Virus record (IMG/VR): IMGVR_UViG_3300046804_004591 | Span: 1 to 30,378 of that record | DNA: 30,378 nucleotides | Direction: 5' to 3' (one strand) | DNA from: a virus | Shown: positions 1 to 30,378 of the stretch, piece after piece | How the letters are laid out: each line of letters begins with the position of its first letter | How positions within the stretch are numbered: the first letter of the stretch is position 1 | The notes under the pieces: model-generated | The model's database searches: none | What the model was told of the DNA's origin: nothing | What the model saw: only the letters and a program-made list of their open reading frames with translations | Position numbers and translations under genes: made by a program

Positions 1-270
1 TTTTCCTAGGTCTTCAAGATCTACTGCACCTCCAGATACTGCTTTCACTACACCTGAAGTAGCTTGTCCAGCATAATCTGCTGCTGCTCTAGCTACACTA
101 GAAACTGGATTACCAATATATTTATCTGCTGCCCTACCAACCCATCTAGTACCCCTTTCCCACTGACGAGAAACATCACTTTGCTGTTCATCTAAATTAC
201 TATTCTGATCAGTAGAAATATTTTGATAAATTTCCTCAATTTTTTTCAGACTTTGATGAGATAGATCCAT
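1..270 (-). CDS. Partial late-type phage protein (N-terminal 90 residues)
   Basis: The ATG is at 270-268 and the frame stays open to the window edge, so the C-terminus is missing. The visible part starts MDLSHQSLKKIEEIYQNIS and is followed by an Ala/Gly/Val-rich amphipathic stretch (about residues 45-85) resembling helical repeats in marine T4-like virion proteins. I do not recognise a specific function. A perfect T4-type late promoter sequence (TATAAATA) lies 26 bp upstream of the start, directly behind the terminator of the nrd operon, so this gene is probably expressed late and may encode a structural protein. That role is inferred from the promoter only. Confidence 0.7.
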   Translation of the reverse strand, partial: MDLSHQSLKKIEEIYQNISTDQNSNLDEQQSDVSRQWERGTRWVGRAADKYIGNPVSSVARAAADYAGQATSGVVKAVSGGAVDLEDLGK

Positions 271-295
271 TTTTAACTTTATTTTCCTATAAATT

Positions 296-303
296 TATTT
301 ATA
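296..303 (-). promoter_or_regulatory. T4-type late promoter TATAAATA
   Basis: The minus strand reads TATAAATA, an exact match to the T4 late promoter -10 element recognised by the gp55 sigma factor. It is 26 bp upstream of the ATG at 270. Its first T is also the last T of the T-tract of the preceding terminator, so the two signals are fused. Confidence 0.75.
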
Positions 304-328
304 AAAAAAGAGGGGATCAAGTCCCCTC
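303..328 (-). terminator. Intrinsic terminator closing the primase-nrdA-nrdB operon
   Basis: The minus strand forms a 7-bp stem GAGGGGA/TCCCCTC (328-322 with 316-310) with a 5-nt loop, followed by seven Ts. The stop codon of the 50-residue ORF is inside the loop. The T-tract runs straight into the late promoter at 303-296. Confidence 0.85.
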
Positions 329-469
329 ATTATCTAACCATTCTTTTTTATAATCGTAATCACCAAACAGAAACTCATCGCTTTCTGCTGCTTCTTTGTA
401 TGCGTTCAGGATTTCCTGTTCGCACCATTCATCATAGTTGGAATCCTGAGAAAGTATCTTTGGTAACAT
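317..469 (-). CDS. 50-residue acidic protein overlapping the 3' end of nrdB
   Basis: The ORF begins with ATG at 469-467 and ends with TGA at 319-317. It starts inside nrdB in another frame, overlapping its last 38 bp. The product (start MLPKILSQDSNYDEWCEQE) is rich in Asp, Glu and aromatic residues, with one Cys near residue 16. It has no recognised domain. No clear Shine-Dalgarno is visible, so translational coupling to nrdB is likely if it is made. Support is that the ORF ends exactly within the operon terminator and that small acidic ORFs are common next to nrdB in cyanophages. It is too short to rule out chance. Confidence 0.55.
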   Translation of the reverse strand: MLPKILSQDSNYDEWCEQEILNAYKEAAESDEFLFGDYDYKKEWLDNEGT

Positions 470-1574
470 CTTGCTTAATCCCACCTACTATGTAGGACTC
501 GACTTCTGTTTCTTGTGGAGCAACTTGAAGTCCTTTAGAAGAAATCCAGTGCTCTGTCCAAGGAAGTGGATTATTCTTTGCCGAAATATCATAAAGTGGT
601 TTAAGACCAATCGCCTTCATTCTACGGTTGGCAATCCATTCAACATACTGCTGTAACAGTTTGTCATTTAGACCAATCATAGAACCATCTTTGAACAGAT
701 ACTCTGCCCATAGTTTTTCTTGATTTACAGCGTTCTCAAAGGTCTTGTAGACCCACTGTTCTTCTTCTCTGGCGATACGTGCCATTTCAGGATCATCACC
801 TTCTTTCCACTTGTTCAGAATGTTTTGAGTGATGACAAGATGTTGATTCTCATCACGGGCAATCAAACCAATTATTTTTGCACTTCCTTCCATAAGCTTG
901 AGTTCGCCAAATGCAAAACTGCAAGCAAAACTGACATAAAAGCGAATACCTTCAAGAATATTAACATTTGCAACTGCTCTGAACAATTTGCGTTTGAGTT
1001 CATATCTTGCTTCTCGTGCGTAAGGTACTTGTTCTAAAGCGTGAACCCACTCATTCGAATTATCATATCGGTGCGCACTATTAATGAAATCATTATATGC
1101 TTCTGTCACACTCAAAGCACGTTCTAGAATACGATCATCTTTTAAAATCGTATCAAAAACGTCAGATGGGTCTGAATAAACATTCTTAATAATATAAGTG
1201 TATGAACGGGAGTGGATCATCTCCATAAACTCCCAAACCTTCATACACGCTTCCAGTTCAGGAAGAGAACAGTATGGTGCAAATGCCATACCAGGACCTC
1301 TTCCCTGAACAGAATCAAGCATAACCTGATATTTCAGATTACTAGTAAAGATATGCTTTTGTTCTGGGCGAAGAGATTGATAATCTCCACGATCCTTTTG
1401 AAGAGAGACCTCTTCGGGTCTCCAAAAATATCCTAGTTGTTGTGTTGTTAATTTGTCGAAGATTGGATATTTGTAAGAATCATATCTTTGAATTCCTAGT
1501 GGTTGTCCAAAAAACATAGGTTGCTTTTTGGTATCTACCTCCTGAGAATTAAAAACGGTCATAGATGAGACCAT
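432..1574 (-). CDS. nrdB: Class Ia ribonucleotide reductase, beta (small) subunit
   Basis: This 380-residue protein carries the diiron-tyrosyl radical cofactor that starts ribonucleotide reduction by NrdA, supplying dNTPs for phage replication. Ferritin-like motifs are visible: EMIHSRSYTYI (Glu and His iron ligands plus the radical Tyr) and ARDENQHL (second Glu/His pair). The start is set at ATG 1574 because GGAGG sits at 1587-1583 with ideal spacing; an in-frame ATG at 1616 would lack this signal. The N-terminus aligns from memory with T4 NrdB (TVFN...PMFFG...RYD). It lies 22 bp downstream of nrdA, so the subunits are co-transcribed. Confidence 0.96.
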   Translation of the reverse strand: MVSSMTVFNSQEVDTKKQPMFFGQPLGIQRYDSYKYPIFDKLTTQQLGYFWRPEEVSLQKDRGDYQSLRPEQKHIFTSNLKYQVMLDSVQGRGPGMAFAPYCSLPELEACMKVWEFMEMIHSRSYTYIIKNVYSDPSDVFDTILKDDRILERALSVTEAYNDFINSAHRYDNSNEWVHALEQVPYAREARYELKRKLFRAVANVNILEGIRFYVSFACSFAFGELKLMEGSAKIIGLIARDENQHLVITQNILNKWKEGDDPEMARIAREEEQWVYKTFENAVNQEKLWAEYLFKDGSMIGLNDKLLQQYVEWIANRRMKAIGLKPLYDISAKNNPLPWTEHWISSKGLQVAPQETEVESYIVGGIKQDVTKDTFSGFQL

Positions 1575-1596
1575 ATTTTTATCCTCCAAACCTGTT

Positions 1597-3894
1597 TTAA
1601 ATCTTACAAGACTCACAATCTTCCTCCTCCGTTTCTAGAATATCGGAAATTAAATTTTCAAGAGTTTGACGGGTTTCTTCAACCTCATCATTCTTCATAT
1701 CGTGTGTATTTTGATAGTAGCTGGTTTTCCAGCCGTACTTATATGTAGTCAAAAGATCTTGTGCCATTACTGACACAGGAACTTCATTATCGGGATAATT
1801 TTGTGGATTATAAGACCAGTTTCCAGAAATCGCCTGATCAAAGAACTTTTGCATAACTGCAACGATATTGATATAACCACGATTGCTAGGCATATCCCAA
1901 AGAAGCGTATAATTATTTTTAAGAGTATGATACTGGGGGACAATCTGCTTAAGAGGTCCTTTTTTAGACTTCTTAACGGACAGATATCCTCTCGGAGGTT
2001 CGATTCCGTTTGTGGCATTTGACACAACGGAACTGCTCTCCGATGGCATCTGTGCGGACAGTGTTGAGTTCCTAACTCCATACTTTTTGGCCAGTGCTCT
2101 AAGACTTTCCCAATCATATTTTAAGTTATTAGGAACAATTTCATCCACATCTTTTTTGTAGGTATCAATAGGAAGAATACCATTGCCATACTTGGTACGA
2201 TGAGAGTATTCGCAAGCACCTTTTTCTTTTGCAAGATTTACGGTTGCTTGGATAAGATAGTATTGGAATGCCTCAGTAAGATTGTGAACTAATTGCCACG
2301 CTTCAGGATCATCATAACCTTTACCGTGCTTGGCAAGATAGTGTGCCAGACCAATATAACCTACCCCAAGTGACCTACGTGCTTTAGTAGCAATTTCTGC
2401 TGCCTTAACTGGATATCCCTGAAAGTCAATCAATTCATCCAAAGATCGAATAGAAAGATCGCATAATACTTCCAGTTCATCATTAGATTTAAGTTTACCT
2501 ACATTAATAGCAGAAAGAATACAAAGAGCAATTTCACCATTTGGATCATCAATATGTTGAATAGGTTTCGTGGGTAGTGTAATCTCTTGACAAAGATTAC
2601 TCATCTCAACTTTATCAATAAAAGATGAATGTGAATTGCAATGGTCGATATTCATAATGTAAATACGACCAGTTTCGGCACGTTCCTTTAGAAGGTCCAG
2701 AATGAGTTCTTGAGCGCCGATAGTTTTTCTTGGAATAGACTGATCTCGTTCATAACGAACATACAACTCATCAAATCCATCAGTACCAAAAGCATCATAA
2801 AGACCTGGAACTGCGTGGGGAGAGAAGAGAGAAATCTCTTCGTTGCGGATGAATCGTTCATAGAAAAGTTTTGAGATTTGGATACTGTAGTCTAACTTAC
2901 GAACACGATTATCTTCGGTTCCTTTGTTGTTTTTTAATACAAGAATGTCTTCTATTTCTTGGTGCCAGATTGGGAAGTGTACGGTTGCGCTCCCACCTCT
3001 GATGCCATTTTGAGTGCAGCATCGGACAGTTGCTTCAAACTTCTTGAGAAATGGAACAACGCCCGTATGCTGTACTTCTCCGCCTCTGATTTTACTGTTG
3101 ATGCCACGGATTCTACCTGCGTTGATGCCAATTCCTGCCCTTTGCGCAACATATCTGCCGATAGCCATATCAGAACTAAAGATGCTATCGAGGGTGTCAT
3201 CAACATCAACAAGAACACAGCTAGCATATTGTCGAAGTGGAGTTCTAACCCCTGCCATGATAGGTGTGGGAATGTTGATTTTGTGCTTTGAGATTGCGTC
3301 ATAATACCTCTTAACGTAATCTAGACGTGTTTCTTTTGGATACTTAGAGAAAATAGTTGCTGCAATCAAAAGGTACATAAACTGTGGAGTTTCATAAAGT
3401 TGCCCGCTACTTCTATCTTGTACAAGATACTTATCAACAACTTGACGCAAACCTGCATAAGTAAACAAATAGTCCCGATCGTGATCAATAAAAGACTCAA
3501 GTTTGTCAAATTCTTCATCAGTATAGAGGTCAAGAATTTCAGGATCATAAACACCTCTACCAACAGCACAAAGAACATGCTGCTTAACTGTAGGGCATTC
3601 GTGCATACGCCCAAACAACTGCTTACGAAGAGAGAACAGAAGTAAACGAGCAGCAACAAATTGGTAGTTTGGATGATCCAAATCAATAAGATCTGAAGCA
3701 GATCGGATCAGAATTTCTTGAACCTCTGCCGTAGTAATACCATCATAAAACTGGATACCAGATTGCATTTCAACTTGACTTGCAGAAACTCCAGCAAGAT
3801 CTTTACAAGACTCTTCCACCATAACGTGAAGTTTATTCAGATCAAGTGGTTCAGTATTTCCATTTCTTTTAATAACTTTTGTTCCGTTGCTCAT
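1597..3894 (-). CDS. nrdA: Class Ia ribonucleotide reductase, alpha (large) subunit
   Basis: This 765-residue catalytic subunit reduces ribonucleoside diphosphates. It starts with an ATP-cone-like region (KVIKRNGNTEPLDLNKLH). The active-site segment MSNLCQEI gives the Asn-Cys-Glu triad, YASCVLVDVDD and LCILSAINVG carry the two redox cysteines, WKTSYYQNTHD holds the paired radical-transfer tyrosines, and the C-terminus ends in CESC, the redox tail that re-reduces the active site. The chosen ATG at 3894 overlaps the primase stop as ATGA and is preceded by GGAAGAAAG; an upstream in-frame ATG at 3906 is less likely. It is transcribed with gp61 and nrdB. Confidence 0.97.
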   Translation of the reverse strand: MSNGTKVIKRNGNTEPLDLNKLHVMVEESCKDLAGVSASQVEMQSGIQFYDGITTAEVQEILIRSASDLIDLDHPNYQFVAARLLLFSLRKQLFGRMHECPTVKQHVLCAVGRGVYDPEILDLYTDEEFDKLESFIDHDRDYLFTYAGLRQVVDKYLVQDRSSGQLYETPQFMYLLIAATIFSKYPKETRLDYVKRYYDAISKHKINIPTPIMAGVRTPLRQYASCVLVDVDDTLDSIFSSDMAIGRYVAQRAGIGINAGRIRGINSKIRGGEVQHTGVVPFLKKFEATVRCCTQNGIRGGSATVHFPIWHQEIEDILVLKNNKGTEDNRVRKLDYSIQISKLFYERFIRNEEISLFSPHAVPGLYDAFGTDGFDELYVRYERDQSIPRKTIGAQELILDLLKERAETGRIYIMNIDHCNSHSSFIDKVEMSNLCQEITLPTKPIQHIDDPNGEIALCILSAINVGKLKSNDELEVLCDLSIRSLDELIDFQGYPVKAAEIATKARRSLGVGYIGLAHYLAKHGKGYDDPEAWQLVHNLTEAFQYYLIQATVNLAKEKGACEYSHRTKYGNGILPIDTYKKDVDEIVPNNLKYDWESLRALAKKYGVRNSTLSAQMPSESSSVVSNATNGIEPPRGYLSVKKSKKGPLKQIVPQYHTLKNNYTLLWDMPSNRGYINIVAVMQKFFDQAISGNWSYNPQNYPDNEVPVSVMAQDLLTTYKYGWKTSYYQNTHDMKNDEVEETRQTLENLISDILETEEEDCESCKI

Positions 3895-4889
3895 ACTTTC
3901 TTCCAAATGTTAAATTTAATTTTTGCTTCTAAACCTGAATATGTGCTTGATTCTAACACACTCATAACATCATGTCCAGCGAGGACCATATCATTAATAT
4001 CCTTCTGTTGAATATTTGAAGGCCAAATAATTACCTTCTCACCACGTTCAATTGTTTTTGATATTCGATTGACGATTTCTTTATTACGTGGTTCGTTGTC
4101 ATAAATCCAAACAACACTACTAAAATTGAAACCACTAACATCAACATCAGCTCCACACATAGCAATTGAGTTGCAAACGAATGTGCTGTCAAACGGTCCT
4201 TCAGTAACATAAACGGTCTCATCCTTTTTAATTGTATTGAGTCCATAAATTTTTTGATAATCGTCACTCAACATCACGGTGATATATTTAACAGACTTTG
4301 GGGAGAGTGATCTTCCCTGAAATCCAATAAGATTTCCATCAAAATCGCATAGTGGTATTACTATGCGTGGTTCCTCATAATCGTTTTGATTAAAAGTTTG
4401 TTTCTGAGTATTAGTCCACTCTTTGAATTTGTGAGCAAAATAAAACTTTTCTGGATCAAGTTTTCTTTTCTCCAGATACTCTTTAGCAATCGGGATTTCC
4501 GATGCCTTGGGCAAATCTATCTTTTTCAGGTTTTTGGAATTTTCACGTTTTGTGAAAAAGTCTGGTTTCTGAAAATTGAACTTCGGTTCTTCAACGACAA
4601 AGTTTTTTCCAGTACACCCTTCCTTAAATTTTTCTAGGGTATATTGCTTATGAAGGATTGGATCTAATTCCTTTAGAAAGTTATTGAAAGATAGACTAGC
4701 GCCACAATTATGGCATTTAAAGTTTGTATTATTTTTAACTGGATAAATATACCCTCGTGCTTTACTTTTGTTTTTTTGTGAATCACCACAAATAGGACAA
4801 CGGAAGTTGTAGAGATCCGCTTTTACCCTTTTGAATTTTTGTAGTCGTGATGAAACTAAAGAAATATACTTGGAGTCAATAAAGTCCAT
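3891..4889 (-). CDS. 61: DNA primase (T4 gp61 homologue)
   Basis: This 332-residue primase makes RNA primers for lagging-strand synthesis with the gp41 helicase. The N-terminal zinc-binding domain shows CPICGDSQKNK and FKCHNCGA (four Cys, about residues 32-80). The TOPRIM-type catalytic part is visible as VYVTEGPFDS (Glu) and WIYDNEPRNK (Asp motif). It heads the operon 61-nrdA-nrdB, placing primer synthesis and dNTP supply together. A sigma70-like promoter overlaps the stop of the preceding gene. No strong Shine-Dalgarno is visible. Confidence 0.93.
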   Translation of the reverse strand: MDFIDSKYISLVSSRLQKFKRVKADLYNFRCPICGDSQKNKSKARGYIYPVKNNTNFKCHNCGASLSFNNFLKELDPILHKQYTLEKFKEGCTGKNFVVEEPKFNFQKPDFFTKRENSKNLKKIDLPKASEIPIAKEYLEKRKLDPEKFYFAHKFKEWTNTQKQTFNQNDYEEPRIVIPLCDFDGNLIGFQGRSLSPKSVKYITVMLSDDYQKIYGLNTIKKDETVYVTEGPFDSTFVCNSIAMCGADVDVSGFNFSSVVWIYDNEPRNKEIVNRISKTIERGEKVIIWPSNIQQKDINDMVLAGHDVMSVLESSTYSGLEAKIKFNIWKKV

Positions 4890-4912
4890 TCACAAAATCT
4901 ACCAGGAGTTCT

Positions 4913-4941
4913 AGTTTAACACGGTCTTAACCAAACGTCAA
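4913..4941 (-). promoter_or_regulatory. Sigma70-like promoter for the 61-nrdA-nrdB operon
   Basis: On the minus strand TTGACG (4941-4936) and TAAACT (4918-4913) are separated by exactly 17 bp, matching the -35 consensus at 5 of 6 and the -10 at 4 of 6. The -35 box overlaps the stop codon of the preceding gene. Predicted start of transcription is near 4906, about 17 nt before the primase ATG. Confidence 0.55.
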
Positions 4942-5375
4942 TCGGAAACATTCTGCTGGTGCAAGTGTCCTTGGCGTTGCATTTGCATTTCAGATGGTGT
5001 CCACCATCCTGAGGCTAATGTTGAAATTGCCGTAGTGAGAATTGCTAAAAGAACACCGCACCCAACGGTCATCCATTTTATTTTACCAATCTCTTGAACA
5101 TCCTCTTCAAGTTTATCAATTCTTTTAGACACTATAGCACAATTCTCTTTACTTTCTTGTTTCAAATCTTCAACCATTTTAATAATTATTTGATCATTTT
5201 TATAGTTTTGATCAATTCTCTCATCGTGCTTTGTAAGAATTGTAGCTATTCTATTATTACTTTCAGATATTTTATCTACAGCAGATTCTAACTTTGTTAG
5301 CATCTCTTTGGAAAGTTCTTCATACATACTGAGTTTTGATTCAAGAACGGCTAGTTTTGATCCTTGACTGAACAT
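4938..5375 (-). CDS. Coiled-coil protein with one C-terminal membrane segment
   Basis: This 145-residue protein starts at ATG 5375 behind AGGGAAA. Residues 5-97 have heptad-like hydrophobic spacing (LAVLESKLSMYEEL...RIDKLEEDVQEIGK), indicating a long coiled coil. Residues about 101-123 form a single hydrophobic segment beginning WMTVGCGVLLAILTTA. The tail is polar and Gln/His-rich. The layout resembles XhlA-type membrane-associated phage proteins and some spanin or lysis accessories, but I see no lipobox or signal peptide. Function unknown; a role at the host membrane or in lysis is inference. Neighbours are late or virion-type genes. Confidence 0.8.
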   Translation of the reverse strand: MFSQGSKLAVLESKLSMYEELSKEMLTKLESAVDKISESNNRIATILTKHDERIDQNYKNDQIIIKMVEDLKQESKENCAIVSKRIDKLEEDVQEIGKIKWMTVGCGVLLAILTTAISTLASGWWTPSEMQMQRQGHLHQQNVSD

Positions 5376-5396
5376 TTTCCCTTTAATTATTTTAGA

Positions 5397-5630
5397 TTAA
5401 TTTTTTATTGATCTAACCCAATTTTTATAATTTGAAGGAACCCTGCGAAAATCAATATTATCCTTGTTTTTGTTTTTAAATTTAATTAATGGATCATAAC
5501 CAGCAACTGGGCCTTTTGGATCGGCAGAGGAACTAAAACCAATAGAAGAACCAGAACTTCCAGTTGCCATTCCACCCATTTCTTCTTTTATCTGCCGAAT
5601 TATATTAATTACTTTATCTATTTTATTCAT
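5397..5630 (-). CDS. 77-residue conserved phage protein of unknown function
   Basis: The ATG at 5630 overlaps the previous stop by one base (TGATG), so translation is probably coupled. A short N-terminal helix (DKVINIIRQIKEEMGG) is followed by a Gly/Ser/Ala-rich linker (about residues 20-40) and a basic C-terminus ending DFRRVPSNYKNWVRSIKN. The linker plus basic tail recalls small virion proteins of marine T4-like phages, and the final motif seems familiar from such genomes, but I assign no function. It lies between two unknown genes in the late-type block. Confidence 0.72.
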   Translation of the reverse strand: MNKIDKVINIIRQIKEEMGGMATGSSGSSIGFSSSADPKGPVAGYDPLIKFKNKNKDNIDFRRVPSNYKNWVRSIKN

Positions 5631-6001
5631 CAGATTGATTGTAATTGGGCAAGGCAGTTTTTGTCTTCATCAATATCATCAAGATCAGTTCTAGGATACT
5701 CAGGAATCCAGTTTAAAAAAATTAAGAAACTTTTTATCGAAGGCCAAAGATCTTTTTCTAGATTATAAAACAACAAGGGAATTGTAGCATCATTAAACAC
5801 ATTAAATAAGATAATTAAATGGTTTAATATAAGATGTACTTTCAATTCCCCAGTTTCTTTATATCTCTTTAGTAACTTTTTAACGTATCTGATCCTTTTT
5901 AAATCATTATCAAAATCTTCTTTTGTGACAGATTGAGGATTATTGTAGTATTTTATAGCAAAAAGCATATAATTGCTTTCGTTCAATTCATCAAATCTCA
6001 T
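5630..6001 (-). CDS. 123-residue conserved helical phage protein
   Basis: The protein begins MRFDELNESNYMLFAIKYYN and is predicted all-helical. It contains KRIRYVKKLLKRY (about residues 35-47) and a hydrophobic stretch LNHLIILFNVFNDATIPLLF (residues 60-79) that looks more like a buried helix than a membrane span. It starts 6 bp after the previous stop and overlaps the next start by one base, so it belongs to a tight unit with the structural-type gene at 6008-6568. Small proteins of this type are common in T4-like cyanophages; the function is unknown to me. Confidence 0.75.
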   Translation of the reverse strand: MRFDELNESNYMLFAIKYYNNPQSVTKEDFDNDLKRIRYVKKLLKRYKETGELKVHLILNHLIILFNVFNDATIPLLFYNLEKDLWPSIKSFLIFLNWIPEYPRTDLDDIDEDKNCLAQLQSI

Positions 6002-6007
6002 CTGTTA

Positions 6008-6568
6008 TCAGGCATCTGGATATCTAGCATCGTCATCAGCATCACCAGTAATAAAGCTTCCAGCAACTAGTGTTTCAGACTTAACTCTAAAATTGCCGTG
6101 ACAATCTACGTAAGTTGTAACACCAACCCAACCAGCGTGTGCTGGTTTATAAGCGGACGCTTTACCACCAACAGTTGTTACTGCAGCAACTCCTTGCTCA
6201 GTAGTATCAACACCATATACACTAGAAGTTCTATTTGATTTTGCTTCTGGTGCTTGATATACAACATCTTCAATTGAAGAAATAGGTCTTTGTGTAATAT
6301 AATATGATGCTGCGGTGATAATTCCAGTTGTTGGATGAGGAATCAAGTATTGTGTAGTTGCAACTGATGCAACCGTATTGCTTGTTACAGAAGAAATAAC
6401 TGCGTGACCATAGGTTGCGCCAGCACCAACTACAATCACATCACCTTCAGATACTACAAATCCAGATGTATTGAAAGTAGTTCCAGTTCCTGTTATGGTT
6501 TCGTTGCTGAGGTTAATCCAAACCGTTCCAGCCTTTCCAACTAAGTCTTTATTGCCCCAAAGAGACAT
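6008..6568 (-). CDS. Probable virion structural protein, beta-rich, 186 aa
   Basis: The protein starts MSLWGNKDLVGKAGTVWINL behind GGTAAGGAAAC. It is rich in Gly, Thr, Val and Ser with alternating polar and hydrophobic residues, as in beta-structured tail or head-decoration proteins. MSLWGNKD is a start I associate with cyanophage structural proteins, from memory. There are no catalytic motifs. A perfect late promoter TATAAATA lies 30 bp upstream, supporting late expression. The exact position in the particle is unknown. Confidence 0.75.
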   Translation of the reverse strand: MSLWGNKDLVGKAGTVWINLSNETITGTGTTFNTSGFVVSEGDVIVVGAGATYGHAVISSVTSNTVASVATTQYLIPHPTTGIITAASYYITQRPISSIEDVVYQAPEAKSNRTSSVYGVDTTEQGVAAVTTVGGKASAYKPAHAGWVGVTTYVDCHGNFRVKSETLVAGSFITGDADDDARYPDA

Positions 6569-6598
6569 GTTTCCTTACCTATGAATTCTTTATATTGA

Positions 6599-6606
6599 TA
6601 TTTATA
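6599..6606 (-). promoter_or_regulatory. T4-type late promoter TATAAATA
   Basis: Exact TATAAATA on the minus strand, 30 bp upstream of the ATG at 6568. As at 296-303, the element is fused to the T-tract of the upstream terminator. Confidence 0.75.
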
Positions 6607-6638
6607 AAAAAAAGAGATCTATAATTATAGATCTCTTT
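6606..6638 (-). terminator. Intrinsic terminator formed by a 28-nt perfect palindrome
   Basis: Positions 6611-6638 form a perfect palindrome with half-site AAAGAGATCTATAA, giving a long hairpin in either strand. On the minus strand it is followed by a run of Ts ending in the late promoter. It terminates transcription of the 62-residue gene at 6660-6848. Opposite-strand activity is possible but would be weaker, as the following plus-strand run is only TTT. Confidence 0.8.
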
Positions 6639-6659
6639 AAATTAATTATGAATTCTAAA

Positions 6660-6848
6660 TCAGTTTGTTTTTTTACTGGCAAGATAGTTCTTAACTTGAA
6701 GTAAAAGAAACGAAATGATACCGTTTGCCTTAACTCTTGGATCTGCTCCGAGTGCCTCAGAAACTGCCAAAAGAATTCCTAAAATAAGTTGAAAATTTAC
6801 AGCACTTAAGGAATTACCAAGTGTTGCAAGTAGAAATGCGGTAGTCAT
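6660..6848 (-). CDS. Small hydrophobic protein, 62 aa
   Basis: The ATG at 6848 is chosen because GGGGG sits just upstream; an in-frame TTG four codons earlier contains that purine run and is less likely. The protein (MTTAFLLATLGNSLSAVNFQ at the start) has one or two short hydrophobic helices (about residues 4-32 and 44-55) and a basic tail ending ASKKTN. Size and hydrophobicity resemble phage holins or other small membrane proteins, but the segments contain polar residues and the class is uncertain. A strong terminator follows, so it ends a transcription unit. Confidence 0.6.
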   Translation of the reverse strand: MTTAFLLATLGNSLSAVNFQLILGILLAVSEALGADPRVKANGIISFLLLQVKNYLASKKTN

Positions 6849-6883
6849 AATAACCCCCAATACTATCCTGTGTTATTTAGGAA

Positions 6884-8212
6884 TTATCTACGTCTTCTTT
6901 TGTTTGCTGGATTGTGGGATGATCTTGCCCATTCAGAATCGGACATAGATCCATATCTAGGATCATCTGCTACGGAAGGTCTGCGTCTCACAGGTCTTTG
7001 ACTTCTAGATCTCCAATCGCCACGTTCTCTTGCTCTATCATTTTCTCTATCAGATTCTTCCTCAGAAACAAAATTACCTTCTGGTTCATAAGAAGCTTTA
7101 ATTCCCATTAACCCAAGTGCAGTTCTTACCTTATCCTTCTTGGTCTTCATTTGTCTTGGATCTTCTTCACTTCCACATTCAGTTTCTTCCTTATGAACTG
7201 GAAGACCCTCATGCTTAGTCTTAGCAAACTTTCTTGCTTCTTTTTCACTCATTCCTTTTGCTGCTTTTGCAACTTCTGGAGATGCTGCCTTTCCACCTCT
7301 CTTTGCAGCAAGTACCATTCCCATAAACTTTTGCTGAGAGGTACTTACTGCCTTTTCACTAATAACTGCACCACCCATTTCATAACTATTTGCAACTACC
7401 ATACCGTGGCGTGATGGTGCAGTCTTATCATCTGGGAATACTTTAACAATAGAAGAATTATTTACTCCTTCACCAGTAACTTTCTTTTTCTTATCATCTG
7501 TAGTTTTTACTTCACCTATAAAATCTTCTTTTACGCTTGAAGTATCTTTACCGTCTGCAACACCACCTTTTCTACGCTGAATAGCATTATGAACTGCTCC
7601 AGCGTGTTCCTTTGCACCACTTTCAACTTTTCCATCACCATCATAATCTCTCTTTGCCTTAGCAGTATCTTCACCTTTAGTTCTTTCACCTTCTCTTGGT
7701 TCACCGTGTTCGGTCATTTCTACCGAAGAAATATTTGGATTGGCACGAAGTTCGGAAATTTTTTCACGGGTTGCATAACGGACATAAGAATTTCCAGTTT
7801 TCTTATCGGTAACTCTTACCTTATACTTAGTTTCCTTAGTATCAGCAAGTTCCTTAAGATAATCTAATTCTATTTCCGTAGCGTTATCATCTACACCTTC
7901 TACAAAGACTTTATATAAAGCATTTGCAACATTTTCTGAAACAATATTCTTAATATCTGAAATATAATCTTCACCCATTAACATTTGCTTTGCTCTCAGT
8001 TTAATTGCTGGTGCTTGAGAAGATTTTTGAAGACCTTGGAGGTATGCTCTTTTGAGTGCGGCAGCATCCATTTGCTTACCACCACTTGCTTTTTTAATTT
8101 CATAGCGAATATCATAGGCAAGTTGCCTTGCCTGTTTTTCAATACCTTTTGCCTGATCACCCATAGGAGATCCACCTTTTTTGGAATCTTCCTCAAAAAT
8201 TTTCGTGCCCAT
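6884..8212 (-). CDS. Mosaic basic virion-type protein with DUF3008-like segment
   Basis: This 442-residue, charged and largely disordered protein has several recognisable blocks. Residues 189-198 (DYDGDGKVES) form an EF-hand-like acidic loop with Asp at positions 1, 3 and 5 but no acidic residue at position 12. Residues about 292-339 (QQKFMGMVLAAKRGG ... KTKHEGLP) resemble the small DUF3008 proteins of marine phages. The C-terminal 70 residues are Arg/Ser-rich and end KRRRR, suggesting nucleic-acid contact. A CATAAATA late-type promoter is 32 bp upstream. The ATG at 8212 has no obvious Shine-Dalgarno; ATG 8164 behind AAGGTGG is an alternative start. A packaged or structural role is inference. 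Confidence 0.75.
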   Translation of the reverse strand: MGTKIFEEDSKKGGSPMGDQAKGIEKQARQLAYDIRYEIKKASGGKQMDAAALKRAYLQGLQKSSQAPAIKLRAKQMLMGEDYISDIKNIVSENVANALYKVFVEGVDDNATEIELDYLKELADTKETKYKVRVTDKKTGNSYVRYATREKISELRANPNISSVEMTEHGEPREGERTKGEDTAKAKRDYDGDGKVESGAKEHAGAVHNAIQRRKGGVADGKDTSSVKEDFIGEVKTTDDKKKKVTGEGVNNSSIVKVFPDDKTAPSRHGMVVANSYEMGGAVISEKAVSTSQQKFMGMVLAAKRGGKAASPEVAKAAKGMSEKEARKFAKTKHEGLPVHKEETECGSEEDPRQMKTKKDKVRTALGLMGIKASYEPEGNFVSEEESDRENDRARERGDWRSRSQRPVRRRPSVADDPRYGSMSDSEWARSSHNPANKRRRR

Positions 8213-8227
8213 TTGAAAATCTTAATT

Positions 8228-9538
8228 CTACTTTTTTCTATATTTATTTATGAAATTGAGACCGAAGTTTTTCTGTCCAAATGCAAGATTTTCTTTTCCT
8301 AGTTGAGAGCCTCTTGTTTGCTTATCAACATACTTCAAATAACCAGTTGTTCCTACTAATGTATTGGGTTTCCCAGGCTCCCTATACATTCTGTCCATAT
8401 GTTTTTCAGTATATGCTTCACTCACGTCCTTAATCCAAGATTTAAACATAATGTTGTCTTCTGTTACACAAATCAGATAATTTGTCCCTCTACGAATGAT
8501 TCTTCCTACCAATCCAGTATTCAGGTTTTCAACAAGATGTCCAATTCGGAAAATTACCTCATTAATATAATTCTCACGAAGAGATTTTTGATCAAACTTA
8601 GGCGCAATCTCCCAAACTTCGGCAACCTGATCCTGAATGCCCATAGCCTGGCGAACAGTATCAAAAATTGCTCTGGCATCTTTTGGTTTCATTTCTGGAG
8701 GCATTCCAGCACGAAATGTTTTGAAATCACCTTCAGAAGCAGCAAGTCTCATTCTTGATGCAGAAAGGCCTTCAACACCATCAGAATCTGGATCACGATC
8801 TCCAGCAGATACTACTTCAATATTGTCAAACTGATAAAGATTTCCGTTATAATTGTTTGCCAATTTATTAAATTCTTTAACTCTATCTGCTCCCCCTACA
8901 ATTCTCACATTTGCATAACCATCGTTATGTGCCTTTTTGAGAACATCAAAAATAGTTCTGGTACTTACATCATTTGCGATTCTCTCACTATGCTGAGGGA
9001 ACATAGATCTCATCAGAGAAACCTTGGTATCAGCATCCAGAGGATTCTTTTTCTTATCCTGTGTACGGGAAGGGACAATCATATAATCACTTCCTTCCTG
9101 CTCTGCAGCCGCTGCTGCAGTATCCATCAATTGAAGGTGGCCAAGATGAGGTGGATTAAATCTACCAAATGCAACAGTTAAAGTTCCCTTAGTCTTTTCT
9201 ACTGGAAGATAATTAACTGGTGGTGCTTCTTGTGCTGCCTGCTGTTGTTCTGGAGGAACTTCTTGTTGCTGCCCTTGTGCGGCAGCCTGCTGCTGAGCAA
9301 TCGCTGGATCCTGAAAATTAGGATCTGAAACATTTTTTTCCAGTTCTGTTTGAGTAGGATCTTTTCCTAGAGCCTGCCTCTTATTAAAGAATTTAAGTTG
9401 TCCTTTTACAGTTTTAGCAACAAATTCACCATCCTTATACCATCCACCGTGTCCATCACCTTGCAGTCCAAGTCTAGTTGCCTGTAAAGATGCGGCGGTT
9501 TCTTGTAAATTAATTAAAAACTTAGAAAAACTTTTCAT
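8228..9538 (-). CDS. HxGH nucleotidyltransferase with capsid-targeting-like N-terminus
   Basis: This 436-residue protein has a cytidylyltransferase/NMN adenylyltransferase-type domain at about residues 118-300. It contains VAFGRFNPPHLGH (HLGH at 131-134, nucleotide binding) and GLSASRMR (258-264), the usual second signature. The N-terminus MKSFSKFLINLQE resembles the T4 internal-protein capsid-targeting sequence MKTYQEFIAE, including an L-x-E site for a gp21-like prohead protease. Residues 81-105 are a Gln/Ala/Pro linker. The C-terminal block (LNTGLVGRIIRRGTNYLICV) is a module I recall from other cyanophage proteins. Its ATG overlaps the upstream stop as ATGA. The substrate cannot be told from sequence; NMN, FMN or CTP chemistry are all possible. 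Confidence 0.82.
   Translation of the reverse strand: MKSFSKFLINLQETAASLQATRLGLQGDGHGGWYKDGEFVAKTVKGQLKFFNKRQALGKDPTQTELEKNVSDPNFQDPAIAQQQAAAQGQQQEVPPEQQQAAQEAPPVNYLPVEKTKGTLTVAFGRFNPPHLGHLQLMDTAAAAAEQEGSDYMIVPSRTQDKKKNPLDADTKVSLMRSMFPQHSERIANDVSTRTIFDVLKKAHNDGYANVRIVGGADRVKEFNKLANNYNGNLYQFDNIEVVSAGDRDPDSDGVEGLSASRMRLAASEGDFKTFRAGMPPEMKPKDARAIFDTVRQAMGIQDQVAEVWEIAPKFDQKSLRENYINEVIFRIGHLVENLNTGLVGRIIRRGTNYLICVTEDNIMFKSWIKDVSEAYTEKHMDRMYREPGKPNTLVGTTGYLKYVDKQTRGSQLGKENLAFGQKNFGLNFINKYRKK
8245..8252 (-). promoter_or_regulatory. Late-type promoter CATAAATA
   Basis: The minus strand has CATAAATA, 7 of 8 to the T4 late consensus, inside the last codons of the nucleotidyltransferase gene and 32 bp before the ATG at 8212. 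The spacing matches the other late promoters in this window. Confidence 0.5.
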
Positions 9539-10728
9539 TTATCCCAATCTTTTGCTACAGTAAAGTTTGCTCTACTAAACTCTAAACGATCAACAAGTTT
9601 AAGTGCATTACCAGACTTAATGGCAACAAACCCTTCTGGGGCAGTAACCTTATATCCATCATCAGTTTTGAGAAACGTTCCAAAAGTATTAACTCTGGAA
9701 AGTTGACGAATAATAAGAGTTTTTGCCTTTTGAAGATTCATATAAGAAGCAACTGTCATATAAATTGCCCGATCATTAGTTTTAATAAATTGCAAACCTT
9801 CTGTTTTTATTTTTAAATATTTATCTTGTGCCGCTTTTGTTTTTTTGGATAGAATCTCTTTATCCAAGAGATTTGAATAGAATGTTTTGAATTCATCAGT
9901 TACAGAACGAGTATTCGGCATAGCAATACCCTTACTGATATAACTGTTAAAGAACCTCTTGAAGAGAGTGGACATTAGGAACTTGGATTCTCCAGTTGCA
10001 GTAAGTACATCAAGAAATGCAGATGCCTGTCGAAGAGAACCTTCGGCAACATTTACTGCAGAATTATAATTTCTAAATTCTTCATCAGTAAAATTAGCAA
10101 CTCCACTAGCATCCCTAAAAGATGCAGAAGTTACATAAACGTCAGAAGATTGACGGAATGAACTAATATCTACACCAAAGGATGCATTCATCTCAGCAAT
10201 AGTCGGTCCACTATAACTTGTGTGAAAAACTACACCGATCTTTGCAGAGTTAATTTTAGAACCCAGTTCACTATCTACTGGAACTGCATAAGTGATAGTA
10301 TTTGGACGAAAATAAATTACATTCTGCCCATCAATAAATCCAGTATTTTTATCATTAGTGAAGAGAAGATCTCCCTGAATAACTCCCTTGATTCCGATAT
10401 TTTTTAAGTAAGTAAGACAAGCCTTCAGTTTATCTGCCAGTTGCCCATAACCATAAAAATTAGTGATATCCTGCTCAGAATAACAAAGTTTAGGTTCAGT
10501 TTTTGCAAATACAGATTTGGTACCAACAAAAAATAATCCATTCTCAGGATTGGTTCCACAAATTACTGCAGGAGCACCATCCCACTTTGTGGTAATATCA
10601 ATACTTGAACTTTTTGCAGATAACATTTTTCCAAGCTCACGCAAAAATGCAATCGCATTCCTACCACCCTGAGATCCTTGATTCAGGATGTCGTCTTCTA
10701 AGTGTTCTAGGTGAGTGTTTTTTGCCAT
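9535..10728 (-). CDS. KxDG-containing ligase-like protein
   Basis: This 397-residue protein carries residues 45-54 ITTKWDGAPA, matching motif I (KxDG) of covalent nucleotidyltransferases (DNA/RNA ligases), where the Lys would be adenylated. Further candidate motifs follow in order: GVIQGDLLF (115-123, like motif III), IGVVFHTSY (164-172, like IIIa), EGFVAIK (365-371, like IV) and LKLV (376-379, like V). Overall it belongs to a family I know from cyanophages as a hypothetical protein (DUF6267-type, from memory). Motif IV has one extra residue relative to the usual EGxVxK. The downstream gene overlaps as ATGA, pairing it with the HxGH nucleotidyltransferase. No Shine-Dalgarno precedes the ATG, and a TATAAT lies only 6 nt upstream. 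Confidence 0.78.
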   Translation of the reverse strand: MAKNTHLEHLEDDILNQGSQGGRNAIAFLRELGKMLSAKSSSIDITTKWDGAPAVICGTNPENGLFFVGTKSVFAKTEPKLCYSEQDITNFYGYGQLADKLKACLTYLKNIGIKGVIQGDLLFTNDKNTGFIDGQNVIYFRPNTITYAVPVDSELGSKINSAKIGVVFHTSYSGPTIAEMNASFGVDISSFRQSSDVYVTSASFRDASGVANFTDEEFRNYNSAVNVAEGSLRQASAFLDVLTATGESKFLMSTLFKRFFNSYISKGIAMPNTRSVTDEFKTFYSNLLDKEILSKKTKAAQDKYLKIKTEGLQFIKTNDRAIYMTVASYMNLQKAKTLIIRQLSRVNTFGTFLKTDDGYKVTAPEGFVAIKSGNALKLVDRLEFSRANFTVAKDWDK

Positions 10729-10734
10729 ACAAGT

Positions 10735-10779
10735 ATTATAGCGCCCTTTGCCCTATGTAAAAATGCCTTGTGCCAGTTT
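10735..10779 (-). promoter_or_regulatory. TATAAT promoter with upstream AAACTGNCACA element
   Basis: The minus strand has TATAAT at 10740-10735 and AAACTGGCACA at 10779-10769, 28 bp apart. The same pair with similar spacing occurs at 26934 and 29364. No good -35 box is present (TTTTTA at 17 bp). The -10 box is only 6 nt from the ATG at 10728, so a transcript from it would be leaderless or nearly so. The 52-bp gap contains no terminator hairpin, unlike the other two sites. Confidence 0.45.
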
Positions 10780-10780
10780 G

Positions 10781-12073
10781 TCAACTGACCTGATATCCAA
10801 TCTTATCATCAATTCGTTCTGCACCATTTTTAGTTCGTATTGCAACTCTAAGAACTCTAGATACGCTATTTAGTTCTGTGGTAGAAGATGCAGAAAAAGA
10901 GGGATTCTGAGATGCATTTGCAGTCATCTTAACGTATATAACTCTGGTTTTATTCAAGTATTTTTCAAAAATATTCTTTAAATCTGCATTTGCTGTTGGT
11001 GTAGTAGACCATTTTGCAATTTCTTGTTCACAAACATAACGAAGTATCCCAACACTCATATCTTGAGGTTTTTTTCCAGACATAACAGGATAAGAACCTT
11101 TAAATCTATCTATAAATGGAAGCACTAATTGAAGATCTGGTATACTTTTATTGGAATCAGTATTGACTCTATAAACAGATAATATACTAGAAATCATAGT
11201 ACTAGTTAGTACGTTTGGATATATTGCTTGATATGCATAAAAAGGACCAGATTTTGCTTCGTTATCTGCCAATAATTGAAGAACTCTATAGGCAAGAGTA
11301 TTTTTTAATCGTGTAAGGTTACTGTCAGTTGTAACCTCATTCAAAGGATCTACAACAAATTGAGGTTTAACAACGTTAGAAACAGATCCTCCCCTTTTAG
11401 CGGAAATCATATACTCTTCACCAGTCGAAGAATTAATTAATTTGTAGTCATACAAAGCAACAGAATCACTAGGAATGTAAATTTTACAAGAGGAAGGTGA
11501 GGATATAAGTTGACTTAATCCAGAACAACGACCACTTACACACGCTATAGGACCAGCAACTTCTCCAAAATATGAAGTTATTTCTCCCCAAGGCAATCCA
11601 TCTTTTTGAATATCATTAAAAGAAGTTGTTCCAGTTTTAGCATAATTTAAAACCGCAAGAAGATACTCATATAATTCACCTCCAATTTCTCCATTACTAA
11701 CTCTATTGTTTAATGAATCAACAATAGTATTGTAATAAGAAGTTGTAGATATAAATGTTGTATTTTCTACACCAAAATCTTTTGGTTTTAGACCAACACC
11801 AGAAACTCCTCCAGGCTTACGGAAATTATCTATAGGCGAATAATAAACTGATCCATTTTCATTAAACTGAAATGCTATTTTATTATTACCACCTCGGTTA
11901 ATATGTTGTGAAAATATATCTCTGTAAGTAACTTTTGCCCTTAAAGGTAGTATTCCTTCCTGCTTGGATGTCGTTTCATCAGCATAATAAGGTGCAGATT
12001 TTTTGACTTCTACAACGACGCCATCATTTCCTTCGTAGTATTTTTTCCAAGAATCTTTACCAGAAGTTGCCAT
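10781..12073 (-). CDS. Unknown 430-residue phage protein
   Basis: The protein starts MATSGKDSWKKYYEGNDGVV. The N-terminal 80 residues look beta-rich (AKVTYRDIFSQHI, NKIAFQFNENGSVYYSP). The middle has two close cysteines (PIACVSGRCSG) and the segment YDYKLINSSTGEEYMISAKR, which has the beta-hairpin look of PD-(D/E)XK-type cores but lacks a clean (D/E)xK. The C-terminus is Ser/Thr-rich. I cannot assign a family. It follows the tRNA genes and precedes the KxDG protein. Its upstream sequence CTAAATAATTTCAAAAAATG closely matches that of the gene at 12256-12663, suggesting common regulation. Confidence 0.75.
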   Translation of the reverse strand: MATSGKDSWKKYYEGNDGVVVEVKKSAPYYADETTSKQEGILPLRAKVTYRDIFSQHINRGGNNKIAFQFNENGSVYYSPIDNFRKPGGVSGVGLKPKDFGVENTTFISTTSYYNTIVDSLNNRVSNGEIGGELYEYLLAVLNYAKTGTTSFNDIQKDGLPWGEITSYFGEVAGPIACVSGRCSGLSQLISSPSSCKIYIPSDSVALYDYKLINSSTGEEYMISAKRGGSVSNVVKPQFVVDPLNEVTTDSNLTRLKNTLAYRVLQLLADNEAKSGPFYAYQAIYPNVLTSTMISSILSVYRVNTDSNKSIPDLQLVLPFIDRFKGSYPVMSGKKPQDMSVGILRYVCEQEIAKWSTTPTANADLKNIFEKYLNKTRVIYVKMTANASQNPSFSASSTTELNSVSRVLRVAIRTKNGAERIDDKIGYQVS

Positions 12074-12083
12074 TTTTTGAAAT

Positions 12084-12090
12084 TATTTAG
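12084..12090 (-). promoter_or_regulatory. Possible late-type promoter (CTAAATA) and A-rich leader
   Basis: The minus strand reads CTAAATAATTTCAAAAAATG into the start codon at 12073. CTAAATA is a degenerate match to the late consensus. The same leader, with AATAAATA in place of CTAAATA, precedes the gene at 12663. It lies directly after the tRNA 3' end. Confidence 0.3.
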
Positions 12091-12163
12091 TGCCCGTGAG
12101 AAGATTTGAACTTCCACTGTATGGATTCTAAGTCCACCCTCTCTACCGTTGGAGTACACGGGC
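12091..12163 (-). tRNA. tRNA, anticodon UAG (predicted Leu, codon CUA), class I fold
   Basis: This 73-nt cloverleaf reads on the minus strand: acceptor GCCCGTG/CACGGGC, D-stem CTC/GAG, anticodon stem GTGGA/TCCAT with loop CTTAGAA (T33, anticodon TAG), T-stem GGAAG/CTTCT with loop TTCAAAT, and discriminator A. CCA is not encoded. The anticodon reads CUA (Leu), but the variable region is only 5 nt (ACAGT), whereas bacterial tRNA-Leu normally has a long class II arm. Amino-acid identity is therefore uncertain. It lies 4 bp after tRNA-Ala. Confidence 0.85.
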
Positions 12164-12167
12164 AAAG

Positions 12168-12240
12168 TGGAGAATAGGGGAGTCGAACCCCTTACCTCCT
12201 GCGTGCAAAGCAGGCGCTCTACCAAATGAGCTAATTCCCC
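12168..12240 (-). tRNA. tRNA-Ala, anticodon UGC
   Basis: This 73-nt cloverleaf reads on the minus strand: acceptor GGGGAAT/ATTCTCC with one G-U pair, D-arm GCTC/GAGC, anticodon stem CCTGC/GCAGG with loop TTTGCAC, T-arm AGGGG TTCGACT CCCCT, and discriminator A. CCA is not encoded. It reads GCA and other Ala codons. The G3-U70 pair, the main identity element of tRNA-Ala, is present. A near-consensus sigma70 promoter ends just before it. Confidence 0.95.
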
Positions 12241-12249
12241 GATAAGACT

Positions 12250-12278
12250 AATATATCACCGAAGTGGCATAAAGTCAA
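12250..12278 (-). promoter_or_regulatory. Sigma70-like promoter for the two tRNA genes
   Basis: TTGACT (12278-12273) and TATATT (12255-12250) are separated by exactly 17 bp on the minus strand (5 of 6 at each box). The predicted start is near 12243, a few bases before tRNA-Ala. The -35 box and spacer lie inside the 3' end of the HExxH protein gene. Confidence 0.65.
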
Positions 12279-12663
12279 ATAATTCTGGATGAAGACTTCC
12301 GTATTTCCTCATCAACTCCCCAGCTTTGGCATTTGCCTGATTTTCTGTAGGACTACCAGCGTGAGGAGATTTATTAGAAGAACCCTTTTCAACATGTTGC
12401 TTATAATGAACATATTCGTGTGCAAGGGTTCTTAAAATATCTACTGGGTGCCTATTGATAATGCTTAATTGTATAACATTTTCTGATGAAATTTCACCGA
12501 ATGCTGCTATTTTTTTAGCAAAGTTTGCATCATCAACAAAAACAATTGGAATATCATAAGTAAGACGAAGTTCTCTCTTAAGAAAGACTAAAAATCTTTT
12601 AATGATAATATCAAATTGAGTTCTACTTATAGGTCTTCCTTTTGCTTTTCCAATTGTAGGCAT
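12256..12663 (-). CDS. Small zincin-type metallopeptidase-like protein, 135 aa
   Basis: Residues 80-90 (LAHEYVHYKQH) contain HExxH at 82-86, the zinc-binding helix of gluzincins. ENQANAKAGE (107-116) follows about 20 residues later and can supply the third ligand Glu. The length fits minimal zincins seen in phages. The N-terminus is basic (GKAKGRPISRTQFD). The substrate is unknown; such proteins may process phage or host proteins, or the fold may be non-catalytic. It ends the replication operon, and the tRNA promoter is embedded in its 3' end. Its own possible promoter AATAAATA lies at 12680-12673. Confidence 0.78.
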   Translation of the reverse strand: MPTIGKAKGRPISRTQFDIIIKRFLVFLKRELRLTYDIPIVFVDDANFAKKIAAFGEISSENVIQLSIINRHPVDILRTLAHEYVHYKQHVEKGSSNKSPHAGSPTENQANAKAGELMRKYGSLHPELFDFMPLR

Positions 12664-12672
12664 TTTTTGAAA

Positions 12673-12680
12673 TATTTATT
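12673..12680 (-). promoter_or_regulatory. Weak late-type promoter AATAAATA
   Basis: The minus strand reads GAATAAATATTTCAAAAAATG into the start at 12663. AATAAATA matches the late consensus at 7 of 8, but part of it is the GAA TAA end of the upstream gene, so a chance match is possible. Confidence 0.3.
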
Positions 12681-12864
12681 CTGGATCAATTGCACAAGCA
12701 ATCTTATCATCAAGATCATAAATTACTTCACGAATTTCATTAATTCGTTCAGAAGGAAATTGATAACTATAATCTTTTTGATGTTCAAAAAGAATTTGTC
12801 GAACTGCAGCAGCAGAACGAATATTCATTTCAATTTTTACTGTTAATTCTTTTTTCTTAGTCAT
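12676..12864 (-). CDS. 62-residue conserved hypothetical protein
   Basis: The ATG at 12864 overlaps the mazG stop as ATGA, so it is translationally coupled. The sequence begins MTKKKELTVKIEMNIRSAAA and is predicted as a beta strand followed by helices (AVRQILFEHQKDYSYQFPSE, then INEIREVIYDLDDKIACAI). I recognise no domain. Its position inside the replication operon between mazG and the HExxH gene supports it being real. Confidence 0.68.
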   Translation of the reverse strand: MTKKKELTVKIEMNIRSAAAVRQILFEHQKDYSYQFPSERINEIREVIYDLDDKIACAIDPE

Positions 12865-13334
12865 CGGTCATCAGCAGCACGGTTTTCGGAGAAATAAACA
12901 TCAAAGGCACCTTCAGGATATCTCTTTAGAAGTTTTTGAACATTACGAGCAACAACATCATCAAGGGAAACGCCAAGTGCCATACACGCCTGAGCAACAT
13001 ACCACATAATATCACCAAGTTCAATAATCAGGTGCTCACGGTTGTCTTCGTTATATGGTTTGCCTTGGAAAACCATTTTTTTCACGATTTCCATAAACTC
13101 ACCACCTTCGGCATTGATACCAACAGCAGCGGTTAGAAGACGTTCAATATTAGCACCTTTCTCATCTAGTTGAACCAACCGATCAGAAAGAGCAAGAAAG
13201 TCTTTTGATGCCTCAGAAGTTACAGCATCAACAAACTCCGCATACTTATTAAAATTAACGTGTTTTGCAGTTTCAGTCATAGCGTATTCGGTATATCCGT
13301 TTTCTAGTGTTTTTTTAGAAATTGAAATAGTCAT
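12861..13334 (-). CDS. mazG: MazG-like nucleoside triphosphate pyrophosphohydrolase
   Basis: This 157-residue protein shows the all-alpha NTP-PPase signature: AEGGEFMEIVKK (Glu76, Glu79) and IIELGDIMWYV (Glu105, Asp108), which coordinate Mg2+ for hydrolysis of a nucleoside triphosphate to the monophosphate. Phage MazG was first proposed to lower host ppGpp; biochemical work on cyanophage MazG favours ordinary nucleotides (established knowledge, from memory). The N-terminus is longer than the minimal domain. It sits in the replication operon between the nuclease gene and the 62-residue gene, 5 bp after the former, suggesting a dNTP-pool role. Confidence 0.92.
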   Translation of the reverse strand: MTISISKKTLENGYTEYAMTETAKHVNFNKYAEFVDAVTSEASKDFLALSDRLVQLDEKGANIERLLTAAVGINAEGGEFMEIVKKMVFQGKPYNEDNREHLIIELGDIMWYVAQACMALGVSLDDVVARNVQKLLKRYPEGAFDVYFSENRAADDR

Positions 13335-13339
13335 TAAAA

Positions 13340-13756
13340 TTAATCACCTACTTTATAACTTAAGTAACGAACCTCATCAATAAATCCAGCAGAGATAGCA
13401 GTTTTAATCATTTCATCTGAAGAATTTCCTTCTTTTGGTTTAGCGGAAAAATAAACTACATAACGTGTATTTTTATCTTTTGCCTTTAGTAAAGCACCAT
13501 TGCAAATTGCTTTTTTTACGTTATCTGTACGTTGGGCACCAGGACGTTTTTTACTACCTTCCTTTCCACCCTTTGCTTCCCCGTGTTCGGTAACACCGTT
13601 TTTTTCAGCAATATAATCTACATTTACACCAATTTTATCAATTTTAGTATTAGTAGAAATAATTTTATATCCCCTAGAAATAAGATCTTCTTCAACAAGA
13701 TCTTCAAATTCATCTCCAGATTTTTTACTTTCTGATTGAAAATTAGACGAATCCAT
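13340..13756 (-). CDS. PD-(D/E)XK-like nuclease, 138 aa
   Basis: The protein has an N-terminal helix with acidic residues (GDEFEDLVEEDLISRGY), then GVNVDYIAEKNGVTEHGEAK. Here Asp47 and Glu60-Ala-Lys62 form a D...ExK catalytic core separated by 12 residues, as in Holliday-junction resolvase and Vsr-like folds. The strongly basic, glycine-rich loop (KGGKEGSKKRPGAQR) could contact DNA. Its start overlaps the gp41 stop by one base (TAATG), so it is co-expressed with the helicase and probably acts in recombination or replication. Specificity is unknown. Confidence 0.75.
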   Translation of the reverse strand: MDSSNFQSESKKSGDEFEDLVEEDLISRGYKIISTNTKIDKIGVNVDYIAEKNGVTEHGEAKGGKEGSKKRPGAQRTDNVKKAICNGALLKAKDKNTRYVVYFSAKPKEGNSSDEMIKTAISAGFIDEVRYLSYKVGD

Positions 13757-15135
13757 TAAAATTTAAATCCCTCAAACGATTTTTTAGGTTTCTTTTCCTC
13801 ATAATCATTATACTCGTCATCCTTACCACTGTCAAGTATGTCAGTTTGAGCATTTTGCTCACAATCATACAATCTCATTTTAGCACGGTCAATACCAACA
13901 ATAAAACGCTTGAATATTGTTGGATCATTATAACGATTCTTCAATTGTTTTACCATAATCTGTCCCATTTGTTCCAATTCTTCTGTACTAATAAGGGCAA
14001 ACATAAGATCAGCAGTAGCAGGGAGACCAAAGGACTCACTAGTATCAGTAAGTTCAACATCAGAAGAACCAAAACCTGAACGAGTGGTCTGAGTAGCGGA
14101 GACAATTGGGACATTAAACTCAACGGCGAGACCCCGAAGTTCTTCTGCAATTGCTTTAATATATGAATATGAATTGACAGAGAGATTTGACTTATACCTG
14201 CTGGAAGCACAAATATTAAGGTAATCAATAAAAATAATATCAGGTCTAAATGACTTCTTAAGTGCAAGTTCATTAAGAAGTGCTTTAAAGTGTCCACTAT
14301 GTGCAGAAGCAGTTGGATACTCTTTAATTATAAGAGAACCTTGTGTTTTCTTAGCAAGATTTGTTACTTTAGTATTAAACGTGGAACGTGGAAGTTCCGA
14401 TAGTTGCTGAATAGGAACATTTAATAGATTTGCATCAATTCGCTCAGCAATTTTTTCTTCTGCCATTTCCATTGTAATGTACAAAACGTTCCGTCCTTGG
14501 AGCAAGATGGAGCTAGCCACATGGCACATGAATAGAGATTTCCCGACACCCGTACCAGCAAGAGCGATATTAAGAGTTTTGTTAGGGAGACCACCTTTCG
14601 TGATTTTGTTAAAGTATTCAAGATCAAATTCAATTTTATCCTCCTTTCTGTGATAATACTCATATCGTTCTTCATAATTTTCAAGATAATCGTGTCCAAT
14701 ATTATTATCAAAAGAAATCGCTAAAGCATTAGAAAGAATGCTAGGAATCGCATCACGATTCTTTTTATCATTCTTTCCATCTGCAATATGGATAGATTCC
14801 ATCAGAGCAAGATAAATGGCACGATCACGGCACCATTTTTCAGTTGTATCTAGAATCCATGTTGAATCTACAGGAGAATCATCAAAGTTATAATTGATTT
14901 GACGAATCTCCTTGATCTCAGTTTCATTAAGATCTGTACGATTTTCTACCTCAATATTGAGTGCTTCAATCGTGATTGCAGATCCATATTTTGAAATGAA
15001 TTTAACAATCTCCTCAAAAATAACTTTTTCTGTCCTTTGCTCAAAATAATCTGGTTGTATAAAAGGTATAACTTTTCTTGAATAATCTTCATTAAAAATT
15101 AAGTTTCTGAGAATTGTGTTTTCAATTCGTTCCAT
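13756..15135 (-). CDS. 41: Replicative DNA helicase (T4 gp41 homologue)
   Basis: This 459-residue RecA-fold helicase unwinds DNA 5' to 3' at the fork. GTGVGKSLFMCHVA is the Walker A motif and ILLQGRNVLYITMEMAEE follows it as in T4 gp41; FIDYLNIC is Walker B. SESFGLPATADLMFAL near the C-terminus matches the gp41 pattern. The ATG at 15135 is preferred because MERIENTILRNLIF aligns with the T4 start MVEIILSHLIF; a longer reading from TTG 15165 is possible. It overlaps uvsX by 14 bp. The C-terminus is acidic followed by KKPKKSFEGFKF. It works with gp61 and gp43 encoded nearby. Confidence 0.94.
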   Translation of the reverse strand: MERIENTILRNLIFNEDYSRKVIPFIQPDYFEQRTEKVIFEEIVKFISKYGSAITIEALNIEVENRTDLNETEIKEIRQINYNFDDSPVDSTWILDTTEKWCRDRAIYLALMESIHIADGKNDKKNRDAIPSILSNALAISFDNNIGHDYLENYEERYEYYHRKEDKIEFDLEYFNKITKGGLPNKTLNIALAGTGVGKSLFMCHVASSILLQGRNVLYITMEMAEEKIAERIDANLLNVPIQQLSELPRSTFNTKVTNLAKKTQGSLIIKEYPTASAHSGHFKALLNELALKKSFRPDIIFIDYLNICASSRYKSNLSVNSYSYIKAIAEELRGLAVEFNVPIVSATQTTRSGFGSSDVELTDTSESFGLPATADLMFALISTEELEQMGQIMVKQLKNRYNDPTIFKRFIVGIDRAKMRLYDCEQNAQTDILDSGKDDEYNDYEEKKPKKSFEGFKF

Positions 15136-16129
15136 AAGAGAATTGTTGTTTTGCGGCAGCATCAAGTTGCTGCATTACTTCTTCGGTAAAATATTTTTCT
15201 GGATCTTTTAGAATTTCTTTCGCATAAAGTTTTTTACCTCCAATTTCATAACGACCTGCGACATTTTTCCACATACCTGCTTCTTCACCGAGTTCAAGCA
15301 ACCCATAATATCGATCAAGACCCCGTTCATCATAAAAAAGACGAATCTCCACATCTTGATTTTCTTTACTTAAACGTGATTTATGAGTCTTTGCCTTAAT
15401 AATGTTTCCAACAATTTCTGTTCCATCCTTTTCTTTCTTTTTTGAGAGGTAAATGATTGTAGAGGCAGCATACTTAAGACCACTACCACCACCCATTTCT
15501 TTAGTAGGAACATAAGCACCAATCACATCATAAGTATGATTTGTCACAATCATAGGAATATTTGCCTGCCCCAGTTTAAGAGTGAGCATTCGGAAAGCGC
15601 CTTTGATAAGTTGCGATTTAGTCATATCACGAACTTCTTTTTCATTTAATGCATCGGTAATCTCTTTACTTGTAGAAAGCATCCCTAAAGAGTCTAGCAC
15701 AAACATACAAGGATTACGTTCCTCTATCGGTTTTTTCATATAAAGATCAACCGCTTTAAGTGCCTTTGTACGAAACTCTTCTACGGTGACAACATTAACC
15801 ACGACAATCCTTGATGTGTCGATGCCACGACTTTCCAGGAGAGACTTGGTAATGGCAGCCTCAGTATCAAAATAGAGACAATAACCATCGGGATGATTAT
15901 CAAGAAAATTCTTAACAACGGCGATACTGAAGAAAGTCTTTCCAGTACTAGACTCTCCAGCAATAGCAGTAATCTTATTGCCAGATACACCGCCAAAAAT
16001 ACTACCTGAAACCAGTGCATTAAAAATGTACGAACCTGTATCAACATAAGTTTCTGTCTCATCAATATCAGATGCTAACTTAGTAAAGTCATCACCAATT
16101 TCTTTTACAATATCTTTTAAAAAGTCCAT
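15122..16129 (-). CDS. uvsX: UvsX recombinase (RecA-like)
   Basis: This 335-residue strand-exchange protein has Walker A GESSTGKT (58-65), CLYFDTEAAI and PCMFVLDSLGM (Walker B), and NHTYDVIGAYVPTKEMGGGSG (loop region) in the order expected for T4 UvsX. It forms filaments on ssDNA for recombination-dependent replication and repair. It starts 2 bp after the 41-residue ORF and overlaps the helicase gene, so it is in one unit with gp43 and gp41. Length is somewhat shorter than T4 UvsX. Confidence 0.95.
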   Translation of the reverse strand: MDFLKDIVKEIGDDFTKLASDIDETETYVDTGSYIFNALVSGSIFGGVSGNKITAIAGESSTGKTFFSIAVVKNFLDNHPDGYCLYFDTEAAITKSLLESRGIDTSRIVVVNVVTVEEFRTKALKAVDLYMKKPIEERNPCMFVLDSLGMLSTSKEITDALNEKEVRDMTKSQLIKGAFRMLTLKLGQANIPMIVTNHTYDVIGAYVPTKEMGGGSGLKYAASTIIYLSKKKEKDGTEIVGNIIKAKTHKSRLSKENQDVEIRLFYDERGLDRYYGLLELGEEAGMWKNVAGRYEIGGKKLYAKEILKDPEKYFTEEVMQQLDAAAKQQFSYGTN

Positions 16130-16131
16130 AG

Positions 16132-16257
16132 TTACTTTTTCCTATTAAAGTTAAATGTCCATAATTTTGCATAAAGATCCTTATTAGTATCTCCAGAGTT
16201 CTTGAGCAACTCAATTATTTTTCTCAGTTCAACATCCGTAATTGGTAATTCTATCAT
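16132..16257 (-). CDS. 41-residue protein between gp43 and uvsX
   Basis: The ATG at 16257 overlaps the gp43 stop as ATGA, and the TAA at 16134-16132 is 2 bp before the uvsX ATG. The peptide starts MIELPITDVELRKIIELLKN, contains DLYAKLWTF and ends NRKK. A small helical protein of this kind occupies the same place in cyanophage genomes as I recall. The exact fit between two essential genes with coupled overlaps supports it being translated. Function unknown. Confidence 0.75.
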   Translation of the reverse strand: MIELPITDVELRKIIELLKNSGDTNKDLYAKLWTFNFNRKK

Positions 16258-18755
16258 AAAAAGAATGATTCTAAACTGGTCTTATTCTCTATGTTCCACC
16301 CAATAATATCAAGAATTGACTTGAGTGGATCTAAGAAACTCTTTTCAAATTGTAGTTCATAGTCAATATATTTGTCAAGATTAAGTTCTTTCGGAAAATC
16401 TTGAATGAATGAAATTACATTTTCGTGGATTGTATTTGGTTTTCTGAGAAAAATGAATTTGATTTTTTCACCATTATTAATCAAAGAATACTTATTTGTA
16501 AGATTATTTTCTTTAATGTAGTGATTGAATAAAAGTGCTCCACGAATATGAATAGGAGTTTTTTGTGCGTAAATACTAGATGATGAATGATATTTACGAA
16601 CATCAGAAGCAGTTCTAGGAAATGCTATTTGTTCTGGAGGAAGTTTCTTAAACTGACTTCTACAGTTTTCAATAAAATCAATCATATTCTTTTCAGAACC
16701 GCTCATCATAATGTTGAATGATTCTTTCAACATCTTACGACAAGGTGCTGGAGTAGAAGATTTGATTGCCTCAATACCCTTGATTTTAAGCTTAGGTTCT
16801 TCATAACGAACACCTTCACTATCCCACACACTTAGAATGTATCGCTTTTTCGCAGTCCAAATACCACGTTCAGCAATACATTCACGCTTCATAAACATCT
16901 TCTGATCATAGGCGTTTACATATTCCGCCAATTCTTGGTAAGAACTTTCAATATACTTTTCAAGTTCCATATCACAGATCTTATCAAGGAACGACACAAC
17001 GCCTTGAGTAGTTTTTTCTCTTCCTGTGAAAATCTTATCCACCAACGGACCCATATTAATATAAAGAGAATCAGTATCAGAAGCAATAACATAATCAACA
17101 TCTCCTGTCTTCAGAATTTTATTCAGATAGGCATTCATCTTGTTCATAATCCACTGGATAGAAACCTGCCCAGAAAGAGTGATTGCCTCAGCATTTGCCA
17201 GTTTGTAATAACGGAAGTATTGGTTTCCGATGGCACCATAGGCAGAGTTAAGTTGAATCTTACGTGCCATCTGAATATTATTACAGCGAGCAATCTCCTT
17301 TACCAACTGTTTGTTCTTGGTCTTCTCATATTCTTGCTCTGCCGCAAGCATTTTTTTCTTAAAGATCACACGTTCATTATAAATCTTTTCCATCAGTTCT
17401 GGAAGAAATCCACGAATGTCTTTACGATACATAGCACCGTTGGCACATACCGCATAATCCTTATACATCTCAAATGTAATTTTCTTATTTAAAACCTTAT
17501 CAATATTTACACTAGGATGCTTTTCGTCTATCAAAGTTTCTGGAGAAATATTATATTGCATAATCAGGTGAGGGTACAGAGAGTTCAAGTCAAAACTCAC
17601 CACCCAATCGTATATTCCAGGAATAGGTTCTTTAACGTAGGCACCCTCATATTTCTCATCTTTAGATGATCTTTCTTTTGGAGGAATAACGATATTCCTT
17701 TCCTTAAGATAGTTATAAATGATCGTATCCCACATACGAACTTGAGAAAACACATCCGCATAGTTTGCCTTAGCATCATATGCCATCGTAATTGCAAGTT
17801 CAATCAGTTTCATCTTGTCTTCCATACGGTCAACAAGTTCTACGTCAACGATGTTATATTCAACAAACTTCTGCCAACCTTTCGTATAGAAATCTTTAAA
17901 GGTCTCAAATTCAGAGTGATCTAGTTTCTTTTGCCCAAGTTCAACTTCGGCAATATAATCCAGACGGTAAGATTCCTGTGCCTTATAAGTAAACTTCTTA
18001 TACAGATTCAGATAATCAAGTTGAGTAATTCCACCAACATCATATGAAATATGGCTACGACCAGAGATATAAATCTCATCTTCTGTTACAAGTCCCCAGG
18101 GAGAAAAACGTTTCATTAGTTTTTCACCAAGAACACGATCAAGTCGACGAATCAGATATGGAATATCATAAAGTTCAACGTTCCATCCAGTTACAACCTC
18201 AGGAATGTTTTCCTCAACCATCCACCAGTTAATGAAATCCATCAGCAGATCTCTTTCAGTTTGGAAAGACCTATAGATCACATTCTTCTGCTTATTCTGA
18301 AACGGCCCAAGACCCCAAGTGCGAATTTGCTTTGTGGAATAATCTTGAATTGTAATCAGAAGAACTTCTTCTGCTGCAGATTCTACATCAGGGAATCCAT
18401 TTTCAGATGCAACCTCAATATCAAGAGTTGTAACTCGAATTTTACTAATATCAAATTTGATTTCTTGCTCAGGATACATTTCAGAAATGTACTGGTAGAT
18501 GTATCCTGTATTTCCGTAAATTTTAAAATTCTCTACATTATCATATTTTTTGATAAACTCCCTACAATCACGAACAGAACCAGGTTTAACTGCCTCAACA
18601 TATTCACCATTTAGAGTTTGATATTTAGTTGTTTTATTAGAAGGGACAAAAAGAGTCGGGTTAAACTTCTCACGGGTCATAAAGTTTCTTCCACCTTCAT
18701 AACCCCGAACCAAGAAGTGGTCCCCGACCATTTGAACGTTTGTATAAAATCTCAT
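16254..18755 (-). CDS. 43: Family B DNA polymerase (T4 gp43 homologue)
   Basis: This 833-residue polymerase with proofreading has exonuclease motifs TLDIEVASENG (Asp112, Glu114), TGWNVELYDIPY (near 190) and EYNIVDVELVD (299-309). Polymerase motif A is SFDLNSLYPHLI (387-398), motif B is KIQLNSAYGAIG (499-510), and motif C is SDTDSLYI (Asp560, Asp562). The C-terminus KTSLESFFL resembles the sliding-clamp-binding tail of T4 gp43. It is a single uninterrupted ORF, with no intron or split as seen in some relatives. The start overlaps the upstream stop by one base (TGATG). Confidence 0.97.
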   Translation of the reverse strand: MRFYTNVQMVGDHFLVRGYEGGRNFMTREKFNPTLFVPSNKTTKYQTLNGEYVEAVKPGSVRDCREFIKKYDNVENFKIYGNTGYIYQYISEMYPEQEIKFDISKIRVTTLDIEVASENGFPDVESAAEEVLLITIQDYSTKQIRTWGLGPFQNKQKNVIYRSFQTERDLLMDFINWWMVEENIPEVVTGWNVELYDIPYLIRRLDRVLGEKLMKRFSPWGLVTEDEIYISGRSHISYDVGGITQLDYLNLYKKFTYKAQESYRLDYIAEVELGQKKLDHSEFETFKDFYTKGWQKFVEYNIVDVELVDRMEDKMKLIELAITMAYDAKANYADVFSQVRMWDTIIYNYLKERNIVIPPKERSSKDEKYEGAYVKEPIPGIYDWVVSFDLNSLYPHLIMQYNISPETLIDEKHPSVNIDKVLNKKITFEMYKDYAVCANGAMYRKDIRGFLPELMEKIYNERVIFKKKMLAAEQEYEKTKNKQLVKEIARCNNIQMARKIQLNSAYGAIGNQYFRYYKLANAEAITLSGQVSIQWIMNKMNAYLNKILKTGDVDYVIASDTDSLYINMGPLVDKIFTGREKTTQGVVSFLDKICDMELEKYIESSYQELAEYVNAYDQKMFMKRECIAERGIWTAKKRYILSVWDSEGVRYEEPKLKIKGIEAIKSSTPAPCRKMLKESFNIMMSGSEKNMIDFIENCRSQFKKLPPEQIAFPRTASDVRKYHSSSSIYAQKTPIHIRGALLFNHYIKENNLTNKYSLINNGEKIKFIFLRKPNTIHENVISFIQDFPKELNLDKYIDYELQFEKSFLDPLKSILDIIGWNIENKTSLESFFL

Positions 18756-19021
18756 CAGGTAGTTAGTTCAAGGTATTTTTGTACAATTTCTGGAGTTGGA
18801 TCTGCAATAGTAAGAATATCACTAGATCTCATCTTAATTTCTCTTTGATTAGTAACTTCTGGCCAAGGTTCAAGATAAAAATTATCTTCCGATGCCTTCT
18901 TAAACAAATAAGGATTTACTAGTTTACAGTCTGGATCTCCTATCTCAGAATCTATTTCGATTAATTCACTAATCAAAACAACATTAACATTTACTAAAAT
19001 ACATTTAACTTGCCTATCCAT
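18755..19021 (-). CDS. Small conserved protein, paralogue of its neighbour (88 aa)
   Basis: The protein begins MDRQVKCILVNVNVVLISEL. It shares a layout with the next gene upstream: a KxIxV strand, LIS(D/E)I.E(L/I), an (N/D)P(Y/H) segment, a central L.PW motif (LEPWPEV) and a C-terminal hydrophobic-EP/DP-helix segment (ILTIADPTPEIVQKYLEL). It is predicted as a small beta-barrel (Sm-like or SH3-like) followed by a helix. Function unknown. The gene overlaps both neighbours (8 bp upstream, 1 bp with gp43), so it is coupled to the polymerase. Confidence 0.75.
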   Translation of the reverse strand: MDRQVKCILVNVNVVLISELIEIDSEIGDPDCKLVNPYLFKKASEDNFYLEPWPEVTNQREIKMRSSDILTIADPTPEIVQKYLELTT

Positions 19022-19316
19022 TTACTTTCTCCTCATACATTCCTTTAATACTCTGAATTGGTTCAACGTGTGTTACAACATAATCTGGTGAGATTAAAAT
19101 ATCTTTATCAGAACTCAAAACTATCCAAGGAGATAAAGATACTTCTATTTCTCCTTTGTTTACACCATCCTTCTCATAACTTTTCTGCTTATTGATAATA
19201 ACAGTATGTGGATCGTGTAATAGATAATTGCATACTTCTTTTTCTTCCGAAACAAGTTCCTTAATATCGGAAATCAAAGTTTCACCAGACTTTAGCACTA
19301 TAAGTTTGATTGACAT
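19014..19316 (-). CDS. Small conserved Sm-like protein upstream of gp43 (100 aa)
   Basis: The protein begins MSIKLIVLKSGETLISDIKE and contains VSLSPWIVLSSDKDILISPD and a C-terminal YVVTHVEPIQSIKGMYEE. This pattern is widely conserved in marine T4-like phages as I recall, but has no assigned function. A small beta-barrel plus helix is likely, with the PW motif shared with its downstream paralogue. It is the first gene of the gp43 operon behind a consensus promoter. Its ATG lies 13 nt after the GGAGG, while a 9-codon ORF has the ideal spacing. Confidence 0.8.
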   Translation of the reverse strand: MSIKLIVLKSGETLISDIKELVSEEKEVCNYLLHDPHTVIINKQKSYEKDGVNKGEIEVSLSPWIVLSSDKDILISPDYVVTHVEPIQSIKGMYEEKVNG

Positions 19317-19338
19317 AATTCAGACATTTCCTCCTACT

Positions 19339-19367
19339 ATTATAGCAACAAAAAAAGGAGGAGTCAA
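19339..19367 (-). promoter_or_regulatory. Near-consensus sigma70 promoter of the gp43 operon
   Basis: TTGACT (19367-19362) and TATAAT (19344-19339) are separated by exactly 17 bp on the minus strand, the best sigma70-type promoter in the window. The predicted start is near 19332. The -35 box lies inside the 3' arm of the preceding terminator hairpin and its T-tract forms the spacer. GGAGG at 19334-19330 follows immediately. Confidence 0.85.
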
Positions 19368-19391
19368 CCTGGTTTTTGCCAGGTGCTCCTC
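19350..19391 (-). terminator. Intrinsic terminator after the 44-residue gene, fused to a promoter
   Basis: On the minus strand the outer stem GAGGAG/CTCCTC and inner stem ACCTGG/CCAGGT, with loop CAAAAA and a small internal loop, are followed by a G and seven Ts. It shares bases with the promoter that starts the next operon. Confidence 0.85.
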
Positions 19392-19415
19392 TGCGCCGAC
19401 GATATTCTTATCTAT

Positions 19416-19550
19416 TTATCTTTTTCTTTTAAATTTACAAACTTTTTTCCCAGGAAGCATAGCATAAGTAGTTGTTCTACCATAACAATTTGGTTTAGGT
19501 GGCATTACACCAGATCCAAAATCACCCTTCATTTCTAGAATTATTTGCAT
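19416..19550 (-). CDS. 44-residue basic protein after hsp20
   Basis: The ATG at 19550 has an ideal AAGGAG at 19559-19554, and the ORF ends with TAA at 19418-19416. The product starts MQIILEMKGDFGSGVMPPKP, has two Cys (residues 22 and 38) and ends VCKFKRKR. It has no recognised domain. The strong Shine-Dalgarno, the position directly after hsp20 and the terminator just downstream support a real gene. Function unknown. Confidence 0.7.
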   Translation of the reverse strand: MQIILEMKGDFGSGVMPPKPNCYGRTTTYAMLPGKKVCKFKRKR

Positions 19551-19557
19551 AAACTCC

Positions 19558-20001
19558 TTAAAGGATTTCATAAGTTTTCTTTTTCTGATGCTCTGGAATA
19601 ACTTTATTTAGTTTGACTGTAAGCAATCCATCAGCAAAAGAAACATCTCCAACAACTACATCATCCGAAAGAGTCCAAGTACGTGTAAATGCTCTACGGG
19701 CAATTCCGTTATGCATATATTCATAATCGGTTGGTGCTTTTTTGCACTCTACAAGAAGTTTATTCCATTCAGTAGAAACTTCAATATCTTCTTTCTTATA
19801 TCCAGCAAGAGCAATTTCTAATGTAAACTCTGTGGAACTTTCTTTAATTAAATTATAAGGTGGATAATTGGTAGAAGATTCGTGGAGAGTTCCAAATCTA
19901 TGGAACCATTCTTCCATACCAATTGAATTTTTCTCAATATCTTGAATTAGTTTTTCAAGACCATTCGAAGTGTAGTACTTTGTGACTGTTGTGTTAAACA
20001 T
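19558..20001 (-). CDS. hsp20: Small heat-shock protein, Hsp20 family
   Basis: This 147-residue protein has an alpha-crystallin domain from about residue 48 (PPYNLIKESSTEFTLEIALA) to residue 135. The typical GYKKEDIEVS, the strand pair ARRAFTRTWTLSDDV and DGLLTVKLNKVIPE (GLL.V.L, just before the C-terminal extension) are visible. It acts as an ATP-independent holdase and is a hallmark gene of marine T4-like phages. The ATG at 20001 is chosen because AAGGAG sits at 20013-20008; a longer reading to 20037 is not supported. The 5' leader of about 100 nt may regulate translation. Confidence 0.95.
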   Translation of the reverse strand: MFNTTVTKYYTSNGLEKLIQDIEKNSIGMEEWFHRFGTLHESSTNYPPYNLIKESSTEFTLEIALAGYKKEDIEVSTEWNKLLVECKKAPTDYEYMHNGIARRAFTRTWTLSDDVVVGDVSFADGLLTVKLNKVIPEHQKKKTYEIL

Positions 20002-20101
20002 TTGTTTCTCCTTAAAAAGCGAGTGTTTACTTATCATTACGGATCCTAAGACTCCGCTTTAGCGAATGAGGGATTCAAAGAACCTCACCTCATCATTAGT
20101 A
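20002..20101 (-). promoter_or_regulatory. hsp20 5' leader, possible RNA thermometer
   Basis: About 100 nt separate the -10 box at 20102 from the hsp20 ATG, long compared with every other leader in the window. The transcript segment GTTCTTT (20083-20077) could pair with GGAGAAAC (20011-20004), covering the Shine-Dalgarno through seven pairs with one bulged A and two G-U pairs. Other short stems (CGCT/AGCG near 20060) are visible. Bacterial hsp20 genes are often controlled by such thermosensors; for this leader it is a hypothesis. Confidence 0.35.
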
Positions 20102-20107
20102 ATTATA
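20102..20107 (-). promoter_or_regulatory. TATAAT -10 box for the hsp20 unit
   Basis: The minus strand reads CTTGTATAATTA, 9 nt after the T-tract of the preceding terminator. No good -35 is present at 16-18 bp. The same TTGTATAAT string recurs at 26934 and 29364, also just after terminators. Confidence 0.5.
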
Positions 20108-20116
20108 CAAGATACG

Positions 20117-20150
20117 AAAAAAAGAGGAACGGTAAAAACCGAACCTCTTT
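20117..20150 (-). terminator. Intrinsic terminator after regA
   Basis: On the minus strand AAAGAGG/CCTCTTT forms the outer stem and CGGT/ACCG the inner stem, with an AA/TT-flanked internal loop and a TTTT loop, followed by a run of Ts. It ends the clamp-loader and regA operon. Confidence 0.85.
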
Positions 20151-20164
20151 TTAGGGTGTTCCGA

Positions 20165-20192
20165 CTTTCGTAGAGACCGCACGAAAGGTCTC
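20165..20192 (-). repeat. Interdigitated inverted repeats between regA and its terminator
   Basis: Two inverted repeats overlap: GAGACC (20192-20187) with GGTCTC (20178-20173), and CTTTCGT (20187-20181) with ACGAAAG (20171-20165). Each arm of one lies in the loop of the other, so the hairpins are mutually exclusive or would have to form a pseudoknot. This is the only such structure I found in the window. It lies 15 bp before the regA terminator. Confidence 0.6.
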
Positions 20193-20200
20193 ATACTTAT

Positions 20201-20641
20201 TTATTCGGTTTCTTCACCTCTTTTTTTCTTAGATCCAATATTATACTTAGTTTCTAGAATCCAATCTCCCTTATCCTTATAAGAAAGAACTTTGATTTGA
20301 TTGAGTGGTGCAATATCTTGAATTTTAGACGGATCTACAATTTCAACAAGTCCCCAATCAGCAACCAATTGGGCAATACGATTACGACGTTGCACATCAT
20401 TTACGGTAAGATTTGCGTGCTTACCATCAAGTGCAAACAATTCTTTAAAATGAACAAGATAATATCTACCTTGCTTATGAAGAATATGACAAGATTGATA
20501 GATCTTCTTTTCCTTTCTAGATGCAACTCCGATACGAGTCAAAGTTTCACGAACCTTAAGAAAATCATCAGGTTCATTAAGAATCACTTCCACCATTTGA
20601 TCAGGCGTCCACCTTACTTCAGGTTCTTGAACGACACTCAT
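20201..20641 (-). CDS. regA: RegA translational repressor
   Basis: This 146-residue protein matches T4 RegA clearly: EPDDFLKVRETLTRIGVA, YQSCHILHKQGRYYLVHFKE, RRNRIAQLVADWGLVEIV and ETKYNIGS correspond to T4 segments in order. RegA binds early mRNAs at their start codons and blocks translation of clamp-loader, clamp and other genes. It is longer than T4 RegA (122 residues) at both ends. Its ATG overlaps the gp62 stop as ATGA and has a strong GGAGG, unlike the genes it may repress nearby, which have weak Shine-Dalgarno sites and a shared ATTATG start. Confidence 0.95.
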   Translation of the reverse strand: MSVVQEPEVRWTPDQMVEVILNEPDDFLKVRETLTRIGVASRKEKKIYQSCHILHKQGRYYLVHFKELFALDGKHANLTVNDVQRRNRIAQLVADWGLVEIVDPSKIQDIAPLNQIKVLSYKDKGDWILETKYNIGSKKKRGEETE

Positions 20642-21018
20642 TTTGTTCCTCCAGTTTCAAATTTCGATTTAATAAAATTAAGTTGTTCTTTAGTAAGAAT
20701 TTTCAAAGCTTGTTTTGCCTTCTCATTACTATAACCATAATAACGTTTGACATAATCAAGGTCTTTGATTGTATCTTTTCGGAGCCAGGGAGAAAATCTC
20801 TTCTTTTTCCTCAGACTATTTAGTAAAAAATCATACTGCATTTTCTTTGGGAGGAAATTATAAACATTCATTTCATTCGCAAACATAATACAGTCAATAT
20901 GACCAGAAAAACATCTATTAATAATATAAGGCGCATACTCTTTTTCTAATGAAGGATCTTCATCAATTAGATTCTTCTTCGTTTGATTGATCGAGTTTAA
21001 CCAGTCCTTCAATTCCAT
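20638..21018 (-). CDS. 62: Clamp-loader small subunit (T4 gp62 homologue)
   Basis: This 126-residue protein is recognised by MELKDWLNSINQTKKNL, RCFSGHIDCIMFANEMN, QYDFLLNSLRKKKRFSPWLR and the C-terminal FETGGTK, all of which I know from cyanophage gp62. With gp44 it loads the gp45 clamp. The ATG at 21018 is chosen from this conserved N-terminus; an earlier in-frame ATG at 21072 adds an unlikely Cys/Lys-rich leader. It begins inside dam, overlapping it by 56 bp in another frame. Its start sequence TTTAATTATGG lacks a Shine-Dalgarno and resembles its neighbours. Confidence 0.9.
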   Translation of the reverse strand: MELKDWLNSINQTKKNLIDEDPSLEKEYAPYIINRCFSGHIDCIMFANEMNVYNFLPKKMQYDFLLNSLRKKKRFSPWLRKDTIKDLDYVKRYYGYSNEKAKQALKILTKEQLNFIKSKFETGGTK

Positions 21019-21844
21019 AATTAAATAGCAACAGTTCTTTTCTTTGTTTTTGCTCTCGCATATATTCTCCAACGGAACGCATTGTATAAGTTAGATCAAA
21101 CTCGGCAGCATTCCAATTCTTAAAACGATCTTTGACAAGTTGATCAGAATTATAACTGATTAATTGATCCATATTATTAGAATCACAATCAGCAGCAAAC
21201 TTATCGTGATCAAATCCTTTATGCATTGATCCATTATTCCCATAGAGATTATCCTTAATATCATAAGGAGGGTCGAGATACATAAAAGCACCCATATCTC
21301 CATCCATCAAATAATCATAGGAATAATTAGTTATACGCCAATTAGCAATAAGTTTTGAATACTCCGGAAGTTTTTCAATACCTCTTACACTAAAGTTAGA
21401 GTTAGATGCCTGTGCAGAAAAAGAAGAACTTTCAGTAAGACCACTAAAAGAACATTTATTTACAATATAAAATCTTACTGCACGTTCAAACTCACTAGTC
21501 ACAGGATCATTCAAAATCGCCTTTGAAATATCAAATAATCCTTTAGCAGATACGGGATCTGGGCATCTACTTTTAAAATGAAGAAGATGCTCTTTAAGTT
21601 CTTCTCCAAACATCTGAAGTTGTTGCCAGAAGCTTACAAGAGGAGGATAAAGATCATTGACCCAAATCTTTAGATCTGGATATTTTTTTGTAATATGAAT
21701 TGCAACAGATCCGCCACCAAGAAATGGTTCCCGAAACTCATCATAGTTACGAAGATCTGGGAAATATTGATCCATCTTGGCGCAAGCACGGGACTTACCA
21801 CCAGGATAACGGAGGCAAGTTTTAAGACTCTTTTGGTTGATCAT
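20963..21844 (-). CDS. dam: DNA adenine methyltransferase (Dam-like, D12 class)
   Basis: This 293-residue enzyme has LRYPGGKS (11-18) and FREPFLGGGSVAIH (37-50), the AdoMet-binding motif, and YLDPPYD (189-195), the catalytic DPPY of N6-adenine methyltransferases. The expected target is GATC, by family; this is not proven from sequence. Methylation may protect phage DNA from host restriction. The gene lies between the 72-residue gene and gp62 inside the clamp-loader operon, overlapping 23 bp with the former and 56 bp with the latter, which suggests an accessory gene fitted into a conserved operon. Confidence 0.93.
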   Translation of the reverse strand: MINQKSLKTCLRYPGGKSRACAKMDQYFPDLRNYDEFREPFLGGGSVAIHITKKYPDLKIWVNDLYPPLVSFWQQLQMFGEELKEHLLHFKSRCPDPVSAKGLFDISKAILNDPVTSEFERAVRFYIVNKCSFSGLTESSSFSAQASNSNFSVRGIEKLPEYSKLIANWRITNYSYDYLMDGDMGAFMYLDPPYDIKDNLYGNNGSMHKGFDHDKFAADCDSNNMDQLISYNSDQLVKDRFKNWNAAEFDLTYTMRSVGEYMREQKQRKELLLFNYGIEGLVKLDQSNEEESN

Positions 21845-22040
21845 AATCAGGTTTGTGATACTTCAAATACTCAAAAAATGTAAGTTTCATTTCTTTCTGC
21901 GTCATACCACAATGTTTGGCAGCGGCAGGGAGAGTCATTTTTGCACGGAAGAGACCTTCATTTGCCTCTCTCACATTTGCAGGAGTTGTCTTTATTGGAA
22001 CTTCTTTTAGGTTTTTATAATCAATTTTATAGGGGTTCAT
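21822..22040 (-). CDS. 72-residue protein following gp44, HTH-like
   Basis: The ATG at 22040 overlaps the gp44 stop as ATGA. The sequence begins MNPYKIDYKNLKEVPIKTTP, and residues about 32-60 (RAKMTLPAAAKHCGMTQKEM) look like a helix-turn-helix (LPAAAKHCGMTQKEM resembles the second and third helices). A small gene at this place next to the clamp loader is common in cyanophages, as I recall. It could bind DNA or a replication protein. Function not established. Confidence 0.75.
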   Translation of the reverse strand: MNPYKIDYKNLKEVPIKTTPANVREANEGLFRAKMTLPAAAKHCGMTQKEMKLTFFEYLKYHKPDYDQPKES

Positions 22041-22981
22041 TTAAATTCACACTCACACATAATTTCAGTTAATGCTGCTAGGAGGTTAATTTCCTGATCA
22101 GCCACGAACGCACTCTGGTATTGATACTTAGCAATAACAAGAACGGCAGCAGGGATAGATTGGGGTGAAAGGCAATCATAACAGGCGTCATAAATCCTGC
22201 GAAGTAAAACAGGAGCATCGTTGTCAAGGTTGGAGACCACCCACTTACGGACTTCTGGAAAGTTCTTATCTTTGAGGTTTTTAATGAGTTCATTTACAGA
22301 AACGTCTGAGAAAGTTGCAAGAATGCCAGAGTCGATTTTTCCTCCCGTAGAATACCTTTGGCATTCGTTGAGGACCCTACGAAAATCTGGGAAATGTTTT
22401 GTGACAAGTTCGGCAACAACTTTTTCATCATAATCAATCCTCTCAGCATCCAAAATTTGGAGAACCCTTTTGAAGAAACTTCCAGCGAGTTGTTGCTTCT
22501 GTTTCCCCTTGATTGTGAAGTCGATGACGGCACATCGTGAGTGGAGGGGTTCGATGATTTTGTTCTTGTAGTTACAGGTGAAGATGAATCTGCAGTTGTT
22601 ATAAAATGCCTCAATATTTGCCCGTAGTAGGAGTTGAACGTCGTTGCCTGTGTTATCTGCCTCATCGATGATGATGACTTTGTGTTTAGAAGATCCCGTA
22701 AGTGAGACGGTCGAAGCGAAGTTCTTTGCTTGGTTCCGTACAGTATCCAGGAAACGTCCTTCGTCGGATCCGTTGATGACATAATAATCTGCTCCTAATT
22801 CATTACATAATGCCTTTGCGATTGTCGTTTTACCAATACCAGGAGGTCCAGCAAGAAGGAGATTTGGAATCTCACCCTTCTCTACAAACTCCTTAAACGT
22901 TTTTTTAGTATCATCAGGAAGAATACAATCCTCAATTACTTGAGGACGATACTTTTCCACATAAAGAAATTCACTTGTCAT
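22037..22981 (-). CDS. 44: Clamp-loader ATPase subunit (T4 gp44 homologue)
   Basis: This 314-residue AAA+ protein has VEKYRPQVIEDCILP at the N-terminus, Walker A GPPGIGKT (45-52), Walker B IIIDEADN (103-110) and a sensor-1/SRC arginine-finger region (FTCNYKNKIIEPLHSRC). It opens and loads the gp45 clamp with gp62. The ATG at 22981 is chosen because MTSEFLYVEKYRP matches the family start; the longer reading begins with TTG. The start reads TTGATTATGAC without a strong Shine-Dalgarno, a pattern shared with neighbouring genes and consistent with RegA control. Confidence 0.96.
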   Translation of the reverse strand: MTSEFLYVEKYRPQVIEDCILPDDTKKTFKEFVEKGEIPNLLLAGPPGIGKTTIAKALCNELGADYYVINGSDEGRFLDTVRNQAKNFASTVSLTGSSKHKVIIIDEADNTGNDVQLLLRANIEAFYNNCRFIFTCNYKNKIIEPLHSRCAVIDFTIKGKQKQQLAGSFFKRVLQILDAERIDYDEKVVAELVTKHFPDFRRVLNECQRYSTGGKIDSGILATFSDVSVNELIKNLKDKNFPEVRKWVVSNLDNDAPVLLRRIYDACYDCLSPQSIPAAVLVIAKYQYQSAFVADQEINLLAALTEIMCECEFK

Positions 22982-22983
22982 AA

Positions 22984-23592
22984 TCAATTTACACCCTTCA
23001 CCTTTGAAACAATACTTTTAATTTCTTCTTTTGATTTACCTTTAGTTTCAAGATAATCCTCATAAGTATATCCAGATTTAATAAAATTGGATACCTCATC
23101 AAGTTTTAGTTTATCTTCATTACTCACATAAAAGTATTTTCCTTGCCTAAATCTATTAATTTCGGCAATTATACACCAATTGGAAAGTGTTGTTGGACTT
23201 GAGTATCCATAAATTTGCTTTAAATCTTTCGTATTAAAAACTTTACTATTCAACTTGCTGCTATTACAAACTCGTGGAGATGAATTTACATTAATAAAAT
23301 TTGAGTGTGATTTAAATTTTTGAATTAAATTTGTCTCATAAAAAGTCATTTCATTTTCATTTGAAAAAGTTTTTAAAATGATCTTTTTACCATCACCATT
23401 ACTTTTATCCGTATAGGAACCAGTGTATTTTTTATCTTCATCTGGTTTGCAGTCACACTGACGAGACCCTATGTAAAAATTACCATTTGGAAAGAAAATT
23501 GCATAAACATAATAATACATTATTTGCTTATATTCTTCCTGAATGATATTCATTTCCATTAAAATTTCATTCAAAGTTTCAATTTCTTTCAT
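22984..23592 (-). CDS. GIY-YIG family endonuclease (free-standing)
   Basis: This 202-residue protein has YYVYAIFFPNGNFYIGSRQ (27-45), a GIY-YIG core variant (VYA...YIG), followed by CDCKPDEDKKYTGSY as in phage GIY-YIG enzymes of the YIGSR type. Glu86 (FYETNLI) fits the catalytic Glu. A C-terminal segment (DLKQIYGYSSPTTLSNWCII) looks like a helix-turn-helix for DNA recognition. It sits between gp44 and an upstream conserved gene with 2-bp gaps on both sides. T4 Seg proteins are comparable free-standing homing endonucleases. The ATG at 23592 is favoured over an upstream TTG. Confidence 0.82.
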   Translation of the reverse strand: MKEIETLNEILMEMNIIQEEYKQIMYYYVYAIFFPNGNFYIGSRQCDCKPDEDKKYTGSYTDKSNGDGKKIILKTFSNENEMTFYETNLIQKFKSHSNFINVNSSPRVCNSSKLNSKVFNTKDLKQIYGYSSPTTLSNWCIIAEINRFRQGKYFYVSNEDKLKLDEVSNFIKSGYTYEDYLETKGKSKEEIKSIVSKVKGVN

Positions 23593-23594
23593 AA

Positions 23595-24104
23595 TTAAAT
23601 CCAATCAGGTTTTCGTTCTGGCATACGAAGATAATTAGATGCAACCCAAGGTTTGGATGCGATATACATCTTGTAAGCAGTAAAAGTGTCAATGCTTGTG
23701 TCAAGTTTATACTCATCTAGCATCGCACGGGCAAATGGAGTTACTTCTGTAATCTTACCTTTGGGGAAAAGATAATAAGCATCTACAAGAGTCTTGTAGC
23801 ACGAATGAACTTTATTATAACGCAATGTGTATTCGTCACACAAGTTCAATCCGTGCTTAATCAACCAGTATGCATTGTGGATACTCTCTGCTGCCCACTT
23901 GGTGCAAGGATGGTTGCGAAATGCTCCCTTCTCCGTGCTGTAGGGCGTGCTGTCTGCCTTGAGAAGGGGGCCGTAGTTGTGATACCACTTAGATGCTACG
24001 ATGGAGAGCATCTGGCAGCATTCTAGGGGCATCTTAACAACGTGCTTGTCAGGCAAGCAGATGGCACTCTCTGCGGGAAATTCACTTGTTACAAAAATGT
24101 TCAT
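23595..24104 (-). CDS. Conserved phage protein with DKHVVKM and HPCTKWA motifs
   Basis: This 169-residue protein contains LPDKHVVKMPLECCQMLSIV and HPCTKWAAESIHNAYWLIKH, motifs typical of a family found in many phages with a conserved His/Cys/Trp core, then LCDEYTLRYNKVHSCY. I know the family only as hypothetical; some databases may label it otherwise. The invariant His, Cys and Asp/Lys suggest an enzyme. Translation from ATG 24104 is preferred (MNIFVTSEFPAES). It lies between the HExxH gene and the GIY-YIG gene in the clamp operon, so it may act on nucleic acid or nucleotides, which is inference. Confidence 0.82.
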   Translation of the reverse strand: MNIFVTSEFPAESAICLPDKHVVKMPLECCQMLSIVASKWYHNYGPLLKADSTPYSTEKGAFRNHPCTKWAAESIHNAYWLIKHGLNLCDEYTLRYNKVHSCYKTLVDAYYLFPKGKITEVTPFARAMLDEYKLDTSIDTFTAYKMYIASKPWVASNYLRMPERKPDWI

Positions 24105-24106
24105 AA

Positions 24107-24526
24107 TCAAAAGCAATACTTTTTAAGTACATAACGAACTTTATCTGGTTTGTCTTCCATCCAAAATGCTTCGTGTTCCATTTGGGATGAAGCAGTAGAC
24201 ATACTTACTGAGTTTTTAACATCTTGAAGTTTGTTAGATGGAAGGGGCATATCTTTTTTAGAAATACCAAATGGTCTATAACCATTACAGTGATGTGCTA
24301 CGTGAACTGCTTCATGATACACCGTTTCGTTAATATAAAACTTGGGATCAAATCCACTATTTTTAATGTTACCTGTACAAATTACAAATTTTTTACCAAA
24401 ATCAACAAAACCAAAGAAATCTTTATTTCTACAGAATTCAACGTTTTCTCTTACAGAATAATTTGCTTTGCGAATCAAGTTAATAATTTCTTTGGCTTCG
24501 GGAGTAAGGTAAGGAAAAAAATACAT
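24107..24526 (-). CDS. Small zincin-like protein, 139 aa, following gp45
   Basis: Residues 69-80 (VYHEAVHVAHHC) contain HExxH at 71-75; MEHEAFWMED (116-125) offers a Glu ligand about 40 residues later, as in gluzincins. The rest shows YLTPEAKEIINLIRK at the N-terminus. The gene starts with TGATG overlap on gp45, so it is translated with the clamp. A second HExxH protein occurs at 12256-12663 and a third at 27179-29341; they share little beyond the motif. Substrate unknown; processing of a host or phage protein early in infection is possible. Confidence 0.75.
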   Translation of the reverse strand: MYFFPYLTPEAKEIINLIRKANYSVRENVEFCRNKDFFGFVDFGKKFVICTGNIKNSGFDPKFYINETVYHEAVHVAHHCNGYRPFGISKKDMPLPSNKLQDVKNSVSMSTASSQMEHEAFWMEDKPDKVRYVLKKYCF

Positions 24527-25191
24527 CAGTTGAAGGTTGAGTCTGGCTCCAGAGCAATATAATAGCAGAGATTGTACTTGGTATTCTTGAACTGTGACAG
24601 TAGTTTTTCTGACACAACCACGTCGTAGGATCCAGGAATAATCTTAATGTTCTCAACCTTGAAGTTAAAGGTGAATTCCTTATCAGTCTCACCCACAACG
24701 ATAGAGTATTCGTTAGAAGTATCGTTTTTCTTGTCCCGAACCACCAGACGGATCACACCTGCCTCACCAACAGCAGAAAGATCAGGAAGTTGATAAACTG
24801 CTGCTGCCTTGACAAGTTTCTCCAGAGTTACACTATCAACTTGGAAACAAACGTCATGTGAAGGAAGTTGGATCTCCTTTTCAGGGGGAGAAATAATCAC
24901 ATTAGGATCGGCATAGAAATACTTGACTCGGCGCTTGCCTTCACGAATAGTAATGTGCGAATCCTCTGCAAAATCAAGATCTGGATCCTGGTGAAGACCA
25001 ATACCATTCAAAAACTGATTAAGATCATAAATGGCAAAATCACGGGGGAATTCTTCGGTAATCTCAGCTTCTGCCAGAATATTTTTGGCTACAGAAATGG
25101 TACGAAGACGATTGCCCCTCTTGACAAGAATAGAGTTATTGATACCAGCAAAGTTCTTGAGCAGAGCAAGAGTATTATCAGAGAGTTTCAT
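24526..25191 (-). CDS. 45: Sliding clamp (T4 gp45 homologue)
   Basis: This 221-residue trimeric clamp keeps gp43 on DNA and, in T4, activates late transcription with gp55 and gp33. The N-terminus MKLSDNTLALLKNFAGINNS aligns with T4 gp45 (MKLSKDTTALLKNFATIN). EFPRDFAIYDLNQFLNGI, EFTFNFKVENIKIIPGSYDV and ALEPDSTFN at the C-terminus also match. The start at ATG 25191 follows the T4 protein; an in-frame ATG at 25212, overlapping the upstream stop as ATGA, would add seven residues and cannot be excluded. No Shine-Dalgarno is evident at either. Confidence 0.94.
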   Translation of the reverse strand: MKLSDNTLALLKNFAGINNSILVKRGNRLRTISVAKNILAEAEITEEFPRDFAIYDLNQFLNGIGLHQDPDLDFAEDSHITIREGKRRVKYFYADPNVIISPPEKEIQLPSHDVCFQVDSVTLEKLVKAAAVYQLPDLSAVGEAGVIRLVVRDKKNDTSNEYSIVVGETDKEFTFNFKVENIKIIPGSYDVVVSEKLLSQFKNTKYNLCYYIALEPDSTFN

Positions 25192-25208
25192 AGTTTTATC
25201 TTGGATTT

Positions 25209-25712
25209 TCATTTGTTTTCAATCAGATTAAGATGATTAATCAGGAGAATAGTGTAGTGAAGAACTTTGAATAGATCAGCACGGGGAGTTCCTTTTGTAT
25301 CATATCGATCAATATACTTGGTGACATTACCAGCGCAGAAACCCTCACGACGGTTGTGTTTAATCTTATCAAGAGTTTGCTCTTTCCCACCACCAGTTCG
25401 GTCAACATAATGTTGCCTATACGTACTGGCAATATATTCTTCAAGTTGTTTCAGAATTTTATCTTCGTTGTATTTCCAAAAACCGTTTTTGTTTGTTTCT
25501 TCGGGCATTTTATTTTCTTTATAAGAATTAAAGTTGATCAGATCAGTTGCATAAAAAGGGTTTCCAGTCAAACTAATACCATCATATTCCCAGAAATCTT
25601 GCGTTGGTTGAGTAGCACCAAAATAAATTGTATCAGTTGAAGATCCCCCATAAATTGTCGTATCCCCAAACATTAGAGTATCATTTTCTTTTTTATCAGG
25701 CATTTCGGACAT
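25209..25712 (-). CDS. DUF3310-like protein upstream of gp45, 167 aa
   Basis: The C-terminal 80 residues resemble DUF3310-type phage proteins: FWKYNEDKILKQLEEYIAST, then YVDRTGGGKEQTLDKI, GFCAGNVTKYIDRYDTKGTP and ADLFKVLHYTILL. Conserved helices with GN.TKY.DR and DL.K..HY are the family pattern. The N-terminal 70 residues are Thr/Gly/Asp-rich and low in predicted structure. The biochemical function is unknown to me. It begins the clamp operon after the MoxR-gene terminator and overlaps the gp45 reading frame as ATGA. No Shine-Dalgarno is visible. Confidence 0.8.
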   Translation of the reverse strand: MSEMPDKKENDTLMFGDTTIYGGSSTDTIYFGATQPTQDFWEYDGISLTGNPFYATDLINFNSYKENKMPEETNKNGFWKYNEDKILKQLEEYIASTYRQHYVDRTGGGKEQTLDKIKHNRREGFCAGNVTKYIDRYDTKGTPRADLFKVLHYTILLINHLNLIENK

Positions 25713-25733
25713 AAGTTTTCATAGTAAAAGATT

Positions 25734-25760
25734 AAAAAAGAGGAGGCACATTTACCTCCT
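25734..25760 (-). terminator. Intrinsic terminator after the MoxR/CobS-like gene
   Basis: On the minus strand AGGAGG/CCTCCT forms a 6-bp stem with an 8-nt loop, followed by C and six Ts. It separates the AAA+ gene from the clamp operon. A possible weak -10 (TACTAT) follows. Confidence 0.82.
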
Positions 25761-25769
25761 AGTATTCTA

Positions 25770-26900
25770 TCAGTTTGCTTGCTGTTCGTCAATATATTCT
25801 ACAGTCAGTTCAGGTTGTGAAGGCATTTTGAAATCAGCATCCACCTTGTCATACAGTTCAAGGAATGCTTGCTTGGTTTCGTCATCAAAACGATTCACAC
25901 AAACTTGGATTGCCTTTGCTTTATCTTGGAAGATACTGTAGGCACGGATGATGTGAACCAAGCGGCGGGTGCTGATGATTTCCTCAATGCCACCATCGTA
26001 GAAGGTCTTGCGGATAATATCTGCCCAGTCAACCAACCGCTTACAGAAGTCACGGTCCTCCACGCCAAGGTCCAGAGCGATGCCTTCAAGAATTTTCTGC
26101 TCCACAGAAGGTGCAGGATAGGACTGCTCAAAGGTCACAGGGAAACGCTCCAGGAACGCCTCATTGAGAACGTTGGTGCCGATGAACCTGCCATCATCAG
26201 AACCCTTACCCTTGGTGTTTGCAGTGGCAAATACGTTGAATCCAGCAGCGGGTTTAATCCAGCGCCCAATCTTCTTCAAGAAGATACCTTTGCCTTCAAG
26301 AATGGACTGTAGGCACAGGATTTTGTTGCTGGCAAGGTCAATTTCATCAAGAAGCAGGATTGCTCCTCGCTCAAGTGCCTCAATAACGGGACCGTTGTGC
26401 CAAGCAGTATTCCCATCAACAAGGCGGAAACCCCCGATAAGATCGTCTTCATCAGTTTCAATTGTAATGTTTACACGAATCAGTTCACGCTTAAGTTGAG
26501 CACACGCCTGCTCAACAGAGAACGTTTTACCATTACCCGAAAGACCCGTAATAAACGTAGGATAAAAAAGACGGGACTGAATAATTTTTTTAATATCAGC
26601 AAAGTTACCAAACTTGACGAAGGTATCATCTTTATCAGGAATAAGGTTTTGTTCAGCAGCAGGAAGAACGGCAGGAGCACTATAAGAACGCTCAATCTCT
26701 TCAACACGTTCTTGCGTCACTTCCAGATTCCAACGCCCACGAGAAGTCTTATACTGCTCAAGACGGCGAGTAATAGTCTGATAGTTCAGACTACGAGAAG
26801 CACAGAAACCTTTGAGATCACCAGAAGTAATCTCAGATCCATAGAGTTCTTGAATGCTTGCGATGAGTGCTTCGTCGTTCACGGAAGATTTGCGAGGCAT
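25770..26900 (-). CDS. MoxR/CobS-type AAA+ ATPase
   Basis: This 376-residue ATPase has Walker A GLSGNGKT (119-126) and Walker B ILLLDEIDLA (181-190). ANTKGKGSDDGRFIGTNVLN and EAFLERFPVTFE match CobS/MoxR proteins. The first 60 residues look like a helix-turn-helix (LKGFCASRSLNYQTITRRLE). Cyanophage relatives are named cobS for similarity to a cobaltochelatase subunit. Here the adjacent gene at 27179-29341 encodes a VWA protein with a zincin motif, so a MoxR-VWA remodelling pair is the more natural reading. A TATAAT box lies 34 bp upstream, behind a terminator. Confidence 0.9.
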   Translation of the reverse strand: MPRKSSVNDEALIASIQELYGSEITSGDLKGFCASRSLNYQTITRRLEQYKTSRGRWNLEVTQERVEEIERSYSAPAVLPAAEQNLIPDKDDTFVKFGNFADIKKIIQSRLFYPTFITGLSGNGKTFSVEQACAQLKRELIRVNITIETDEDDLIGGFRLVDGNTAWHNGPVIEALERGAILLLDEIDLASNKILCLQSILEGKGIFLKKIGRWIKPAAGFNVFATANTKGKGSDDGRFIGTNVLNEAFLERFPVTFEQSYPAPSVEQKILEGIALDLGVEDRDFCKRLVDWADIIRKTFYDGGIEEIISTRRLVHIIRAYSIFQDKAKAIQVCVNRFDDETKQAFLELYDKVDADFKMPSQPELTVEYIDEQQAN

Positions 26901-26933
26901 AATGAAGTTGGGTTGTTTTGTTTAACTGAAGTT

Positions 26934-26988
26934 ATTATACAAGCAAAAAGGGGGCAACGGCGTGCCCCCTGTGACAGTTTAAGAAGTG
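26934..26988 (-). promoter_or_regulatory. TTGTATAAT promoter with upstream AAACTGNCACA element
   Basis: TATAAT at 26939-26934 is preceded by CTTG and by a terminator. The 19-nt element with core AAACTGTCACA (26988-26970) lies 30 bp upstream. The element at 29417-29399 matches 17 of 19, and a core copy lies at 10779. No normal -35 is found. Confidence 0.5.
26945..26970 (-). terminator. Intrinsic terminator after the 47-residue gene
   Basis: On the minus strand AGGGGGCA/TGCCCCCT forms an 8-bp GC-rich stem with a 6-nt loop, followed by five Ts in total. The -10 box of the MoxR gene is 5 nt after the T-tract. Confidence 0.87.
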
Positions 26989-27008
26989 ACCTTAGGAAAA
27001 GGTCACTT
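26984..27008. repeat. Second hairpin at the end of the 47-residue gene
   Basis: AAGTGACCTT and AAGGTCACTT form a perfect 10-bp stem with a 5-nt loop, overlapping the stop codon of the upstream ORF. On the minus strand it is not followed by Ts; on the plus strand CTTTTTCTT follows, so it could stop antisense transcription there. It may also protect the mRNA 3' end. Confidence 0.55.
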
Positions 27009-27146
27009 TTTCTTAGGTGCCGCTTTTTCTGCAACAACTTCTTCAACTACTTTTTTTTCTACTGGAGCAACAGTAACTGGAGCAACTACTGTTGGCACTT
27101 CTAAAACAGGTTCTGGTTTCTGGAATAAATCTGTAAATCTACTCAT
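27003..27146 (-). CDS. 47-residue Pro/Val/Glu/Lys-rich protein
   Basis: The ATG at 27146 starts MSRFTDLFQKPEPVLEVPTV and the ORF ends AAPKKK with TGA at 27005-27003. The body is a low-complexity string of Val, Ala, Pro, Glu and Lys, so it is intrinsically disordered. Proteins of this size starting MSR(F/L)T.LF are familiar to me from cyanophages, but no function is known. It lies between the VWA protein and the MoxR ATPase, 32 bp after the former. The Shine-Dalgarno is weak; a possible AATAAATA late element overlaps the VWA stop. Confidence 0.65.
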   Translation of the reverse strand: MSRFTDLFQKPEPVLEVPTVVAPVTVAPVEKKVVEEVVAEKAAPKKK

Positions 27147-27178
27147 TTATCGTAATAGAATTCTTCTATTATTATTTA

Positions 27179-29341
27179 TTAAGCAACAAGTTCAATAAAC
27201 TCACCAAGAACCTTTTTGTTCATTTTTTTGATCTTAAGACTCTTTACAAAAGCAGTTTTAATTTGCGATTTAGAAGCGGATTCAGCAACTTCAAACTCTG
27301 TATTTTGAGACAGAGCATTTGAAGAAAGACCAAAATAAGTATGATATCCAGTATTCTTCAGAGAAAAAGATTTCTCCTTTTTCCAACTACTCATCACCCT
27401 ATCATACTCATCACCATAAAATCCACAATATCGGCGGATAAAAGATCCAGAGTCACGACTTTCAAGAACACGAATGCCAATAAAGTTAATATCAGTAAAC
27501 TTGTCCCGAAGATTCCGAAGAAGAACATCAGTAGTATTCCACCAATCTGCACCCATAGAATAGGTATGTCCAGTTTTACGATCCCTGAGAATCGTAGTGG
27601 AATCAACAGAATTCAAACCAAGATAAGGTTCTTTTTCCCATTTGCGATTGAACTCCTTATGAAACTTAAGTGGTTGTCCTTCACCATCAGTAAGAACAAC
27701 ACACTGAACCTTCTGGAGTTTGTTTTCCTTCTGGAATTTAGGAAGAATTTCGTGAAGGGCGATCATAGTCTCATTCAGGGGAGTACCAGAAAGAGAAAGA
27801 CCCGTAGGAATAGGATAATGCCCATAATACCTACCCACACACTTAGCGATACGGTAGATATTCTTCATTTGTTCCTCAAGAGTTTTACCATTCACTTTGC
27901 TAGTGAAAAGATTCATCAGAGAGAACCATTCAAAAACCTGAAGAAGTCCATCACGCTTTTTATATGCACCCTCACGGCGATCTTGGAATTTGCCATTCTG
28001 ATCGTAGGAAACAATAGGATAATCTGAAGTAAAGGCATAAACCTCAAAAGGAATAGAAACCTTCTTACAAAACCACATTAGGTTAAAGAGTTGCTTAACA
28101 GTATCAAGCATTACATCCTGCATAGATCCAGACCAATCCAGAATGAACACAAGACCGTGATTCTTACCGTTAGCAAGTGTGGTTACTTTCTTGAACAGAT
28201 CCTCATTATATTTGTAACTATGCAGTTTGGAGCAATCCAGAACTCCAGTACGAGCAGTTGTAGCACGGGCATAGGAGTCTGCTGCCTTACGACACTCAAA
28301 CTCTTTCACCAGATAGTTGACTTCCTTTTGAGCATTACGTTTGAATTCGGTAAAATCTTTATCAGAATTTCCAAAAAGAAAGTGGTGAGTAAGACCAGTA
28401 TTTTCAATATGGTTATCCCAATACTTCTTACAATTATCGTGAATTTCCTTATTAGGAATAATAATTTTGTTTAGATCAAGTTTAGGAATTTCAACATAAG
28501 TATTCTCTTGAATACTATGGGAAGCAAGGTTCTTAATAGATTCCTCAAGAGACTCCATCGTCTTCACTTCAGGATCATTCTTCTCAGCACCCTGAGGAGT
28601 AGTTTGTTGATTTTCTGAAATAGTTTTATTCTCACCAACATCTTGATTTGAACTGGGTTGATTATTGCCACCAGTTTCTTCAGCATCATTATCACCTTCC
28701 TCTTGATCCTCAAAATCAGAAGAACCAGAATTAGAAGAAGATCCGCTAGTTTGACTTTCTGGAGAATCCATATTAATAGAAGTTTCTTCCTCCTGTTTTT
28801 GCTTACAGAAGTTGTACAGAACCTCTGCAGCATCAAGAACCTGCTCAAAAGTTTCGGCAGAACCAATCAGATTAATAATTTCCTGTTCTTTATCAGTAAA
28901 ATCAATCTTCAAGAAGTTGCCAACCTTGAAGTAAAGATTTGCCTTATCTGCAAGATTATATTCGTTGACATTATCATCAGCAACAGAGAAGAAATCCTGA
29001 TCTTGGAGTTCCCTGTAACCGTTGTAAAAGGTCTTTGCAAGGCCAGGATATCGGCGCTTCATTAGTTTCTCAACACGCACATCCTCAACCACGTTCACAA
29101 ACTGAGGAGGAACTTTATGATTCTCAGTCCAATCCTCATCAGGAGTTTCCAAAGCGTGTCCCACTTCGTGCCCAACCAGAAGGTCATAGACGGTGCTGCT
29201 AGCACGTTCCCACATAGGAAGCGTGAGCACACGGGTATGAACATTAAAACAGGCAGTCTCTACCTTCTTGTGCTCAACCACAAGATCTTCAGTGGCAAGC
29301 AGGCGGGCAAGGTGGGACTTGATTTCGTGATTGACTGGCAT
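27179..29341 (-). CDS. VWA-domain protein with N-terminal zincin motif (CobT-like)
   Basis: In this 720-residue protein residues 50-66 include LLVGHEVGHALE, an HExxH zinc site (58-62), followed by FVNVVEDVRVEKLM with Glu86 as possible third ligand. Residues about 185-275 are an acidic, Ser/Gln-rich linker. The C-terminal VWA domain has FILDWSGSM (MIDAS DxSxS, 402-406) and VLTDGEG. This arrangement matches CobT-like partners of MoxR/CobS ATPases. With the ATPase at 25770-26900 it likely forms a metal-dependent chaperone or assembly complex. The target is unknown. A TATAAT box lies 22 bp upstream of the ATG, behind a terminator. Confidence 0.88.
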   Translation of the reverse strand: MPVNHEIKSHLARLLATEDLVVEHKKVETACFNVHTRVLTLPMWERASSTVYDLLVGHEVGHALETPDEDWTENHKVPPQFVNVVEDVRVEKLMKRRYPGLAKTFYNGYRELQDQDFFSVADDNVNEYNLADKANLYFKVGNFLKIDFTDKEQEIINLIGSAETFEQVLDAAEVLYNFCKQKQEEETSINMDSPESQTSGSSSNSGSSDFEDQEEGDNDAEETGGNNQPSSNQDVGENKTISENQQTTPQGAEKNDPEVKTMESLEESIKNLASHSIQENTYVEIPKLDLNKIIIPNKEIHDNCKKYWDNHIENTGLTHHFLFGNSDKDFTEFKRNAQKEVNYLVKEFECRKAADSYARATTARTGVLDCSKLHSYKYNEDLFKKVTTLANGKNHGLVFILDWSGSMQDVMLDTVKQLFNLMWFCKKVSIPFEVYAFTSDYPIVSYDQNGKFQDRREGAYKKRDGLLQVFEWFSLMNLFTSKVNGKTLEEQMKNIYRIAKCVGRYYGHYPIPTGLSLSGTPLNETMIALHEILPKFQKENKLQKVQCVVLTDGEGQPLKFHKEFNRKWEKEPYLGLNSVDSTTILRDRKTGHTYSMGADWWNTTDVLLRNLRDKFTDINFIGIRVLESRDSGSFIRRYCGFYGDEYDRVMSSWKKEKSFSLKNTGYHTYFGLSSNALSQNTEFEVAESASKSQIKTAFVKSLKIKKMNKKVLGEFIELVA

Positions 29342-29363
29342 TTGATTTATGTCTTATACCCAT

Positions 29364-29417
29364 ATTATACAAAAAAAGAGGGTGGTGAGACCCTCTTGTG
29401 TGTCAGTTTAAAAAGTG
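29364..29417 (-). promoter_or_regulatory. TTGTATAAT promoter with upstream AAACTGNCACA element
   Basis: TATAAT at 29369-29364 directly follows the T-tract of a terminator. The 19-nt element with core AAACTGACACA (29417-29399) lies 29 bp upstream, as at 26934. It drives the VWA/zincin gene. Confidence 0.5.
29371..29395 (-). terminator. Intrinsic terminator after the 179-residue gene
   Basis: On the minus strand GAGGGT/ACCCTC forms a 6-bp stem with a 6-nt loop, followed by seven Ts. Confidence 0.85.
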
Positions 29418-29420
29418 GTC

Positions 29421-29960
29421 TCAGACTCCAGGAAGTCCTGGTGTAACTACTGGACCTTGTCCTCTTTTCAATCTACCCATAGATTTAGAAAGATCGTTAC
29501 TCATTTTGTTTATAGCATCCATATCACCGTGATATCCTTGCCTTTGATCATCAACCACTTTAGCAGCTCTTGCACCAATAGCAGACTGTTCAATAATACT
29601 ATGTCTCCACTTTTCACTCATATTTGCCATAATAACGAGAGCATTCTGATTAGTATCAGCATAACCTTCAGCAACTAGGTACTCAAGAATAGTGTCAAAA
29701 AGGTCATATGATTCATTTTGATCTTTTTGATGAACTTTTCTTGCGTTTTCGTGCTTCTCACGATACTCAGGATCATTCTTCATCTTTTCCTGATGAGCAT
29801 TCACACGTTTCATATGAGCATCTTGTTCTTGATTTCTCCTATATTCCGTTGCCCTTCTACCCATAGAACGAGTAATTTCATCAAGTTGCTCCACTTCTTC
29901 TTGAGGAGAATAAACGGAAGTATATGCTTCCATTAAATTTCTAACGTCGTTTGCTTCCAT
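29421..29960 (-). CDS. Virion-type phage protein with EAYxxVYxPQEE N-terminus
   Basis: This 179-residue protein begins MEANDVRNLMEAYTSVYSPQ. The EAY..VY.PQEEVE.LDE block recurs at the N-termini of several marine T4-like proteins (from memory) and contains LME and LDE sites resembling T4 prohead-protease cleavage sites. Residues about 85-122 (FDTILEYLVAEGYAD ... ALVIMANMSEKWRHSI) form a second recurrent module. The rest is charged and helical. The role is unknown; a packaged or internal head protein is inferred. AATAAATA lies 18 bp upstream. Confidence 0.72.
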   Translation of the reverse strand: MEANDVRNLMEAYTSVYSPQEEVEQLDEITRSMGRRATEYRRNQEQDAHMKRVNAHQEKMKNDPEYREKHENARKVHQKDQNESYDLFDTILEYLVAEGYADTNQNALVIMANMSEKWRHSIIEQSAIGARAAKVVDDQRQGYHGDMDAINKMSNDLSKSMGRLKRGQGPVVTPGLPGV

Positions 29961-29977
29961 TTTTTTTTGTTTTTAGT

Positions 29978-29985
29978 TATTTATT
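29978..29985 (-). promoter_or_regulatory. Weak late-type promoter AATAAATA
   Basis: The minus strand reads GATAATAAATAAC between the stop at 29987 and the ATG at 29960; 7 of 8 to the late consensus. The start codon is preceded by an A-rich run and no Shine-Dalgarno. Confidence 0.35.
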
Positions 29986-29986
29986 A

Positions 29987-30378
29987 TCAAGAAACTTTAT
30001 AGTCCTTTCCTTTCCACTTAAAGGTTGATCCCATACCACCTTTTGCCTTTGCCGCACCATATGCCTTATCAAAAGATTGTGCTTCTGTTCCAACTTTTCC
30101 AGGACCAACAATTCCAGGACCAACTTTCTTTCTTTGAGCAAATCTTTGCGAAGATCCTACACGGGTTTTAGGATCGTAATAAGTTTCACCTTTCTTAACT
30201 TCTTTTGCGGTTGTTGGGAACTTAGGTGCAGATTTTCTAGTTGCATCAGCGGTATTATATGCTTGAAGTCCTAAAGCTGCAGCCGCAACATGAGGTCCAC
30301 CTACAGGAGGTGTAAATCCTTGCTTACCACCCAAATCTGGTAGAGAATCTAATTTACCAGGCTTTCTACTTTTAATAG
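29987..30378 (-). CDS. Partial phage protein, C-terminal part
   Basis: The frame is open to the window edge, so the N-terminus is missing; reading upstream of the first possible start gives KSRKPGKLDSLPDLGGKQ. The visible part is Gly/Pro/Lys-rich and mostly disordered: TPPVGGPHVAAAALGLQAYN, a Lys/Arg-rich KKGETYYDPKTRVGSSQRFA segment and the C-terminus FKWKGKDYKVS. I do not recognise it. It neighbours the virion-type gene at 29421 and probably belongs to the same late block. Confidence 0.65.
   Translation of the reverse strand, partial: IKSRKPGKLDSLPDLGGKQGFTPPVGGPHVAAAALGLQAYNTADATRKSAPKFPTTAKEVKKGETYYDPKTRVGSSQRFAQRKKVGPGIVGPGKVGTEAQSFDKAYGAAKAKGGMGSTFKWKGKDYKVS

Follow-up and report, generated by a model that had tools for sequence, protein, structure and literature searches.

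Leucine identity in Escherichia coli tRNAs has been assigned to the discriminator A73, the A15–U48 pair, G18G19 and A20a, and does not need the variable arm, according to excerpts of PMC9976931. The E. coli tRNA-Leu variants without a long variable arm described in the same excerpts are leucylated and depend on A73 and core contacts, as we predict for the tRNA studied here, but they were made in the laboratory and, unlike our tRNA, are missing the anticodon arm too. For yeast, the same source describes a strong drop in the leucylation of tRNA-Leu(UAG) when m1G37 is changed, which counts against free tolerance of an A at this position. A figure legend of PMC2265525 attributes short variable arms to several tRNAs of the Sec, Ser, Tyr or Leu type, and an excerpt of PMC8450103 mentions a human tRNA-Leu-CAA gene that lacks the long arm and resembles tRNA-Met. 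In strains of the Mycobacterium mucogenicum clade, a cluster-encoded tRNA-Leu(TAG) has a short variable loop (PMC6582537, in excerpt); by description alone it resembles our tRNA in its UAG anticodon and short loop, but it lies in a cellular tRNA cluster, with a long-loop copy elsewhere. In the open-licence literature, as excerpted, PMC6582537 was the sole report that we found of a short-loop bacterial tRNA-Leu(TAG), and an account of a wider family was not found.

We analysed a 30,378-base virus record, referred to throughout as the window. It encodes a DNA polymerase, a UvsX-like recombinase, a clamp loader and ribonucleotide reductase, and the protein encoded at 8228–9538 shares 63.8% identity with its counterpart in Synechococcus phage S-SRM01 and 60.7% with the one in Prochlorococcus phage P-SSM2. 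Judged by its sequence, the virus is a cyanophage related to the Kyanoviridae. ARAGORN called a tRNA-Leu(tag) at 12090–12163 on the minus strand, and Rfam RF00005 matched 12091–12163 on the same strand with 58.1 bits against a cut-off of 29 (Table 1). The acceptor stem GCCCGUG/CACGGGC is followed by U8 A9, the anticodon stem is GUGGA/UCCAU and the T arm is GGAAG-UUCAAAU-CUUCU. ARAGORN, Rfam and the domain parse confirmed what had been read from the sequence alone, namely a UAG anticodon in a sound cloverleaf with A73 and a variable region of 5 nt, a length that excludes the tRNA from class II tRNA-Leu, defined by a variable arm of at least 10 nt. We take the tRNA-Leu of the host to be class II. 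Position 37, on which the sequence-only reading is silent, is an A next to G36, compared with G37 in 13 of the 15 unique class II UAG tRNAs of our pool. The 430-amino-acid open reading frame (ORF) directly downstream of the tRNA gene (10781–12073, minus strand) had no Pfam match at E 0.01 and no PHROG match at E 0.001.

Table 1. The tRNA-Leu(UAG) gene of the window, its parts and the adjoining tRNA gene (positions are those of the window).
Feature	Position	Strand	Basis
Class I tRNA-Leu(UAG), 73 nt, CCA not encoded	12091–12163	−	ARAGORN; Rfam 58.1 bits; family covariation
D arm CUC-CAACGGUAGA-GAG: 3-bp stem, C13·A22 unpaired, A14 A15, G18 G19, A20a (Leu-type)	12139–12154	−	Domain parse, signature counts, identity elements in PMC9976931 (excerpts)
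Anticodon UAG in loop CUUAGAA with A37	12128–12130	−	ARAGORN and domain parse
Variable region ACAGU, 5 nt; last base U48 is the partner of A15	12116–12120	−	Domain parse
Discriminator A73	12091	−	Domain parse
tRNA-Ala(UGC), upstream partner in Ala–Leu pair	12168–12240	−	ARAGORN, Rfam; same pair in 12 relatives

The window tRNA carries the whole E. coli leucine set of A73, A15–U48, G18G19 and A20a (D arm CTCCAACGGTAGAGAG). The same elements recur in related genes: the A15–U48 trans-Levitt pair is present in 93 of 96 unique class I tRNA-Leu genes, and the columns of G18G19 and A20a are invariant in an alignment of 46 of them. The combination of A73, A15–U48 and a D stem of only 3 bp was found in 92/96 class I and 25/26 class II tRNA-Leu genes but in 2 of 423 other unique tRNAs (one Pro, one Ser); for part of this pool only A73 and U48 are independent, because the search patterns fixed A14–A15, G18G19 and part of the D stem. 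The sequence-only reading had raised the possibility of leucine charging through other elements such as A73, and both this signature and the family described below support it well. If the host leucyl-tRNA synthetase (LeuRS) reads its substrates as the E. coli enzyme does, it would recognize A73 together with the core A15–U48, G18G19 and A20a, and since neither anticodon nor long variable arm would then be needed, it would charge the window tRNA with leucine. The charged tRNA would add decoding capacity for CUA, and perhaps for CUG by wobble, during infection. Very probably, then, the window tRNA still delivers leucine and leaves the code unchanged, with extra leucine decoding of CUA as its likely role; we infer expression, charging by the cyanobacterial enzyme and a benefit to the phage. 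Taken as a whole, we hold with high confidence that this is a working class I tRNA-Leu of a Kyanoviridae-related cyanophage, charged with leucine by the host LeuRS and adding CUA decoding.

Short variable regions proved to be common among related viral genes. A 16-base anticodon-arm pattern matched at least 119 stretches on viral contigs; the 119 loci listed were picked by the anticodon arm alone, yet are close relatives of one another. Among these listed matches, 116 loci hold a UAG tRNA with a 5-nt variable region, and at the other three (L019, L037 and L116) ARAGORN called no UAG tRNA; the UAG genes of the listed loci comprise 40 distinct sequences. The sequence-only reading had named many phage relatives with the same class I tRNA-Leu as a finding that would refute its proposal, and the 116 loci provide such relatives. 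All loci fetched yielded 205 class I tRNA-Leu rows with exclusively leucine anticodons (UAG 129, UAA 57, CAA 11, AAG 4 and GAG 4), of which 96 are unique, and only unique-sequence counts are safe because some loci hold one place twice (for Millisia, L128, L325, L350 and L362). Among the unique class I genes, 95/96 have a 5-nt variable region, 95/96 a 3-bp D stem and 95/96 C13·A22, although many of the loci were retrieved with patterns in which part of the D arm is fixed, which partly builds in such features; A73 is present in all 96, as it is in all 26 unique class II tRNA-Leu genes of the pool. The window gene shows every one of these class I features as well as a leucine anticodon. Three class I leucine anticodons can occur on one phage contig, as in L032 (CAA, UAA, UAG), L071 (CAA, GAG, UAG) and Lactobacillus phage Bacchae, L132 (CAA, UAA, UAG).

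Class I tRNA-Leu(UAG) genes of Bacillus phage P59, Lactobacillus phage Bacchae, Pseudomonas phage Ep020 and Enterococcus phage phiSHEF16 share the anticodon and D-arm form of the window gene. Their variable regions measure 4–5 nt by ARAGORN and their loops read YUUAGAA; they differ from the window gene in host, and their identity to it outside the anticodon and variable region is 0.66–0.73. Vibrio phage pv27 also has a short-arm tRNA-Leu(UAG) (L135:704–781), but its G37 and dissimilar body may point to a separate loss of the long arm. The tRNA-Leu(UAA) of the enterobacterial Salmonella phage FelixO1 (L136:494–572) combines a variable region of 7 nt with the class I leucine D arm. From 871 ARAGORN rows we dropped three left untyped by the program and four Leu(TAA/CAA) calls in L051, L057, L058 and L099; the tRNA-like gene that ARAGORN calls Leu at these four loci has a GAYAACG loop without U33, and a gene of similar body in S-PM2 (L143:1384–1456) was left untyped. 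ARAGORN called L370 as Phe(AAA) through a one-base shift.

The family extends to cellular genomes. Of 200 genomes in the order to which Millisia brevis belongs, 62 matched a pattern built on the D and anticodon arms of the UAA/CAA form, and at 15 loci from this pattern all 16 tRNA-Leu genes have a 5-nt variable region. A looser pattern, which fixed this length and also allowed UAG, matched 32 of 198 Actinomycetota genomes. Class I tRNA-Leu(UAA) or (CAA) genes of Millisia brevis (L325, L334), Nocardia farcinica (L137) and Tsukamurella (L138) share the short variable region, leucine-type D arm and A73 with the window gene; they are cellular and have other anticodons, and the loop of the UAA genes, CUUAAAA, is one base away from the CUUAGAA of the window. 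For the Millisia genome, a draft of unstated completeness, we typed every one of the 48 tRNA matches. The Leu(CAG), the Leu(GAG) and one Leu(UAG) belong to class II, and Leu(UAA) and Leu(CAA) were found in class I form only. Genome G157 gave 45 tRNA matches, all on one 5,395,557-base contig, and we typed 17 of the 45, including all eight of at least 81 nt. Those eight comprise Leu(CAG, GAG and UAG), four Ser and one Tyr, while its Leu(UAA) and Leu(CAA) belong to class I. If the search missed no class II gene, UUA and UUG are decoded by class I tRNAs in both genomes, and these tRNAs must accept leucine. At eight loci (L124–L131) from a separate scan of genome contigs, ARAGORN called a UAG tRNA-Leu in L128 and L130, other tRNA-Leu genes in L127 and L131, and no tRNA in L124, L125, L126 or L129; a pattern fixing the 5-nt variable region gave one match on the genomes of L124, L126 and L129, in that of L124. 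A Thermomicrobium match proved to be a tRNA-Lys. On a Tsukamurella tyrosinosolvens plasmid (L138:4001–5280), the class I tRNA-Leu(CAA) adjoins a site-specific integrase gene, as at an attachment site; in Mycobacterium smegmatis, attB overlaps tRNA-Leu-CAA (PMC10865867, in excerpt). By its sequence features, the window tRNA joins a widespread class I tRNA-Leu family of phages and Actinomycetota; a short-loop mycobacterial tRNA-Leu(TAG) had been published before (PMC6582537, in excerpt).

We then considered where the short variable region came from. The sequence-only reading had proposed an anticodon change in a class I tRNA such as Arg(UCU), an origin that neither the D-arm form nor sequence identity supports. 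In the phage tRNA-Arg(UCU) used for comparison, from cyanophage L142, the D stem is 4 bp long and the discriminator is G73, both unlike the window tRNA, and a D stem of only 3 bp occurs in 0 of 38 unique tRNA-Arg genes. Of the 48 Millisia tRNAs, class I Leu(CAA) at 0.64 and class II Leu(UAG) at 0.61 came closest to the window tRNA, and Arg(UCU) scored 0.55, gaps that are small. The Millisia class I Leu(UAA), with its D arm of leucine form, scored 0.73 with Lys(UUU), 0.68 with Arg(UCU) and 0.60 with class II Leu(UAG), and the family as a whole may stem either from some other class I tRNA or from a class II tRNA-Leu stripped of its arm. The anticodon loop is CUUAAAA in all 44 unique class I UAA genes and CUUAGAA in 34 of 36 unique class I UAG genes, and A37 replaces G37 in 35 of these 36. 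A37 is kept beside G36 because the UAG loop is the UAA loop with one base changed, A36 to G. The class I UAG and UAA copies of Millisia differ by this substitution and one acceptor-stem base. These copies, at L325:66–141 (UAG) and L325:1506–1582 (UAA), lie 1.4 kb apart and each adjoins an ORF. These two ORFs share their final stretch of protein, and the longer of them resembles a Ppx/GppA phosphatase. The arrangement suggests a local duplication with the anticodon changed in one copy.

To place the window gene at its genomic site, we surveyed 158 loci (L146–L303) fetched through the polymerase and UvsX genes. Both tRNA-Ala(UGC) and tRNA-Leu(UAG) are present in 12 of them, and a further 13 show no more than the Ala gene, in some cases perhaps because the fetched sequence is cut off there. 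Beside UvsX and tRNA-Ala, the variable region of tRNA-Leu(UAG) measures 5 nt in 3 of the 12 (L236, L247 and L289), 11 nt in one (L263) and 13–15 nt in eight, so class I and class II forms replace one another at this one site. In S-SRM01 (L122) a class II tRNA-Leu(UAG) lies immediately downstream of tRNA-Ala and upstream of the cytidylyltransferase gene, as does the window tRNA, although in the window two further ORFs intervene before that gene; it differs from the window tRNA in its 13-nt variable arm, G37 and U8–G9, with an identity of 0.61. Another class II tRNA-Leu(UAG), on the plus strand from L227:4582 onwards on a contig with a UvsX relative, combines a 15-nt variable region with the exact T arm and CUUAGAA loop of the window gene, and may represent a step between the two classes or a product of recombination between them.

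The strongest competitor to the arrival of a class I lineage is that the short variable region eroded in place from the class II tRNA-Leu of the site, which we consider doubtful but worth serious weight. Such erosion would fit the variable-region lengths of 15, 14, 13, 11 and 5 nt at the same site, and the L227 gene already has the T arm and loop of the window gene; without the anticodon and variable region, its identity to the window gene is 0.75, above that of any class I gene scored outside the close relatives (0.58–0.73). The other class II genes scored, whether from the site or from S-SRM01, reach only 0.50–0.66, however, and class I UAG genes from elsewhere reach 0.58 (Millisia), 0.66 (Ep020), 0.69 (phiSHEF16), 0.72 (P59), 0.73 (Bacchae) and 0.73 (Pseudonocardia). 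Core positions also argue against erosion: U8–A9 is found in 93/96 and C13·A22 in 95/96 class I genes, whereas class II genes have U8–G9 in 26/26 and C13·A22 in 1/26. Overall identity is not decisive, and U8–A9 together with C13·A22 favours the view that the window gene arrived as a class I gene.

It has been proposed that phage tRNAs with altered anticodon loops evade anti-phage nucleases (PMC10264068, in excerpt), and a leucine tRNA might accordingly serve chiefly as a substitute for the host tRNA-Leu that such enzymes destroy, its short arm and A37 loop making it a poor target. The replacement of G37 by A37 in 35/36 unique class I UAG genes would fit. Descent from the UAA form explains A37 as well, however, and class I genes are the sole UAA and CAA forms found in two cellular genomes, where a benefit to a phage does not apply; we therefore regard this explanation as unlikely, and extra leucine decoding as the likely role.

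A decaying or non-functional tRNA copy is a much weaker proposition. The A37 is odd, and the lowest-energy fold of the bare window transcript is an alternative to the cloverleaf (−26.6 kcal/mol, z −2.88). Unmodified tRNA transcripts can adopt a non-cloverleaf structure as their fold of lowest energy. We aligned 46 class I tRNA-Leu genes, the window gene and 45 hand-picked from 91 distinct genes, and found 99.7% of 920 cells paired and two-sided changes in 17 of 20 pairs; the pairing is partly built in, because ARAGORN, which found the genes, itself requires stems, and the two-sided changes are less so. None of 500 shuffles reached the covariation score, and sliding the partners by 1–3 columns lowered pairing to 36–49%. 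With this covariation and pairing, and with UAG genes of 5-nt variable region in nearly all of the listed anticodon-arm loci, decay is very improbable, and on the sequence evidence a chance match or pseudogene is likewise unlikely.

The sequence-only reading had also allowed for charging with a different amino acid, which would recode CUA. Of 30 hand-chosen window ORFs compared with the fetched loci, 26 had matches of at least 35% identity; CUA accounts for 69 of the 696 leucine codons of the ORFs. At window CUA sites, homologues using another codon have leucine at 2126 of 2563 positions (82.9%), within the range of other leucine codons by the same measure (70.9% for CUU to 86.2% for CUG), although these counts are not independent because the homologues are related contigs. 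Leucine is the commonest residue at 48 of 52 CUA sites with at least eight homologues, and at the remaining four it is Arg, Met, Val or Thr, once each. The residues at positions homologous to CUA lead us to reject recoding, and together with the all-leucine anticodons of the family they contradict the earlier suggestion. Recoding or mistranslation of CUA in the infected cell by a tRNA charged with another amino acid, for which the missing long arm and the UAG-anticodon mitochondrial tRNAs charged with Thr in Saccharomyces cerevisiae or Ala in Ashbya gossypii (PMC7609411, in excerpt) could be cited, is very improbable given leucine at these positions, the leucine identity signature, the leucine codons read by the family and the class II tRNA-Leu that relatives hold at the same site.

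Leucine charging by host LeuRS is therefore the reading that we carry forward, and it removes a candidate change of the genetic code. A broader and speculative possibility is that Actinomycetota, Bacillota phages and cyanophages exchange a single class I tRNA-Leu lineage, which in phages has spread to five leucine anticodons; the armless A37 form might persist by being charged by many LeuRS enzymes, by needing no m1G37 methylation and by escaping host factors (nucleases, nucleotidyltransferase toxins and SerRS) whose recognition depends on the long arm or on the usual anticodon loop. Related phages with a class I or a class II tRNA-Leu(UAG) at one site are a natural setting in which to compare how LeuRS recognizes each form and whether either escapes defences directed at tRNA.
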